From Silvimonas iriomotensis (GTDB lineage Bacteria > Pseudomonadota > Gammaproteobacteria > Burkholderiales > Chitinibacteraceae): a DNA stretch of 64,000 bases. Position 1 is the first letter of the stretch. Each line of letters opens with the position of its first letter. A program made the position numbers and the translations under genes. The DNA is taken from assembly GCF_014645535.1 (NCBI RefSeq), contig NZ_BMLX01000003.1:248001-312000 (forward strand). The letters are read 5' to 3'. Below the pieces are notes generated by a model. That model was not told the DNA's origin and did no database searches. It saw only the letters and a program-made list of their open reading frames with translations. This document shows positions 1 through 64,000 of the stretch, in pieces.

Positions 1-1117
1 CTGCCGCCATGATGGTGGCTTCGGTATTGTCGTCGCGGCGGGTGGCGCGCAAACCCCAGTCCGGCTGCGTGATAGAGCGCGTGTACAAGGCACGCGAGCC
101 GTTGCCCCCTTGCTCGTTCATCAGCGAGGGGGATTCCAGAATGTCGCTGCTTTCCAGGAAGAACGGGCGTTTTTCCTGCAATTGCAGGGCAAACTGCGCG
201 TTGCTGGTCAGTTGCGGCACATCCAGCTCAATCTGGGAGAAATCCGGCTTGAGCGTGGCATCGACCACCCATGCGGCGTTGGGCTGCCATTTCAGATCAA
301 CCCCGGCATCCAGATGCTGGGACTGCCTGGCCGGCTGCCCGGCCACACTGTCGCGATCAGCACGCACGGTCACTTGCGGCCGTACGCTGACGCTGTTGTT
401 GGGCGGCGCGGCTTGCAGATCATCCAGCGGTGACATCAGTTCCAGCATGTTGGTGGCCGTCTGCATCAGCGGCACGCTCAGGAACAGATAGGTCTGATCA
501 CGCGGATAGCTGCGCATGATCTGGAACTGCCAGCTCTTTTTGGCGTTATCGGTAAAACGCAATTCGGTAAACGGAATGCGGATCACCGCCGAGTAACCAT
601 CAGCCAGCCGCACGGCCCGGGCGTCGACCTCGAAATCCGGAGAGAAATCCGCGTTGTCGGTGTCCGCGCTGTACGTGCCATCGGCAATCACGCCGCTGGG
701 GTTCACCCGCACAAACATGGCGGATTTACCGGCGCCGATCGGGTCCAGATAGACCGCCACGAAGTCCTGATTGGTCTTCACGTTGTCACGCCGCACCAGC
801 GGCGCGCGGATGTTTTCCGGGTGCGGGTCATAGGCGCGGATACCAAAGTACACCGCCCTGGCGTCATACAGCACGCGCACGGTGGTGCGCACGGGCGCCA
901 CCTTGCCGTCCACCGGCTGGTATTCCCAGAACTGGTCGTACTCGGTGGCCGACTGCCACAGGGCATCGTCCAGCGTGCCGTCGAACACCACTTTGGCGTT
1001 GTCGGGCACGTGGCGCGCCGCACAGGCGTTGTTGGCGTGGGCAGGTGCAGTCAGGCTCAGTGAGGCCAGTGCCAGCACGGCACAGGCCGGCCAGCGATAA
1101 AACGCATTGGGGATCAT
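1..1117 (-). CDS. Secreted DUF5916-type protein with N-terminal CBM9-like domain (partial, C-terminus off the window)
   Basis: I read an open minus-strand frame from the ATG at 1115-1117 to the left edge, about 372 residues, with no stop; the gene continues beyond base 1. Residues 1-28 form a Sec signal peptide ending in APAHA. The mature part begins with a domain resembling carbohydrate-binding family 9 (FDGTLDDALWQSA, then VYFGIRAYDP). It is followed by the start of the DUF5916 region (LQEKRPFFLESSDIL), which in family members leads into an outer-membrane beta-barrel. Role unknown; an envelope or surface protein is inferred. It lies 135 bases downstream of prlC on the same strand. No strong Shine-Dalgarno is visible, only an AAGAAGAAG run. 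Confidence 0.75.
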   Translation of the reverse strand, partial: MIPNAFYRWPACAVLALASLSLTAPAHANNACAARHVPDNAKVVFDGTLDDALWQSATEYDQFWEYQPVDGKVAPVRTTVRVLYDARAVYFGIRAYDPHPENIRAPLVRRDNVKTNQDFVAVYLDPIGAGKSAMFVRVNPSGVIADGTYSADTDNADFSPDFEVDARAVRLADGYSAVIRIPFTELRFTDNAKKSWQFQIMRSYPRDQTYLFLSVPLMQTATNMLELMSPLDDLQAAPPNNSVSVRPQVTVRADRDSVAGQPARQSQHLDAGVDLKWQPNAAWVVDATLKPDFSQIELDVPQLTSNAQFALQLQEKRPFFLESSDILESPSLMNEQGGNGSRALYTRSITQPDWGLRATRRDDNTEATIMAA

Positions 1118-1212
1118 GGTGCGGTTCTTCTTCTTGTTTTTGTTGCCTGTTTTTTCTTCTTGTTCTGCCAGGTTCTGCCGGATCAGGCCGTCACACGGGC
1201 GCACGCCGCCGC

Positions 1213-1232
1213 ACCGGCCCCGCAGGGCCGGT
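1213..1232 (-). other. Perfect 8-bp GC-rich hairpin after prlC
   Basis: The sequence ACCGGCCC CGCA GGGCCGGT forms a perfect 8-bp stem just after the prlC stop. There is no T-run on either side, so it may stabilise the mRNA end or assist factor-dependent termination. It is not a classical intrinsic terminator. Confidence 0.4.
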
Positions 1233-1252
1233 GGGCTTGAACATGTGCGGGG

Positions 1253-3292
1253 TCAGGCTTCGATCAGTCCGCGTTTGCGCAGCATGGGCGCAGCAACCGG
1301 CTCTTTACCGCGGAAGGTGCGGAAAGCCAGTTTCTGCTCGCGGCTGTTGCCGGCGCTGTAGATATAGCGGTAGAGCTTGTCAGACAGGGCCGGATCAAAC
1401 GGATTGCCCGCTTCTTCAAAGGCCTCGAACGCTTCGGCTTCCAGCACTTCCGCCCACATGTAGACGTAGTAACCGGCGGCGTACCATTCATCCGAGAACA
1501 AATGCCGGAAATGTGCCAGGCGATGGTTCATGCCGGCTTCCGGAGGAACACCCAGACGCGCGCGTTCCGTCGCTTCAAAGGTGGCAATGTCGACACCGGC
1601 CGGATCGGTTTCCTGATGCAGCGCCAGATCAATCAGCGTGCAAGCGGTATACCGGACGGTCTCGAAACCCTGGTTGAACGTGGCCGCTGCGCGAATCCGC
1701 TTGACCAGTTCTGCCGGGATTACCTCGCCGGTCTGGACATGCCGGGCGTGCTTTTCCAGCACTTCCGGCACCAGCGCCCAGTTTTCCAGCAACTGCGAAG
1801 GCAGTTCCACATAGTCTTGCGGCACATTGGTGCCGGCCAGACGGTTGTAGGTCACGTTGGACAGCAAGCCGTGCAGGCCGTGGCCAAACTCGTGGAACAG
1901 CGTGCGTACATCATCAAAGCCCAGCAGGGTCGGGCCGCTGCTGGCTTTGGCGAAGTTGTTGTTGTTCACCACCACCGGCAGCTTGACCGCGCCATTGCGC
2001 GACTGGCCCCGGTAGATATGCATCCAGGCCCCGCCGCGCTTGCTGGCGCGGGCGTAGTTGTCTGACAGGAACAGCCCCATCACCTCGCCATTGCGGCTGA
2101 CTTCAAACAGGCGCACATCCGGGTGATACAGCGGCACGTCATGGCGCTCGGCAAAGCTCAGGCCGAACAGCTGGCCGGCGCAATCAAACGCGGCGCCCAG
2201 CATGGCATCCAGGCTGAAGTAGGGCTTGATCTCGGCGTCATCCAGATCGTACTTGTCGGCGCGCACTTTCTCGGACAGGTAGAACCAGTCCCAGGCTTGT
2301 ACGGCATCCGGCTCGCCCAGTTTGCGGGCAATGGCGACCAGATCGGCCTTCTCGGCTTCGCAGCGGCGCTTGGCCGGTTCCCAGACCTGTTGCAGCAGGT
2401 CGTACACGGCCTGCGGCGTGCCCGCCATGCGGTCAGCCAGGGCGAAATCGGCAAAGTTCTTGTAACCCAGCAGCATGGCCTTTTCATAACGCAGCGCCAG
2501 GATTTCCTGCGCCTGCGGGCCGGTTTCGCGCCCCGGGGTTTCGCCACGGCTCACCCAGGCTTTCCATGCGGTTTCGCGCAGGTCACGGCGGGTGGAGTAG
2601 CTCAGGAACGGCACCACCAGCGAGCGCGACAGCGTGATGACATAGCCATCCACACCACGTTCACGCGCGGCGCTTTGTGCAGCATCCCGCAAGAACGGCG
2701 GCAGGCCGGCCAGCTCGGCTTCAGACGTCAGCGTCAGGCGGAACTCGGCTTCGTCGGCCAGCACGTTCTGGCTGAACCGGGCAGAGAGTTCGGCAATGCG
2801 GCTGGCGATTTCGGCAAAGCGGGTGCGATCGGCGCCTTCAAGCTTGGCGCCGGTGCGGATGAAATCGGTATGCAAACGATCCAGCAGACGGCGCTCTTCT
2901 TCTGCCAGCTCCAGTTGCTGGCGCTGCTGGTACAAGGCATCCAGCCTGGCGAAAAAGCCTTCATGCATGCCGACGCGGCTGGTATGGGCGGCCAGCTTTG
3001 GCGCCATGGCCAGCTCCACTGCCTGCAGTTCAGCCGTGGATTCAGACAGCGTCAGGTTTTCAAACAGCAGTTGTACCCGCGTCAGGCGGGCACCGGCGGC
3101 ATCAAATGCCGCTGCGGTGTTGGCAAAATCGGGAGCGGCCGGGTTGGCGGCAATGGCGTCGATTTCGGCCAGGTGTTCGGCAAACAGGGTTTCAAATGCC
3201 GGCGCAAAGTGCTCGGCACGGATCAGGTCAAAGGGCGGCAACTGGTGCGGGGTAGCCCAGCTTTCTAGCAGCGGATTGCTGTGGGTAGTCAT
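1253..3292 (-). CDS. prlC: Oligopeptidase A (M3 zinc metallopeptidase)
   Basis: The 679-residue product matches the family in length (E. coli PrlC is about 680). The zinc site HEFGHGLH is at residues 467-474; the two His bind zinc and the Glu is catalytic. The N-terminal sequence NPLL..W..P.QLPPFD is typical of oligopeptidase A. The enzyme is cytoplasmic and degrades small peptides, including cleaved signal peptides. The start is the ATG at 3290-3292, with an AAAAGG stretch nine bases upstream. It is probably a single-gene unit. Confidence 0.95.
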   Translation of the reverse strand: MTTHSNPLLESWATPHQLPPFDLIRAEHFAPAFETLFAEHLAEIDAIAANPAAPDFANTAAAFDAAGARLTRVQLLFENLTLSESTAELQAVELAMAPKLAAHTSRVGMHEGFFARLDALYQQRQQLELAEEERRLLDRLHTDFIRTGAKLEGADRTRFAEIASRIAELSARFSQNVLADEAEFRLTLTSEAELAGLPPFLRDAAQSAARERGVDGYVITLSRSLVVPFLSYSTRRDLRETAWKAWVSRGETPGRETGPQAQEILALRYEKAMLLGYKNFADFALADRMAGTPQAVYDLLQQVWEPAKRRCEAEKADLVAIARKLGEPDAVQAWDWFYLSEKVRADKYDLDDAEIKPYFSLDAMLGAAFDCAGQLFGLSFAERHDVPLYHPDVRLFEVSRNGEVMGLFLSDNYARASKRGGAWMHIYRGQSRNGAVKLPVVVNNNNFAKASSGPTLLGFDDVRTLFHEFGHGLHGLLSNVTYNRLAGTNVPQDYVELPSQLLENWALVPEVLEKHARHVQTGEVIPAELVKRIRAAATFNQGFETVRYTACTLIDLALHQETDPAGVDIATFEATERARLGVPPEAGMNHRLAHFRHLFSDEWYAAGYYVYMWAEVLEAEAFEAFEEAGNPFDPALSDKLYRYIYSAGNSREQKLAFRTFRGKEPVAAPMLRKRGLIEA

Positions 3293-3563
3293 GATGTTCT
3301 GGCCTTTTGGGCTGTTCTAAAGCGGCAATAGCTTGGGTTAGCTGAACACTTTGCCAGTATTATTTGAGGCCGGTCAAAGCCCGGATGGCCTCAGTCATGC
3401 TCTGCGCTACACACGCCGGGCTTTGGCACCACATAGGTGCCGCTTCTTTGCGTTTGCACGTGGTAATGCACGCAATAACAGTGACTTGCCGGCAAGGATT
3501 ACGGGTTTGAGTATGCTGGCTACAATGAGCCACAACATCAGCATTTGCGGGAGTATGCGCCTC

Positions 3564-4460
3564 ATGAATCTGGCAGGGATGGTCGAACAAGGCTGGAAGG
3601 ATCACGCGCGCCAGCCAGAAGAAGTGGCCGCCGTTTTGCGTGGCGCCATGCATCAGGCAGATAACGCCCAGGACGCGGCTGATTTTTTGCGGCTGGCCAC
3701 GCATCTGTTCGGGCATCACCTGCACGACTGGCCTGCCGCGCGCAGCATGGCAGAGTCGGTGGTCAGCCAGTTGCCGGCCGGGGCAGATCTGTCTGGCGTG
3801 TGGCTGCATGTCGCCGTTGCGCAATGGATGGCGGGCGACGCCGCGGCGGCCCTGGCCAGCCAGGCCCGGCTGATTGCGCTGGCGCCTGCGCAAAGCCTGG
3901 TGACGCATATCCGGTTTTGCGCGCTGGTGGTGCAGGCGCTGGTGGCGGCCAGACGCCTGACCGAGGCTGAACCGCTGTATGACGCGCTACTCAAACTGGC
4001 CGACTCTGCCGGTGCCGAGCCCGGTTGTGACCGGGCGCTGGCCGTGGCCAGCAACAACCTGGCGTCGCAATTGCTGGATGAATCAGCGCTGGATGAAGCA
4101 GAAACCGCGCTGATGCTGCGCGCCGCCAGGGCCGCCTTGCACTTCTGGCAGCGACACGGCACGCCCGTCAATCAGCCGCGCGCGCATTTCCTGCTGGCGC
4201 TGGTGCATAACAAAATGGCGCAAGGCGTGGCGGCGCAAGAACACGCGCTGACCGGGTTGCAACTGATTGCCGCGCATGAACCCGCCCCGGTCGACGAGAC
4301 CTTTTTGCGCCTGGCACTGGCGCATGCCCTGCAACTTCTGGGCGATGTCGCCGCCAGCCGGCAAGCATTGGCGCAGGCCGACGCCATGGCGGCAGCATTT
4401 GAGGAGGAGGGCTTGCAAAGCTGGTATGCCGAGGAGCGCAGCCGCTTGCAACCAGCCTGA
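3564..4460 (+). CDS. Conserved hypothetical protein, alpha-helical repeat (TPR-like)
   Basis: A 298-residue, Ala/Leu-rich, wholly helical protein without signal peptide or membrane segments. Its sequence suggests tandem helical hairpins of the TPR type, for example AEPLYDALLKLADSAG followed by ALAVASNNLASQLLD, but I cannot assign a named family. I chose ATG 3564 because GGGAG lies ten bases upstream; ATG 3555 is in frame but too close to that ribosome site. The gene is isolated between prlC (opposite strand) and pta. A scaffold or protein-binding role is only a guess. Confidence 0.6.
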   Translation: MNLAGMVEQGWKDHARQPEEVAAVLRGAMHQADNAQDAADFLRLATHLFGHHLHDWPAARSMAESVVSQLPAGADLSGVWLHVAVAQWMAGDAAAALASQARLIALAPAQSLVTHIRFCALVVQALVAARRLTEAEPLYDALLKLADSAGAEPGCDRALAVASNNLASQLLDESALDEAETALMLRAARAALHFWQRHGTPVNQPRAHFLLALVHNKMAQGVAAQEHALTGLQLIAAHEPAPVDETFLRLALAHALQLLGDVAASRQALAQADAMAAAFEEEGLQSWYAEERSRLQPA

Positions 4461-4736
4461 TGCTGCGCTGCAGCAGTGACGTTGGCATAGCCGAAAAAAT
4501 GTCAAACAACTATTCACGGCAGGCATCCGGGTTCATTTGCCTTTTCCCAAAGCAAGTTGAATCTGAAAAAGGCATGATCTTGCTCAATGAACGGCGGGGT
4601 GGGCGTGGTGGCGTGCCCGCCAGAAGACCAGCGAATCACGTCTAGACTATACCAACGGCATTGTGATGGCAGATGGCGATCCCATTTTCCCAGGCCGAAA
4701 CCAGCCGCCCAGCGCGGTGAGCACAGGAACTCCAAA

Positions 4737-6794
4737 ATGCAGACATTCTTGATTGCGCCGACCCGGCAAAACGTGGGGCTGACATCGGTATCGCTGGGCG
4801 TGGTGCGCGCCTTGCAACATCAGGGTTTGAAGGTGGGTTTTGTCAAACCGGTGGGGCAGGATCATGGCGACATCGAGCGCTCCACCCACTTTGCCAGCAC
4901 CATCTGCCACATCAACAGCCCCACGCCGCTGTCGACCGCACAAGTTGTGGCACGCGTGGTGGCCGGCCAGAACGATGAACTGCTCGAAGACGTGGTCAGC
5001 CTGTGCATGACCGCCGCGCAGGGCGTGGATGTGCTGGTGATCGAAGGGCTGCATATTGATGCCAGCAACCCCATTACCGCGCGCCTGAACGATGAAATTG
5101 CCCGCAGCATGCAGGCAGAGATCATTCTGGTTTCCAATGCCTCGGTCTCTGGCGCGGCAGCAGAAGCGCGCGTGACCGGCCGCCAGTTGCAGAACGAAGG
5201 CCGCCGCGTGGCCGGCGTGATCTTCAACAAGGCGCCCGCCAGTTTTGACGCTGCCTCGGCCCAGTACGAGCTGGACGGCATTCCGCTGTGGGGCGTGATC
5301 AAATACGACGCCGGCCTGATGGCGCCGCGCACGCTGGACGTCGCCCGCCACCTCAACGCTGAAATCCTGATCGAAGGTGAACTGGCCACCCGCCGCGTGC
5401 AGGAAACCGTGATTGCCGCGCGTTCTGTACCCGAAGTGGTGGAACGCATGAAGCCAGGCGCGCTGATTGTCAGCGCCGGTGATCGTGACGACGTGATGCT
5501 GGCCACCGCACTGGCTGCCAGCAGCGGCATCCAGCTGGCCGGTTTGTTGCTGACCCACACCAGCGCGCCTGATCCGCGTATCCAGGCGCTGGCGACCACG
5601 GCATTGAAGAGTGGTATTCCGGTCCTGCGCACGGATACCGACAGCTATGGCACGGCCGAGCGCATCAGCCGCGTGCCGCCCGCCGTCGCCGCGGACGATA
5701 CCGAACGCATGAATCTGGTGCTTGATGCCGTGGCGGACCAATTGGGCACGGTGCATCTGATGAACGCCGTGAAGGTGGCGCCGTCCACCCGCATGTCGCC
5801 GCCGGCATTCCGTTACCAGCTGATCCAGAAAGCGCGCTCGCACAAGAAACGCATCGTGCTGCCGGAGGGCGAAGAGCCGCGCACCATCAAGGCCGCGGTG
5901 ATCTGTGAAGAAAAAGGCATCGCCCACTGCGTGCTGCTGGGCAAACGCGCCACCATTGAAGCCGTGGCGGCGGCGCAAGGCGTGCAACTGCCGGCCAGCC
6001 TGCAGATTCTGGACCCGGAAGAAATCCGCCAGGAATACGTTGCCCCCATGGTCGAACTCAGAAAGAGCAAGGGCCTGACCGATATCCAGGCGCTGGAACA
6101 ACTGGGGGACTCGGTGGTACTGGGCACCATGATGCTGGCGGTCAACAAGGTCGATGGCCTGGTTTCTGGCGCCATCCACACCACGGCCAGCACCGTGCGC
6201 CCGGCCTTGCAACTGATCAAGACCGCGCCGGGTTCGTCCATTGTGTCGTCGGTGTTTTTCATGCTGATGCCCGATCAGGTGCTGGTGTATGGCGATTGCG
6301 CCATCAACCCCAACCCGACTGCGGTGCAACTGGCGGAAATCGCCAAGCAAAGCGCGGACAGCGCGCTGGCTTTTGGCATTGATCCCAAAGTGGCCATGAT
6401 CAGCTACAGCACCGGCAAATCAGGCGCGGGCGTAGACGTGGACAAAGTGCGCGAAGCCACGGAACTGGCGCACGAGAAACACCCGGAACTGGTGCTGGAC
6501 GGCCCGCTGCAATACGACGCCGCTTCCACTGCCGACGTCGCCGCGCAGAAAGCGCCGGGCAGCAAGGTCGCCGGCCAGGCCACCGTGTTTGTGTTCCCGG
6601 ACCTGAACACCGGCAACACCACCTACAAAGCGGTGCAGCGCAGCGCGCATGTCGTCAGCGTCGGCCCCATGCTGCAAGGGCTGCGCAAACCGGTGAACGA
6701 TCTTTCACGCGGGGCGCTGGTGGATGACATTGTGTTCACCATTGCGCTGACCGCCATTCAGGCCCAGCAGATGGCAGGCCAGACCGGGGCCTGA
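4737..6794 (+). CDS. pta: Phosphate acetyltransferase, long three-domain form
   Basis: The 685-residue product converts acetyl-CoA and phosphate to acetyl-phosphate and CoA. Residues about 1-210 form a BioD-like P-loop domain (LIAPTRQNVGLTSVSLGVVR), followed by a DRTGG-type domain to about 330 and the PTA catalytic domain from about 370 to the end (KRIVLPEGEEPRT, TAPGSSIVSSVFFM, GPLQYDAA). This is the long enterobacterial-type architecture, distinct from the short EutD at 48.3 kb, so the window carries two phosphotransacetylases. The start at 4737 follows AGGA by about ten bases. No ackA lies next to it. A strong bidirectional terminator follows. Confidence 0.95.
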   Translation: MQTFLIAPTRQNVGLTSVSLGVVRALQHQGLKVGFVKPVGQDHGDIERSTHFASTICHINSPTPLSTAQVVARVVAGQNDELLEDVVSLCMTAAQGVDVLVIEGLHIDASNPITARLNDEIARSMQAEIILVSNASVSGAAAEARVTGRQLQNEGRRVAGVIFNKAPASFDAASAQYELDGIPLWGVIKYDAGLMAPRTLDVARHLNAEILIEGELATRRVQETVIAARSVPEVVERMKPGALIVSAGDRDDVMLATALAASSGIQLAGLLLTHTSAPDPRIQALATTALKSGIPVLRTDTDSYGTAERISRVPPAVAADDTERMNLVLDAVADQLGTVHLMNAVKVAPSTRMSPPAFRYQLIQKARSHKKRIVLPEGEEPRTIKAAVICEEKGIAHCVLLGKRATIEAVAAAQGVQLPASLQILDPEEIRQEYVAPMVELRKSKGLTDIQALEQLGDSVVLGTMMLAVNKVDGLVSGAIHTTASTVRPALQLIKTAPGSSIVSSVFFMLMPDQVLVYGDCAINPNPTAVQLAEIAKQSADSALAFGIDPKVAMISYSTGKSGAGVDVDKVREATELAHEKHPELVLDGPLQYDAASTADVAAQKAPGSKVAGQATVFVFPDLNTGNTTYKAVQRSAHVVSVGPMLQGLRKPVNDLSRGALVDDIVFTIALTAIQAQQMAGQTGA

Positions 6795-6813
6795 GCCCAG
6801 GCGGGCAGGCATT

Positions 6814-6853
6814 CCACAAAAAAAAGCCGGCGTATGCCGGCTTTTTTTTGTGG
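6814..6853. terminator. Bidirectional intrinsic terminator between pta and pncB
   Basis: A perfect 18-bp stem with loop GTAT. The inner core is AAAGCCGGC / GCCGGCTTT, flanked by A-run and T-run so that it ends with U-tracts on both strands. It serves the convergent genes pta and pncB and shares its core with terminators at 34772 and 51850. Confidence 0.92.
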
Positions 6854-6868
6854 GAAGGCGCCGGAGGC

Positions 6869-8095
6869 TTAGTGCGGCAATACGGCTTCCCGGTTCGGGA
6901 TATCAAATACATCGCACAGATAATTGAGGAAGTTCACGTCCTCGCACATCCCCTTGCCCGGGCTGTCGCTCACCTTGGCCACGTACTGGCCGTTGCAGCG
7001 CGTCAGTTTGATCACGATCTGCAGCGGTTCGATCCCGCAATCATTGGTCAGATTGGTGCCAATGCCAAACGAGGGCTTGGTGCGTTCGCCAAAATGCCGG
7101 TACAGCGCGATGGCGCGTTCCAGATCAAGCCCGTCGCTGAACACCAGTTGTTTGGTGGACGGATCAATCCGCATTTTCTCGTAATGCGCGATGGCCTTTT
7201 CGCCCCAGGTGAACGGGTCGCCCGAGTCATGGCGCAGGCCGTCAAACAGCTTGCAGAAATACAGGTCGAAATCCCGCAGGAAGGCATCCATGCCGACCAC
7301 ATCGGTGAGGGCGATACCCAGATCGCCGCGATATTCGCGCACCCAGTGTTCCAGCGCGTTTTTCTGGAAATCCCGCAGCCGTGAGCCAAAGCACTGAAAG
7401 GCCTGCATGTATTCATGCGCCATGGTGCCGATCGGCGTCAGTCCGTGGCGCATGGCTAGCAGGAGATTGCTGGTGCCACGCATGAACGGTTTGGCATCGC
7501 GCGCCAGGGTTGACACGACTTCTTCTTGCCAGTCGCGGCTGAAACGGCGGCGGGTGCCGAAGTCGAAAAAGATGAAGTTGGCGCGTTCTTGCGGCTCTTT
7601 GCCGAACTCACGCAACAGCGCTACCTTGGCGGCCAGCCGCTTGCGGCCTTCGGCCAGCGCGGTGCTGTGGTCAAAGTGACGGAAATACACTTCGTTGACG
7701 ATGGAAAGCGCGTAGATCTCGAACAACATGCAATGCAGCATGGGCCCGCGCACGCGGATATCCAGGTTGCCAGCAATGGTGGTGGATTCTTCGACCGTAA
7801 TGAACTTGCGCTGCAGCTGGAACAGCCGCAGGAAATCAATGAAATCGCCGCGCATGAAACGCAGGTTGCCAAGGTAGGCCAGCTCTGCCTCGCTAAAGCG
7901 CAAGGTGCACAGGTGATCAAGCTGGGCGTCGATTTCTGCCTTCAGCGTGGCCAGCGGGTAAGCCGGCTTGTTGCGGCAGCGGAACGTGTATTCCGCCTGC
8001 GTTTCGGGCTGGTGGTGCAGGATTTCCTGCATCATGGTGAACTTGTAAAGATCGGTATCCAGCAAGGATTCAATCACCGGGTTGGCGAAGGTCAT
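6869..8095 (-). CDS. pncB: Nicotinate phosphoribosyltransferase
   Basis: The 408-residue product makes nicotinate mononucleotide from nicotinate and PRPP with ATP hydrolysis, in the Preiss-Handler branch of NAD salvage. Diagnostic stretches are the N-terminus [13 protein letters not shown], the GTMAHE motif with His227 (equivalent to the autophosphorylated His of the family), and LRHDSGDPF. Length fits the family (about 400). AGGAG lies six bases before the ATG at 8093-8095. It follows the nicotinamidase-like gene by 66 bases on the same strand, giving two consecutive salvage steps in one unit. Confidence 0.95.
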
Positions 8096-8161
8096 GCAGT
8101 GCTCCTGGCGCGGGCTGCGCCGGCAAAAATCGGGACGACGGGTTGGGCCACGGTGGCCCGT

Positions 8162-8977
8162 TCAGGCAAACAGGGTGTCGCTGGTGGCCGTACGCATGCC
8201 CCGCGCGACCAGTTCCTGGACGAAGGTATTGCCCGCTTCTTCAAAGCCGCTGACGGCACTGCTGCAATCAGTCAGTAATAGCAGCTTGTGCACGTGCGCG
8301 TCACCCAGTTGCCTGGCCAGATCGCGCACGGTGCCGGCCACGCAGTGCGACAACGCCTCGCCAGCTATGACGATGGTATCGGCGGTTTGCAGCCGGGCAA
8401 TCCAGTCCTGATCCGGCAGGGTGTGCGGGTCAGCCGGGTCCGGCACCTCGGCTTCAATGGCGGAATAATGCTCCGTGCCCGGATTAAGCCCCTTGATCTG
8501 GTAATGCACCGGGCGGATTTGCTGGCGCGACCACTGGTTAAGCGCCGCAAACAGCCCCGCATGCACATTGTGACCCCAACTGCCGATCAGGCAATGCTCT
8601 GGCCAGACCAGCAACTGGTAATGACCACGGCGGGTCAGTTCTTGTACATAACGCAGGCTGGCCGCTTGCAAGGCAGGGTCACGCGCTTGCCAGCGGCCCT
8701 GCTGTACCTCGGTTTGAGTAATCAGCGTGAACGGCGCGGGAGACTGGCCGCTGGCGTCACGCCACCATGCCGGGTGGGCGATGTCGATGGGCCGGTGGCT
8801 ATCGAGCGTGACGTGGATGGCATCAAATCTGGCGGCATGTCTGGCCAGCAGGTCGGCCACGCGTTGCATGTCGGCATTGGCGCCGGGAACGGGCAGGGCA
8901 GCGCCCGGGATATCGCAAAAATCATTCTGCGGATCAATCAGCAGCAACTGGGTTGCCGCTTTGGCCAGGACAGTCAT
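8162..8977 (-). CDS. Nicotinamidase-like cysteine hydrolase (isochorismatase superfamily)
   Basis: A 271-residue cysteine hydrolase. The expected triad is visible: Asp15 in LLLIDPQNDF, Lys162 in YQIKGLNPG, and Cys212 in EALSHCVAG. His61 (DSHRPIDIAHP) belongs to the metal/substrate region. The position directly upstream of pncB supports a nicotinamidase that feeds nicotinate to PncB. It is longer than E. coli PncA (about 213 residues), so another amide substrate cannot be excluded. The start at 8977 has AGGAG seven bases upstream; an in-frame codon at 9010 lacks such a site. Confidence 0.82.
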   Translation of the reverse strand: MTVLAKAATQLLLIDPQNDFCDIPGAALPVPGANADMQRVADLLARHAARFDAIHVTLDSHRPIDIAHPAWWRDASGQSPAPFTLITQTEVQQGRWQARDPALQAASLRYVQELTRRGHYQLLVWPEHCLIGSWGHNVHAGLFAALNQWSRQQIRPVHYQIKGLNPGTEHYSAIEAEVPDPADPHTLPDQDWIARLQTADTIVIAGEALSHCVAGTVRDLARQLGDAHVHKLLLLTDCSSAVSGFEEAGNTFVQELVARGMRTATSDTLFA

Positions 8978-9100
8978 GGCCGGCTCCTGATGACAAGATC
9001 GGGTTGGCAAGGATCACACTATACGTGTTTCTGGTCCGCACCCGGCACAGATGGGGGCGATGCCGGATTATTCACCTGGCATCACCCCGCGCTGGCGCTG

Positions 9101-10201
9101 TTACATGCCCAGCGCGGCCAGCATCAGGAAAGTGGCAAACAGCACAAAGTGCGTCAGCCCTTCAATGGCGTTGGTTTCGCCGTCGTGCAGATTGATGGCG
9201 GCGGCCAGCAAGGTCAGCAGCATCATCACGGTTTGGGTCGGGGAGAGCGCCATGTAAATCGGCTCGCCCCGCAACAGCGCCAGGCCCTCGATCACCGGTA
9301 CGGTCAGAATCACCGTAGACAGCGACGCGCCCAGCGCAATGTTCACCACGCCCTGCATGCGGTTGGCCAGCGCCGAGCGCAATGCAGTCAGGATTTCCGG
9401 GCTGGCGCTGATCACGGCCACGATCAGCGCGGCGGTAATCGGCGGCACGCCAGTGCCGGCCAGGCCCACCTCCAGCGTTTTGGACATGACCTCTGCCAGC
9501 GCACCAATCAGCACAATCCCGACCACCAGCAAGGCGGCAGAAGCGCGCACGTTGCCGTGTTCTTCTTCTTCGTCTGCCGTGGGTTCCGGATGCGCCGCGC
9601 CATGCCGGCGAGAACCATACTTGTAGCTGAAAAAGTAACTGTGTTTGCCAGTCTGCAGCCGCAGGAACATCCCGTACATCAACACCATGACCACAATGGT
9701 GAAGATGGAATACACCTGCCATTTACCCTGCGGAATGAACTCCGGCACCACCATGGAGATCCCCATGGCAGTCAGGATCATCACCAGATAGGTATTGCCG
9801 GAATCCACGTTGTACGGCTGCTCACCATGCTTGAGCCCGCCCAGAATGGCGGCCAGCCCCAGAATGCCGTTGATATCGAGCATGACCGCTGAATACACCG
9901 TATCGCGCATCAGCGTCGGCGCCGGCGCGTGGCTGGTCATGATCGCCAGGATCACCACCTCGACCAGCACCGCCGACAGCGTCAGGATCATGGTGCCGTA
10001 GGGCTCGCCAAATTTCTCGGCCAGGACCTCGGCGTGGTGCGCCACGCGCAGGGCCGCCAGCAAGATGGCGACAATGATCAAGAGCGAGGCAATCAGCCCC
10101 GCGCTCTGCCCACCTGCCACCGCCGCGTGCTCAAACGCGTACGCGGCCACGGTGGCAAGGACTGCAACCAGTAAAAAGGATTCCTGCTTCAGAAGTGTCA
10201 T
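9101..10201 (-). CDS. chaA: Calcium/proton antiporter, ChaA family
   Basis: The 366-residue integral membrane protein has the same length as E. coli ChaA. It has two repeats of hydrophobic helices, separated near the middle by a charged cytoplasmic loop (EPTADEEEEHGN), as in the Ca2+/cation antiporter superfamily. The repeated alpha motifs are seen in KFGEPYGTMILTLSAVLVEV and in AVISASPEILTALRSALANR. It would export Ca2+ or Na+ in exchange for protons at the inner membrane. The chosen ATG aligns with ChaA but lacks a clear ribosome site. Expressed from the same strand as the small membrane gene upstream, with a terminator between them. Confidence 0.88.
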   Translation of the reverse strand: MTLLKQESFLLVAVLATVAAYAFEHAAVAGGQSAGLIASLLIIVAILLAALRVAHHAEVLAEKFGEPYGTMILTLSAVLVEVVILAIMTSHAPAPTLMRDTVYSAVMLDINGILGLAAILGGLKHGEQPYNVDSGNTYLVMILTAMGISMVVPEFIPQGKWQVYSIFTIVVMVLMYGMFLRLQTGKHSYFFSYKYGSRRHGAAHPEPTADEEEEHGNVRASAALLVVGIVLIGALAEVMSKTLEVGLAGTGVPPITAALIVAVISASPEILTALRSALANRMQGVVNIALGASLSTVILTVPVIEGLALLRGEPIYMALSPTQTVMMLLTLLAAAINLHDGETNAIEGLTHFVLFATFLMLAALGM

Positions 10202-10285
10202 GATGGTGTGATTCGGGCTGCGGTTGTGTTGTTGTTTGTGTTCGCAGTGTAGAGCAATGCAACCGGCGGCGGCGCGCCGCCAAAA

Positions 10286-10316
10286 ACAAAAAGCCGGCAT
10301 GCTGGATGCCGGCTTT
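10286..10316 (-). terminator. Intrinsic terminator after the small membrane gene
   Basis: The stem AAGCCGGCAT / ATGCCGGCTT is followed on the minus strand by TTTGTTTTTG. It carries the same AAGCCGGC core as other terminators in the window. Confidence 0.8.
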
Positions 10317-10345
10317 GCTTGCGCACAGATCGATCTGGCCGACCT

Positions 10346-10558
10346 TCAGGAACGCACTACAAACATGCTCGCGCATAACGCAAACCCGATCAGATACAAA
10401 AGCCAGGTTTGCGAAATGAAATACGGGTACACCATCAGCGCAATGCCCACCACAATGGGCACGCGCAGGCCGCGCTTCTTGCCGTAACGCAGGGCGGTAA
10501 AGCCGACAATGCTGAAAAACACGCTGGCAAAAAGATTGGCTGGAGTGGGAAGTAGCAT
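10346..10558 (-). CDS. Small two-helix membrane protein of unknown function
   Basis: A 70-residue hydrophobic protein starting MLLPTPANLF. It has two or three membrane segments (ASVFFSIVGFTALRYG; VPIVVGIALMVYPYFI; WLLYLIGFALCASMFVV) and a basic KKRGLR loop. I chose ATG 10558 over upstream in-frame codons because it begins just before the hydrophobic stretch. Its terminator is at 10286. It lies 38 bases downstream of pyrB. Function unknown. Confidence 0.65.
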   Translation of the reverse strand: MLLPTPANLFASVFFSIVGFTALRYGKKRGLRVPIVVGIALMVYPYFISQTWLLYLIGFALCASMFVVRS

Positions 10559-10596
10559 GTCGGTTCCGTCAGGATCGGGTTCAGATGCTGATTGCA

Positions 10597-11889
10597 TCAT
10601 TCCATCGTGTAAAACGCAGCATCATCCGGCCCAACGTGCTGGGGCGCCCGCCAGGTGACATCACGCATGTTGCGCTGGATCTGGTTTTCTACACCCAGCA
10701 GCGTGGCAAAGATGGCCATGCGCACCGGAATGCCGTTATCGGTCTGGCGGAAAATGGCCAGGCGCGGATCGTGGTTCAGGTCGGTGGACAAGTCATTGGC
10801 CCCTTCGCGGCTATCACGCGGCAGCGGGTGCATGATGATGGTATCGGCCTTGCAATAAGCATTCACCACGGCCGCCGTGATCTGGAAATCCGCCGTATAG
10901 CCTTCCAGCTCCTCGCCCACAAAACGCTCTTTCTGGATGCGCGTTGCATACACCACATCTGCCCCGCGCAAGCCTTCTTGCAGCGAGTTGCTGATCTCTA
11001 CCACGTGCCCGTTGCGGCTGGCGTGTTCGACCAGATAAGCTGGCATTTCCAGCGACGGTGGCGAAATCAGCGTGAACTTCATGCCGCGGTACAAGGCCAG
11101 CAGCTTGATCAGCGAATGCACCGTGCGGCCGTATTTCAGATCGCCGACCATGGCGATATGCGCTCCATCCACGAGCTTGCCCAGACGGGAGAACTCCGTC
11201 TCGATGGTGTACAGATCCAGCAGCGCCTGGCTGGGATGCTCCCCCGGGCCATCACCGCCGTTGATCACCGGAATATTGGTGGCACGGGCAAACTCCGCCA
11301 CAGAGCCTTTTTCCGGGTGGCGCACGACCACGGCATCGGCATAACCGGCGATCACGCGGCTGGTGTCATAAATCGATTCGCCCTTGGCCATGGACGAAAA
11401 CGAAAACCCGGTGGTGTCACACACGCTGCCACCCAGCCGGCAGAACGCCGCACCAAAACTCACCCGGGTGCGGGTACTGGCTTCAAAAAACAGGTTGGCC
11501 AGCACCGCGCCTTCCAGCACCCGGCATACCTTCTGGCGGCGGGCGATAGGTTGCATGATGTCCGCCACGCGCAGCAACTCGCCCACCGACTCCCGGGTGA
11601 ACTGATCTACTGACAGCAACTGCGGGCGACCATTGGCCGAAATCCGGTCACGCAGCCCGGTTTGAACTACGCTCTGCGTATATCCGGCTTGATGGTCGCG
11701 TTGCAGAATCTCCGACACAAACCGCTCGACCATTTCCGGCATGGGGCGGAACTCGGAGGACTCGTCCGGCAAGAGCCAGGTATCCAGTGCGCGGCGGCTG
11801 CAGGCGAAGCGATCGGCAAAACCATCACGGGTGAGGTTGAGTTTGCGCATTGCATCGCGCAGGAAAACTTGCTGGCTCATGGTGGACAT
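10597..11889 (-). CDS. pyrB: Aspartate carbamoyltransferase with an N-terminal HTH-like extension
   Basis: The 430-residue protein carries the ATCase catalytic chain from about residue 88 (QLLSVDQFTRESVGELL). STRTR, which binds carbamoyl phosphate, is at residues 138-142, and HPSQALLD and MHPLPR are present. It catalyses the first committed step of pyrimidine synthesis. Residues 1-85 are an addition not found in E. coli PyrB. They read like a small DNA-binding domain (LNLTRDGFADRFACSRRALD then TWLLP). No pyrI regulatory-chain gene is nearby. AGGAG sits before ATG 11889, so the extension is translated. Whether it binds DNA or contacts a partner is unknown. Confidence 0.92.
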   Translation of the reverse strand: MSTMSQQVFLRDAMRKLNLTRDGFADRFACSRRALDTWLLPDESSEFRPMPEMVERFVSEILQRDHQAGYTQSVVQTGLRDRISANGRPQLLSVDQFTRESVGELLRVADIMQPIARRQKVCRVLEGAVLANLFFEASTRTRVSFGAAFCRLGGSVCDTTGFSFSSMAKGESIYDTSRVIAGYADAVVVRHPEKGSVAEFARATNIPVINGGDGPGEHPSQALLDLYTIETEFSRLGKLVDGAHIAMVGDLKYGRTVHSLIKLLALYRGMKFTLISPPSLEMPAYLVEHASRNGHVVEISNSLQEGLRGADVVYATRIQKERFVGEELEGYTADFQITAAVVNAYCKADTIIMHPLPRDSREGANDLSTDLNHDPRLAIFRQTDNGIPVRMAIFATLLGVENQIQRNMRDVTWRAPQHVGPDDAAFYTME

Positions 11890-12106
11890 TTTTTTCTCCT
11901 AGTGTACGCGGGGCGTATATTAAGGGAGTGGGGTGGGGGATGTCGAGGGAGGGGGGATGAGTGGATTGAGGGGAAAGCAAAAGCTTTGTTAGTGCCTGAC
12001 GGCACGGAGGTTTGATTGCCGGTGGTGACCGGGGCACTGTAGTGGATTGCCAGAGGGATGTGGGTGGGGTGGATTTGGAGTGGTGGCGATAATCCACCTG
12101 CTGCTG
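11890..12106. other. Gap upstream of pyrB, no gene seen
   Basis: About 217 bases holding the pyrB ribosome site (AGGAG at about 11896-11900) and presumably its promoter. G-rich tracts occur, but I see no coding frame with proper signals. Confidence 0.4.
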
Positions 12107-12180
12107 TCTTTAAAGCTTTTAACTGCTGTTAGCGCCTGGCGGCGCGGGTGTTTTGGATGTCGGGGGTTGCCCGACGGCAA

Positions 12181-12214
12181 GGCACTTTCTTTTGGGTCGC
12201 CAAAAGAAAGTGCC
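12181..12214 (+). other. 15-bp perfect hairpin of repeat copy A
   Basis: Arms 12181-12195 and 12200-12214 (GGCACTTTCTTTTGG and its exact complement) with loop GTCG. The foot of the stem differs from the other two copies, but each difference is matched on the opposite arm. Confidence 0.85.
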
Positions 12215-12390
12215 CAAAGAAAAGGCGACCCCTGCGACGGCGCCCTTCGGGTTCCCTGTGCTTCTCGCAAGGCGCGGCTGGCTACGGGAACTCGCTTCGC
12301 TCAGACACCCCTCCGCCGAAACCCCGCGCCTTGCTGCGATGCTCGGCGCAGTCAAAGGGGATGGCAGGTCAAAAGCAACTGCAACCCCGA

Positions 12391-12535
<145 letters not shown>

Positions 12536-12696
12536 GACCGTGCAAACCGTCCGTTCGCAAGAATGGTGGGTTTAGCCCACCACTCCGTCATTCCCGCGCA
12601 GGCAGGATTCCAGTCCGCAGCCCAATGGGCTGCCTTCGGTGGATTACCGCCGCTGCCTCGCATTTATCCTTCGATACGTGCAAGCATTGCAACTGG

Positions 12697-12716
12697 ATTC
12701 CGGCCTTCGCCGGAAT
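12697..12716. repeat. dRS3-like 20-bp inverted repeat
   Basis: Core ATTCCGGC CTTC GCCGGAAT, flanked by TGG and GAC. It has the ATTCC...GGAAT form and 20-base length of Neisseria dRS3 repeats. Related copies lie at 12590, 13071, 62619 and 63050. Confidence 0.8.
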
Positions 12717-12744
12717 GACGAGTCAGTGCGGGTGCGTGTTGAAT

Positions 12745-12777
<33 letters not shown>

Positions 12778-12933
12778 ATTTTGGTTTCGGGTTGCAGTTG
12801 GTTTTGGGGGTGCCGTTGTTTTTGACTTTCCTCCCCCATTAAAGCCCAGCGCCGAAGGAGGGAGGGAGACCTTAGGCTCCCGAGTGAGAGAGGGCAGCCC
12901 GGAGGGCCGCCAGGCTGGGGTCGCCTTTCTTTG

Positions 12934-12965
12934 CCTACTTTCTTTGGCGAAGCAAAGAAAGTAGG
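12934..12965 (-). other. 13-bp perfect hairpin of repeat copy C
   Basis: Arms 12934-12946 and 12953-12965; on the minus strand CCTACTTTCTTTG, loop CTTCGC, then the exact complement. Confidence 0.85.
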
Positions 12966-13070
12966 GTGCTCCGGCCACCGCCGGTATGTAAAACACCGCG
13001 CCGCAGGCGCTAACAGCGGTTAAAGGTTTTCAGCTCCGGCCCCAAAGGCCACCTGCGGCGGCCAGACTGG

Positions 13071-13090
13071 ATTCCTGCCTCCGCAGGAAT
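13071..13090. repeat. dRS3-like 20-bp inverted repeat
   Basis: Core ATTCCTGC CTCC GCAGGAAT, a perfect 8-bp inverted repeat, flanked by TGG and GACG. Confidence 0.8.
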
Positions 13091-13161
13091 GACGAACTAG
13101 TCGCGGCAGCCAGGTTCAAATCCGCGCCACCGCGCAAAAATAGTTTGCTGCCCACGCCCCC

Positions 13162-13199
13162 CAAAAAAACAAAAAAGGCGCCGGATTTCCCAGCGCCTT
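13162..13199 (-). terminator. Intrinsic terminator of ftsK
   Basis: On the minus strand AAGGCGC, a loop, GCGCCTT and then TTTTGTTTTTTT, beginning about 23 bases after the ftsK stop. Confidence 0.85.
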
Positions 13200-13221
13200 C
13201 CTGTTTCCAAAAACAAACCCT

Positions 13222-16200
13222 TCACTCCCCCGCCGCCGGCGCCAGCACCGTCCGGTTGCCATTACTCTCCATGGCACTCACCAGCCCCGCATTCTCCATC
13301 TGCTCAATCAACCGGGCCGCCCGGTTGTAGCCAATGCGCAGTTGTCGCTGCACAGACGAGATCGAAGCGCGGCGGCTTTTCAGGACAAACGACACCGCTT
13401 CGTCATACAGCGGGTCGCTTTCCTCGCCACCGGCCTCGGCCCACGGTGCGCCGCTGCTGCCGGCGGCGGCTTCGGCATCAAGGCCGCCGTTGAGGATGCC
13501 TTCGACGTAGTCCGGTTCGCCGGTGGTCTTGAGGTATTCGACCACGCGGTGGACTTCGTCATCGGCCACAAAGGCGCCGTGCACGCGTTGCGGGTAGCCG
13601 GTGCCGGGCGGCAGGAACAGCATGTCGCCCTGGCCCAGCAGGGCTTCGGCGCCCATCTGGTCCAGGATGGTCCGGCTGTCGATCTTGGACGAGACCTGGA
13701 ACGCAACGCGCGTGGGGATGTTGGCCTTGATCAGGCCGGTGATCACGTCCACGCTGGGGCGCTGGGTGGCCAGGATCAAATGGATGCCGGCGGCGCGGGC
13801 TTTCTGGGCCAGGCGGGCGATCAGTTCTTCGATCTTCTTGCCGGCCACCATCATCAGGTCGGCAAATTCATCGACCACCACCACCACGAACGGCAGGTGC
13901 GTGAGCGGTTCGGGGTTGTCCGGGGTCAGGCTGAACGGGTTGCTGAGCGGCTTGCCGGCCTTTTCGGCTTCTTTCACTTTCTGGTTGAAGCCGGCCAGGT
14001 TGCGCACGCCCATGGCGCTCATCAGGCGGTAGCGTTTTTCCATCTCCGCCACACACCAGTTGAGCGCGTTGGCGGCCAGTTTCATGTCGGTGACCACCGG
14101 GGCCAGCAGGTGCGGAATGCCGTCGTAGACGGAGAGTTCCAGCATCTTGGGGTCGACCATGATGAAGCGCACTTCATCGGGCGTGGCCTTGTACAGCAAG
14201 GACAGGATCATGGCGTTCACGCCGACCGACTTGCCCGAACCCGTGGTGCCGGCCACCAGCATGTGCGGCGCTTTGGCCAGATCAGTGACGATGGGCTTGC
14301 CGGTGATGTCCTTGCCCAGCGCCATGGTCAGCCTGGAGCTTTGGGTGTGGAATGCCTCGGAACTGAGGATCTCACTCAGCCGGATCATCTGCCGCGTCGG
14401 GTTGGGCAGTTCCAGACCCATGCAGGTCTTGCCGGGGATGGTTTCCACCACGCGGATCGACACCAGGCCCAGCGCGCGCGCCAGGTCTTTCATCAGGTTC
14501 ACAACCTGGGCGCCGCGCACGCCAACGGCGGGTTCGACTTCATAACGCGTAATGACCGGGCCGGCGAAGGCATCAAGCACGCTGACCTTCACCTTGAATT
14601 CGGCCAGTTTCTCTTCAATCACAATACCGCGATCAATCAACTCGTCCTGGCTGATCGGGTCTATGGCCTGGGCGGGCGGCAGCAGCAGGTCCAGCGATGG
14701 CAAACAGCTTTCGTCATACAGCGGGCGCGGCGGCGGTACTGGCGCGGGGGCCGGGCGGTTGATCAGGTCGGTGGCCCAGGCGGAGGGCTGATAGTCGCCG
14801 CTGGCGGCCAGTTCTGCGGCCACACTGGCGGCCGGGCTTTGCCAGGCCGGGGCGGGCGGCTGCAGCGGGACGGCAGCAGGCGGCAGCAGTTCCGGCTCAA
14901 TGGCGAGTGCTGCTTCTTGCGCTTCGTCCTCATCAGCGTCTTCCCATGGCATGGGTTGCCAGCGCATGGGCGTAAAGGCAGGGGCGGCGGGTTCGGTTGC
15001 GGGTGGTGCAACGGCGACTACAGCGAGCTCGATAGCCGGGCTGGCCACGACGGGCGCGACAGGCGTGACCACGGGTGCGACAACCACCGGGGCCACGACA
15101 GGGGCTGCCGGGTGTTCAGCCGTAGTCTCTTCAATAGCCGGCAGCGGTACGTCCTGAATCGCGGGCCAGATGGCTTGTGCCGGTGCGGGGGCTTGGGCGA
15201 TAACGGGTGCCGGGGCTTCAACCGCGGCGGCGGGCGCTTGCCATACCGGCATCTCCGGCAGCACCAGTTCTGGCGCAACCGGGTGGGCGTCCGGCGCTTG
15301 CAGCGGGCGCTGCCAGAACGGGCGCGGTGCCATCGGGGCTGGCTCAACGGCCGGCGGCGGCGTAATTGCTTGCGCGGGTACGGGCTCGGGCGGTGCGGTA
15401 TAGCTTTGCGCGGTGCGAATGGTGCGGCCGCTTTGGTAGCGCGGTGCCGGGGTGGCCTCGGCCTCGGCCAGGGTTTCTGGCACCACAGACTCTGCCGCGA
15501 CCACCGGCATCGGCACCGGTGCCAGCGGCGCGGGTTCCTCGGCCGGGGTTACTGTTGCGGAACGCTGAACCGGGCGGCGTGCGCTGATAAATACGGCGTC
15601 ATCGGCATTGCTGACAGTACGGCTGCTGCGCACCACGATCGGCGCCGGCGTGCTGGCCGCTTTGGTGCCGTCTTGTGCAGTCTGGTCAAGCTGACGGGCA
15701 TGTTGGGTTGCGATACGTTGGGTATCGCGATGGCCATGCATGGATTGCAGCCGGGCGCGGATTTCGTTGGCGTCGATACGCGGCAGATCGGCTTGCGGTG
15801 CCGGCGCCGGGCGCGGCGCGGGCTGGCGCGACAAATAGCGGGGCGGTTGCAGCACTTGCTCGCGGCCCAGGACCGGCAGCGGCTTGGGCGCTGGCGCGGG
15901 TGCAGCGCGCGGGAAGGATTTATCCAGCGTGATCACCGGCAACGGCGAACCGGCAGGGACGGTATTGACGGATGCAGCGGGGCGACGAGTGTCGAGCTTT
16001 TCTGCAGCACGCGTCAGGGCGGCCTGATGCGCCTCGTACGCCGGGTCAAATGCCGGCTCGGGGAGGTCTTCAAGCTGCGGGCTGGCCTCGATGCCGGGCT
16101 CTGCGCTGTGTTCGAACTCAGGCGCCGGTTCTGACCAGGTGCGGGTGAACCAGGAACGCAGGTTGACTGCAGGTGCAGCGGCCGCCGGGGCAGGGGCAGG

Positions 16201-16734
16201 TTCCGGCGTCACGTCCTCGGGCACGGTCTGGGCCGGCGGTTCGGTTTGTGCCTCGGCCATGGTCACCGGCAGCTTGTTGGTCAGTTGCGCAATAGCATGC
16301 TCAAGGCGGGCGCTAACGAGTTCGGTGAGCGCATTCCAGCGCAGACCGGCCCACAACGGAATACCCGCGCCGGTACCGGCGGCCAGCACGATCAGACCCA
16401 GCGCGGGATGACCCGTCGCCAGGATCAGGTGCCCGGCCAGTGCGCCACTGACAATCAGCAAAGCATAACCCGCTGCGCTACGCCAGCCGGGCCGGGTAAT
16501 GCGCAAGGGCTGTTGCCGCAGGGCCTGCCAGGTTGCAATACCTGCGCCGATGGTCACCCACCAGCCGCCGATACCCAGCAGCGCGTGCCACCATTGTGGC
16601 CAGTGTGAAATCTGGAAAATAAACGCCATGCAGCAGGCAAACGCCAACAGGGCGATGCGGGCTACGGGCAGAAAGCCGCCGCCAGTGCGGCCGAAAGACG
16701 GGCGCGGCGTACGTTGCGGTTGGCCTTGATTCAT
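13222..16734 (-). CDS. ftsK: DNA translocase FtsK
   Basis: The 1170-residue protein is anchored in the membrane by four helices within residues about 20-160. A very long Pro/Ala-rich linker (about 175-640) follows, then the hexameric RecA-like motor. The Walker A sequence [12 protein letters not shown] begins near residue 829 and a Walker B-type [12 protein letters not shown] follows. The end is a winged-helix gamma domain ([27 protein letters not shown]) that reads KOPS sites. It pumps chromosome dimers at the septum and activates XerCD; xerC lies 5 kb away. I start at ATG 16734 (MNQGQ); an in-frame codon at 16806 is possible but less supported. Confidence 0.95.
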
Positions 16735-17001
16735 GTCTGGTGTTTCTTGTCTAGCGTTGCGGACGAAAGGTGAACGGACGTTCTGTCTCGCCAAACCGGC
16801 AATCATAAGCCGCTATGGGGCCGGCGTCATCAGGTTCGACACATAGCGTGACGTGTTTGAAACGTGTATGGGGCAAGCGGCGGGATGGCGACCGGGCGGA
16901 TTGGGTGCACGGTGCTTTCTCTGGGGCCGCCGAGAGGTGGCCGCCCTCCCGGCGGGAGTCCGGCGCGTCGGTGCGCTGCCGGCGCAGGTGGAGCTGCTGC
17001 T

Positions 17002-17904
17002 TCAGCCGGTCGGCTGCTCAACGACCGTCAACGGTCTGATCTCATTCATCCGGGTGTAGTCCACGTGCATCTGGCCGTCTTCGTCTTTGTACAAGAGGTC
17101 GGCGTAGGCGTATTGCCAGCGGATCTGCTCATGGTTGTAGCTCTGGCGCGAGCGCATGGTCTGGGTGGTGGTTTCGTCGGTGCCATCCAGGCTCAGGACC
17201 AGCATGCTGTCAGTCCGCGCCAGGTCTGCCGCGGTCATGCCATAGAGCGGGCTGGATTCATCAATGACATGCATCAGTGTCCAGCTCAGCACAAACATGG
17301 GGTGCTGGTGGCGGACAAGGTGCAGATCATGAATGCGGCGGATCTGCAGCCCTTCGACCGCGCTTTCCTGGCGGATCAAGCGCAAGCGGGCAGAGGCGTC
17401 GACGATGACATTCTGGCGGGCATTGGCGGCGCGCATCATCAGCATCATCTGGCCGTCGATGGGGCGGATGACCGGGTTATGGGAAAACATGATGCGGGCA
17501 TGTGGCCGGGAGAACCGGGCGAACATCACGCCGGTAATCAGGGCAATGCTCATCATGCCGGTAAAAATCTCTACTGTTGCAATGACATGACCATAAACCG
17601 ACTGCGGATGCATGTCGCCATATCCGACAGTAGCGATGGTTTCGACACTAAAGAAAAATGCCCCCCAGAAACCGGCTGGATACTGGTTGGCGATGGGGTG
17701 CAGACCCATGCTGTAAAAGGTGGCAAAAACCAGGTTCAAAAGCAGGAATGCCAGGCCGACCAGTAGAAAGAAAACTGGCCACCGCACCATCATGCAGCGA
17801 TGGTATAGATCACTCCAGAACTGGGTTTGCAAGCCATGTGTAATAATTTCCCGATCGCCCAGAAGCGCCACGTTGCTGCTTTTGGGTAAATGAAACTCAA
17901 ACAT
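17002..17904 (-). CDS. Inward-rectifier-type potassium channel (KirBac family)
   Basis: A 300-residue channel subunit with two membrane helices (about 43-64 and 104-127) around a pore loop carrying the selectivity filter TVGYGD at residues 92-97. The cytoplasmic C-terminal half forms the immunoglobulin-like Kir domain (FSHNPVIRPIDGQMMLMMRAANARQN region). It would form a tetrameric K+ channel in the inner membrane. Length and layout match KirBac1.1/3.1. It is a lone gene, divergent from bioA. Start is the ATG at 17902-17904. Confidence 0.92.
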   Translation of the reverse strand: MFEFHLPKSSNVALLGDREIITHGLQTQFWSDLYHRCMMVRWPVFFLLVGLAFLLLNLVFATFYSMGLHPIANQYPAGFWGAFFFSVETIATVGYGDMHPQSVYGHVIATVEIFTGMMSIALITGVMFARFSRPHARIMFSHNPVIRPIDGQMMLMMRAANARQNVIVDASARLRLIRQESAVEGLQIRRIHDLHLVRHQHPMFVLSWTLMHVIDESSPLYGMTAADLARTDSMLVLSLDGTDETTTQTMRSRQSYNHEQIRWQYAYADLLYKDEDGQMHVDYTRMNEIRPLTVVEQPTG

Positions 17905-18180
17905 GTTTGTATGCCTGACTGGTTGTTTTTCGGTGAAACACGGGGTGCTGCTTCAGGGTTTGTACAGCACACAAATTGCCATTTTTGGGAAGCGATTTAC
18001 GTCACTTGTGCCGAAAATTGTCACCAAAAAATTAACTGAATTGAATTGAATTGGAAAGCTGCAAGTAATTTTTTAAGTAATTAGCATATGGTGCTTAACA
18101 GCGGCCCCAAGAATCGTATAACCTGCCGCTCAACCGGTTTTTTATGGGTGACGATTGGTACTTTTTTGAACCATCGCAAC
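17905..18180. promoter_or_regulatory. AT-rich divergent promoter region between the K+ channel gene and bioA
   Basis: A 276-base spacer visibly richer in A/T than its surroundings. It includes a GAATTGAATTGAATTGG trimer-like run at about 18037-18053 and TTTTTTAAGTAATTAGCATATGG at about 18070-18091, where I keep only the description: a T-run followed by a TAATTA core. I do not see a BirA-type operator. Exact promoters cannot be assigned. Confidence 0.4.
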
Positions 18181-19593
18181 ATGGAAATATCCGTAGTCTG
18201 TATGCAGGAGATAAAACTGGAAAGCCCGACAAGCCAGCCTGGCGCAGCCAATCATAATGACAACCTTCTGGAACGCAGCCGCCAGGCGGTATGGCATCCG
18301 TGTACCCAGATGAAGCGTCTGGAAACCTTCCCGCTGGTTCCGATCGAGCGCGGTGAGGGCGTCTGGCTGTACGACAGTAACGGCAAGCGTTATCTGGATA
18401 GCGTATCGAGCTGGTGGGTCAACCTGTTTGGTCACGGTGAGCCGCGGATCAAGGCGGCCATTACGCAACAGCTGGACCGGCTTGAGCATGTCATGCTCGC
18501 CGGTTTCACGCATCGGCCGGTGGTCGAGCTTTCTGAACGTCTGGGCGCCCTGACCGGGCTTGGCCACGCGTTTTATGGTTCTGATGGCGCTTCTGCCACC
18601 GAAATCGCGCTCAAGATGTCGGCGCACTATCACAAGAACAACGGCAAGCCGGGCAAGCACCGCTTTGTCTATCTGGCCGGCAGTTACCATGGCGAAACCG
18701 TCGGCGCCTTGTCGGTGACGGATGTGCCGGTGTTCCGCAGCGCGTATTCCAGCCTGGTGCGCGACAATTTCATTGCGCCCTCGCCCGATGCGCGCCTTGC
18801 CGGCGCCGGTGAAACCGCACGGGATGTCGCGGATGCTGCGGCCAACGGCCTGGCGGCGATCCTGGCGGCGCACCACGACGAGATTTCCGCCGTCATTCTG
18901 GAGCCGCTGGTGCAGGGCGCGGCCGGTATGGCCATGTATGACCCGCATTACCTGACCCGCGTGCGCGCACTGTGTGACCAATATCAGGTGCACCTCATTG
19001 CCGACGAGATTGCCGTCGGCTTTGGCCGCACCGGTACCTTGTTCGGTTGCGAGCAAGCGGCGATCAAGCCCGATTTCATTTGCGTATCCAAAGGCATTAC
19101 CGGCGGTTTTCTGCCTTTGGCCGCCGTGCTGACGACCGACGACGTCTACCGGGCGTTCTACGACGAAGACGTCACCCGCGGTTTTCTGCATTCGCACTCC
19201 TATACCGGCAACCCGCTGGCCTGCGCGGCGGCGCTGGCGGTGCTCGATATCTTTGAAAAAGACGATGTGATCGCCACCAATCGCGAGCGCGCGGCCCGCT
19301 GGTCGAAGCGCTTTGCCGGTTTCGCCCGGCACGAGCGGGTAAGCCACTATCGTAATACGGGCATGATCTGGGCTTTTGATGTGGATGATCCACGCCCAGG
19401 CTTTGCCCAGCGCATGTACCGCGCCGCGCTCGAACACGGCTTGTTGCTGCGTCCGATCGGCAATACCGTTTATTTCATGCCCCCGTATGTCATGCAGGAC
19501 GACGAAGCCGACTGGCTCGTAGAGGGCGCCACCCAGGCCTTGCAAGCCGCGCTGGGTGGGCAAGAGGAGCTGGACGATGCAGCTATCGCTTGA
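18181..19593 (+). CDS. bioA: Adenosylmethionine-8-amino-7-oxononanoate aminotransferase
   Basis: A PLP enzyme of biotin synthesis making 7,8-diaminopelargonate with S-adenosylmethionine as amino donor. Visible motifs are WHPCTQMK and DSVSSWWVNLFGH (BioA-type substrate residues), SYHGETVGALSVT, DEIAVGFGRTG and the Schiff-base lysine in CVSKGITGG. From ATG 18181 the protein has 470 residues; ATG 18202 would give 463. Neither start has a convincing ribosome site. No other bio gene is adjacent. Its end overlaps the next gene by 17 bases, so the two are probably co-transcribed. Confidence 0.92.
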   Translation: MEISVVCMQEIKLESPTSQPGAANHNDNLLERSRQAVWHPCTQMKRLETFPLVPIERGEGVWLYDSNGKRYLDSVSSWWVNLFGHGEPRIKAAITQQLDRLEHVMLAGFTHRPVVELSERLGALTGLGHAFYGSDGASATEIALKMSAHYHKNNGKPGKHRFVYLAGSYHGETVGALSVTDVPVFRSAYSSLVRDNFIAPSPDARLAGAGETARDVADAAANGLAAILAAHHDEISAVILEPLVQGAAGMAMYDPHYLTRVRALCDQYQVHLIADEIAVGFGRTGTLFGCEQAAIKPDFICVSKGITGGFLPLAAVLTTDDVYRAFYDEDVTRGFLHSHSYTGNPLACAAALAVLDIFEKDDVIATNRERAARWSKRFAGFARHERVSHYRNTGMIWAFDVDDPRPGFAQRMYRAALEHGLLLRPIGNTVYFMPPYVMQDDEADWLVEGATQALQAALGGQEELDDAAIA

Positions 19594-21193
19594 TCTGCCG
19601 CAACCGGATGCCCGGTTGGCCGCCATCGTGGAGACTGATCCGCGTGCCTTGCGCATGTGGCTGATCGGCCTGCCCAGCGGCCACGTGCTTGAAACCGGCC
19701 GACAGATTTTCGATGCCCTTGCCTCGTGCAACCGCACGGTGCTGGATGCGGACGCCCGCATCAAACTGCTGGATGAATACCGTCGCGTACTGGATGTGAT
19801 GTCGGGCGATTTTGCCGCACAGGCGGTATCGCAAGGCATGCCCATGCGGGATAAGCCGCGCCAGGCCATGTTGCTGATGCGCAATCTGTGGCTGGAGCTG
19901 GCGGGGGGTTACAAGATCGCCCTTGTGGAGCGCGTGGAAAAGCGTTCGTTCTTCAGTGGCAACAGCAAGCAGCAAGTGCCGCAACTGGTGCAACTGGTCA
20001 TGCTGCTGTTTTACCGCGCCTACCAGCTTGATTGCCGCATGGCCATGCAGCCGTTCTCCGGCATGTGGCGTGAACTGCATCAGTTGTTCCAGCTGATGGC
20101 GCAAGCGCGCCAGCTGGACGAACCGCACCTGGAAGAAGTCGGTCCGCCGGTGGGCGTGCTGTACAAGCGGATTGTCTTGTTGTCGCTGGCAGACCCGTTG
20201 CGGTTCTCGACCATCGAGCTGGAAAAGGTCATCGAGATCATCGACAACTACGCTCCGGCCGCGCATTTCCAGCCGGTGGCGCAACATGCCGGCACCGGCG
20301 GGTTTTTCCTGGCGCGGCTGGATGCCGATGAGCCGCCGGCCTATTACGGCAACAACCTGCCGGGTGATTACACCGGCCCGGCCATGCTGATCGATACCAT
20401 CGAGCTGGGCAAAAAACTGCACAAGATGCTGCAGGGGCTGGAAACCAAGGCGCCGGCGGTGCCGGACCGGGTGAAAATCCAGTTCTGGATGGACATCCTG
20501 CGCCGCCTGCTCAAGCAATGGAGCATCGCCCCGCGCCGCATGTTCCAGCGCATCCCCAAAGACGCCACCGTGGATTTGTGCGTGGGCTTCAAACATGTCG
20601 CGCCCTGCGCCATGGATGCCGACGTGCCGCTGCCGCCAGACCAGCTTGAACAGGCTGGCATTACCACTGACCTGCACATGCAGGACTGGGCGGTGGTGGA
20701 CGAAAGCCCGGGTGGCTACGCACTGGCCAAACGGGAAGCCCCGCCAGAGCGCCTGCGCGTGGGCGAGCTGGTGTCTGTGCGCCCGCAAGAAGCCGGGGGC
20801 AACTGGATGTACGCCGCCGTGCGCTGGATTCAGCAAAGCGAAGAAGGCGCGCTGGAAATCGGCGTGCAGATTTTTGCGCCCAAAGCCGAGCTGGGCTTGC
20901 TGCGCCATATCGATGCGCAGTCTTCGGCCGCACCGACTCCGGTGCTGATGCTGCCCACGATGTCCATCCTGCGCCAGCCGGCCCGTGTGCTGGCGCCACG
21001 CGGTACTTTCGTCAAAGGCGGTCAGTTCCGCGTAGAGACCGGCAGCGACACCATCATGCTGACGGCGGTACGGCTGGTGGAACAGCAGGCCGGGTTTGAC
21101 CTGTTTGAGTTTGATGTGCCGGTGGATGAGGCGGTCGAGTCTGGTCCGGCCAAAGACGCCCAGCCGGTACGCCAGCCCTATAGCGGGCGCTAG
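19577..21193 (+). CDS. Conserved hypothetical protein, 538 residues
   Basis: A soluble protein without signal peptide or membrane helices, starting MQLSLDLPQPDARLAAIV, with GAGGAG nine bases upstream inside the end of bioA. The N-terminal 260 residues are helical (LETGRQIFDALASCNRTVLD; VMLLFYRAYQLDCRMAMQP). The C-terminal 200 residues are beta-rich (ERLRVGELVSVRPQEAGGNW; MSILRQPARVLAPRG) and could be a degenerate PilZ-like or OB-type region. Proteins of this type recur in Neisseriales and Burkholderiales without a known role. Translational coupling to bioA is seen, but functional linkage is not implied. Confidence 0.7.
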   Translation: MQLSLDLPQPDARLAAIVETDPRALRMWLIGLPSGHVLETGRQIFDALASCNRTVLDADARIKLLDEYRRVLDVMSGDFAAQAVSQGMPMRDKPRQAMLLMRNLWLELAGGYKIALVERVEKRSFFSGNSKQQVPQLVQLVMLLFYRAYQLDCRMAMQPFSGMWRELHQLFQLMAQARQLDEPHLEEVGPPVGVLYKRIVLLSLADPLRFSTIELEKVIEIIDNYAPAAHFQPVAQHAGTGGFFLARLDADEPPAYYGNNLPGDYTGPAMLIDTIELGKKLHKMLQGLETKAPAVPDRVKIQFWMDILRRLLKQWSIAPRRMFQRIPKDATVDLCVGFKHVAPCAMDADVPLPPDQLEQAGITTDLHMQDWAVVDESPGGYALAKREAPPERLRVGELVSVRPQEAGGNWMYAAVRWIQQSEEGALEIGVQIFAPKAELGLLRHIDAQSSAAPTPVLMLPTMSILRQPARVLAPRGTFVKGGQFRVETGSDTIMLTAVRLVEQQAGFDLFEFDVPVDEAVESGPAKDAQPVRQPYSGR

Positions 21194-21219
21194 GTCCGGC
21201 CGCAGCGCCTGTCTGTTTC

Positions 21220-21663
21220 TTAGCCAGCAAACTCGGGCTCGACCAGTCGCGCCAGATGCAGGAGTGATTCCTGCCAGCCCAGGTAACACGCCTCTGTCGG
21301 GATGGCATCCGGGATACCGGCCTGCGTGACGCGCATGTCGGTTCCGCAACTCACCTGTTGCAATTCGATGGTCGTTTGCATCTCACCCGCCAGGTTCGGG
21401 TCGTCAAACCGGGTGGTGTAGCGGATGTATTCATTCGGCCGCAGTTCAACGTAAGTGCCGCCAAATGAGTGGCTATTGCCGCTGGCGAAATGGGTGAAGG
21501 ACATCTTGAACTGCCCGCCAGTGCTGGCTTCCATCTGGTGTACCTTGCCGGTGAAACCGTTGGGCGGCAGCCAGCGCGCCAGCGCGTCCATATCCAGAAA
21601 TGCGCGGTAGATGTTTGCGGGGCTGGTCCGCAGTACGCGATGAAGCGTGATGGTCGAGGGCAC
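21220..21663 (-). CDS. SRPBCC/AHSA1-family protein
   Basis: A 147-residue START-like fold protein (ITLHRVLRTSPANIYRAFLD; LARWLPPNGFTG; FGGTYVELRPNEYIRYTTRF; CYLGWQESLLHLARLVEPE). Such proteins bind hydrophobic ligands or resemble the Hsp90 activator Aha1 C-terminal domain; the ligand cannot be told. I start it at GTG 21663, which has AGGAG seven bases upstream. Longer in-frame starts lack such a site and add low-complexity sequence. Confidence 0.78.
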   Translation of the reverse strand: MPSTITLHRVLRTSPANIYRAFLDMDALARWLPPNGFTGKVHQMEASTGGQFKMSFTHFASGNSHSFGGTYVELRPNEYIRYTTRFDDPNLAGEMQTTIELQQVSCGTDMRVTQAGIPDAIPTEACYLGWQESLLHLARLVEPEFAG

Positions 21664-21755
21664 GGGCGTTCTCCTGTTCAGGTCAGGCGCGGCCAGATCA
21701 GCCGGGCTTGCCCGATTATAGTGAACACCTTGCCAGCGCTTTGGCGCCTGCCGCG

Positions 21756-22658
21756 TCAATCTTCGGTTTTGTCGTCTTTGCGGCGCGCGCGCGGGTGATG
21801 GGCGTCGTAGCTTTTGGCCAGCACTTTCCAGTCCAGGTGCGTGTACACCTGTGTGGTCGAAAGATTGGCGTGTCCCAGCAATTCTTGTACTGCCCGCAAG
21901 TCGCCCGAGTTCTGCAACAGATGCGTGGCGCAGCTATGCCGCAGCTTGTGCGGGTGCAGGGGTTCGGTAATGCCCAGACGGGCTTCCCAGGTTTTGAAAC
22001 GGGCCTGAACCGCGCGGGTGGTCAGCGGTTTGCCATGCTGGCCGACAAAAACGTGCGTGCAGTCGGGCAGGGCGATGAGGGCGCGTTCGTGCATCCATTC
22101 ATTCAGCGCGGCGATGGCTTTGTGGCCAATCGGCACCATGCGCGTCTTGTTGCCCTTGCCGGTAATGCGCGCCAGCGCGCCGCCAAGATCAAGATCGGCC
22201 AGTTGCACGCTCACCAGTTCAGAAACCCGCAGGCCGGATGAATAAGCCAGTTCGAACATGGCTTTGTCACGCGCGCTCAGCGTGTCGTCATCGGGCATAT
22301 TGTCCAGCAGGCCCACGGCGGCGTCTTCAGACATGGCCTTGGGCAGGCGCTGGCGTTTGCGCGGGGGTTTGACGCTGGCGGCCGGGTCCAGCGGCCAGCC
22401 CAGATCGCGCGCCATCAGCTTGTAGAAGGTGCGCCAGGCCGACAGCATGCGGGCAATGGAATACGCAGACAGCCCGCGCGCAGCCAGTTGCCGGACAAAG
22501 CCGCGCACATCCAGCGCGGTCAGTTCATTGAGCGGTTTGTTGCCGGCCAGTGTGACCAGGTCTTGCAGATCACGCAGATACGCTTTGCGGGTTTCCGGGC
22601 TGGCGTGTTTCTCGCCTTCAAGAAACCGGGCAAAGCGCGCCTGCAAGTCTTCGGTCAT
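21756..22658 (-). CDS. xerC: Tyrosine recombinase XerC
   Basis: A 300-residue site-specific recombinase resolving chromosome dimers at dif with XerD and FtsK. Residues 1-90 form the SAM-like core-binding domain. The catalytic set is complete: Arg144 (SGLRVSELV), Lys168 (GKGNK), His237 and Arg240 (HPHKLRHS), His263 (LGHAN) and Tyr272 (TTQVYTHLD). It begins six bases after the DUF484 gene and ends the operon dapF-DUF484-xerC, a classic proteobacterial arrangement. Confidence 0.95.
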   Translation of the reverse strand: MTEDLQARFARFLEGEKHASPETRKAYLRDLQDLVTLAGNKPLNELTALDVRGFVRQLAARGLSAYSIARMLSAWRTFYKLMARDLGWPLDPAASVKPPRKRQRLPKAMSEDAAVGLLDNMPDDDTLSARDKAMFELAYSSGLRVSELVSVQLADLDLGGALARITGKGNKTRMVPIGHKAIAALNEWMHERALIALPDCTHVFVGQHGKPLTTRAVQARFKTWEARLGITEPLHPHKLRHSCATHLLQNSGDLRAVQELLGHANLSTTQVYTHLDWKVLAKSYDAHHPRARRKDDKTED

Positions 22659-22664
22659 GACGGT

Positions 22665-23381
22665 TTATTGCTCGTCCGTCACCGGCAGGTCAGCGTCCGT
22701 GACCTCGGCCGACAAGACCGGCGGGCCGGACGGCACGACACGGCGGATCGCCGCGGCCAGCAGTTCAGACAGGCGCTGCAGATACAGCGTGCCCATGTCC
22801 GGGAAGAAGCGTTCCGGATCATCGCTGGCCAGGACCATGATGCCAAACGGCTGATCGCTGGTTCTGAGGGCAAACAGCGCAAACGACTTCAGGCTGGCGC
22901 CGGTGCCTTCAAACCACTCGATCACTTCATCGGTCACATACGGGCCGCAATACGGCGAGACCAGGTTGTTGGCCAGCTTGTGCACGGCTTCGCCCACCGG
23001 CGTGAATTCACGCAGCTGGGCGTCGGCCGGCAGCCACAGGCGCAGGGCCACATGTGGAACCAGGAAACGCTCTTTGAGGTGATATTCCAGCGTGCCGACA
23101 ATGCCTGGCAGGTCGTTGGCCTGCATCAGGCCGACCGCCAGCTTTTGCACCAGATCGGAGATCACGTCGTTTTCTTCGCCAAACTGCAGCAGTTCGCCAA
23201 GACGCGTTTCCATGGCGCGGTTTTTCTCGCGCAGCGTCAGCAACTGGCGCTCCGCCAGCGATACGGCCTGGCCGTTGTGACTGTGCGGCACGAAAATATC
23301 CGCGATCTCGTCGGCATAGTCTTCAAAAAAACCGGGGTTTTCCTGCAACCATTGCATGACTTCCTGGGCTTGCATCGTCAA
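22665..23381 (-). CDS. DUF484 family protein
   Basis: A 238-residue protein with a helical N-terminus (VMQWLQENPGFFEDYADEIADIF), a coiled-coil segment (LAERQLLTLREKNRAMETRL) and a C-terminal GAF-like domain (about 90-220). The family is regularly found between dapF and xerC, as here (46 bases after dapF, six before xerC). Its function is not established. Confidence 0.88.
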   Translation of the reverse strand: MTMQAQEVMQWLQENPGFFEDYADEIADIFVPHSHNGQAVSLAERQLLTLREKNRAMETRLGELLQFGEENDVISDLVQKLAVGLMQANDLPGIVGTLEYHLKERFLVPHVALRLWLPADAQLREFTPVGEAVHKLANNLVSPYCGPYVTDEVIEWFEGTGASLKSFALFALRTSDQPFGIMVLASDDPERFFPDMGTLYLQRLSELLAAAIRRVVPSGPPVLSAEVTDADLPVTDEQ

Positions 23382-23427
23382 CTCTCTTCCTGGCTATATG
23401 TTGGATCTGTTGTTGTGACGGGCCGGA

Positions 23428-24258
23428 TCAGATCTGGACCTGGCCGGTAAATACGCTGACTGCCGGGCCGGTCATCATCACCGGCGTGCCCGGGCCGTGC
23501 CAGCTGATGGTCAGATCGCCGCCATGCGTGGTCACGCGCACGGTCGGGTCCAGCAAGCCGCGACGGATGCCAGCGACGACTGCCGCGCAGGCGCCCGTGC
23601 CGCAAGCCAGCGTTTCGCCAGCGCCGCGCTCATACACGCGCAGTTTGACGGCGCCGCGGTTGATGATCTGCATAAAGCCGGCGTTCACGCGTTGCACAAA
23701 GCGCGGGTGCGATTCAATCACCGGGCCCTGGCGTTCCACAATGCCGCTGTCGACGTCATCGACCACCTGTACAGCGTGCGGGTTGCCCATGGACACCACG
23801 GTGATGTCGGCGTGCTCGCCGTTGACATCCAGCGCATGGATCACCTGATCGGCATCGGCCACGAACGGGATCTCGGCGGGCAAAAAGCGCGGCTCGCCCA
23901 TATCGACGGTCACAAGGCCGTTGGCTTCCAGCCGGGGCTTGATCACGCCTTTGGCGGTATCGACCACAATCTCGGTTTTCTCGGTCAGGCCCTGGTCGAG
24001 CACAAAGCGCACAAAGCAGCGCGCGCCGTTGCCGCAATGCTCTACTTCGCCACCGTCAGAGTTGAAAATCCGGTAGCGAAAATCCACACCTTCACGCTCA
24101 GCGGGTTCGACCAGCAACAGCTGGTCAAAGCCGATGCCAAAATGGCGATCGCCCAGTTTGCGGATGGTTTCGGCAGACAGTTGCACGGGCTGGCGCACGC
24201 CATCGAGCACGATGAAATCGTTGCCCAGGCCCTGCATCTTGGTAAAAGTCAGATTCAT
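23428..24258 (-). CDS. dapF: Diaminopimelate epimerase
   Basis: The 276-residue enzyme converts LL- to meso-diaminopimelate for lysine and peptidoglycan synthesis. The two catalytic cysteines are in HCGNGARCF and [10 protein letters not shown]; the N-terminus [18 protein letters not shown] is diagnostic. Length matches E. coli DapF (274). First gene of the dapF-DUF484-xerC unit. Confidence 0.96.
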
Positions 24259-24338
24259 AACAAGTCTTTGCTGGTCGTTGTGCTCAGGCTAAACGGCTGC
24301 GCGCTGCCTGGCAAGATAACTCGGGCGTGCCGTGCCCA

Positions 24339-24752
24339 TTACGGACAGAGGCGCATGTATTCAATCTTGATGCATTTATCCATCACCACCATCAGACCGG
24401 CCGCACGGGCGCGGGCGGCGGCGGCTTCATTGACGATGCCCAGCTGAATCCAGATGGCTGGCGCGCCAATGGCAATGGCGTCGTCGACGACGGCATCGAT
24501 CTCTTCGGCGCGGCGGAACACATTCACCAGATCGACCTTGCCCGGCACGTCTTTGAGCGTGGCCCAGGCTTTCTCGCCCAGCACCTCTGACACCATGGGC
24601 CGCACCGGCACAATCTGGTAGCCCGCGCGCTGCATGACTTGCGAGACGCCAAAGCTGGGGCGATCGGGCTTGGGAGACAACCCCACCACCGCGATGCGTT
24701 TGACGCGCTCCAGCAGGCTGCGGATTTCATCATCAGACGGGTTCTGGAACAT
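24339..24752 (-). CDS. CoA-binding domain protein (YccU-like)
   Basis: A 137-residue single-domain Rossmann protein: RIAVVGLSPKPDRPSFGVSQ, GYQIVPVRPMVSEVLGEKAW, VDLVNVFRRAEE and WIQLGIVNEAA are the hallmarks of the succinyl-CoA synthetase alpha-type CoA-binding fold. Its cellular role is unknown. I start it at ATG 24752 (MFQNPSDDEI), where the conserved part begins. It is downstream of ridA and separated from it by a terminator. Confidence 0.85.
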   Translation of the reverse strand: MFQNPSDDEIRSLLERVKRIAVVGLSPKPDRPSFGVSQVMQRAGYQIVPVRPMVSEVLGEKAWATLKDVPGKVDLVNVFRRAEEIDAVVDDAIAIGAPAIWIQLGIVNEAAAARARAAGLMVVMDKCIKIEYMRLCP

Positions 24753-24800
24753 GGGCGACTCCGGCGGGCTCGATGCAAAGTAGATCAGGGCAGGCCTGAC

Positions 24801-24833
24801 AAAAACCAGCCCGGCGCACAAGGCTGCCGGGCT
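24801..24833 (-). terminator. Intrinsic terminator after ridA
   Basis: Minus strand: AGCCCGGC, ten-base loop, GCCGGGCT, GG and TTTTTG. Confidence 0.82.
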
Positions 24834-24860
24834 GTCTGGGGCGATCGGCGGCGGTGGTGG

Positions 24861-25244
24861 TTACTTCGACAGCACCAGCACGGCGTCAGCCTCGACGATG
24901 GCGCCCTTGGGCAGCGCGGCGGCCTGGATGGCAGCACGGGCCGGGTAGGGCTCGACAAAGTATTCGGTCATGATTTCGTTCAGACGCGCAAAGTTGGCCA
25001 GATCCGTCACGAACACGCCCAGTTTGACGATGTCGGACAGATCACCGCCGGCGGCTTGTGCCACGGCGCGCAGATTGGTGAAAACCTGATGCGCCTGGGC
25101 ATCAAAGCCGTCTACCAGGTTGCCCGAAACCGGGTCCAGACCAATCTGGCCGGACAGATACACAGTGTCGCCCACCTTCACGGCCTGCGAATACGGGCCA
25201 ACGGCTTTCGGGGCTTTGTCGCTATGGATAATGGACTTGCTCAT
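24861..25244 (-). CDS. ridA: RidA family reactive enamine/imine deaminase
   Basis: A 127-residue trimeric protein that hydrolyses 2-aminoacrylate and related imines released by PLP enzymes. Signature sequences are [23 protein letters not shown], given here only as GPYSQAV and [10 protein letters not shown], and [20 protein letters not shown] with the conserved Arg of the active site. GGAG lies seven bases before the ATG. Own terminator at 24801. Confidence 0.93.
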
Positions 25245-25302
25245 GCTGTAACTCCGGCAAATTGGCAGTGGAAAAGGAAGTGGCCCAGTGTACCGTACCT
25301 GT

Positions 25303-26490
25303 TCAGTCCTCGGGCAGGAACCGCTCCAGCAGTGTATTGAGGAAGCGCCGGCCGCGTTCGGTGGGCTGCACGTGATGCAGATCGCGGCTGATCAGGCCAT
25401 CGGCCACGGCGCGTTCGATCTCGTGGACCACTTTGGTGATCGGCAGGCCGGTGCGGTGGTTGAAGAGGTCGATATCAAACCCGTCGATCAGTCGCAGCGC
25501 GTTGAGCATGAATTCAAACGGCAGTTGTTCCAGCGTGACACGTTCTTCCGTCTGTACCGCGTTGCCCTGCGCCATCTGGTTCAGGTACTCGGTCGGCTGC
25601 TTGTAGCGCATTTGCCGGATGATCTTGTCCGGAAAACTGATCTTGGCGTGCGCGCCGGCGCCAATGCCCAGATAGTCGCCAAACGTCCAGTAATTGAGAT
25701 TGTGCCTGGCGCGCCGGCCCGGGCGGGCGAAGGCGCTGGTCTCATAGTGCTCGAAACCGGCTGCCGCCAGATGGGTTTCGATGGCGTCCTGCATGTCGGC
25801 CGCAGTGTCGTCATCCGGCAGTGCAGGCGGGTAGCGGTGGAACAGCGTGTTGGGTTCCAGCGTCAGGTGATAGGCCGACAGATGCGTCGAGCCCGCGGCA
25901 ATGGCGGTGTCGATATCGCTGATCGCCTGGGCCAGTGTCTGGCTGGGCAGGGCGTACATGATGTCGAGGTTGAAGTTGTCGAAATGCCGCTTGGCGATTT
26001 CGATGGCTTTGTGTGCCTCTTCATCATTGTGAATCCGGCCCAGCGCCTTGAGGTGATCGCCGTTGAAACTCTGGATGCCGATCGAGAGCCGGTTGATACC
26101 TGCTGCACGATAACCGGCAAATTTCTCGGCCTCAAACGTGCCCGGATTGGCTTCCAGGGTGATTTCTGCATCGGGCAACAACCGCACGCGGGCGCGGATG
26201 CCGGCCAGCAGTTCATCCATGGCGGCGGCAGAGAACAGACTGGGCGTGCCGCCACCCATGAAAATGGTGGTGACCGGGCGGCCCCATACCAGCGGCAGAC
26301 AGGATTCCAGATCACGCAGCAGGGCGTCGATGTACTCGCGCTCCGGCACGCCATCGCGCAGGGCGTGGCTGTTGAAGTCGCAATACGGACACTTCTTCAC
26401 GCACCAGGGGAAGTGAATGTAAAGCGAGAGCGGCGGCAGGGCCGTCAGGCCCCAGTTGGCGCTGGAAGTGGGCTGCAAAATGGCGGGCAT
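25303..26490 (-). CDS. hemW: Radical SAM heme chaperone HemW
   Basis: A 395-residue protein with the radical-SAM cluster motif CVKKCPYC in [20 protein letters not shown], residues about 29-48. This CxxxCxxC is followed by the extra residues typical of HemW, not Hem[11 protein letters not shown] and GIQSFN follow. HemW binds heme and delivers it to membrane proteins. I start it at ATG 26490 ([10 protein letters not shown]). It is the distal gene of the rdgB cluster, an arrangement (rph, rdgB, hemW) common in proteobacteria. Confidence 0.93.
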
Positions 26491-26538
26491 CAAGAACTCG
26501 GCGTACGGCCAGATCAAATGATCGGGCGGTGAAAATCG

Positions 26539-26859
26539 TTATTCGGCGGCAGGGGTGTCTGCTTTGGCCAGCAGGAAACTGCCGTCGTACAGTGCCAGAC
26601 GGCGGCGCACGCGGTTGCGGCGATCCAGCTCATACAGAATCTGGTAGCCGTCGGCTTCACGGTCGGCCAGTTTGCGCTGGGTGGTCCAGTGCAGTTTCAG
26701 TTGGGCCACCTGCAATTGCGCGGCAAACTCTGGCCGCGCCAGCGCATGGTTGGCGACGGTTCTGGGCGGCGTTTCTTTCCAGCGCATCCAGTCAGCATCG
26801 GCTTTGGGGCGCGAATAAAACACGCCGTCCACTTCAAAATCAAACACAAATTCCTGCAT
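26539..26859 (-). CDS. Hypothetical protein, 106 residues
   Basis: Small soluble acidic/basic protein (MQEFVFDFEVDGVFYSRPKA...; LYELDRRNRVRRRLALYDG). No recognised family. It lies 41 bases downstream of the phosphoesterase gene and 48 before hemW on the same strand, so it is probably part of the rdgB-hemW transcript. Confidence 0.6.
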   Translation of the reverse strand: MQEFVFDFEVDGVFYSRPKADADWMRWKETPPRTVANHALARPEFAAQLQVAQLKLHWTTQRKLADREADGYQILYELDRRNRVRRRLALYDGSFLLAKADTPAAE

Positions 26860-26900
26860 GTACTGCGGGTTCCTTCACTCTTTTGTGGCCTGGCGCCGCG

Positions 26901-27647
26901 TTAGCGTGCATAGCCGGTGGCCAGCGCGTGGGCCCAGTCGGGTCGGCCATTGGCCTGCGCTTGTGCCACGGCGCGCTGGTAGTCATAAGGGACGGCCAGC
27001 AGTTCTGCAAACCACTGGCCCTCGCATTGTTCGCAAATGGCATAGCGCGCAAACGGCGCGCCGGTTTCGATCACGTGCGGGTAGGGGTGATCATCATCGT
27101 ATGCCGGTAAACCCACGCTGCCGGGGTTCACGATCAGCTTGCCATCCGCAGTGCAGACAATCCGCGGGTGGTGCGTGTGGCCACAGGCGATCACCTGGGC
27201 ATCCATGCCGCCAAGCCGCTCGCTGATTTCATCAGCATGCGCCAGCCGCACGCCGCCAGGTTCGACGGTCTCCAGAAAGTACGTCAGATCGCTGGTTGGC
27301 GTGCCGTGGCACAGAAATACGGCCGGCCCCAGCCAGGCCACGCCCGGCAGCTTTGCCAGCCAGGCCAGTACGTCGTCACTGACCTTGCTGCGGGCATAGC
27401 TGTCAGACGGGCTGCTGCGCTCGGGGTTGGCCGGATCAACCGCCAGTAACTGGCGTTCATGATTACCGGCCAGTTGTACCCAGCGCTGGCGCATCAGGAA
27501 TTCAGCGGTTTCTTGCGGCCACAACGGGCCGGACAAACTGTCGCCCAGGTTCACAATGGTGCTGATGCCACGGCTGTGTGCATCGACCAGCACGGCGTCC
27601 AGCGCCGGCAGGTTGCCGTGGATATCAGAGACCAGTGCAAAGCGCAT
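26901..27647 (-). CDS. Calcineurin-like metallophosphoesterase (YfcE/MJ0936-type)
   Basis: A 248-residue phosphoesterase with the metal-binding blocks in order: SDIHGN (residues 7-12), NLGDSLSGP, AGNHER, CHGTPTS and CGHTHHPR. All five motifs are intact. The family hydrolyses phosphodiesters or nucleotide substrates; the natural one cannot be told. Start ATG 27647 (MRFALVSDIHGN) is at the conserved edge. It overlaps nothing and follows the 74-residue gene by about 14 bases. Confidence 0.85.
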   Translation of the reverse strand: MRFALVSDIHGNLPALDAVLVDAHSRGISTIVNLGDSLSGPLWPQETAEFLMRQRWVQLAGNHERQLLAVDPANPERSSPSDSYARSKVSDDVLAWLAKLPGVAWLGPAVFLCHGTPTSDLTYFLETVEPGGVRLAHADEISERLGGMDAQVIACGHTHHPRIVCTADGKLIVNPGSVGLPAYDDDHPYPHVIETGAPFARYAICEQCEGQWFAELLAVPYDYQRAVAQAQANGRPDWAHALATGYAR

Positions 27648-27661
27648 GGCGGCGTGCCTGT

Positions 27662-27886
27662 TCAGTCTTTGTTGGCCCACGGGTTATCGAGGGCATCGAC
27701 CATCCGGTGCAGGACCTCACGCATTTGCGCCGGGGCCACTTCCATCAACAGGCCGTCTTCAAAGGCGTCCTGCATCAGCTGGACGATCTCGTCCAGGTTC
27801 TCGTTCATGACTTTCACTTTTTCCGTGCACGACACCACACTGCCATCGTCGCGCAGAAACACAGCCCAGCGCTTTTCATCCGCCAT
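27662..27886 (-). CDS. Hypothetical protein, 74 residues
   Basis: A small acidic protein (MADEKRWAVFLRDDGSVVSC...EIVQLMQDAFEDGLLMEV). Its ATG overlaps the rdgB stop in TAATG, which indicates coupled translation. No family recognised. The overlap and co-orientation make it a credible gene. Confidence 0.68.
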   Translation of the reverse strand: MADEKRWAVFLRDDGSVVSCTEKVKVMNENLDEIVQLMQDAFEDGLLMEVAPAQMREVLHRMVDALDNPWANKD

Positions 27887-28479
27887 TAAATGCCTTCCTC
27901 CCGCAATTTGGCGACCAGTGCCGCCAAAGCTTTGCCTCTATGGGAGATGAGGCCTTTCTCTTCTGGCGTCAACTGGGCGACGGTGCGATTGTATTGCGGG
28001 ATCAAAAACAGCGGATCGTAGCCAAAGCCGCCATCGCCCTGGGCAGCCTGCAAGACATAGCCATGGCAGGTGCCGTCGGCGATCAGCGGTTGCGGATCAT
28101 CGGCATGGCGCACCAGCACCAGTGCGGCGTAATACCAGGCGCGGCGGTCTTCATTGCCGTGCAGCACCTGCAGCAGTTTTTCGTTGTTGCGGGCGTCAGA
28201 TTTGGGTTCGCCCGCGTAACGGGCAGAGAACACACCGGGCGCGCCGCCCAGCGTGGCCACGCAAATGCCGGAGTCATCGGCCAGCGCCGGCAACCCGGTA
28301 ATGCGAGAGGCATGGCGCGCCTTGGTCAGCGCGTTCTCGATAAACGTGTGAAACGGTTCTTCAGCCTCCGGCACACCCAGCTCGCCCTGGGGGACGATTT
28401 CCAGATCAAGTTGTGCAAACAGGTGGCGGAACTCGCGCACCTTGCCGGTGTTGTTGCTGGCCAGAACAATACGTTTCAT
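27886..28479 (-). CDS. rdgB: Non-canonical purine NTP pyrophosphatase (XTP/dITP)
   Basis: The 197-residue product has the same length as the E. coli enzyme. It starts MKRIVLASNNTGKVREF (the SNN/K substrate loop) and contains ALADDSGICV and HRGKAL. It removes inosine and xanthosine triphosphates from the nucleotide pool. I use ATG 28479; the preceding TTG is in frame but unnecessary. Confidence 0.95.
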   Translation of the reverse strand: MKRIVLASNNTGKVREFRHLFAQLDLEIVPQGELGVPEAEEPFHTFIENALTKARHASRITGLPALADDSGICVATLGGAPGVFSARYAGEPKSDARNNEKLLQVLHGNEDRRAWYYAALVLVRHADDPQPLIADGTCHGYVLQAAQGDGGFGYDPLFLIPQYNRTVAQLTPEEKGLISHRGKALAALVAKLREEGI

Positions 28480-28507
28480 CAATGGTTTTCCGGGTTGAGC
28501 GTGGCGA

Positions 28508-29524
28508 TCAGGCTTCAGTGGGCTGGCGCTGCGTTTGCGCCATGGCCGCTTCGATCAGCGAATAGTCTGCATCCTTGAGCAGTTTGGCATCGGACAACAT
28601 GCGGCGCCACTGACGCGCGCCGAACTGGCCCTGATACAAGCCCAGGATATGCCGGGCGATAAAGCGCAGCGGCGTACCGGATTTGAGTTCGGCCTCGATA
28701 AACGGTCGCAGTGCTGCCATCACGTCTTCCCGCGATCGCTCTACCGGCGCGGCGCCGTAAAACAGCGTATCAACCTCGGCCAGCGTGAAGGGGTTTTGAT
28801 AAGCCTCACGCCCGATCATCACGCCATCCACATGCTTAAGGTGTTCAGCCGTTTCAGCGTGGTCGGTAATGCCGCCGTTGATGATGATTTCCAGATTGGG
28901 GAAATCACGCTTCAACTGATACACATAGTCGTACTTCAGCGGCGGAATCTCGCGGTTTTCCTTGGGCGACAGACCCTTGAGGATGGCATTGCGCGCATGC
29001 ACGATGAACGTCTGGCAACCGGCTTCAGACACGTGCCCGACAAAATCGCGCACATAGTCATAGTGCTCGACATCATCAATGCCGATGCGGTGTTTGACGG
29101 TAATGTCGATGTCCTTGACCGCATCGCGCATGCCTTTGACGCATTCGGCCACCAGTTGCGGCTCTGCCATCAGGCACGCGCCAAAACTGCCCGACTGCAC
29201 GCGTTCAGACGGGCAACCCACATTCAGATTAACCTCGTCATAACCCCAGTCTTCCGCAATCTTCGCGCAGCGCGCCAGATCGGCCGGATCAGACCCGCCC
29301 AGTTGCAAGGCCAGCGGGTTCTCTACCCCGTCAAACCGCAGATGACGCATCTTGTCGCCATGCAAGATGGCGCCCGTGTTGATCATCTCGGTATACAGCC
29401 AGGCATGCGTGGACAGCATGCGGGCGAAGTGACGGTAGTAGCGGTCAGTCCAGTCCAGCATTGGCGCAATGCTGTAACGGCGGGAAGGTGCGATGGCGTT
29501 CAAGGCGTTGTTTTCTACGGACAT
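28508..29524 (-). CDS. dusA: tRNA-dihydrouridine(20/20a) synthase
   Basis: A flavoenzyme of about 338 residues reducing uridine at positions 20/20a of tRNA. Diagnostic: SIAPMLDWTDRYYRHFARML, LYTEMINTGAILHG, the catalytic Cys in NLNVGCPSERVQSGSFGACL, KHRIGIDD and IINGGI. The ATG at 29524 (MSVENN) is closest to the conserved start; an in-frame ATG at 29584 would add 20 residues. It sits between rdgB and the lower-GC orphan membrane genes. Confidence 0.93.
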   Translation of the reverse strand: MSVENNALNAIAPSRRYSIAPMLDWTDRYYRHFARMLSTHAWLYTEMINTGAILHGDKMRHLRFDGVENPLALQLGGSDPADLARCAKIAEDWGYDEVNLNVGCPSERVQSGSFGACLMAEPQLVAECVKGMRDAVKDIDITVKHRIGIDDVEHYDYVRDFVGHVSEAGCQTFIVHARNAILKGLSPKENREIPPLKYDYVYQLKRDFPNLEIIINGGITDHAETAEHLKHVDGVMIGREAYQNPFTLAEVDTLFYGAAPVERSREDVMAALRPFIEAELKSGTPLRFIARHILGLYQGQFGARQWRRMLSDAKLLKDADYSLIEAAMAQTQRQPTEA

Positions 29525-29674
29525 ATCGTGGTTCTGGATCGGTTCAGGATCAACCGGGCGCGGCGTGAAGCGATCCGGAATCATCAACAAAAACAAACCA
29601 TTATCCGGGGTTGGGCGGGGTGGGTCAAACCGGGTGGAGAGAAGGTGCCAAGAGGGGTCGATACCTCATGAAAC

Positions 29675-30274
29675 TTATCCAGCGGCGCTATTACGCTCAT
29701 ACCGCAGCAAACCTTTACTGTCCGGAATGCGTGACAACCCGGCTCGCTGGGCGATTTTGTCCAGAATGAGGCTATGGGGGTGCGGAAGATCAAGAAGGAT
29801 TAACCGAACCGCTTTGCCTGTGTATGGCTCCAGCCAAAGCACACGCCATGCGCCGTTGCCACCATTGTTTTCAATTCTTTCGAAGATGCGCGCAATGTCG
29901 CTGTATTTGAAATACCTGGGCACCCGTCCCGCCAGGACGTCCTCATCCGGAAGGTAAACGAGGCATTGCATCCCCTCATCGTCAAGACGCAGCAAAATGC
30001 GTTTCTCTTCAGGGTAGGGGCGTAAAACGCGCCACACCCCCCAGCCAAGAACGAGGGTGACAAAACCAATAACGATCAGTAGAGGGATTACCAATACTAA
30101 CGGCGCATAGTCCCGATTCTGGAAGATATGCCACACCATATAAAGATCAAACAGACAGAAGACTGGCGTGCCAAATAGGACCAGGCGAATAATCTGGCCC
30201 CGTTTCTTCTGTTTGATCGCATCTGCGCTCAATACATACAACTCGGAGGCTGCTGTTTCGGTCGGTTGATTCAT
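29675..30274 (-). CDS. Orphan membrane protein, two helices
   Basis: A 199-residue protein with two membrane helices (about 28-48 IIRLVLFGTPVFCLFDLYMV and 58-82 LVLVIPLLIVIGFVTLVLGW) and a soluble C-terminal domain of about 110 residues. It lacks a recognised family. The DNA here looks poorer in G+C than the neighbouring housekeeping genes. It may belong with the gene at 30399 as a transferred patch between dusA and rph. Confidence 0.6.
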   Translation of the reverse strand: MNQPTETAASELYVLSADAIKQKKRGQIIRLVLFGTPVFCLFDLYMVWHIFQNRDYAPLVLVIPLLIVIGFVTLVLGWGVWRVLRPYPEEKRILLRLDDEGMQCLVYLPDEDVLAGRVPRYFKYSDIARIFERIENNGGNGAWRVLWLEPYTGKAVRLILLDLPHPHSLILDKIAQRAGLSRIPDSKGLLRYERNSAAG

Positions 30275-30398
30275 TTTTCACGGATTGGAAGCGTATTTGA
30301 ACCGGTAAACAACGGTGGCCAGGAATGATACGCCGTGCCGCCAAGGGCTCATGCGTTTGCACGTTGATCAACAGCGAGAAAGAAACACTTCTCCGTGT

Positions 30399-30728
30399 TC
30401 AAGTCGTGGGTGCAGATTTCAACCAGCAAGCGCCTGCGACAAAGATCAACGACGCAAGAATCGGGCTGTATAGCGGAAGGAAGACAGGGAGACTGGCTAT
30501 CGCCAGAGGCCAGTACAGGTAGCGCCGCCATCCAGGGGCCGGTTGGTTGCCCGATAAGTGATGAAAGCCAGTTTCAAACTTGTCCAGATTCGAATCACTG
30601 GTTTGACCCGAGAAAAACAGCATCACCAAAAGCAACGCGCGTAATGGCCTGAAAACAAAGACGAGCTGGAAGCCATAAACCACGCAAAGCAGGACGATAT
30701 AGAGATGTACAGGATCAGGTTGCATCAA
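30399..30728 (-). CDS. Small orphan membrane protein
   Basis: A 109-residue protein with two hydrophobic regions (YIVLLCVVYGFQLVFVF plus ALLLVMLFF; WPLAIASLPVFLPLYSPILA) and a short loop (SGQTSDSNLDKFETGFHHL). No family recognised. It lies 124 bases upstream of the previous gene on the same strand and has similarly low G+C. Confidence 0.5.
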   Translation of the reverse strand: MMQPDPVHLYIVLLCVVYGFQLVFVFRPLRALLLVMLFFSGQTSDSNLDKFETGFHHLSGNQPAPGWRRYLYWPLAIASLPVFLPLYSPILASLIFVAGACWLKSAPTT

Positions 30729-30849
30729 ATATCTGCCGAGAATTGGGGGCTGCTCATGAGATGGTGCCTGGCGTAGCTAGAAGCAATCGTGCGAGGGAGG
30801 GGCCAAGTTCGTGAGCGTGAATTTGCGCAGACTGGCCCCTTACCCGTTA

Positions 30850-31566
30850 TTACAATGCCAAAGCGGCCTTCTGCAACACGATCAACTCCTTGATCCCTTT
30901 CTCCGCCAGGTCCAGTAGCTGGTTCATCTCTGCCCGGCTGAACGGTACGCCTTCTGCGGTGCCCTGGATTTCCACAAACTCGCCGCTGCCGGTCATGACG
31001 ACGTTCATGTCGGTTTCGCAGGCGGAGTCTTCCGGGTAATCCAGATCCAGCACCGGGCTGTTTTCAAAGATGCCGACAGAGATGGCGGCGACGTGGTCTT
31101 TGAGGGGGCTGGTGGTCAGTTTGCCGGCGGCGATCAGGCCGTTGATGGCGTCGCTGACGGCGACAAAGGCGCCGGTGATGCTGGCGGTGCGGGTGCCGCC
31201 ATCGGCCTGGATGACGTCGCAATCCACCAGAATCTGGCGCTCGCCCAGTTTTTCCAGATCCACCACGGCGCGCAGGCTGCGGCCAATCAGTCGCTGGATT
31301 TCCTGGGTGCGGCCAGATTGTTTGCCCTGGGCGGCTTCGCGGCGCATGCGGCTGTTGGTGGAGCGCGGCAGCATGCCGTATTCGGCGGTCACCCAGCCCT
31401 GGCCTTTGCCTTTCAGAAAGGGCGGGACGCTTTCTTCCACGGTGGCGGTGCAGATGACTTTGGTGTCGCCGAACTCCACCAGCACGCTGCCTTCCGCGTG
31501 GCGGGTGTAGTTACGGGTCAGGCGCACCTGGCGTAGTTCGTCGGCTTGGCGGTTGGAGGGGCGCAT
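30850..31566 (-). CDS. rph: Ribonuclease PH
   Basis: The 238-residue phosphorolytic 3'-5' exoribonuclease trims tRNA 3' ends. The start [20 protein letters not shown], then [20 protein letters not shown] and [19 protein letters not shown] are diagnostic. Length equals the family standard (238). AAGGA lies upstream of the ATG. Confidence 0.97.
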
Positions 31567-31706
31567 GCGGTTGTCCTTGGGTTTTTGGAGGTTGGACGAA
31601 GTATAACCGCTGCTTGCCGTGGAAAGCTCAACCAGGGCCGGTCAGGCCAGGACCGGCGTGATGATGCGACGGTGTCCGGGGCGAATGCAGCGGCCACACA
31701 CCCCGG

Positions 31707-31741
31707 CACACCTCACACCTCACACCTCACACCTCACACCT
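31707..31741. repeat. Five tandem CACACCT heptamers
   Basis: Five perfect 7-base units and a partial one, ending four bases before the stop of the phosphatase gene. The tract is in the short gap between rph and the phosphatase and is a likely site of copy-number variation. Confidence 0.9.
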
Positions 31742-31744
31742 CAC

Positions 31745-32656
31745 TCACTTCGAGTATCGGGCAATCGCGCTCTGGATTTCAGAGATCGCTTTCTCGATAT
31801 CGTCTTCGGTGATTTCGCCGGTTTTCTTGATGTCGATGGGATCAACGTGGGTGGCAATGGTCACCTGGTCGAGCTTTTGCGTCGAGACAAACGCACTGGA
31901 AGAGACGTTGTCGTCTTCTTCTTCGTGCCAGTTGATGCCCAGCGCGGTGAGGTTGTCGCCAAACTTGCCGCCACGCAGGTCAGCGCGATCCATCAATTGC
32001 GGGATGGAGAACAGCACCGGGAAGGCCGACAGGAACTGGGTCAGTTCGTCTTGCTCCACTGAGGCCCAGAAGCCGTCGGTGCACAGCAAAATGCTGTCGC
32101 CATCAGACAGGGCGATCTTGCCGCCGACTTCGATCTCGGGCGGATAAGAGCCGCCAAGGCAGCTGTAAATCTTGTTTTTCTCAGGGTGGACCAGCGCCTC
32201 TTCGGCACTGATCTTGCCGTCATCAACCATTCGCTGCACTTTGGAGTGATCGCGCGTGCGCGCCACAATGCGGCTCTTGCGCACCAGATACAGACGCGAA
32301 TCACCCACGTGCGCCCAGTAGGCAATGCCATCCTGAATCACACAAGCCACACAGGTGGTGCGCGGCACTTCGACCAGCTGATGGTTGGCGGCGTAGTGAA
32401 AGATGGCTTCATGCGCGCGCTGAAAGGCTTCGGCCAGAAACTGGCTGGGGTTGTCCAGCGAGGGCTGCGCTTTTTTCTGGAACTGGTCAGTCAACAGTTG
32501 CACCGCAATCTGCGCTGCAACTTCGCCGTGCAAGTGGCCGCCCATGCCGTCAGCCACTACCAGCAACAAGGCATCACGGCTATACGAGTAGCCCACGCGA
32601 TCCTGGTTGTATTTGCGACCGCCAGTCCGGCTGTCCTGGTAAATGGAGAACTTCAT
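31745..32656 (-). CDS. PP2C-family protein phosphatase
   Basis: A 303-residue metal-dependent Ser/Thr phosphatase. PP2C motifs in order: NQDRVGY, VVADGMGGH, AHVGDSRLYLV, LCTDGFWASV and GDNLTALGI. The acidic C-terminal tail (EITEDDIEKAISEIQSAIAR) goes beyond the catalytic core. Its ATG overlaps the kinase stop by four bases (ATGA), so it is co-translated with the kinase and presumably reverses its phosphorylations. Confidence 0.93.
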   Translation of the reverse strand: MKFSIYQDSRTGGRKYNQDRVGYSYSRDALLLVVADGMGGHLHGEVAAQIAVQLLTDQFQKKAQPSLDNPSQFLAEAFQRAHEAIFHYAANHQLVEVPRTTCVACVIQDGIAYWAHVGDSRLYLVRKSRIVARTRDHSKVQRMVDDGKISAEEALVHPEKNKIYSCLGGSYPPEIEVGGKIALSDGDSILLCTDGFWASVEQDELTQFLSAFPVLFSIPQLMDRADLRGGKFGDNLTALGINWHEEEDDNVSSSAFVSTQKLDQVTIATHVDPIDIKKTGEITEDDIEKAISEIQSAIARYSK

Positions 32657-33621
32657 TCAGTCACTCGTGCAGGTTTGGTGGTCAGGGTCTGCCAGGTGCG
32701 GCGCAGTTGATGAAAAATGCTGCGGCGCCGTGCGGGGCGAGAGCCGGCTTCGGCCAGTTGCTTTTGCAGGCCGGGCACGCTTTGCGGGCGCTCGTCGGCA
32801 TTCAGGCGCAGGCAGCGGTCAATCATGGTCAGCAATTCGGGCGAATACCGGTCGCCATAACGGGCGGCCAGATCCGGCAGCTTGTCTTCTTTCAGCCGGG
32901 CGTCGGCCGGGGGCGGCGCGGTGCCGGCAATGCAGGCATACATGGTAGCGCCCACACCGTAGATGTCGGTCCAGGGGCCCAGCGAATCTTTCTTGCCGTA
33001 TTGCTCCGGCGCGGCAAAGCCGGGCGTGTACATGGGCGTGAGCCGGTTGTGTTCGCTGGTCAGCGTCTGGCGGGCAGAGCCGAAATCAAGCAAGACGGGC
33101 GAGCCATCTTTGCGGATATAGATATTGGCGGGCTTGATATCCAGGTGCAGCAGCTTGTTCAGGTGCACCTCACGCAGGCCGTGGAGCAGCGTGTAGAACA
33201 CGTGGCGGATGAGCTTTTCATCAACGCCTTCGCGGTCATGCTTGAGCTGGATTTCTTTTTGCAGCGTGCGGCCACGTTCGTATTCCATGACCATATAGAC
33301 GGTGTCATTGGCCCGGAAGAAATTGAGCACGCGCACAATGTTCGGGTGCGAGATATGCGCCAGCGTCTTGCCTTCTTCAAAGAAGCACTTCAGACCATGG
33401 CGGAACAGCGCCAGATTTTCGTCGCTGGTCGCTTGTACGGCATCCCCCTCGCGGCGCAGCACCAGCGAGTTGGGCAGATACTCTTTGATCGCCACCGGAT
33501 AGTCGTTCTCGTCATGCGCGAGATAGACAATACTGAAGCCACCAGCCGACAACAGCTTGGCAATCGTATAGTTCTGCAGTTGATAGCCGCGAGCCAGCGG
33601 TTGATTACTCGGCGTCGTCAT
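32653..33621 (-). CDS. Serine/threonine protein kinase (eukaryotic-like)
   Basis: A 322-residue kinase with no membrane helix. Residues 25-30 hold a relaxed glycine loop (SAGGFS). Lys46 is in VAIKEYLP, the catalytic loop HLDIKPAN is at 159-166 (HLD in place of HRD), DFG starts at 179, and APEQYGKKD marks the activation segment. The core ends near residue 285; the remainder is a basic tail. First gene of the kinase-phosphatase pair, divergent from yicC. Start ATG 33621; a GTG 21 bases upstream is in frame. Substrates unknown. Confidence 0.92.
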   Translation of the reverse strand: MTTPSNQPLARGYQLQNYTIAKLLSAGGFSIVYLAHDENDYPVAIKEYLPNSLVLRREGDAVQATSDENLALFRHGLKCFFEEGKTLAHISHPNIVRVLNFFRANDTVYMVMEYERGRTLQKEIQLKHDREGVDEKLIRHVFYTLLHGLREVHLNKLLHLDIKPANIYIRKDGSPVLLDFGSARQTLTSEHNRLTPMYTPGFAAPEQYGKKDSLGPWTDIYGVGATMYACIAGTAPPPADARLKEDKLPDLAARYGDRYSPELLTMIDRCLRLNADERPQSVPGLQKQLAEAGSRPARRRSIFHQLRRTWQTLTTKPARVTE

Positions 33622-33890
33622 TATGGGGATTGGTATACTCACTCACTTCGGCGCATTGTGAGTGGCGGCCTCTCGAAAGTAAAGGCGCTTGCTTACAAGA
33701 ATCAGCGGGCGGTGGCAGAACGTAGCTGGCCGGTGATTCCGGGGGCGATCGGCCTGCCGTTGTGTAGTAAGGTAGCAACAAACACCAGAATGACAGGGCG
33801 TGTGCGCAGCGCGGGCACGCAGGCGACATCATGCAGGGCGACGGGCCGTGGTGCCCGCTGCCGCGGCAGTACCAACAGCAAGGATTTCAA
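33622..33890. promoter_or_regulatory. Divergent spacer between kinase and yicC
   Basis: 269 bases that should hold both promoters. I see no convincing gene. AAGGA at about 33880 serves the yicC start. Confidence 0.35.
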
Positions 33891-34757
33891 ATGATTTACA
33901 GCATGACGGGCTTTTCTGTGGCCCAGCGCGAACTGGCCGCCGGCACACTGACGGTGGAACTGCGCGCGGTCAATCACCGCTTTCTGGATCTCTCTGTCCG
34001 CCTGCCGGAAGAGTTCCGCGCCTTTGAAGGCGCCATCCGCGAGAAGATCGCCGGTGGCGTGGCCCGGGGCAAGGTAGAGTGCCGCGTTGGTTTCAATGCC
34101 GCTGCCGGTGGCGCCGGTGAGCTCAAGCTCGATCGCGACCTGTTGCAGTCGCTGATCGTTGCCGCACGGACCGCGCAAGAACTGGCGCCAGGCTCGGGCG
34201 AACTCAAGCTGGGCGAGTTGCTGCGCTGGCCGGGCGTGCTGACGCAAACGGCGCCGCAGCCGGAAGAACTGGGCGAAGCATGTCTGGCCTTGCTGGGCGA
34301 AGTCATCAAGGACTTCACCGCCAGCCGTGGCCGCGAAGGCGAAAAGCTCAAGGCGCATTTGCTGGAGCGTGTGGCCGGCATGGAGACCATCGTCGCTGAG
34401 GTCAAACCCAGAATCCCGCAACTCGTGACCGAGTACGAAGCCAAGCTCAAGAGCCGCTTCCTGGAGGCCATGGGCACGCTGGATGACGACCGCGTCCGCC
34501 AGGAAATCGTGGTGTTCGCGCAGAAGATTGACGTGGACGAAGAGCTGTCACGCCTCGCTGCGCACCTGGATGAAGTGCGCCGCATTCTCGACAAGGGCGG
34601 CGCCGTCGGCAAACGGCTGGACTTTTTGATGCAGGAACTCAACCGTGAAGCCAACACGCTGGGCTCCAAGTCGGTCTCGGTGGAAACCAGCCGCGCCTCC
34701 ATGGCGCTCAAGGTGCTGATCGAACAGATGCGCGAGCAAATCCAGAATCTGGAGTAA
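33891..34757 (+). CDS. yicC: YicC family endoribonuclease
   Basis: The 288-residue protein has the family length. It starts MIYSMTGFSVAQRELAAG and contains ELRAVNHRFLDLSVRLPEEF and the C-terminal DUF1732 signature LDFLMQELNREANTLGSKS, with E-rich metal site residues. YicC is an RNase that acts on small RNAs in E. coli. In many betaproteobacteria yicC is followed directly by gmk; here 24 kb intervenes. AGGA lies before ATG 33891; an upstream in-frame start at 33831 lacks support. Confidence 0.93.
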   Translation: MIYSMTGFSVAQRELAAGTLTVELRAVNHRFLDLSVRLPEEFRAFEGAIREKIAGGVARGKVECRVGFNAAAGGAGELKLDRDLLQSLIVAARTAQELAPGSGELKLGELLRWPGVLTQTAPQPEELGEACLALLGEVIKDFTASRGREGEKLKAHLLERVAGMETIVAEVKPRIPQLVTEYEAKLKSRFLEAMGTLDDDRVRQEIVVFAQKIDVDEELSRLAAHLDEVRRILDKGGAVGKRLDFLMQELNREANTLGSKSVSVETSRASMALKVLIEQMREQIQNLE

Positions 34758-34771
34758 TCACCTGCTACGCA

Positions 34772-34813
34772 GCACAACAAAAAAGCCGGCCTATGCCGGC
34801 TTTTTTGTTGTGC
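34772..34813. terminator. Bidirectional terminator between yicC and eutR
   Basis: A perfect 19-bp stem with loop CTAT. The core AAAAAGCCGGC / GCCGGCTTTTT gives a U-tract on both strands. It closes both yicC (plus) and the whole eut operon (minus). Confidence 0.93.
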
Positions 34814-34824
34814 CAACCCGTCAG

Positions 34825-35886
34825 TCAGCCCGGCAGCGCCCGGCCACGGCGTAACGATGCCGACGGTTTTTCACCGAACAAGCGCTGGTAATCCACCGCA
34901 AACTGGCTCATATGCCAGAAGCCCCAGGCGAACGCAGCCTCCTGGATGGTGGCATGAGACGAATACGGGCTCAGCAACTCGCGCCGTACCGCATTCAGCC
35001 GGATGGCTTTCAGGTATCCCAGCGGGCAGATATCCAGCGTGTTATGAAAACAGTTCTGCAAGGTGCGCCGGCTGACGTGCAGATGCTGGCACAAATCGGC
35101 CAGAGCCACGGGCTCGTCCGGGTGATCAAGCACATACTCGCGCGCGGTGCGCACGGTGCGCCAATGGCTGCCACGGCTGCGGCTCTGGCGGGGTGCAGCC
35201 AGCGCCTGGGCATCGGCCAGCAGGTCAATCAATTGATCCAGCAGTTCATGCCGGGCAAACCGGTGGCTGACCGGATGATGCAAGTCTTGCGGACGCCGGG
35301 CCGCGATACCCAGCAAGTGCTGCTGGGTACGGATCAGCGCCCGTTTTTTGTCGCGCCCGACCTTGAGCACGGGCGCACCCAGCACAGACAGCGCCAGACC
35401 GCCTTCCAGCTCAGTGGCGGCATGGGTTTCCAGCTCGTGCTGGCGGATGACCAGACCCATGATGTGAAAATCATCCGGCGTGGTCAGTTCAAACTCGTGC
35501 CCGCCGGCGCTGACGGCAATGGCGTCGTCGTCGATGGGCGTGTAGCCGTTGCTGGCGGCTTTGCCTTCGGTGTACGGAATGCCAAACCACCAGGCATCGG
35601 GCCAGACCATGCACGATTGCCGCAGCGCCAGGCTGGTGGTTTCCTCGAAGCATTGCAGTTCATCCAGCCACATCTCCTTGAGTTCACCGGTAAACACGCC
35701 AGGGCAAAGCTGGTCGTACAACTGCTGCCAGGCGGTGATTACGCAAGATTGCTCATACGCGTTGCCGGTGCGCGCATGGCGAAACCTGTCTTCCAGCCCG
35801 AGTTTTTCGGTGGTTTCGCTGCTGTCCTGCAAGTCGGTGACCAAGCGGTGCAGCGGGGGCAGGGCGGGGGCGGGGAGTCTGTGCAT
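34825..35886 (-). CDS. eutR: AraC-family ethanolamine regulator EutR
   Basis: A 353-residue activator. The C-terminal 110 residues hold the double helix-turn-helix of the AraC family (VALADLCQHLHVSRRTLQNC and HATIQEAAFAWGFWHMSQFA). The N-terminal part matches EutR-type sensing domains, which in Salmonella respond to ethanolamine plus adenosylcobalamin. As in Salmonella it is the last gene of the operon, which gives positive feedback. I use ATG 35886; TTG codons just upstream are in frame. It follows pduT by 26 bases. Confidence 0.9.
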   Translation of the reverse strand: MHRLPAPALPPLHRLVTDLQDSSETTEKLGLEDRFRHARTGNAYEQSCVITAWQQLYDQLCPGVFTGELKEMWLDELQCFEETTSLALRQSCMVWPDAWWFGIPYTEGKAASNGYTPIDDDAIAVSAGGHEFELTTPDDFHIMGLVIRQHELETHAATELEGGLALSVLGAPVLKVGRDKKRALIRTQQHLLGIAARRPQDLHHPVSHRFARHELLDQLIDLLADAQALAAPRQSRSRGSHWRTVRTAREYVLDHPDEPVALADLCQHLHVSRRTLQNCFHNTLDICPLGYLKAIRLNAVRRELLSPYSSHATIQEAAFAWGFWHMSQFAVDYQRLFGEKPSASLRRGRALPG

Positions 35887-35912
35887 GGTATCCGGCAACA
35901 ACGCGCCGCTGG

Positions 35913-36476
35913 TTACAGCAGGCTGTTGATGATCTCCTTGCCGGGCCGGGCGATCACGGCCTTGTGGACCAGCAAACCTTTGTCAGCCGCGCAGGAGACC
36001 GCCGCTTCAAGCGCACTGTGGGTGTCGGCCACGTCACCCGTCAGCACCAGATAACATTTGCCGCCAATACCAAATGCCAGATGAATGCGGATCAGCGCCA
36101 CGTTGGCCGCTTTCACCGCCAGATCGGCCGCTTCAATGCACGCCGCAACGCTGAAGGTTTCCAGTACGCCCAGCGCCTGTACGTTTTCAACCGGCGTCAC
36201 GCCGCTGATGGCAGGCAGCACGGACGGGTGAATGTTGGCGATGGTGAAATGATCCACCAGGTGATGCTGCGCCAGCTGGCAGCCCTGGGCTGTGGCCTGC
36301 TGTACCGCCGCCACATCGCCACCGATCATGACAATGAACTTGCCGGGGCAAATGGACTTGGCCACCAGCAACTGCACGGCGGCAGTTTTGGTCATGGCAT
36401 CCGCCACCTCAATGCCTTTGGCAATGCTGGTGAATTCAACCAGGCCAATGGCGTGATGACTTACGGTGTGCTGCAT
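35913..36476 (-). CDS. pduT: Microcompartment shell protein PduT (tandem BMC, Fe-S site)
   Basis: A 187-residue shell protein with two BMC domains (about 8-90 and 98-180) that forms pseudohexameric trimers. Cys43 in SICPGKF matches the cysteine that holds a [4Fe-4S] cluster at the central pore in PduT, so electrons could cross the shell. It aligns closely with Salmonella PduT ([11 protein letters not shown]..., [22 protein letters not shown]). It overlaps pduS by 16 bases. It is a propanediol-type protein within an ethanolamine operon. Confidence 0.93.
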
Positions 36477-37816
36477 ACGGATTCCTGCCTGGTAATGATG
36501 ATTGCATCAGCGGTGATGGCCTGCACCCGCCCGGCCATACTGGCGTGGACCGCCGCGCCCGGCGCATCTGCTGGTACATCGGCCAGCAACTGGCCGTGAG
36601 TAACGGTTTCGCCCACCGCAACCTGCGGCGTGGCCGGGGCGCCGATGTGCTGACGCAACTTGATGACCACTTCGTCGGGTTGCCAGTTAACCTGCTGCCA
36701 CGGTGCTTTGTGGTTGAACGCATCCAGCCCCAGCCGCGTGACCAGCCGGCTGGTGGGTACCAGCCGCGCCGTCGCCAGCGGGTCTGCCTCACGCAGGGTG
36801 CCGCTGTAACGGGCGCCTTGTTCGCGCAAGCCGGCTTTGAGCATGCGGTTGATGCGCATCGGTGAAATCCCCACCGGGCAGGCATAGGCCTCGCACACGC
36901 CGCATTCTGAACAGCTCAGCGCCGCCAGCACGGTAGACGGCGCCGGGCCGATCTGCCGGTAGTTCATGGCGCGGATGATCAGATGCGGTGGTAGTTCATG
37001 GCCGACAAGATGGCGCGGACATAGTTCGGTGCACAGGCCGCATTGTTCGCAAACACTGCGCGCCATGCCTAGCAGGCGCGCCTGATTTTGCTGGCGTCGG
37101 CCAATCAGCGTGTGTTCTGCCGGCAGCACAACAATCCCGCCGGTGGTCTTGGTGACGGGTTCGTCCAGATCAGTCAGCAAGCGGCCCATCATGGGGCCGC
37201 CATCAATGAAAGCCACTTGCGTGCCTTCGGTCCCGCCGGCCTGGGCAATGACCTCGCGCAGGCGCACGCCGATGGGCACGGTCAGCGTGACCGGCGCATG
37301 CACCGCGCCGTTGACGGTCAGCGTGCGCGCTGTCACTGGCGTACCGTCATCCACCGCGCGCGCCAGGTTGATGACGGTTTGCACATTGCTGACCACCACA
37401 CCCACCTGTGCTGGCAGGCCGCCCGGGGGCACGCGCCGGCCGGTGGCCAGCCAGATGGTGATGACCTCATCGCCCGCCGGGTAAACATCCTTGAGCAGAT
37501 GAATGCGGATATGGCCTGGCAGCAGCGGCGTCAGCGCGTCGATGGCGTCCGTGTATTTGGCCTTGAGCGCAATGATGCCTTGCGTGGCGCCAGTGGCGGC
37601 CATGCACAACTGCAGGCCACGCACCAGTTGCGCCGCGTACCGGGCCGCCAGTTGCTGATCCACCTTCAGCAGCGGTTCGCATTCGGCACCATTGACGAGG
37701 TAAATCTCGGCCTGTGCAGCCAGCTTGGCATGGGTGGGGAAACCAGCCCCACCCGCGCCAACCACGCCAGCCGCCCGCACCCTGGCGCGGATGCTGTCTG
37801 CATCAGGCAGCGTCAT
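36461..37816 (-). CDS. pduS: Cobalamin reductase PduS (flavin and 2x[4Fe-4S])
   Basis: A 451-residue RnfC-like protein. The N-terminal dinucleotide/flavin site is [13 protein letters not shown], and two cluster motifs follow: [12 protein letters not shown] and [13 protein letters not shown]. The C-terminal region is a biotinyl/SLBB-like fold ([16 protein letters not shown]). In Pdu compartments PduS reduces cob(III)alamin to cob(I)alamin and partners with PduT. Here it would feed EutT. ATG 37816 has GGAGG upstream and lies inside the end of eutK, so translation is coupled. No other pdu enzyme genes are present. Confidence 0.93.
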
Positions 37817-38390
37817 GCGGCCCTCCATGGGCGATCACATAGCGCCCCTGCCGGCGATGCAGATGGCCGGCCCGGCACAGGGCCTCCAGCCAGCGCCGGT
37901 GTATGGACATATCCGGGAAGCGTGCCTGCAGTTCCGTCAGTGTCATGCCCTGGGGCGTGGCGGCAATGGCGGCCAGCACGCCGGCTTCATCCGGTACGGC
38001 GGCGGCCGGGGCCGGTGCCGCCGCGCTCTGTGCCAGCGGGGCTGGTGCCGGAACAGCCGGTGCCACAGCCGGCGCAAGAGGCGCCACCGGTGGTGCGGGC
38101 GTGGCCGGTGGCGGTGCAAGCAACTGCATGATCAGCCGTTCGGTATCCGGGTCTGGCCGGCCAATATCCTGGCGGCTGACGACCTCGCCCAGCCGCGCGG
38201 CGGCCGCCGTGCCGGCATCCAGCGCGGCGCGGCAGGCGGCCAGATCGCCCTCGACGATCAGCGAGATCATGCCCGGATCAGTCTGCCACTGGCGCAACAG
38301 CCGCACGTTGGCCGACTTGAGCATGGCGTCGGCGGCCTCCAGTGCCGTGGCCAGCCCGCGTACTTCCAGTAAACCCAGGGCGTTGATCAT
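37803..38390 (-). CDS. eutK: Shell protein EutK (BMC domain plus C-terminal winged helix)
   Basis: A 195-residue protein. Residues 1-85 are a BMC domain (MINALGLLEVRGLATALEAA; SLIVEGDLAACRAALDAG). An Ala/Pro-rich linker of about 45 residues follows, then a winged-helix domain (about 135-195: GMTLTELQARFPDMSIHRRW, GRYVIAHG). Salmonella EutK is 164 residues; the added length is in the linker. The C-terminal domain is proposed to bind nucleic acid. It begins two bases after eutL. Confidence 0.92.
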   Translation of the reverse strand: MINALGLLEVRGLATALEAADAMLKSANVRLLRQWQTDPGMISLIVEGDLAACRAALDAGTAAAARLGEVVSRQDIGRPDPDTERLIMQLLAPPPATPAPPVAPLAPAVAPAVPAPAPLAQSAAAPAPAAAVPDEAGVLAAIAATPQGMTLTELQARFPDMSIHRRWLEALCRAGHLHRRQGRYVIAHGGPHDAA

Positions 38391-38392
38391 GA

Positions 38393-39052
38393 TCAGGCCC
38401 GGCTGACTGGCTGCCGCGCTACATCCAGCACGGCTTCGGTGAAGGCGTTGCATGCTGCCGTACACGCGGCCTGGCTGCCGGTCAGGAACGCGCCGGAATA
38501 GTTGGTTTCAGACGGCGGCGGCACGTACATGGCCAGATCGACACTGGCGGCCTTGAGCGCGGCGTCAGTGCCGAAGGTGGCTTCCAGCGGCGGGGCGATC
38601 AGATACGCCAGCGGCTCGCCCACCCGCACCCCGGCCTGCCCGGCAAGGAAGGAGCCGCAGCGCGACACCAGATGCGCCAGAAACGCGGTGTCTTCGGCAT
38701 CATTGGCCCAGCGAAAAGCCGGGCCGTGTTCGATGGTGGCCACCATGGAATCCAGCCCCGCGCGCACTTCAGCGGGCGAGCTGCCGCCCAGCATGATCAA
38801 TACTTCGCCCGCGGTGGGGGAGGAACTATGCGCCGCGCCCGCGTACAGCGAGCGGCCAAAGACCACCTCGACCTGGGCTTGCTTGGTTGCCTCGTCGGCG
38901 GCGATATACGCCACGTCGTCCGAGTCTGCCGTCAACAGACCCAGGCAGTTGACGTGATCCGGCAGTTTGAGGGTTTTCTTGAAATCAGCCTGTACGGAAG
39001 CAATCAGCCGCACTGCTTTGACATTGGGTTTGATCAGATCCAGCGTAGCCAT
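38393..39052 (-). CDS. eutL: Shell protein EutL (trimeric BMC-T)
   Basis: 219 residues, the same length as enterobacterial EutL. It starts [20 protein letters not shown] and contains [20 protein letters not shown]. Two BMC domains form a trimer with a gated pore that binds ethanolamine and may pass large cofactors such as cobalamin. It follows eutC by 14 bases. Confidence 0.96.
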
Positions 39053-39066
39053 ACGGGTTCTCCTGG

Positions 39067-39942
39067 TTAACGGTTCAGTGCCATGCCTGAGGCTTTTTTC
39101 GCCAGCATGGTTTTGGCCAGGTCAACGATGACCGCAGCGGCTTCCACGGGTGGCGTGCCACCACGGTGGATGTTGGAGATACACGTACGCTCTGCCTCGA
39201 CCGTGTTCTGGGTCGGGCTGTACACCATGTAGCAGGACAGGCTCTCGGACTGGCCCAGACCCGGGCGCTCGCCCACCAGCAGGATCACCACTTTGGCGCC
39301 CAGCGTTTCACCAATCTGGTCTTCCACCTTGACCCGGCCATAGCGCACAAAGAACGGCGTGCCGACATCCAGCCCGGCGCTTTCCAGGCCTTTGAGCAGC
39401 GGCGGCAGGATTTCATCAAAGTTGGCGGTGACGGCATCGGTAGAGAGGCCATCGGACACCACAATCTGCACTTGCGGTTGCTGCTTGCAGCGGGTTTTGA
39501 GCAGGTTGAGCGATTCGGCGCACAGCTTGCGGCCCAGATCCGGGCGCGTCAGATACTGGTCTTTGCTGGTGATCTCGCTTTGCAAGGCCAGCAGGCCCTT
39601 TTGTTCTACCCATTCTTGCGGTACTTCCTTCAGTACGGTGTCCTTGGAGCGCGAGTGGTCGGCCAGAAAACGCAGCAAGGCCGTGGTCCGCGGGCGCGGA
39701 CCGGCGCGGCCGGTGCAGACGCGGGCGGCCGTGTTGGCGCGAAATTCGGCCAGGACTTCGGGCCGGTGCGGATCGGTGACGCCCATCCAGGTGCGGAACT
39801 GCTCGCTACCCAGGTCAGGCAGGCTTTCGCCGGTGGCCGCCGGGGTGCTGGTAGCAGCGGCGGCGCCGGAGGGTGTGTTCGCTGCCGGTGTCAGTTGGGC
39901 CATGACCGCGCGGACGATCTCGTCGATTTGGTGTTTTTCCAT
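39067..39942 (-). CDS. eutC: Ethanolamine ammonia-lyase small subunit
   Basis: The 291-residue subunit binds adenosylcobalamin together with EutB and splits ethanolamine to acetaldehyde and ammonia. Recognisable blocks: [80 protein letters not shown]. Residues 1-18 ([15 protein letters not shown]) form an amphipathic helix followed by an Ala/Thr/Pro linker, the usual form of a microcompartment targeting peptide; it resembles the EutE N-terminus. Confidence 0.96.
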
Positions 39943-39956
39943 GAGTGAGCCTCGGA

Positions 39957-41318
39957 TCAGAAGAAGATGGACGCATCGCCGGCGCGGCGGGTCAGTTTGC
40001 CGTTTTCCATCAGGCCCATTTTTTCCAGCCAGACTTCAAACTCCGGCGCCGGGCGCAGGCCCAGCAACTGGCGGATGGTCGCGGTGTCATGGAACGCCGT
40101 GGTCTGGTAATTGAGCATGATGTCGTCGCCCAGCGGCATGGCAATGATGAAGTTGCAGCCGGCGGTGGCCAGCAAGATGGCCAGGGTTTCGTTAGAGTTC
40201 TGGTTGGCGTCGGCGTGATTGGTGTAGCAGCAATCGCAACCCATGGAGATGCCCGAGAGCTTGCCCATGAAGTGGTCTTCCAGACCGGCGCGGATGATCT
40301 GGCGATCGTTGTAGAGGTATTCCGGCCCGATGAACCCGACCACGGTGTTGACCATGAACGGATCGTAATGGCGCGCCAGCCCGTAGTTGCGCGCTTCCAT
40401 GGTTACCTGGTCCGCGCCGTTATGCGCATTGGCAGACAAGGCCGAACCCTGGCCGGTTTCGAAATACAGGCAGTTCTCGCCGCCAATGCGGTTGTACTGG
40501 CGGCCCACGTCGCGCGCCTCATCCAGCAACGCCAGTGATACGCCGAATTCTTTAAGGCCTTTTTCACTGCCGCAGATACTCTGGAAAATCAGCCCGCCTG
40601 GCGCGCCTTTGCGGATGGCTTCAATCTGCGTGGACATATGTGCCAGCACGCAGCCCTGGGTGGGAATGTCGTATTTGTCGATGGCGCCGTAAATGGTGTC
40701 CAGCACGCGCCGCACGTTTTCCACGTTGTCGGTCACCGGGTTGACGCCGATCACCGCGTCGCCCATGCCAAACGACAAGCCCTCAAACATCTGCGCGGCA
40801 ATGCTGTTGACATCGTCACGCGTGTCGTTGGGCTGCAGGCGGGCGCTGAAACGGCCAGGCAGGCCGATGGTGGTGTTGGCCTTCTTGATCACCGGCATCT
40901 TTTTGGCACCGTAGATCAGGTCTGCGTTGGAACAGATCTTGGCGGCAGCGGCGACGATCTCGGAAGTCAGCCCCTTGCGCAGGAAATTGATATCCGCCAC
41001 CGAGGTTTCGTCACTGAGGATAGCCTCGCGCAGTTCAGCCACGGTCCAGTTGCGGACTTTGGCAAACGCGGTTTCGTTCACGTCGTCCTGAATGATGCGG
41101 GTGACGCAATCTTCTTCGTACGGGATCACCGGGTTGTTGCGCAGGTCTGCCAGGGTCAGTTCCGACAACACTTGCTTGGCGGCTACGCGCTCCTGTGCGC
41201 TTTCGGCAGCCACGCCGGCCAGCTGGTCGCCAGAGCGCGGTTCGTTGGCCTTGGCCAGCACGTCCTTGACGTCCCGGAACTGGTACGTCTTGCCGAATAA
41301 CTGCGTTTTCAATTTCAT
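39957..41318 (-). CDS. eutB: Ethanolamine ammonia-lyase large subunit
   Basis: 453 residues, identical in length to enterobacterial EutB. A TIM-barrel catalytic subunit ([60 protein letters not shown]). The active site lies at the EutB-EutC interface, with radical generation by adenosylcobalamin. Twelve bases separate it from eutA and 14 from eutC. Confidence 0.98.
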
Positions 41319-41330
41319 GTCTACAACCTC

Positions 41331-42755
41331 TCAGGAAGGAAATGCCAAAGACTTGACCGTGACCGGGACGATGTCGCCGCCAAACAAGGGCGCGCCGATA
41401 TCGATGTAATCCCCGTCGCGGGTTGAAACTTCATCAATGACCGCCAGATCGCGGCCGGCCAGGCCAGGCTGCAGCAACATGCCCAGCACCTTGCCCAGGT
41501 CCTGGCGGCAGATCACCAGCAGGGGTAGGGTCTGGGGCCAGTGGCGGGCGAAGGCCAGCAGTTCGCTCACGCAGGCTTCAATGGCCAGGTAACTGACGGG
41601 TAAATCTGCGGGCAGGGCCAGCGCGAACAATTCGCTGGCCAGATCAAGATCCATGCGCTGCGCTGCGGTGGCCCAGCTGGCGCACAAGGCGCCGGGCGTG
41701 GCCGATTGCCAGTCTTGTTGCGGGTGAACTACCGGCACATTGCGCAGCGGCAAGTGCACGGCAGACAGCCAGATCGTGCTGCCGGAGAGCGACAGCGTGT
41801 ACGCCCCCGCCCCGATCACGGTGGCGCGGACGGTCTGGGCTGGCGCGCGGATGTGCTGGGCTTGCAGACCGGGGTGACGGTGCATGGCCTCGGCCAGCAA
41901 GGGGCCGATATCGCCATAGCGGAACGGGCTGGCGGCCTGGCCGTGGTAATAGCACTCACCCACACCGCCAGAGATCAGCACCGCATCGGCCGGCGGGGCC
42001 GGGCGCAGGCAGTCGGTCATCAACAGTTGCTGCGCCAGCGCCGAGGGCTGGCCGGTCAGGACTTCATGCAGCAGGCCGGCCATGCGGTCAGCCACACGGG
42101 CCAGCCCGGTATGATCAAGCTGCTGCGGATCAAACGCGGCGCCGAATAGCTCGGCGCAGATCAGCCGCGCCGGGGCGTGGACATGCTGCACGCGGCCGGT
42201 GGCGTCCACTTCAAGCAGATGCCCGCCCACATTCAGGCAGGCGGTGTCGACAAGGCGGCCGGCTTCAAAGGTGGCGTAATTGGCCGTACCACCACCGATA
42301 TCGATATTGACCACGCGCCGGGTCTCGGCCAGTGACAGGTCGCTGGCGCCAGAGCCATGACCGGCAATGACCGATTCCAGATGCGGCCCGGCGGAGGCCA
42401 CCACAAAGTCGCCCAGCGTTTCCGCCAGCTGGAGCACCGTGCTGCGTGCATTGCGGGCTTTGGAGGTCTCGCCGGTAATGATGATGGCGCCAGATTCGAT
42501 ATCCGCCGCGTTCATGCCGGCGGCGCGGTATTGCGCCTCTATGAAGGCCAGCAATTGGGCTTCGCGGATATGGCCATCCGGGTTGATGGGGGTGAAGGCA
42601 ACCGGACTTTCAAACACGATATCGCGGCGCGAGAACTCGTAGCGCGGCACTTGCGTCGCCCCCGCCCGGTTGATCAGTTCCAGTTCGGAAAAGATCACCT
42701 GAGTGGTGGTGGTGCCAATATCGATACCTACGCTACGAATCCGGCGGCGATTCAT
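41331..42755 (-). CDS. eutA: Ethanolamine ammonia-lyase reactivating factor EutA
   Basis: A 474-residue actin/Hsp70-fold ATPase (SVGIDIGTTTTQVIFSELEL at the phosphate-1 site; VNIDIGGGTANYATFEAG at phosphate-2). It exchanges damaged cobalamin in EutBC for intact adenosylcobalamin. Length is close to the enterobacterial 467. It starts three bases after the eutH stop region, with GAGG upstream. Confidence 0.96.
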   Translation of the reverse strand: MNRRRIRSVGIDIGTTTTQVIFSELELINRAGATQVPRYEFSRRDIVFESPVAFTPINPDGHIREAQLLAFIEAQYRAAGMNAADIESGAIIITGETSKARNARSTVLQLAETLGDFVVASAGPHLESVIAGHGSGASDLSLAETRRVVNIDIGGGTANYATFEAGRLVDTACLNVGGHLLEVDATGRVQHVHAPARLICAELFGAAFDPQQLDHTGLARVADRMAGLLHEVLTGQPSALAQQLLMTDCLRPAPPADAVLISGGVGECYYHGQAASPFRYGDIGPLLAEAMHRHPGLQAQHIRAPAQTVRATVIGAGAYTLSLSGSTIWLSAVHLPLRNVPVVHPQQDWQSATPGALCASWATAAQRMDLDLASELFALALPADLPVSYLAIEACVSELLAFARHWPQTLPLLVICRQDLGKVLGMLLQPGLAGRDLAVIDEVSTRDGDYIDIGAPLFGGDIVPVTVKSLAFPS

Positions 42756-42758
42756 GCC

Positions 42759-44003
42759 TCAGGCCTCCTGCGTTCTGGCGGCAGGTGCGGTCGGCTTTGC
42801 GTCCGCCCTGGGCGCCAGTTTCATGGCAACCACAATGGCGGTCAGGCCGCCGCACAACTTGCCGACGATCATCGGGAAAATCATGCCCGGTACATTGGCC
42901 GCGGTGAAACCCAGATGGTCGCCAAAGGTAAAGGCAGCCGATACCGCAAAGGCCACGTTGATTACCTTGCCGCGGTTATCCATCTTGCTCAAAAGCCCGA
43001 ACATGGGAATGGCGTTGGCCAGCGTGGCCACCATGCCGGCGGCAGCGCTGTTGTTCATGCCCAGCAGATTGCCCACACGCATCAGCGGTTTTTCAAACCA
43101 GCGCGTCAGCATGAACACCATCGGGTATGCGCCAAGCAGTACGCAGGCAATATAGCCAATGACCTCAATGGCCCGCATTTCACCGCCAGGCTCGTCACCC
43201 TTGATCATGAAGATCGGGTCCATGCCGGGGATGACGCTCACGCCCAGCGTGGCTTGCAACACTGCCAGTGCCAGCCCGCAGGTAATCAGCACCACAAGGC
43301 ATTTGGCGAAAATCTGGAAGCCGCCGATCATTTTTTCCGGGCACAGTTTCAGGCCCGCAGCCAGCAACAGCGCCACGATGATCACCGGGATCATGTTCAC
43401 CAGAATCATGCTGAGAGTGAAATCGACCGGCTGACCGTCAATGACCACGCCGGATGCCATGGCAACAAGGCCGCCGGCAATGCAGCCCAGCGGAATGGTG
43501 ACCATGCCGGCCATCACGCCCAGCGCCAGGAAACGGCGGTCGGCTTTGTCGATAATGCCCAGCGCAACCGGAATGCTGAACACCACGGTCGGGCCCATCA
43601 TCGCGCCCAGGATCAGCCCGGCGTACAGCCATGCAGCGGTATCGCCACCAGACAGTTCACGCGCCAGGAAAAAGCCGCCCATGTCGTTGGCCAGCAAGGT
43701 TGTGGCAAACATGGCCGGGTTGGCGCCCAATGCTTGATAGAGCGGGATCACCACCGGGCCCAGCACATGGGCCAGCACTGGCGCCAGCGCAATCACCCCG
43801 ACCATGGCAAGGCCCAGCGCGCCCATGGCCATGAAGCCTTCTTCAAACTGCTCGCCCGCGCCGCCAATCTGCCGGCCCAGTGCCCCCAGGCCCACTTTGC
43901 CCAGCACGGCTTCGGCGCCGCCAAACTGCGTCAGGCAGCGGTCCAGCGCTGCGATAACCATAAAGGTCATCATGATCCACATGATGATGTCGTTGATACC
44001 CAT
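42759..44003 (-). CDS. eutH: Ethanolamine permease EutH
   Basis: The 414-residue inner-membrane transporter has about ten hydrophobic helices (MGINDIIMWIMMTFMVIAAL; PLGCIAGGLVAMASGVVIDG; GNLLGMNNSAAAGMVATLAN). It imports ethanolamine and matters most at low external concentration or acidic pH. Between eutG and eutA as in Salmonella. Confidence 0.95.
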   Translation of the reverse strand: MGINDIIMWIMMTFMVIAALDRCLTQFGGAEAVLGKVGLGALGRQIGGAGEQFEEGFMAMGALGLAMVGVIALAPVLAHVLGPVVIPLYQALGANPAMFATTLLANDMGGFFLARELSGGDTAAWLYAGLILGAMMGPTVVFSIPVALGIIDKADRRFLALGVMAGMVTIPLGCIAGGLVAMASGVVIDGQPVDFTLSMILVNMIPVIIVALLLAAGLKLCPEKMIGGFQIFAKCLVVLITCGLALAVLQATLGVSVIPGMDPIFMIKGDEPGGEMRAIEVIGYIACVLLGAYPMVFMLTRWFEKPLMRVGNLLGMNNSAAAGMVATLANAIPMFGLLSKMDNRGKVINVAFAVSAAFTFGDHLGFTAANVPGMIFPMIVGKLCGGLTAIVVAMKLAPRADAKPTAPAARTQEA

Positions 44004-44030
44004 GACGGGGTCTCCAGGTTGTGGCCTTGC

Positions 44031-45257
44031 TCAGGCCCGGATTGGCAAATCGGTAAGCGGGCGTTGCCACGCGTGCTGGTAGACGGCAATCACTTGTTCG
44101 GCGCTCACGTCGCGCGGGTTGCCGGCCAGGCAGGCATCCGCCAGTGCGGCTTGCGCCATGTCGGCAAAGTCAGCGGGGTTGCCGCCGGCGGCTTGCAAGT
44201 TGACGGGCAGGCCCAGATCAACAATCAACTGCGCCACGGCCGTGATCAGCGCATCGCCCGTGCGCGCCGTACAACCAAAGGCATGGGCGATTTCTGCGTA
44301 CTGGCGCTGGCAGACCAGCTGGTTGAACCGCAGTACCGAGGGCAGCAGGATGGCGTTGGCGACGCCATGCGCAATGCCGTAGCGGGCGCCGATCTGATGC
44401 GCCATGGCGTGGGTCAGCCCTAGCCCGGCATTGGAAAACGCCATGCCGGCAAGGTAAGAGCCCAGCATCATGGCTTCCCGCGCGGCCACGTCGCTGCCCT
44501 GGCCAACAGCAATGGGCAGGGCCTGGGCAATCAGCGTGATGGCGCGGTGGGCCAGCGCCTGGGTCAGCGGGTTGGCGCCACGCGCCACGTACGCCTCAAT
44601 GGCATGCGTCAGTGCATCAATGCCGGTCGCTGCGGTTAGCGGTGCCGGAATGGCCAGTGTCAGGCAGGCGTCGATGATTGCCAGGTCGGGGATCAGTGCC
44701 GGGTGCACGATCACTTGTTTGATATGGCTGGCGCTGCTGGTGATCACCGTGACATTAGTGGCTTCAGAACCGGTGCCAGCTGTGGTGGGCACGGCAATGA
44801 GCGGCAAGCGGGTGAGCGTACTGTTGCCGGCGCTGGCCAGATCGGCCACGCGCAAGTCCGGGTTGGTTGCCAGAAGGGCAATGGCCTTGGCGGTATCAAG
44901 CACCGAGCCGCCGCCAAAGGCGATGACGCCGTCACAACTGGCCGCGACCAGTTGCGCGCAGGCGGCCTCAACCCGGTCGCTGTCCGGTTCGCCAGCGGGA
45001 TACAGATACTGTTCATGGGCGATGCCATGAATGGCCAGCGAGCGGAACAGGCTGTCAGCGAAACCGCGCTGCTGCAAAAAAGCGTCGATCACGATAAACA
45101 CGCGCTTGAGCCCGCGGCTGACCAGCGCATCGCCCAGCCGGGCAATGGCGCCAGGGCCGATAAAGGTGCCCGGTGGCACGTTGAATTCACGCACCTGGCC
45201 GGCGTTGATCAGGTCGATGGCCCGGTACAGGGCGCTGCGCATATCGGTGTCATGCAT
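44031..45257 (-). CDS. eutG: Iron-dependent alcohol dehydrogenase EutG
   Basis: The 408-residue Fe-ADH would reduce acetaldehyde to ethanol and recycle NAD+ inside the compartment. GGGSVLDTAKAIAL and PTTAGTGSEATN bind the nucleotide; the iron ligands lie in the D...H...H set around LTHAMAHQIGARYGIAHGVA. ATG 45257 lies eight bases inside the eutJ end. A longer open frame to 45431 exists but lies on top of eutJ and does not look like ADH. The N-terminal helix MRSALYRAIDLINAG may be a targeting segment. Confidence 0.94.
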   Translation of the reverse strand: MHDTDMRSALYRAIDLINAGQVREFNVPPGTFIGPGAIARLGDALVSRGLKRVFIVIDAFLQQRGFADSLFRSLAIHGIAHEQYLYPAGEPDSDRVEAACAQLVAASCDGVIAFGGGSVLDTAKAIALLATNPDLRVADLASAGNSTLTRLPLIAVPTTAGTGSEATNVTVITSSASHIKQVIVHPALIPDLAIIDACLTLAIPAPLTAATGIDALTHAIEAYVARGANPLTQALAHRAITLIAQALPIAVGQGSDVAAREAMMLGSYLAGMAFSNAGLGLTHAMAHQIGARYGIAHGVANAILLPSVLRFNQLVCQRQYAEIAHAFGCTARTGDALITAVAQLIVDLGLPVNLQAAGGNPADFADMAQAALADACLAGNPRDVSAEQVIAVYQHAWQRPLTDLPIRA

Positions 45258-46095
45258 GATGGGTTCCAGCACACCCGGCATTGAGCGCGAAAGCCGCAAT
45301 CGACAAGGGTGTGAGATAAATCGGGTGGCGGGGCAGATGCACCTTGAGGTGCGGGAATTCGTGCGCGAACAACGCCTGCACGCCTGGCATGGAGCAAGAA
45401 CCGCCAGACAGATAAAGATCGGCCACGTCATGGCCCTGCAGATGACGGCGCACGATGTCGCACATTTTTTCGAAAACGGGGCGCACCACGGGCCAGACTT
45501 GCTCGCCCTGTTTGCGCTTGATGGTTTCCACTTCCTGAATGGTCTGGCGCAAATGGCCGGCCAGCGTCAGCGAGATATGGTGACCGCCCGTGGCTTCGTC
45601 GCCGCTGTAGATCACCTTGCCGCCCTTGACGACGGCAATTCCCGTGGTGCCGCCGCCAATATCGACCACGCCGGCGCAATCGAGCTGCAACAGTTGCGCC
45701 ACTGCGGAGGGCTCATCAATCACGCCGCTGACAGTCAGGCCCGCTGCCTCCAGCACATTGACGGAAATTCGCGGATCGGTGCCGGGCGGGAACGAGGTGG
45801 CGGCCTGCGTGAACGGCTGGCCAAACTGGTCTTGCAGCTGCGCCAGCTGCTGGCGGACGATCTGTACCGCGCCAAAGAAATTCCAGACAATGCCGTCGCG
45901 CACCACGTCGGCCCAATCCAGGCAGACTGCCAGCGGCTCACCGCTGGCAGAAATCACCATGGAGACGACATCGCTGGTCCCCAGATCAACCCCCAGTGCC
46001 ATGCCAGGCTGGGGCGCAACCGGCCCGGTATTGCCCAGCAGGCTGTGTGCGCGGTTGAGCCGGGTTTGCAGGGACGACATGCTGAGTGGTTTCAT
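45250..46095 (-). CDS. eutJ: EutJ, Hsp70-like ATPase of the eut compartment
   Basis: A 281-residue protein with the actin-fold nucleotide motifs GVDLGTSDVVSMVI and VVDIGGGTTGIAVVKGG, a FtsA/DnaK-like family. Length fits EutJ (about 278). Its role is uncertain: chaperone-like or reactivation within the compartment. ATG 46095 is used; an ATG at 46080 is also possible. Confidence 0.92.
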   Translation of the reverse strand: MKPLSMSSLQTRLNRAHSLLGNTGPVAPQPGMALGVDLGTSDVVSMVISASGEPLAVCLDWADVVRDGIVWNFFGAVQIVRQQLAQLQDQFGQPFTQAATSFPPGTDPRISVNVLEAAGLTVSGVIDEPSAVAQLLQLDCAGVVDIGGGTTGIAVVKGGKVIYSGDEATGGHHISLTLAGHLRQTIQEVETIKRKQGEQVWPVVRPVFEKMCDIVRRHLQGHDVADLYLSGGSCSMPGVQALFAHEFPHLKVHLPRHPIYLTPLSIAAFALNAGCAGTHHA

Positions 46096-46104
46096 GGCCG
46101 CCCG

Positions 46105-47520
46105 TTACACAATGCGCAGGTGGTCGACCATCACGCAGCGACGCAGCCGCACAAAGCTGCGGGCGTTGGTGACGCCTTCACCCGTTGGGGTCGAGATCGT
46201 CATTGTGGTCCAGCCTTCGCCACCAAAGCCCAGGCCGGCCAGGCATGGCCCGTTCTTGACGAAAATACTGGTGTTGATGGCATTGGCCATGCGGTCCAGG
46301 TTGTCCAGATTGCGCGAGTGCATGGCCGCGGTATGCCGACAACCGCCTTCAAGCTGCACCGCCAGATCAATCGCCGCGTTGACATCGCGGGCGCGGATCA
46401 GCGGCAGCACCGGCATCATCAGTTCAGTGACCGCAAACGGGTGGCTGGCGTCGGTTTCGACGAACAACAGACGGGTGTCGGCCGGCACAGTCAGGCCGAT
46501 CGCAGCGGCGATCTTTACCGCATCACGCCCCACCCAGTCGCGGCTCACCACGCCGTGCCCTTGCGCGTCGATCTGGCCCAGCAGCACGTCCTGCAAACGG
46601 CGCGCTTGTTCAGCGGTCAGTTCGACCGCCTTGTTGCGCGCCATTTCTGCCTTGAGCGCGTCGGCCACGGCATCGACCACGATCAGCGCTTTTTCGTCCG
46701 CGCAAATGATGTTGTTGTCGAACGAAGCACCAAACACGATATCGCGCGCGGCGCGGGCAAGATCGGCGGTCTCGTCGACCACCACCGGCGGGTTGCCCGC
46801 GCCAGCGGCGATCAGGCGTTTGTCGGTGACTTTGCGGGCGGCTTCCACCACGGCTTCGCCGCCGGTGACCACCAGCAAATGAATGCCCGGATAACGGAAC
46901 AGCTTTTGCGCGGTTTCGATATCGGGTTTGAGCACGGTGACCAGCAGGTTGGCCGGGCCGCCGGCAGCGACAATTGCCTCGTTCAGCACGGTGATCGTGC
47001 GTTGCGAGGTCTTGCGCGCGGCCGGGTGCGGGGCAAACACCACACTGTTGCCAGCCGCGACCATGCTGATGGCGTTGTTGATCACCGTTGCCGCCGGATT
47101 GGTCGATGGCGTGACCGAGGCAATGACGCCCCAGTCGGCGTTTTCGATCAGGGTCAGGCCCTTGTCGCCAGTCAGCACCTGCGCCTGCAGGCATTCCGTA
47201 CCCGGCGTATGCCGCGCTTGCGCCAGGTTCTTGGCGATCTTGTCATCCACGCGGCCCATGCCGGTTTCTGCCACAGCCAGTTCAGCCAGCTCCTGGGCAA
47301 AGGCTTCGCCGGCCTGGCGGATGGCGCTGATCACGCGGTCACGCATGGAGACGGTGGCCAGTTGTTTTTGCGCAGCGCGCGCTGCGGCAACGGCGTCATC
47401 CAGCGCCGCAAAAACGCCTGCAGGCAAGGCGGCTGCGGGGGCAGCAGCAGGCGTTGCCGCTACGGTATTCATGGTGGCCAGAACGGCCCGCACGACTTCT
47501 TCAATCTCGGCTGCTTTCAT
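46105..47520 (-). CDS. eutE: Acetaldehyde dehydrogenase (CoA-acylating) EutE
   Basis: The 471-residue enzyme converts acetaldehyde, NAD+ and CoA to acetyl-CoA. The catalytic Cys lies in SFDNNIICADEKALIV. The N-terminal helix KAAEIEEVVRAVLATM plus an Ala/Pro linker is a typical encapsulation peptide. ATG 47520 has AAGGAG about 11 bases upstream and gives the normal family length (about 467). It is 41 bases downstream of eutN. Confidence 0.97.
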   Translation of the reverse strand: MKAAEIEEVVRAVLATMNTVAATPAAAPAAALPAGVFAALDDAVAAARAAQKQLATVSMRDRVISAIRQAGEAFAQELAELAVAETGMGRVDDKIAKNLAQARHTPGTECLQAQVLTGDKGLTLIENADWGVIASVTPSTNPAATVINNAISMVAAGNSVVFAPHPAARKTSQRTITVLNEAIVAAGGPANLLVTVLKPDIETAQKLFRYPGIHLLVVTGGEAVVEAARKVTDKRLIAAGAGNPPVVVDETADLARAARDIVFGASFDNNIICADEKALIVVDAVADALKAEMARNKAVELTAEQARRLQDVLLGQIDAQGHGVVSRDWVGRDAVKIAAAIGLTVPADTRLLFVETDASHPFAVTELMMPVLPLIRARDVNAAIDLAVQLEGGCRHTAAMHSRNLDNLDRMANAINTSIFVKNGPCLAGLGFGGEGWTTMTISTPTGEGVTNARSFVRLRRCVMVDHLRIV

Positions 47521-47561
47521 GTCAGCGGTGCTCCTTGAGTGCTTCTTCGGGGTGGCTGCGT

Positions 47562-47846
47562 TCACTTGTGGTAAGCCACCTTGCCGCCGATGACGACTTC
47601 ATCGACGATGCCGGCGACGCTCAGGTCAACCGGCGCGGATTCATCCTGCAACCCGCGGGCAGAGCTGCCGGAAACCAGCAAGACCCATTCACCGGTGCCG
47701 GCGCCCAGGCAATCTGCGGCCACTTGCATGTCGCCACGGGCAACACCATCCAGGCCGACCAGATCGACCAGCAACAGCCGGTCCAGACGCAGGTTGCCGT
47801 GCTTGACCGTGGCGACCACCTGCCCAACCACAATGCCCAGCTTCAT
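47562..47846 (-). CDS. eutN: Shell vertex protein EutN (BMC-P)
   Basis: A 94-residue pentameric vertex protein of the EutN/CcmL family that closes the corners of the icosahedral shell. MKLGIVVGQVVATVKHGNLR, LLLVDLVGLDG and DLSVAGIVDEVVIGGKVAY are characteristic. Confidence 0.96.
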   Translation of the reverse strand: MKLGIVVGQVVATVKHGNLRLDRLLLVDLVGLDGVARGDMQVAADCLGAGTGEWVLLVSGSSARGLQDESAPVDLSVAGIVDEVVIGGKVAYHK

Positions 47847-47932
47847 GGCTCCTCCGGATTGCGTTTATGTATTTCGGGCAAAGCGCATCCCTGGCCGCAG
47901 GGCGGCAGCAGGGCAACGCAAGAAAAGGGGAA

Positions 47933-47961
47933 ACGGGGCCGCAAGACAGCTTCAGCCCCGT
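47933..47961 (-). terminator. Leaky intercistronic terminator candidate between eutM and eutN
   Basis: On the minus strand ACGGGGC, a 15-base loop, GCCCCGT, then TTTCCCCTTTTC, beginning about six bases after the eutM stop. It lies inside the operon, so full termination is impossible. It could cut read-through or protect the upstream mRNA that encodes the main shell protein. Confidence 0.5.
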
Positions 47962-47966
47962 GGTGG

Positions 47967-48260
47967 TCAGTCGAGGTTTTTGTCGGCCGACATCTTGATC
48001 GGAAAGACTTCTTCCAGATCGGCGTGCGGGCGCGGAATAACGTGTACCGAGACCAGTTCACCAATACGCTGGGCAGCGGCAGCGCCGGCATCCGTGGCGG
48101 CTTTGCAGGCAGCGACATCGCCACGCACCATGGCTGTTACCAGACCACCGCCGATTTGTTTGACGCCCACCAGCTTGACGCGGGCGGCCTTGACCATGGC
48201 ATCAGACGCTTCAATCAGCGCGACCATGCCGCGGGTTTCGATCAGACCCAGTGCTTCCAT
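47967..48260 (-). CDS. eutM: Major hexameric shell protein EutM (BMC-H)
   Basis: 97 residues, the same length as Salmonella EutM and nearly identical in its core ([58 protein letters not shown]). Forms the sheet facets of the shell. AAGGAG is seven bases upstream of ATG 48260, the strongest ribosome site in the operon and in keeping with high expression. Confidence 0.97.
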
Positions 48261-48298
48261 TTGCACACTCCTTCAAAAAACAAACGTTCAACAAAAAC

Positions 48299-49318
48299 TC
48301 AGGACGCCAGCGCGGCAAGGTGCCGTGCGTGTCCGTCCTGGCCGATGCCGGCCATCTTCATGGCCAGCAGGCTGACAGCGACCATGTCCTCGGCAGAACA
48401 GCCGCGGGACAAGTCGTGATACGGCAGGCGCAGGCCCTGGATCATCGGGCCCAGCGCGGTATAGCCACCAAGGCGCTGCGCCACCTTGTAGGCAATGTTT
48501 CCGGCTTCCAGCGAAGGGAACACCAACACGTTGGCGCGACCGCCCAGCGGGCTGTCGGGGGCTTTTTGCGCGGCGACATCTGCCACCATGGCGGCGTCGA
48601 ACTGCAACTCGCCGTCAATGCACAAAGCCGGGCTGCGTTGCCGGACGAGTGCGGTGGCCTCACGCACCAGATCGACCGCCGGATGCCGGGCACTGCCCCG
48701 GGTGGAGAACGACAACATGGCCACCCGCGCGCTGTTGCCGGTCACGCGCTCATAACTGGCGGCAGTGGCGATGGCGATATCGGCCAGTTGCGTGGTGGTG
48801 GGCTGCGGCACCACGCCGCAGTCGGCAAAGGCCAGCACCTCGCCCGGGCCAGGCGGCAACATGAAGAAAATGGAGGACACCGTCTTGTTCCCCTCGGTCA
48901 GCCCCACACCGCGCAAGCCGGCACGCAACACGGCGGCGGTTGAGGACTGGTTGCCTGCCACGCAGCAATCCACGTCCCCATTGGCAAGTAGCGCGGCGGC
49001 CAGCCAGAGCGGGTCTTGCAATTGCTGACGCACTTCGGCCTCCGCCTTGCCCGTCATGCGCCCGGCCAGGTGAGCCAGCAGTGCAGGGCGGAGGGCGGCT
49101 GTCAGCGGATCAAGCACCGGGACATCGCCCAGGGTGAGCCCGTGGGCGTGACAGAAGTGGCGCATCTCGAACGGGTTGGCCAGTAGCAAGGGTCTGGCGT
49201 AACCAGAACGCGCCAGTTCATGCGCGGCGCGGACACTGCGGACATCCAGGCTATCGGGGAAGACCACGCGTTGTGGCCGGGCGCGAGCGGCTTCACGGCA
49301 TTGTTGCAACAGGTTCAT
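48299..49318 (-). CDS. eutD: Phosphotransacetylase EutD
   Basis: The 339-residue short-form PTA makes acetyl-phosphate from acetyl-CoA, regenerating CoA within the compartment. [56 protein letters not shown] and [20 protein letters not shown] are typical. Not to be confused with the long Pta at 4.7 kb. Its ATG overlaps the eutT stop by four bases. Confidence 0.96.
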
Positions 49319-50130
49319 GCCGGGTTCTCCAGACTAGGTACGGGCTGGCCGCGTTCATGTAACAGCGTGAGGATCATCAGCACGTAAACCGCGCTGCTGA
49401 GCCGGTTGAGTGCTTGCAAAATGTCTGGCCGGACAGGCTGGTAATCCCGGTCCAGATACAGCGCCGCTGCGCAGGTTTCGCATTCACGGATCCGTGCGCG
49501 CAGCAGGTTGAGTTGCGCAACTGCCGGGCCATGCGTGGCATCCGGCACGATATGGTCGTGCCCCAGCGTGCGCAGCGGCTGATGCGACAAGGTATGCAGA
49601 CGCTCGGCGCTGACTTCGCCCATGGCGATCTCGGGCATGGGCTCGGCCGTGACTTCTGCGCGCAAAACGTTGCCAAGGCCAGAGCGGATATCCGCCAGAT
49701 AGCCAGCCAGGCGAGTACGTTCGCTCGCCGGGTCAAACACGGTTTGTACCCAGACGGCCAGCGCAATGGCGCTGTCGAGTTCCCCGCGAAAACGGATGCG
49801 CTCGTCGTTTTTGGCAACAAGGGTGCTGGCGTTCAGGTGGGTCAGCGCTTCGGTTTTCTTGCCGACGGTTTGCTGGCACAAGGCGCAGTGCTGGGGCTGC
49901 GCTGTGGCGCTGCCGGTCAGACCGTGCACCGGGGTCAGTCCGCCATCCGCACCCGGATTTTCAATAAAGGTGCGGCCTGCTTCGTCCACAAACTTCACGG
50001 CCAGACCACGCGCCTTGATCAGTTCTTGCGCGGCGGGTGTCAGGCGGCTGTCGGCAGGCAGGCTGATCCGGGTGTTTTGCCCCAGCCCCGCATGGGCCCG
50101 CAGCCAGTCTTCGGTAATGAAGGTAGGCAT
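49315..50130 (-). CDS. eutT: Corrinoid adenosyltransferase EutT
   Basis: A 271-residue ATP:co(I)rrinoid adenosyltransferase that supplies adenosylcobalamin to EutBC. Residues 69-85 form the metal region. Salmonella EutT has HX11CCX2C; this protein reads HX11HCX2C (His69, His81, Cys82, Cys85), so the first cysteine is replaced by His. ATG 50130 with GAGG six bases upstream is preferred to an alternative start five codons earlier. Confidence 0.92.
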
Positions 50131-50138
50131 TGTTGGCC

Positions 50139-50852
50139 TCAGCATTCTTGCCAGTTGGCCGGGTAGGCCACATACAGGAAACGCACGTGGCCCGGGCTGC
50201 CGAATTCAATACTCGAACCTTTGGGGATGAACATCACATCGCCGGCCTTGCCGATGACGGTCTGGCCCGCGCAGCGAATATGCAGTTCGCCTTCCAGCAC
50301 CATGTCCACTTCGTCGTAATTGAGCGTCCAGGGGAAAAAGGCGTTGTTCCATTGCATGAAACCGGCCGCCATGCTGCTGCCATCGGCGCTGGTAATAACA
50401 TCAGCAATGCCGATCTGCCCGCCCGGCGCGCCATCAAACACCCCCATGCGCACGCTCTGGCCGCTCACGCATTTGATGCCGCCAGGCAACGTAGTCACGC
50501 CATCCACGGCGCTGACGGTGGCGCTTTGTTCTGCCGCGACCTTGCGTACCAGTTGCGCGACCACCTCGTCCGGCACGGAACCCGCCGGCAATTGCGCCAG
50601 TACGGCGGCGCGGATGGCGGCCAGGTCGGCGTCATCGGTCGGCACAGTGCTGGGGGCGGCCGGACTGGCCGGTGCGGCGACGGGGGCCGGCGCGCTGTGG
50701 CCGGCAATGGCTTCGGTCAGCGTCACGCCAAGGCGTTCTGCCACCACCCGCGCTTCAGGCGTGACAATGTCTTGCGGCAGGGTGACTTCAAGTTGGGTGC
50801 GGCCGGCCGCGTGGGCGTTGCGGACGGTCTCTGCGGTAATCAGTTGCTTCAT
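50139..50852 (-). CDS. eutQ: EutQ, cupin-fold acetate kinase-type protein
   Basis: A 237-residue protein. Residues about 1-45 match the N-terminal EutQ helix (MKQLITAETVRNAHAAGRTQ). A variable Ala/Pro linker and helical part follow, then a C-terminal cupin (about 120-235: MQWNNAFFPWTLNYDEVDMV, GKAGDVMFIPKGSSIEFGSP). Salmonella EutQ has acetate kinase activity and helps assembly of the compartment. Four-base overlap with eutP. Confidence 0.93.
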   Translation of the reverse strand: MKQLITAETVRNAHAAGRTQLEVTLPQDIVTPEARVVAERLGVTLTEAIAGHSAPAPVAAPASPAAPSTVPTDDADLAAIRAAVLAQLPAGSVPDEVVAQLVRKVAAEQSATVSAVDGVTTLPGGIKCVSGQSVRMGVFDGAPGGQIGIADVITSADGSSMAAGFMQWNNAFFPWTLNYDEVDMVLEGELHIRCAGQTVIGKAGDVMFIPKGSSIEFGSPGHVRFLYVAYPANWQEC

Positions 50853-51343
50853 TGTTGATGTACTCCATGCGGTAACGGGCGGGCGCGGTGGCTGTCGGTC
50901 AAGGCGGCTTTCAGCGCCGCGACGGTTTCGGGCCACTGGCTGGATACCTGGAAAATCTCGCCATCAAAGCCGCGCTCGCGCAGCAGGTTCTCCACCCGGG
51001 CCGGGGTGGCGTCGGGCAGGTCGATCTTGCTGATGACGCAGAACAGCCGCTTGTTGTGGTAGACCTCCAGCAGGCCGGGCGGCATGTGCAATTCCAGCAG
51101 GTTGGCCGGGTGCACATAAACCAGGACGTCGACGTCGGTGATGGTGTTGATCAGCGCGTGATACAGGCGCGGGTGGTTGAAAAACTCACCCGGGGTGTCG
51201 ATGGCGCCGGTCTGGTCGAACTCCACGGCCTGGGTTTTGCGCGCGGACTCATGACGGCCGTGCAGCGCGTTGAACAAGGTGGATTTGCCGGCCTCGATCG
51301 AGCCGACCAGCGCAAAACGGGGAAAGGGGCAGTCAGCGGCCAT
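50849..51343 (-). CDS. eutP: EutP, Ras-like P-loop protein / acetate kinase
   Basis: A 164-residue small GTPase-fold protein with P-loop LVGSIEAGKSTL (about 12-23), AIDTPGEFF as switch II and VISKIDLP as an N/TKxD-like base motif. Salmonella EutP has been reported to act as an acetate kinase. ATG 51343 is two bases after the eutS stop; a TTG at 51349 would overlap it. Confidence 0.92.
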   Translation of the reverse strand: MAADCPFPRFALVGSIEAGKSTLFNALHGRHESARKTQAVEFDQTGAIDTPGEFFNHPRLYHALINTITDVDVLVYVHPANLLELHMPPGLLEVYHNKRLFCVISKIDLPDATPARVENLLRERGFDGEIFQVSSQWPETVAALKAALTDSHRARPLPHGVHQQ

Positions 51344-51345
51344 GA

Positions 51346-51681
51346 TCAACTGCGCGTCAGCGGGCAGATGGTGTAGGCCAGCAAGCGCTGCAAACCGCTG
51401 ACGGTCTGTTGCAATGCTTCTTCAACCGCACCGGCGGAACCGGAAATCACCAGCGCGCCAGAGAAGCGATCCAGAAACCCGATCTGGATATCTGCCGCCT
51501 TGCTGGCCAGATCGCCCGCGATCATGGCGGTCTCGCCCGGGGTGAGCGTCATGATGCCGATGGCCTCTGCGCCCTGAACGCCGATCTTGCGCGCGAGTTC
51601 TTCGGTGGGGTGGGAGATCAGATGTGCCAGCGTGACCTGCTTGCCGGGCACAAACTCCTGAATGATGCGTTCCTTGTCCAT
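51346..51681 (-). CDS. eutS: Shell protein EutS (circularly permuted BMC-H)
   Basis: 111 residues, identical in length to enterobacterial EutS ([40 protein letters not shown]). It forms bent hexamers thought to sit at shell edges. First gene of the 17-gene operon, with GGAG just before the ATG. Confidence 0.96.
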
Positions 51682-51849
51682 CGCTCCACGTCCACCAATT
51701 GGTTGTGGGCCAGACTAGGGATAGTCAGGACAGGGGCAGTATCAAAAACTGGCAAATATGCGCGGATGGGGCGGGGGATCGGGCCAGAACTTGATCCAGA
51801 TAAAACTTCATCCCGATGGCATAAGAAAGGCCTGACCGCAGCAGGCATG
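51682..51849 (-). promoter_or_regulatory. Promoter/operator region of the eut operon
   Basis: 168 bases between the PTS terminator and eutS, the only long gap ahead of the operon. On the minus strand TTGATA, 16 bases, TATCCC (about 51720-51747) could be a poor sigma-70 promoter. EutR must act here if regulation follows Salmonella, but I cannot name its site. Confidence 0.4.
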
Positions 51850-51874
51850 AAAAAAGCCGGCGGCTGCCGGCTTT
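51850..51874 (-). terminator. Intrinsic terminator of the PTS operon
   Basis: AAAGCCGGC, loop AGCC, GCCGGCTTT followed by TTT on the minus strand, 40 bases after the IIC stop. Same core as the terminators at 6814 and 34772. Confidence 0.88.
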
Positions 51875-51914
51875 GGGGGGATGGGCGACACGCGGGTCGC
51901 CGTGTGTTGAACGC

Positions 51915-53171
51915 TTAGAACGCGCGGGTGGCAAAGGAGAGCAAAATCCCGATCACGCCAAAGTCGGTGTCGCCAAAGGTGGTGCCGGCAAAGCCGATGG
52001 CGCCAAGGCCCGAGAGCAAAATCGCCGGCAGGAAGCTGATCAGGATACCGTTGGCAAACGCGCCCAGTACCGCGCCTTTAAGGCCGCCGGTGGCATTGCC
52101 ATAAACGCCCGCTGTGGCGCCGGTAAAGAAGTGCGGAATCAGCCCTGGCACAATCACGGCCAGACCAAACACCGGCGTGATGAACATGGCAATCAGGCCG
52201 CCAATAAAGCTGGACATGAAGCCGATCACCACCGCGTTGGGCGCAAACGGGAAGACAGACGGGCAATCAAGTGCCGGTTTGGCATTGGGGATGAGCTTGT
52301 CAGAGATCCCCTTGAAGGCGGGCACGATTTCGGAAATCAGCAAACGCACGCCAGCCAGAATGATGTACACCCCGGCCGAGAACACCAGCGCTTGTTTGAT
52401 CGAGAACACGAGGAAGTTCACGCCGCCAGACAAGGTGGTTTCGATAAAGGTCGGGCCGGCCGCCAGCGACACCACAATGAACAGAATGCCCATGGTCAGC
52501 GCCATGCTGATCGAGGTATCACGCAAGAAGCGCAGCGACTCGGGCACCTTGATGTCTTCAGTGCTGCGACCGCTTTTGCCCACGGCTTTGCCGACCAGCG
52601 CGGCGGTAATGTAGCCAATGCTGCCAAAGTGGCCCAGCGCAAAGCTGTCGTTCCCGGTGACTTTGCGGGTAAACGGCTGCGACAGTGCCGGCATCAGCAC
52701 CATCAAGATGCCCAGCAACACGCCACCGGTGAGCACCAGCGTCACCCCGGTCATGCCGCCTGCACTCATCACGGCGACCAGCAGACATGCCATGAACAAG
52801 GTGTGATGGCCAGTCAGGAAAATGAACTTGAGCGGTGTGACGCGGGCCAGGATCAGGTTGACCAGCATGCCCAGGATCATCACATAGGCGGTTTGCGTGC
52901 CGAACTGCTTCATGGCCAGCGCGACAATGGCCTCGTTATTGGGAATGGTCCCCTTCAGGCCGAAAGCGTGGTCGAACACCTGGCGGAAAATATCCAGCGA
53001 GCCGACCAGAATCTGCGCGCCGGCGCCCAGGATCACAAAGCCCAGAATGGTTTTGATGGTGCCCGCGACCACGTCAGAGACTTTGGCCTTTTGCAGCAAC
53101 AGGCCGATCAGGGCAAAGATGCCGATCAGGATGGCCGGATCGGACAGGATATCGAGCAGGAATTTGATCAT
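51915..53171 (-). CDS. PTS IIC component, ascorbate (UlaA/SgaT) family
   Basis: A 418-residue inner-membrane permease with about eleven helices. NDSFALGHFGSIGYITAALV, FIFLTGHHTLFMACLLVAV and TGATAGVYGNATGGLKGA are typical of the ascorbate/galactitol superfamily, nearest UlaA. The substrate cannot be told from sequence; no ascorbate catabolic gene is nearby. GGGGAG lies ten bases before ATG 53171. Last gene of the IIA-IIB-IIC operon. Confidence 0.87.
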   Translation of the reverse strand: MIKFLLDILSDPAILIGIFALIGLLLQKAKVSDVVAGTIKTILGFVILGAGAQILVGSLDIFRQVFDHAFGLKGTIPNNEAIVALAMKQFGTQTAYVMILGMLVNLILARVTPLKFIFLTGHHTLFMACLLVAVMSAGGMTGVTLVLTGGVLLGILMVLMPALSQPFTRKVTGNDSFALGHFGSIGYITAALVGKAVGKSGRSTEDIKVPESLRFLRDTSISMALTMGILFIVVSLAAGPTFIETTLSGGVNFLVFSIKQALVFSAGVYIILAGVRLLISEIVPAFKGISDKLIPNAKPALDCPSVFPFAPNAVVIGFMSSFIGGLIAMFITPVFGLAVIVPGLIPHFFTGATAGVYGNATGGLKGAVLGAFANGILISFLPAILLSGLGAIGFAGTTFGDTDFGVIGILLSFATRAF

Positions 53172-53226
53172 TGTTGTGTGACTCCCCAAACCTTGTGATT
53201 GCCCGTCATGGTACGGGCAACAGGTT

Positions 53227-53258
53227 GCAAGGCCGGCCGTGATGCCGGCGGGCCTTGC
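53227..53258 (-). other. Strong intercistronic hairpin between IIB and IIC genes
   Basis: GCAAGGCC / GGCCTTGC forms the outer 8 bp, and GCCG / CGGC continues inside. There is no T-run. It lies nine bases after the IIB stop and could protect the IIA-IIB part of the mRNA. Confidence 0.6.
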
Positions 53259-53267
53259 GTGCCGTAT

Positions 53268-53534
53268 TTATTGCAGATGCGGTGCCAGCACCGTCTTGAT
53301 CTCGGCCTTGTCCATGATGTTCTTCACCGACGCGACCTTGCGCGTGCCGTCGTCCAGGTTCTCGATGATTTCACGGGCGCCCAGGAACAGGTCTGCGCTT
53401 TCGCCCTTGGCAGAAAAAAGATCGGCATGGCCGACTTCGGCATTGCTGCCCAGCTCTTTGAGCACGTCTTTGACGGCCATTTCCAGCATCAGGCTGCTAC
53501 CCAGGCCATTGCCGCATACGATCAGGATTTTCAT
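53268..53534 (-). CDS. PTS IIB component, ascorbate/lactose-type
   Basis: An 88-residue phosphotransfer protein. Cys7 in LIVCGNGLGSS is the phosphorylated residue, in the P-loop-like site of IIB Ula/Sga proteins. It takes phosphate from IIA (His66) and passes it to the sugar via IIC. Confidence 0.9.
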   Translation of the reverse strand: MKILIVCGNGLGSSLMLEMAVKDVLKELGSNAEVGHADLFSAKGESADLFLGAREIIENLDDGTRKVASVKNIMDKAEIKTVLAPHLQ

Positions 53535-53571
53535 GATGGTTTCTCCGTTGTTGTGTTGGGGGTGACCCGGT

Positions 53572-54021
53572 TTATTCAGGAATGCCGGCGATCAGTTCAA
53601 GCACGGCTTCGGCGGTGCTGGCTGCCTGCAACTGTGCAAAACGCTGTTCGTCCATGATCAGGCGGGCCAGCTGGCGCAGGGCGCGCTGGTGGCTGTGGTT
53701 GTCCGTGGCGGAGAACGCAAACAGCATGCGGGCGTGGTGATCCGGATCGTCGCTGAACTTCACCGGTGTGGTGGTTTTGAGCAGTGCCATGGCAATGGCC
53801 CTGGCGCCGGCCTCAGGGCGGGCATGCGGGATCGCCACATCGGGCGAGATCACGATATACGGGCCGATCTTCTCTACGTTCTCGATGATGGCATCGATAT
53901 AAGAAGGGGCAATGGCGCCGCGTTCCAGCAGCGGCTCGCAAGATACCCGTACGGCCTCGCGCCAGTCGGCATAGCCTTCAGCAAAGCGGATGCTGTCGGC
54001 GGTGAGAATTTCTTTGAGCAT
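53572..54021 (-). CDS. PTS IIA component, fructose/mannitol/ascorbate type
   Basis: A 149-residue protein with the active His66 in VAIPHARPEAG, as in UlaC (about 155 residues). It receives phosphate from HPr. First gene of the PTS operon. I start it at ATG 54021 (MLKEILTADS); a longer frame upstream runs into the AT-rich spacer and looks non-coding. Confidence 0.9.
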   Translation of the reverse strand: MLKEILTADSIRFAEGYADWREAVRVSCEPLLERGAIAPSYIDAIIENVEKIGPYIVISPDVAIPHARPEAGARAIAMALLKTTTPVKFSDDPDHHARMLFAFSATDNHSHQRALRQLARLIMDEQRFAQLQAASTAEAVLELIAGIPE

Positions 54022-54166
54022 TGCGTTTTTCCCGGTGGGTTGGTGCGTAAATCCATGTTCTACCCCGGCATAAAACGCTGAAATTGGAAAATTACCGATA
54101 ATACGCAGATTTGTGCACCGGCTTTGTGCGGCGGTGCGGTAAGGGTCGCAACGTGTTGGTGATTGT

Positions 54167-54180
54167 TTCAATGCATTGAA
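54167..54180. promoter_or_regulatory. Perfect 14-bp palindrome
   Basis: TTCAATGCATTGAA, identical on both strands, about 145 bases upstream of the IIA start. Confidence 0.6.
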
Positions 54181-54262
54181 AATAAAAGATAAAATATAAA
54201 TATCGGCTTGATGGCCAATGGCAATCACGGCGGATTATGTTTATTTATGTTCAATATCAGGT

Positions 54263-54284
54263 TGATGCATAATTATGTATCAAT
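54263..54284. promoter_or_regulatory. 22-bp inverted repeat, operator candidate
   Basis: Half-site TTGATGCATAA meets TTATGTATCAA; only one position pair (base 6 against base 17) breaks perfect symmetry. It ends 18 bases before the GTG start of the ATPase gene, where bound protein would block transcription. Confidence 0.65.
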
Positions 54285-54302
54285 GCATAAAGAGTAAACG
54301 TC

Positions 54303-55412
54303 GTGGCTGTCCAACCTGTCTGGCATTTCAACCGTAGCGCGCTGGCGGCGATTGCGCTCTCTACCTTGCAGTCCGGGCTGGCGCAGGCCATTACCTTGAT
54401 GGCGCCACGGCAGATGGGGAAAAGCGAATTTTTGCAGTACGACCTGCTGCCGCATGCCGAAGAACACGGCTGGCGCGTGCGCTATTTTGGCTGCGCCACG
54501 GTGTCGCCACGCGCGCTGACCAGACGCCTGCAAGAAGCATTATCTGACTTTGCTGCGGGTGAGAAATGGCTGATGCGCCAGTTCGCCCGCTTGGCCGGGC
54601 AGCATGCCGCAACCGCCAGAGCGGCGTTTCCGGAACGGCTGGTGCAAGAACTGGCCCAGTTGCGAAACGAGAAAAAACCCTCGCTGCTGGTGATTGATGA
54701 TGTGGATCGCGTGCTGCAACTGGCCGGTGGCGACACGCTGCTGCGGGAAATCCTGCGCGCGTTTGCCGGCACCAATGGCCAGGCGCGGCTGGTACTCTCC
54801 AGCACCCTGACCGGGCACCATCAGGGCTTGCCGGCGCTGTTGCAGCAACAGACCACGGTGCTGACCCTGCCTGATATTGGCGATGCGTTTGTGCATCACC
54901 TGGTCGGCCAGTATCACCAGCTCACCCGCACCAAGCGCGAAGACGACAACCCCTTTGGCAAGCTCAGCCCGTACCAAGGCATTACCTGGGGCCAGGTGGA
55001 TGAAGGCATCATGCAGGACGCCTTTAACCGGCTGCAGCGGATTCCGTATTACTTTCGCGCGCTGGTGGAAGACCTGGTGCTCAACCCGGAACGCGCGCCG
55101 GCGGAAGCTTTGCAAGTGCAACTAGCACGGTTGCAGCGGCACCGTGTGGCGGTGTTGTCGTGGGAAGAAATGAGCCGGCTGGACCGGTTGCTGCTGACCG
55201 AGGTGGCCAAAGGAACGCGCCAGTTTTATGGCGATACCCTGCGGCAATACCTGGCCGCGCAAACGGGCGCAGCCAGGGTATCGACATCGCAGGTGCAAAG
55301 CAGCCTGAAAAAACTCATGCGCAACCGGGTGCTGGGTCAGGAGGCAGACGGGCGCTACCTGATCATCGATCCACACCTGGCTGCGGCCTTGTCGGTGACC
55401 GACAAGGCCTGA
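54303..55412 (+). CDS. P-loop ATPase with C-terminal winged helix (archaeal-ATPase/STAND-like)
   Basis: A 369-residue protein starting at GTG 54303 after AAGAG. The Walker A region is APRQMGKSE (residues 34-42), with Ala in place of the first Gly. Walker B is LLVIDDVDRV (about 128-137). The middle resembles AAA/STAND sensor regions (RLVLSSTLTG), and the C-terminus ends with a winged helix (STSQVQSSLKKLMRNRVLGQ). It could be a regulator or a toxin/defence ATPase. Divergence from the PTS operon suggests shared control, but no function is assigned. Confidence 0.72.
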   Translation: MAVQPVWHFNRSALAAIALSTLQSGLAQAITLMAPRQMGKSEFLQYDLLPHAEEHGWRVRYFGCATVSPRALTRRLQEALSDFAAGEKWLMRQFARLAGQHAATARAAFPERLVQELAQLRNEKKPSLLVIDDVDRVLQLAGGDTLLREILRAFAGTNGQARLVLSSTLTGHHQGLPALLQQQTTVLTLPDIGDAFVHHLVGQYHQLTRTKREDDNPFGKLSPYQGITWGQVDEGIMQDAFNRLQRIPYYFRALVEDLVLNPERAPAEALQVQLARLQRHRVAVLSWEEMSRLDRLLLTEVAKGTRQFYGDTLRQYLAAQTGAARVSTSQVQSSLKKLMRNRVLGQEADGRYLIIDPHLAAALSVTDKA

Positions 55413-55415
55413 CCC

Positions 55416-56348
55416 TCAGCGCGTGGGGGCCGGCGTCGGGCGGGAGAACCCATGCCCAGACAACAAACCATTGGCGGTCGCCACACCTGCCAGAATCACC
55501 GCCAGCCCGGCCACATGCCACCAGTGCAGTTGTTCGCCCAGCAACATCAATGACATGACCGTCCCGCACGGCGGGATCAGATGCATGAAGCTGCTGGCGC
55601 GGGCGCCACCCAGTCTGGCCACGGCAATGTTATAGAACTGGTACGACAGCACCGACGGAAACACACCCAGGAACAACAGCACGCTGCCACTTTGCACGGT
55701 AACGTGGGGCAGGCCGCGCAACGACCACTCCAGCGCAACCGCCGGCAACAGACACACCGTGCCCGCGCCAATCACTGCAAACAGCAACGCGGTTTTGTCG
55801 ATACTGGCGGGAATCTGCCGCAGCTTGAGCGTATAAGCCGCCCAGCACACCACCGCTGCCAGAATCCACAGGTCACCGGGATTGAGCGTCAGTTGCAGCA
55901 AGGCCGCCGGGTGGCCATGGGTCAGGATGAACGCCACGCCGCAGAACGATAGAACGGTGCCCAGCGTTTGCGCCATGGTCATGCGCAGACCACAGAACAG
56001 GTGGCCGCCCAGCAGCACGCCCATCGGAATGAAGGCGCTCAGCATTACCGCGTTGGTGGCGCTGGTCTGGGTCACGCCGCGGTAAATCAGCGTGTTGCAC
56101 AATGCGATGCCGGCCAGGCCAAGCACCACGATGGCTCGCCAGTGCGGACGCAATTGGGGCAATACGGTGCGCCAGCGCGGGAGGACAAGCGGGGCAAGAC
56201 AAGCCAGGGCAACCAGCCAGCGGCCGAAAGAGATGGTCAAAGGGGAGAGTTGGCCGTGCAGAAAACGCCCGGCGACAAAATTGCCGGCCCAGAAGAGCGC
56301 AGCAAGCGTGGCCAGTACAACCGGCCGGGAATGCGGGGTGGCAGACAT
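55416..56348 (-). CDS. EamA/DMT family transporter
   Basis: A 310-residue membrane protein with ten predicted helices in two EamA repeats (LATLAALFWAGNFVAGRFLH; LWILAAVVCWAAYTLKLRQI). Members export amino acids or metabolites. AGGA lies before ATG 56348; the longer frame upstream lacks support. It is convergent with the ATPase gene, with only three bases between stops. Confidence 0.88.
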   Translation of the reverse strand: MSATPHSRPVVLATLAALFWAGNFVAGRFLHGQLSPLTISFGRWLVALACLAPLVLPRWRTVLPQLRPHWRAIVVLGLAGIALCNTLIYRGVTQTSATNAVMLSAFIPMGVLLGGHLFCGLRMTMAQTLGTVLSFCGVAFILTHGHPAALLQLTLNPGDLWILAAVVCWAAYTLKLRQIPASIDKTALLFAVIGAGTVCLLPAVALEWSLRGLPHVTVQSGSVLLFLGVFPSVLSYQFYNIAVARLGGARASSFMHLIPPCGTVMSLMLLGEQLHWWHVAGLAVILAGVATANGLLSGHGFSRPTPAPTR

Positions 56349-56588
56349 GCTTTTTTCCTGTAGGAAAAAATGGATCAATCCGCGTTGATGGCTTGTGGCC
56401 GGCGCGGGTGGTTTGAGGTCACGGCGTGCGTAACCCATGACAGATCAAGCAATGGGTGTGCCTGATGTCATACAACAATGGCATTGTAGGCAAAAAAGGT
56501 TAAAGACATTGACCTTTCAGGCTGGCCGGCCCGATCGGGTGGTGTGGACGCAACAGCGTTGGGGGCAGGGGGTAAAGACAGACAAAAA
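56349..56588. other. Gap upstream of the EamA gene, no gene seen
   Basis: 240 bases with the EamA promoter expected. No coding frame with start signals and no structured element other than the terminator that begins at 56589. Confidence 0.35.
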
Positions 56589-56618
56589 AATCCCCCGACC
56601 GCCAGGAGACGATCGGGG
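56580..56618 (-). terminator. Strong orphan terminator on the minus strand
   Basis: Minus strand: TCCCCCCGA, loop, TCGGGGGA followed by TTTTTTT. No protein gene ends within 480 bases upstream on this strand, so it must end a non-coding RNA or a long 3' tail of the porin mRNA. Confidence 0.85.
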
Positions 56619-56845
56619 GGATATAAGTTAGCGTGCTCTTGCTGCTACCTCGCGGCAGACTGCCCCGGCGCAAAAACTGCGCTGGCAAGAAAGGCAGTGA
56701 CCACACACTGCGGCGCCCTCGGGCACCTTAGCGCATGATTCCAAAGCCGGCTGACCCGGCAGGCTGGCGGCAACGGTCAATATCGTCGCGCTCAGGCAAG
56801 ACGTGGCAGCACCTGTGCTTTCGTTGCACCGGCTTTCAAATCACG
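56619..56845 (-). ncRNA. Structured RNA candidate, possibly 6S RNA
   Basis: The minus strand of this stretch folds into consecutive hairpins: GGTGCCC GA GGGCGCC, GCAGTG...CACTGC, GCGCA...TGCGC. It can be closed by GCTGCC (56805-56810) pairing with GGTAGC (56644-56649), about 165 bases apart. Features recalling 6S RNA are GCCTGAGC..CGATATT on the 5' side (E. coli has CCTGAGCCGATATTT), an extra hairpin in the 3' strand, and CAGTCTGCCGCG near the end (E. coli CAGCCTGCGGCGG). A promoter-like TTGTAC-N16-AATAAC precedes it at 56879-56852 and a strong terminator follows. No covariance search was possible. Confidence 0.5.
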
Positions 56846-57051
56846 ACTGTCGTTATTGGTTTTCGTTTCCGGGGTACAACAGAATGGTCGGCTGTTCTGG
56901 TTTGAATAGTGACTTGCGGGCGGGGTGCGACCTGCCCCCTGGTATTGCAACATCCACTGCAAGGTGATGCACAGACAACCCGACCCGAAAGTCAGGCTGT
57001 CCGTGTCTCATCCTTTGGCATTGCTGCCAGATCTCCTCCATCCGATTGATT

Positions 57052-57087
57052 GATTGCCGCGTGGACCGGACCGTTCACACGGCAATC
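57052..57087 (-). other. Hairpin after the porin gene
   Basis: GATTGCCG / CGGCAATC with a 20-base loop, 13 bases after the porin stop. There is no T-run. It probably marks the 3' end of the mRNA or assists termination. Confidence 0.45.
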
Positions 57088-57099
57088 ACCATCAGATTC

Positions 57100-58440
57100 T
57101 TACCACCATGCTTCAGCTTGAACGCCGAAGGAGCTGCCGTTGGTGCTGTTTTCGTAGACGCTATGCACGCCCTTGCTGGAAACAGCATTCATCGGATTGC
57201 CCGGGTCCTTCATTGCAGCATCGTTCCACTTGGCGTAGGTGTAGAACAGGCGCAGTTCCGGACGAGCATAAGCACCCTTGCCAGCGGCTGCGGTCAGAGC
57301 AAACGTGACCTTGGTGATGTTCTCGTTACCCAGATCCAGGTTGTCTTGCTTGTACGATTCATAGCCAAGTTCGGTAGCGAAACCGAAGATGTCAGTGAAG
57401 TGGTACTGCGGACGGGCACCAACTGCCCACCAGGTGCGCTTGCCACCAGTGGTGTCGGAGTAGTCATCGCTGCGATATACAGCGTGGCCCATAACGGTCC
57501 ACTGGCTGTCTTTCGGTTCCAGCGTGATGTTGTCAAACACCTGCAGGGTGCTGTCGTCAGAGGCAGCGCCCTGGTTGATGCTGCTGAAGTTACCCGTTGC
57601 GTTGGCGCCACGACCGTATTGCAGACCAATGCGGTTGGAACCCAGATCGCCGACCGGGTGGTCGTACAGACCGGACAGGTACCAGCCGTTGCTGGTCTGA
57701 GCGGTTGCGCTGGTGGTGGTGGTGCTCAGGCCGGTCAGCGGGTCAGTCGTGGTAACAGTGGTGTTATCCGAGTGCCATGCGCCAGTCAGGCCAGCGTTGA
57801 AGGTGAACGCGCCAGGACCTGCCTTGATGTTGGAAACCTTGAACAGGTTTTCCAGCCAGGTGCGGCCCAGGTCGTTGGAGTCAGCCGGACGCATCAAAGC
57901 GTAGCTGAACATCACGTCGTTACCCAGGTTGATGTTTTCGATACCAGCACCGGAGCCGTCACCGACCAAGTACTTGTAATCGAGCATGTGCAAGTCAGGA
58001 CGATCGTAGTAACGCAGACCGGCCCACAGCACTGCATCCTTCAGAGCACCGTCGCCCCAGTGAGCAACGCTGATGTAGTTCTGGGCAAATGCCAGCTTGG
58101 TATCCCAGTAGTCAGCGGAATACGGAATGTCGGTGTTAACCATGGTGTGTGCAGTCCACACAGCACCGTTGGACTGGTTGAACACAGGAATGTCCAGACC
58201 GATTTCGCCGTAGGCATCGCACTCGTTACCCAGACGGAACTTGGCATAGCCAACGCCGAAACATTGCATGTTGCCGCCCTTGCCGGCTTCGCCCCAACCT
58301 GCGCGGAAGTAGCCGTTGGAGGTAACGCTGCCTACTGCAGCTTGCAGGGCGGTCGGAGCTACATCATCAGCCATTGCCATCGCGCCGGTAGCCAGCATGG
58401 CAGCTGCAGCGAAGTGGGTAATACGGAACTTGAAGTCCAT
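57100..58440 (-). CDS. lamB: LamB-type maltoporin
   Basis: A 446-residue outer-membrane beta-barrel. Residues 1-24 are a signal peptide (ATGAMAMA then DD). The mature start leads into GYFRAGWGEAGKGGNMQCF, typical of maltoporins, followed by GNECDAYGEIGL and many aromatic alternating strands. The last residue is Trp after EAW, the usual outer-membrane insertion signal. It would be an 18-strand trimeric channel for maltodextrins or other sugars. The MalK/UgpC-type ABC ATPase at 63.2 kb could be a partner, but they are not adjacent. GAGAGAG precedes the ATG. Confidence 0.88.
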   Translation of the reverse strand: MDFKFRITHFAAAAMLATGAMAMADDVAPTALQAAVGSVTSNGYFRAGWGEAGKGGNMQCFGVGYAKFRLGNECDAYGEIGLDIPVFNQSNGAVWTAHTMVNTDIPYSADYWDTKLAFAQNYISVAHWGDGALKDAVLWAGLRYYDRPDLHMLDYKYLVGDGSGAGIENINLGNDVMFSYALMRPADSNDLGRTWLENLFKVSNIKAGPGAFTFNAGLTGAWHSDNTTVTTTDPLTGLSTTTTSATAQTSNGWYLSGLYDHPVGDLGSNRIGLQYGRGANATGNFSSINQGAASDDSTLQVFDNITLEPKDSQWTVMGHAVYRSDDYSDTTGGKRTWWAVGARPQYHFTDIFGFATELGYESYKQDNLDLGNENITKVTFALTAAAGKGAYARPELRLFYTYAKWNDAAMKDPGNPMNAVSSKGVHSVYENSTNGSSFGVQAEAWW

Positions 58441-59250
58441 TTTTGGTACTCTCTCTTTGCTCGAGTGTGTAAACCCGTCTGCACGGGGACTCAAAATAGC
58501 CAGGTCGCTGCCACGACGCTTGCTACATTCGGGAACACAAAGCGGCAGACTACATAATTGCCGCCGTAGTAATAACTTGCCCGATTCACCAGTCGGCCGT
58601 GGAAAGTTGAATGGTGAAAAGGGTCCTCCCTATAAGCCTCAAGGCACTGCCTTGGGGCTTCTTTCATTCCGGACCGTCTATCGGCACCATGTACTCAAAC
58701 CCGCGTGTTTATTAGGTTTGAATAATGTATTTATGGTGATCCGCAGATCGGCTCAAAAGCGTGCAACTGCTTGTAAGCTTGTTCCGAAACTGTGCGTTGA
58801 CGATAAGCAGGGGCGTGTTTTGCAGGAATCAGTAGAACACCTGTCGGGTGTTCTTCTTAGGTAAATGTCCTTATGCGATTTCGCCAAATTTGCTCAAAAA
58901 AACACTGGACACACCTAAAAACATACAGATTTTTAAGGTGTTCCCCGTAGTCGAAGGGCGCTTTGCTACTTTTTTTGGCGTTTTGGGGGCGTGTTAGAAA
59001 ATGTTGCAAAAAATGGACAGTAGCAACAATCCATGCAAACGATTTCACCTGAAACTGACCCGACAGCCACTTGATGAAGGTATCTATATTTAGTGACCTG
59101 AAAAATGCGTGGTCATGACCTTTGCCGTCAGAATTGCCGCTCTGGCCCCGTGGCGAAGGGGTCTGCAAGGGTTTGGGCGCTGATGCTTGTAAACAGCAAG
59201 TTGTGTTTGTGCTAACCTGCAAGACAAGTTTTCCCACAGGTTTCATATCA
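58441..59250. other. Long intergenic region between porin and gmk
   Basis: 810 bases without a credible gene. It holds a 12-bp stem (AAGCCTCAAGGC ACT GCCTTGGGGCTT, about 58634-58660) in the leader region of the porin, and a second hairpin GAACACC...GGTGTTC at 58835-58853 followed by TTCTT, which could terminate a short plus-strand RNA. The part 58690-59100 is richer in A/T and T-runs, in contrast to the GC-rich genes. The gmk promoter should lie at the right end. Small open frames here lack ribosome sites and family matches. Confidence 0.5.
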
Positions 59251-59865
59251 ATGGCTAAAGGCACCATTTTTGTCGTGACAGCCCCGTCGGGCGCCGGCAA
59301 GACCACACTGGTTGCGGCCCTGCTTGCCGCAGACCAGCAGATTCAGCTTTCCATCTCTTTCACCTCGCGCCCTGCGCGTGCGGGCGAAGTGAATGGCAAG
59401 GATTACCACTTTGTTGACCGTGCCACCTTTGAAGGCATGGTCCAGGCAGGTGACTTTGTCGAATGGGCAGAGGTCTACGGCAACTATTACGGCACCTCCA
59501 GAAAATGGCTGGAGTCGGTGATTGATGACGGCCGCGACATCTTGCTGGAGATCGACTGGCAAGGCGCCCAGCAGGTGAAAAAGCTGTTCCCGGATTCCGT
59601 GGGCGTGTTTGTCCTGCCGCCGTCCATCAACACGCTGGAGCAACGCCTGCGTGCCCGTGGCAAAGATCCGGAAGACGTCATCCAGCGCCGCATGTCCAAA
59701 GCCCGTGAAGAAATGGGCCACGTCAGCGAAGCGCAGTACGTGATCATCAACGAACACATTGATGACGCCGTGCGCGACATCATCAGCGTTGTGCGGGCAG
59801 AACGCCTGCGCGGCGAGCGTCAGGCAGTACGTCACGCCGAACTGGTGAACTCGCTCAAGGCCTGA
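59251..59865 (+). CDS. gmk: Guanylate kinase
   Basis: The 204-residue enzyme phosphorylates GMP to GDP. P-loop APSGAGKTTL is at residues 11-20; SFTSRPARAGEVNGKDYHFV is the GMP-binding region. Length fits (E. coli 207). First gene of gmk-rpoZ-spoT. The start ATG 59251 follows ACAGG by about ten bases. Confidence 0.97.
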   Translation: MAKGTIFVVTAPSGAGKTTLVAALLAADQQIQLSISFTSRPARAGEVNGKDYHFVDRATFEGMVQAGDFVEWAEVYGNYYGTSRKWLESVIDDGRDILLEIDWQGAQQVKKLFPDSVGVFVLPPSINTLEQRLRARGKDPEDVIQRRMSKAREEMGHVSEAQYVIINEHIDDAVRDIISVVRAERLRGERQAVRHAELVNSLKA

Positions 59866-59867
59866 TC

Positions 59868-59876
59868 TGTTATAAT
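59868..59876 (+). promoter_or_regulatory. Extended -10 promoter motif
   Basis: TGTTATAAT, a consensus TGN-TATAAT, right after the gmk stop. No good -35. The terminator begins only 14 bases downstream, so any transcript from it would meet a stop signal at once. Confidence 0.5.
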
Positions 59877-59889
59877 CAATGCAATTCAA

Positions 59890-59928
59890 GGCCATAACGG
59901 GTTCTCGTCATGGCCGTTTTGGTTTTTT
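59890..59928 (+). terminator. Intrinsic terminator between gmk and rpoZ
   Basis: GGCCAT, 14-base loop, ATGGCC and then GTTTTGGTTTTTT. Confidence 0.8.
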
Positions 59929-59984
59929 GGGGCCGGGCTCAAATCGCATGAGCCGGTCCTGGTTTGATCGGAGATTCCATTTAT

Positions 59985-60191
59985 ATGGCACGCGTAACCG
60001 TTGAAGATTGCCTGAACCGCATCGAAAACCGTTTTGATCTGACTCTGGCTGCCGCCTACCGCGCCCGCCAGATCGCCAACGGCTCCACCCCGCAAGTGGA
60101 CGCCCCGGGCCGTGACAAGCCCACCGTCCTCGCCCTGCGCGAAATGGCTGCCGGCCTGGTTGGCCGCGAAATGCTCAATCGTCGCTCTTGA
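59985..60191 (+). CDS. rpoZ: RNA polymerase omega subunit
   Basis: 68 residues, [20 protein letters not shown], then [11 protein letters not shown] and [13 protein letters not shown]. It assists assembly of RNA polymerase and contributes to ppGpp binding. GGAG lies about ten bases upstream. Located between gmk and spoT as in most proteobacteria. Confidence 0.97.
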
Positions 60192-60243
60192 TCCGCACTG
60201 CGTTTCACCCCACCTGACATCTATATTTAAATGAATATGGAGA

Positions 60244-60266
60244 CGGCCATCAGTGTCTGATGGCCG
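60244..60266 (+). other. Perfect 10-bp hairpin just before the spoT ribosome site
   Basis: CGGCCATCAG TGT CTGATGGCCG. It ends one base before the GGTGGAG ribosome site (60268-60274) of spoT. There is no T-run, so it is not a terminator; its position suggests translational control. Confidence 0.7.
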
Positions 60267-60283
60267 CGGTGGAGTATCCCCTC

Positions 60284-62500
60284 ATGGAAGCGTTGCTTGC
60301 TGCTGCTGACGTACCTGACCTGGCTGCCAAGGCGCCAGCGGTCATTGCTGCGGCAAACCGGTTTCTGACCGAAGACACTGCTTACCTCAAGCCCGAAGAC
60401 CGGGTGTTCCTCGCTGTCGCCTTCAAATTCTCTGAAGCCGCGCATCGTGGACAAAGCCGCCAGAGCGGCGAGCCTTATATCTCCCATCCGCTGGCTGTGG
60501 CCAGCATCCTGACGTCCTGGCATCTTGATGCCCAGGCGCTGGCGGCTGCGTTGCTGCACGACGTGATGGAAGACAGCGGCATCACCAAGCTTGAACTCAC
60601 CGAAAAGTTTGGGCGCCATGTGGCCGAGCTGGTTGACGGCATGTCCAAGATCGACAAGCTGGAGTTCCAGAGCAAGGAAGAGGCGCAGGCGGAAAACTTC
60701 CGCAAAATGCTGCTGGCCATGGCGCGCGACCTGCGTGTCATCCTGATCAAGCTGGCAGACCGGCTGCACAACATGCGCACCATGGGCGTGATGCGGCCGG
60801 ACAAGCAAAAACGCATTGCGCGCGAGACCATGGAAATCTACGCGCCGATCGCCAACCGGCTGGGTCTGAATGCGGTGTACCTGGAACTGGACGACCTCTC
60901 GTTCAAGTACACCTATCCCAACCGTTATGAAGTGCTGTCCAGGGCACTCAAGTCCGCGCGCGGCAACCGCCGCGAGGTGGTGGGCAAGATTCTGGACGGC
61001 CTCAAGAACAAGCTGATCGAATGCAATATCGACGCCACGGTAACGGGGCGCGAGAAAAACCTGCACAGCATTTACCGCAAAATGCAGGAAAAGAGCCTCT
61101 CTTTTTCCGAGGTGCTCGATATCTACGGTTTCCGCGTCATCGTCAAAGACGTACCGACGTGTTATCTGGCCATTGGCGCACTGCATGCCTTGTACAAGCC
61201 CATCCCCGGCAAGTTCAAGGACTACATTGCGATCCCCAAGGCCAACGGTTACCAGAGCCTGCACACCACGCTGTTCGGCCCGTACGGCTTGCCGATTGAA
61301 ATCCAGATCCGCACGCAGGACATGCACCGCATTGCGGACGCTGGCGTCGCCAGCCACTGGATGTACAAGAGCGGCGACGAGAGCTTTTCTGATGTGCAGC
61401 AAAAGACCCACCAGTGGCTGCAGTCCTTGCTGGAAATCCAGGCGGAATCCGGCGACGCGGTGGAGTTCCTGGAGCACATCAAGGTCGATCTGTTCCCGGA
61501 TCAGGTGTACGTGTTCACGCCCAAGGGCAAGATCATGAGCCTGCCGCAGGGCGCCACGTGTGTCGACTTCGCCTACGCCGTGCACACCGATATCGGCAAC
61601 CGCTGTATTGCTGCCAAGGTGAACCACGAACTGGTGCCGCTGCGCTCACGCCTCAAGAGCGGCGACCAGGTGGAAATTGTCACCGCCGCCCACGCCAAGC
61701 CCAATCCGTCCTGGTTGACGTTTGTCTCAACCGGCAAGGCGCGCTCGCATATCCGCCACTTCCTTAAAACCATGCGGTTTGAAGAGTCGGTGCATCTGGG
61801 CGAACGCTTGCTGGCCCAGGGTTTTGCCACGCTGCATCAGCAGTTTTTGCCGATGACCGACGACACCTGGGATCGCTACCTGAAAGAAAGCAGCGCGCGC
61901 ACCAAGGAAGATGTGCTTTCTGACATCGGCCTGGGCCAGCGCCTGGCGGTGGTGGTGGCCAAGCGCCTGTTGCAGTTGTCCGGCCAGTGGCTGGACGACA
62001 ACACGGCCGCGGCTGCCGCCGGCCGCAAGATTTCGTCGGTGACCATTCGCGGCACGGAAGGCATGGCCATCCAGTTCGCCCGCTGCTGTAATCCGATCCC
62101 GGGTGACCCGATCATTGGCCTTGTGAAGAAAGATCAGGGCCTTGTGGTGCACACGCATGATTGCCCGCAGATTTCCGGCCGCGGCCGGATTGATGCCGAC
62201 AAATTCATCGACGTGGAATGGGACCCGGATTCCACCCGCCTGTTTGACGTGCCGATCCGCGTGCTGACGGAAAATACCCGTGGCGCGCTGGCGCAGATTT
62301 CCGCCGCGATTGCCGAGGCGGAGGCCAATATTGTGTCGGTGGCAACGCAAAACGCGGAACATGAGGGTGACCGGTTTATGCAGATTGCCTTTGTGCTGCA
62401 GGTCTCTAACCGCGTGCATCTGGCGCGGGTGATGCGGTCTTTGCGGCAGTTGCCGAGTGTGTTCCGGATTTTGCGCATGCGGGGTGGGGAGAAGGCCTGA
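60284..62500 (+). CDS. spoT: Bifunctional (p)ppGpp synthetase/hydrolase (Rel/SpoT type)
   Basis: A 738-residue stringent-response enzyme. Residues 40-190 form the HD hydrolase domain, intact (His54, His68, HD 92-93, EDSG). The synthetase domain follows (GREKNLHSIYRKM, VLDIYGFRVIV, YQSLHTTL), then TGS (DLFPDQVYVFTPKGKIMSLP), a zinc-finger region (ARCCNPIPGD) and a C-terminal ACT domain (DVPIRVLTENTRGALAQISA). I choose ATG 60284, with GGTGGAG nine bases upstream. An ATG at 60260 lies inside a hairpin and lacks a ribosome site. Terminator at 62541. Confidence 0.95.
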   Translation: MEALLAAADVPDLAAKAPAVIAAANRFLTEDTAYLKPEDRVFLAVAFKFSEAAHRGQSRQSGEPYISHPLAVASILTSWHLDAQALAAALLHDVMEDSGITKLELTEKFGRHVAELVDGMSKIDKLEFQSKEEAQAENFRKMLLAMARDLRVILIKLADRLHNMRTMGVMRPDKQKRIARETMEIYAPIANRLGLNAVYLELDDLSFKYTYPNRYEVLSRALKSARGNRREVVGKILDGLKNKLIECNIDATVTGREKNLHSIYRKMQEKSLSFSEVLDIYGFRVIVKDVPTCYLAIGALHALYKPIPGKFKDYIAIPKANGYQSLHTTLFGPYGLPIEIQIRTQDMHRIADAGVASHWMYKSGDESFSDVQQKTHQWLQSLLEIQAESGDAVEFLEHIKVDLFPDQVYVFTPKGKIMSLPQGATCVDFAYAVHTDIGNRCIAAKVNHELVPLRSRLKSGDQVEIVTAAHAKPNPSWLTFVSTGKARSHIRHFLKTMRFEESVHLGERLLAQGFATLHQQFLPMTDDTWDRYLKESSARTKEDVLSDIGLGQRLAVVVAKRLLQLSGQWLDDNTAAAAAGRKISSVTIRGTEGMAIQFARCCNPIPGDPIIGLVKKDQGLVVHTHDCPQISGRGRIDADKFIDVEWDPDSTRLFDVPIRVLTENTRGALAQISAAIAEAEANIVSVATQNAEHEGDRFMQIAFVLQVSNRVHLARVMRSLRQLPSVFRILRMRGGEKA

Positions 62501-62540
62501 GCGGCCTTTGCATCCGCTGTGGGTATTTGAGAGGGCTTGC

Positions 62541-62573
62541 AAAAAACGCTACCTGTTGAGGGTGGCGTTTTTT
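62541..62573 (+). terminator. Intrinsic terminator of spoT
   Basis: AAAAAACGCTACC, loop TGTTGAG, GGTGGCGTTTTTT (one G-T pair). Confidence 0.88.
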
Positions 62574-62618
62574 GTTTGTGGGATGTGAAGGTGATGTGTG
62601 CTTTCCCACTACCTCGTC

Positions 62619-62639
62619 ATTCCGGCCTTGAGGCGGAAT
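62619..62639. repeat. dRS3-like inverted repeat
   Basis: ATTCCGGCC TTG AGGCGGAAT, 21 bases, imperfect, flanked by GTC and CCAG. Confidence 0.7.
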
Positions 62640-62749
62640 CCAGTTGGCCGCCACAGGTGGCCTTTGGTGAACGAAGCCATAAAACCTTAACTGCTGTTAG
62701 CGCCTTCGGCGCGGGTAAAGGCATTACCTACCGGCGGTGGCCGGAGCAC

Positions 62750-62783
62750 GTTACTTTCTTTTGCTTCGCCAAAAGAAAGTAAC
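62750..62783 (+). other. 14-bp perfect hairpin of repeat copy B
   Basis: Arms 62750-62763 (GTTACTTTCTTTTG) and 62770-62783, loop CTTCGC. Confidence 0.85.
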
Positions 62784-63049
62784 CAAAGAAAAGGCGACCC
62801 CTGCGACGGCGCTCGCTGCGCGAGTTCCCTGTGCTTCTCGCAAGTCGCGGCTGGCTCGCGTGTTCGGCCTGCGGCCTACCGCTTCGCCTTGATCGCCGCG
62901 CCTTGCTGCGATGCTCGGCGCAGTCAAAGGGGGCTCAACGTCAAAAGCAACCCCAACCCCAACCCCAACCCCAACCCCGAAAATCAACGACAACGGCACC
63001 CAGGGTTCATCCGTATGCAAGAATGACGCCCTTGCCTCACCACCTCGGC

Positions 63050-63069
63050 ATTCCGGCGCAGGCCGGAAT
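63050..63069. repeat. dRS3-like 20-bp inverted repeat
   Basis: ATTCCGGC GCAG GCCGGAAT, perfect arms of 8 bp, flanked by GGC and CCAG. Confidence 0.8.
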
Positions 63070-63124
63070 CCAGTGTCAAAACACTGCGCCGTCAGGCGCT
63101 AAAACTGCCATCCCTTTCCCGCCC

Positions 63125-63165
63125 CAAAAAGAAAAACGCCCTGTATGCATCGGCATACAAGGCGT
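63125..63165 (-). terminator. Intrinsic terminator of the ABC ATPase gene
   Basis: Minus strand: a 12-bp stem starting ACGCCTTGTATG (one G-T pair), loop CCGATG, followed by TTTTCTTTTT. Confidence 0.88.
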
Positions 63166-63201
63166 CGTCCAGCCTCTGGCAAGGCATTGCGCTTTTACAT
63201 C

Positions 63202-64000
63202 TCAGCCTACGCGTTTGGCGGCGACCATGTTGCCGGGCTTGAGGCGTTTGAAGGCATTGCCGTCGCGGTCAAAGACGTGGAAGGCGGCCGACGGGGCGGA
63301 GATGTTGATGGTGTCGCCAATGTTCACTTCACGGTCGCCATGGCCGCGTACGGTGAGGTCCTGGCCGGTGGAGAGGGTGAGGTACAGGAAGTTGGATTCG
63401 CCCAGGTGTTCGACCAGGTTCACGGTGCCAGAGAAGCGTTCGCTGCCGTTGCTGTCTTCCCACAGGTGCTCGGCGCGGATGCCGACGGTGACGCGGTCGC
63501 CCACGGTGGCGGTGCTGCCGTCTACGTCGGCGCGCACGTTCTGGCCGCCGGCGAGGGTGACGATCAGATGATCTGCGGCGGCGCTTTCGACGACGCCTTC
63601 AAGCAGGTTCATCTTGGGCGAGCCGATAAACGTGGCGACGAACAGGTTGGCGGGCTGTTGGTACAGTTCCAGCGGCGAGCCGGCTTGCTGGATCAGGCCG
63701 TCGTGCATGACCACGATCTTGTCGCCCAGGGTCATGGCTTCGACCTGGTCGTGCGTGACGTAAACAATAGTGGCTTCCAGTTCGCGGTGCAGCTTGGCGA
63801 TTTCCAGACGGGTCTGGACGCGCAGGGCGGCGTCGAGGTTGGAGAGCGGTTCGTCGAACAGGAACAGTTTGGGTTCACGCACAATGGCGCGGCCAATGGC
63901 CACGCGCTGACGCTGACCGCCGGAGAGTTCGCGCGGCAGGCGTTCGAGCAGGTGATCAATCTTGAGGATCTTGGCGGCGTTGCGGATGCGGGTGTCGGCT
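63202..64000 (-). CDS. Sugar ABC transporter ATP-binding protein, MalK/UgpC family (partial, N-terminus off the window)
   Basis: 266 residues of the C-terminal part are visible; the Walker A end lies beyond base 64000. Present are the signature LSGGQRQRVAIGRA, Walker B LFLFDEPLSNLDA, and the switch His in VTHDQVEAMTLGD. A C-terminal TOBE domain follows (VTVGIRAEHLWEDSNGSERF; FLYLTLSTGQDLTVRG). Such ATPases power uptake of oligosaccharides or glycerol-3-phosphate. This is the last gene of its unit, given the terminator at 63125. Confidence 0.9.
   Translation of the reverse strand, partial: ADTRIRNAAKILKIDHLLERLPRELSGGQRQRVAIGRAIVREPKLFLFDEPLSNLDAALRVQTRLEIAKLHRELEATIVYVTHDQVEAMTLGDKIVVMHDGLIQQAGSPLELYQQPANLFVATFIGSPKMNLLEGVVESAAADHLIVTLAGGQNVRADVDGSTATVGDRVTVGIRAEHLWEDSNGSERFSGTVNLVEHLGESNFLYLTLSTGQDLTVRGHGDREVNIGDTINISAPSAAFHVFDRDGNAFKRLKPGNMVAAKRVG

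Follow-up and report, generated by a model that had tools for sequence, protein, structure and literature searches.

What is kept when a palindrome changes its letters while its arms go on pairing? Silvimonas iriomotensis raises this question with three copies (A, B and C) of a hairpin in a 64,000-nt stretch of contig NZ_BMLX01000003.1 (positions 248,001 to 312,000; hereafter the window). The hairpin is beyond chance, its 15-nt arms being 100% complementary and 4 nt apart, and the original prediction held that structure rather than sequence is kept, either as a functional RNA fold or as a cruciform recognised by a protein such as a transposase. The changes that it cited are all present: the feet read GGCAC/GTGCC in A, GTTAC/GTAAC in B and CCTAC/GTAGG in C, and one T-A pair is missing from both arms of copy C. 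We propose that the hairpin is part of an H-type triple-helix pseudoknot at the 3' side of an RNA unit of about 230 nt and that this RNA is what selection keeps, a reading to which we give a probability of about two in three. The features concerned are the following (window positions):

12128 to 12360, minus strand: copy A, left unit in full (about 230 nt), with the 5' RNA domain
within 12128 to 12360, minus strand: copy A, 5' domain of the RNA, closed by helices of the type CCCC-UU-GACUGCGCC / GGCGCAGUC-GCA-GGGG
12128 to 12148, minus strand: copy A, outer hairpin TGTTAGCGCCTGGCGGCGCGG, close to where the repeat ends
12159 to 12180, minus strand: copy A, adjoining second hairpin or pseudoknot beside the foot (GTCGG/CCGAC; TTGC/GCAA), a pairing read by eye, its co-variation across genera being seen rather than formally counted
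12181 to 12214, minus strand (the RNA-sense strand): copy A, long pseudoknot helix, made of the foot GGCA/TGCC and the arm CTTTCTTTTG/CAAAAGAAAG
12195 to 12200, minus strand: copy A, hairpin loop, forming the second pseudoknot helix with 12225 to 12230
12216 to 12223, minus strand: copy A, third strand, running parallel to the purine arm AAAAGAAA and reading AAAGAAAA on the plus strand and UUUUCUUU in RNA sense
12225 to 12230, minus strand: copy A, loop partner, GCGACC on the plus strand
12921 to 12925, plus strand: copy C, TCGCC, pairing with the loop GGCGA at 12947 to 12951
12926 to 12932, plus strand: copy C, third strand TTTCTTT, parallel to the purine arm AAAGAAA
12934 to 12965, plus strand (the RNA-sense strand): copy C, inverted right unit of type III, shorter by one T-A pair
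62750 to 62783, minus strand: copy B, long helix, type I, foot GTTA/TAAC
62785 to 62792, minus strand: copy B, third strand AAAGAAAA, which is UUUUCUUU in RNA sense
62793 to 62797, minus strand: copy B, GGCGA, pairing with the loop TCGCC
11931 to 13159, no strand: segment around the A-C pair, absent in two congeners, where the spacer is about 65 and 115 bp; its edges, and with them the place of any target-site duplication, are approximate, as the spacers have diverged

On the RNA strand of all three copies the adjoining hairpin comes next after the long helix; on the other strand the next feature is a purine tract. The A-C element also holds or touches other sequences. Just left of copy A (11984 to 12040), a degenerate outer end, TTTGTTAGTGCCTGACGGCACGG...GATTGCCGGTGGTGACCGGGGCAC, marks a remnant unit without the long helix. 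Inverted repeats CGTCATTCC...GGAATCCAGT, which we take to be of a kind found in many proteobacteria, are nested in and beside the element (12584 to 12614, 12692 to 12720 and 13066 to 13095), and CAACGG minisatellite tracts occur inside it together with their inverse (12390 to 12530 and 12738 to 12780); similar minisatellite-like tracts are seen in the consensus of the copies from this genome. The gene right of copy C (13240 to 14600) has a 96%-identical second copy (G000:C2:491042-492388) that also adjoins a repeat element, and in one congener (G041) both copies of the gene are present without repeat elements.

The host genome (4.59 Mb in 15 contigs, 99.97%-complete) carries a whole family of such hairpins. 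The exact palindrome was matched 58 times against 0 for a reversed-pattern control, a looser pattern gave 51 + 52 matches, and the genome stretches around the copies, when searched by the 3' flank with the 5' arm left free, contained at least 90 copies. Their four-pair foot takes many forms, among them GTTA/TAAC, CCTA/TAGG, GGTA/TACC, GTGC/GCAC and GGCA/TGCC, and further GACA/TGTC, GTCA/TGAC, GGAC/GTCC, CTTA/TAAG and GTTC/GAAC. Pairing of the foot is perfect in 80/90 copies, the other 10 feet having a mismatch. Unpaired changes in the stem are thus present in 10/90 feet, which partly fulfils what the original prediction named as its undoing (such changes with no significant covariation), but covariation is strong nonetheless. 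A longer loop, with a CACCTCGGCGGCCC-like insertion, is found in five copies, and in two of these the arms are unequal:

C1:190799, C2:187471, C3:320661, C4:201723 and C6:46838: own-genome copies with the longer loop

The loop of the hairpin does not stay unpaired. In this genome TCGCC pairs with GGCGA just past the neighbouring purine tract, while elsewhere the same positions read TGTC/GACA, TGCC/GGCA, CGGC/GCCG, TATC/GATA, TGGC/GCCA and others. From 305 distinct copies found by their flank pattern, 280 were scored after 25 without a clear short-loop hairpin had been dropped, and the three variable loop/flank pairs are standard in 273/280, 272/280 and 258/280 of them. This makes 803/840 cells, against a mean of 542 and a maximum of 579 in shuffles; slid registers give at most 79/280, one position excepted at 165. 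Covariation was also scored on 141 distinct 49-nt copies (set A1, into which only 10-nt arms with a 6-nt loop were taken). Over both helices, 96.3% of the 2538 cells are paired, compared with 46.6-54.4% in slid registers; 380 cells have changed on both sides, the shuffled mean being 109, and the covariation score of 0.408 compares with 0.114 for shuffles and 0.059-0.102 for slid registers. Since the loop pairs outside the hairpin, with covariation, the hairpin is well supported by the aligned copies as the long helix of an H-type pseudoknot. The idea that structure and not sequence is kept is supported across copies. So is that of a functional RNA fold, but the hairpin supplies just one helix of a pseudoknot that also has a third strand and is itself set within the larger unit.

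The third strand became apparent from the arm types of the host genome, each of which, a few odd copies excepted, comes with a mirror-image flank: AAAAGAAA with AAAGAAAA, AAAGAAAA with AAAAGAAA, and AAAGAAA with AAAGAAA. Seen from the opposite strand, this flank becomes a pyrimidine tract that runs parallel to the purine arm, with U over A-U and C over G-C. At the family level, where 8/43 genomes had a match, no mixed combination of arm and flank occurs among the matches listed. A tally of the two middle positions in the 280 copies gives third U over A in 202/205 cases, third C over G in 273/277 and third G over U in 11/12; over C, the third base is C in 16 and U in 4 of 20. One genus (14/85 genomes searched) contributed 43 rows with a pyrimidine in the arm by hand count, with third G over T-A in 21/22 and, over C-G, third C in 18/21 and T in 3/21; the G.TA case is also found in another family (L419). 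The rule seen places U over A-U, C over G-C and G over U-A, while C-G takes C or U; it is the pyrimidine-motif triplex code, which is reportedly due to Griffin and Dervan and to Yoon and colleagues. Antiparallel pairing of the third tract with the arm was considered and dropped, as it accounts for 139/282 informative cells by Watson-Crick or wobble pairs and for 27/282 by the code, whereas a parallel triplex read by the code fits 277/282. Covariation shows, at the level of sequence, both the pseudoknot and a third strand that runs parallel to the purine strand and agrees with it at each base; the groove contacts of this strand are predicted from the same pattern.

Could such matched changes arise with no selection on structure at all? 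Block gene conversion combined with template switching between the arms would produce them, and the copies do recombine: in L258 a type II arm strand faces a type I arm strand, as expected of a recombinant, and the foot varies by blocks. Template switching, however, yields complementary or direct copies and not a third tract that mirrors the arm, the loop pairing changes independently, and new arm types (AAGAGAAA, AAATGAAA, AAACGAAA, AAAATAAA and all-A) carry a matching third strand in several families. On a FastTree tree of 266 copies, built with arm, foot and flank left out, the type I/II arm state switches 44 times, although whole-block exchange between copies could carry all three strands together at such switches. 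Supported branches provide 17 independent pairs, and the third strand follows the arm in 17 of them in nearly all pairings; among 200 random pairings a few have 16 matched and one unchanged, the opposite direction never occurs, and the median p is 1.5e-5. Because the earlier search patterns fixed most of the tract, a covariance model without coupling between arm and third strand was built from A1 and run on 369 genomes. From the matches listed, 40 stretches (20 + 20) were taken, of which 38 had a scorable copy (L418 and L438 were dropped) and 32 were distinct. In these, 256/256 cells fit the code, compared with 54-66% in slid registers and a shuffle maximum of 230 of 256, and they include the new arms AAGAGAAA with TTCTCTTT and AAAATAAA with TTTTGTTT. 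Misfits do occur (9/1128 triplex cells in A1; one, T over G, in a further L435 copy outside the 256-cell count), and the match of arm and third strand is broken in L235 and L332. We regard homogenisation as a very improbable source of the pattern.

Which of the two strands is the one that folds? On the strand as read, the 129 non-Watson-Crick cells of the foot comprise 69 C.A or A.C against 9 G.T or T.G; the reverse strand, on which these mismatches become G.U or G.T, therefore appears to fold. The polarity is weaker in A1 (48 G.U against 24 A.C), partly owing to bulged arms. Single-stranded folding thus appears to involve one strand, the reverse for A and B and the plus strand for C, a polarity not expected of a symmetric DNA cruciform, the other structure originally envisaged. 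RNA and single-stranded DNA of the same strand fit it equally, because G.T also pairs in DNA. Conserved motifs and predicted helices extend the unit on the RNA 5' side. With the long helix of the pseudoknot counted, compensatory changes are found in 14/47 predicted pairs of the host-genome copies (36 of 49 used) and in 13/29 of Comamonadaceae-type copies (28 of 30 used). We regard RNA as the more likely of the two.

The family is widespread. At E 0.01 the model matches 89/369 of the genomes sampled from the class, the host genome among them; the E-values behind this count are rough, and the matches were read in part. A scan for repeats of the same type gave at least 119 stretches, and Silvimonas terrae and S. 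amylolytica are among the named records. Outside the class, the core pseudoknot is found at six places in the fusobacterial megaplasmid pILYOP01 of Ilyobacter polytropus (L450, 2998-3044), in AT-rich surroundings, with a changed but paired loop (TGCC with GGCA) and a third strand that exceeds the arm by one nt. This was the one record of the plasmid search; a relaxed search gave 10 records, mostly weak. The phage and E. coli collections searched contained no match, and among 14 viral-contig stretches the hairpin is present in three (L340, L342 and L346), the others looking like A-rich chance matches.

Units occur singly, in tandem, or as inverted pairs with inward flanks, mostly 0.3-0.9 kb apart. 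At the A-C site about 1.2 kb is missing in two congeners (G040 and G041), and at a second site about 1.6 kb is missing in G041; these are the two loci examined, a third congener (G042) being uninformative. With terminal inverted repeats, no transposase inside, and presence or absence between relatives at these two loci, the element is MITE-like. The best reading is that inverted pairs bound a dispersed, non-autonomous, non-coding element of which the structured RNA is a part.

What might move such an element? The original prediction pointed to a REP-associated tyrosine transposase, an idea that fails for this genome: it has 0 matches to Y1_Tnp (PF01797), while the same search was positive in 5/14 control genomes. 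Short palindromes in many intergenic copies do recall a REP/BIME-type element moved by such an enzyme. Besides the absent gene, the unit is far larger, and the copies read by eye have no unpaired GTAG head 5' of the palindrome; GTAG occurs in them only inside the paired CCTA/TAGG foot, and the foot is paired and varies. We consider this origin practically untenable. A TnpB-guided element was likewise dropped, as PF07282 gave 0 matches in the genome with 6/14 controls positive. The sole reverse transcriptase (PF00078) of the genome is the defence enzyme Drt2 (L349 1108-2403 on contig C4; NF041746, 537 bits), which was judged unrelated, and retro-mobilisation of the repeat through this enzyme was discarded. 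So was a derivation from a group II intron, the window having no Rfam match and the genome no PF00078 match other than Drt2. Nor was a mobility gene recognised beside the copies among ORFs of at least 110 aa at 119 loci, for which the top 14 clusters were considered and members of a few of them checked. The largest cluster (38 loci) overlaps the repeat itself, and the checked members of other clusters are histidine kinases, an ABC transporter, a Sel1/kinase and a TctC protein. Three of eight ORFs tested beside copies lack a Pfam match, and the spurious ORFs in the repeat match no NCBIfam family and give one weak, sub-threshold Pfam match.

The arrangement along the chromosome bears on whether the folded molecule is RNA or DNA. 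The positive-skew strand carries the type I/II copies in 46/51 cases, a count that omits one copy on contig C5 and reads contig signs from the skew, C4 and C7 being mixed, and in 18/22 cases in a congener; for type III the figures are 2/21 with a CCT foot and 10/17 otherwise. On contig C1 (G000, 536940-1221943), the 685 kb flanking the skew switch, the probable terminus, contain 0/90 copies where 13.4 are expected, in a region picked after the gap was seen. In congener G041 the 22 type I/II copies span 0.42 to 4.14 Mb of a 4.51-Mb contig, and in G038 all 12 copies among the matches listed fall in a region of about 0.8 Mb that surrounds the other skew switch. Neighbouring genes, as called by a simple gene finder, are codirectional with type I/II copies in 16 cases, opposite in 20, convergent in 13 and divergent in 3; because 16 stand against 20, the strand bias is not due to the neighbouring genes.

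All this would suit an alternative in which the same strand folds as single-stranded DNA, into a cruciform or an H-DNA-like pseudoknot with a DNA triplex, and is recognised in transposition, in recombination or at the replication fork. The skew bias that does not follow the neighbouring gene strand, the empty 685 kb, and the inverted pairs with their empty sites speak for a DNA element, and the four-triplet code is best known from DNA. By the skew, however, the folding strand would be the leading-strand template and not the lagging-strand template that is exposed as a single strand, the large extra domain contains RNA-type helices that covary, and a Y1 transposase is absent from the genome. 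We view folding as DNA as a serious contender, though an improbable one.

A further reading sees each copy acting in cis on the stability, processing or termination of neighbouring transcripts, like REP or Correia elements in the 3' regions of mRNAs. It draws on the placement of the copies, 88/90 of which are intergenic, with 22 convergent and 6 divergent gene pairs among the 90 (simple gene finder), so that divergent pairs are avoided. The units nevertheless face either way relative to codirectional neighbours, as the 16 and 20 above indicate, and the folding strand of inverted pairs reads outward, so that inbound genes transcribe the non-folding strand of the nearer unit. The folding strand lies antisense to a dapF-DUF484 operon in Pasteurella, and no T-run of the kind required of an intrinsic terminator directly follows the helix in copies A, B or C. 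An action in cis is in our view distinctly unlikely.

Under the favoured reading of an RNA unit kept by selection, the transcript would begin with the 5' domain and the first strand of the short helix (UCGCC), the first strand of the long helix coming later. The second strand of the short helix (GGCGA, the old loop), the second strand of the long helix, the second hairpin or pseudoknot and the outer hairpin would then follow. Selection would keep the RNA of the unit, in which the triple-helix pseudoknot could serve as a stable 3' module that proteins recognise; through it, a hypothetical trans-acting partner might bind, protect or mobilise the element. Any function of the repeat RNA is putative. 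A bolder version is tentative and has, we think, clearly less than even odds: the repeat would be a widespread RNA family with the full four-letter triplex code, carried on self-spreading elements that are oriented with the fork and avoid the terminus, and the RNA itself would be the agent of mobility or recognition.

RNA triple helices usually come to light when a structure is solved. In this repeat three strands co-vary across many genera, so that third-strand rules, including those for the two 'wrong-way' base pairs, can be read from natural sequences and tested directly; in this sense the repeat offers a natural case in which to test the encoding of triple helices. It is also a structured-RNA repeat in 89/369 genomes of the class with no match in Rfam 15, and its link to replication direction is so far unexplained.

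The repeat RNA family is apparently undescribed. Rfam 15 gave 0 matches above the gathering score in the window, relaxed searches gave 6 and 1 sub-threshold matches (best E 0.45, for RsmW in L259, and 0.81), and searches of open-access literature listed no paper whose title and abstract describe the repeat or its third-strand covariation. The RsmW-like match (29.7 bits, gathering score 52) lies beside a repeat copy in Methylomonas (L259 6136-6271).

Several known systems nevertheless share features with it. The Omega-RNA or reRNA of TnpB/IscB is structured, contains a pseudoknot and is read outward across the end of a mobile element. The repeat RNA resembles it in being structured, pseudoknotted and outward-reading, but differs in that the genome has no PF07282 gene and no mobility gene was recognised beside the copies. 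With Correia (CREE/NEMIS) and REP/ERIC-type families it shares many intergenic, palindromic, non-coding copies of MITE-like character. The main text of one survey (PMC2267715) contains 0 occurrences of 'pseudoknot', 'Ralstonia', 'Xanthomonas' or 'Chromobacterium'. While those families often fold into a stem-loop, the repeat is a covarying pseudoknot with a third strand.

Closer in fold are the telomerase RNA pseudoknot and MALAT1/ENE, in which a U-rich strand forms U.A-U triples together with C.G-C in a pseudoknot or stem. By covariation the repeat has both kinds of triple, but it is bacterial and present in many copies, and its third strand also covaries as G over U-A and as either C or U over C-G. 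The SAM-II riboswitch is an H-type pseudoknot with a major-groove triple helix, and the fold of SAM-V (PMC6061858) has the strand order of the repeat fold. Both riboswitches share with the repeat an H-type pseudoknot with a triple helix, known in the repeat from covariation. Unlike them, the repeat has 7-8 regular triples with a base code and no conserved ligand pocket, and instead of residing in a 5' UTR it is dispersed, intergenic and part of a larger RNA.
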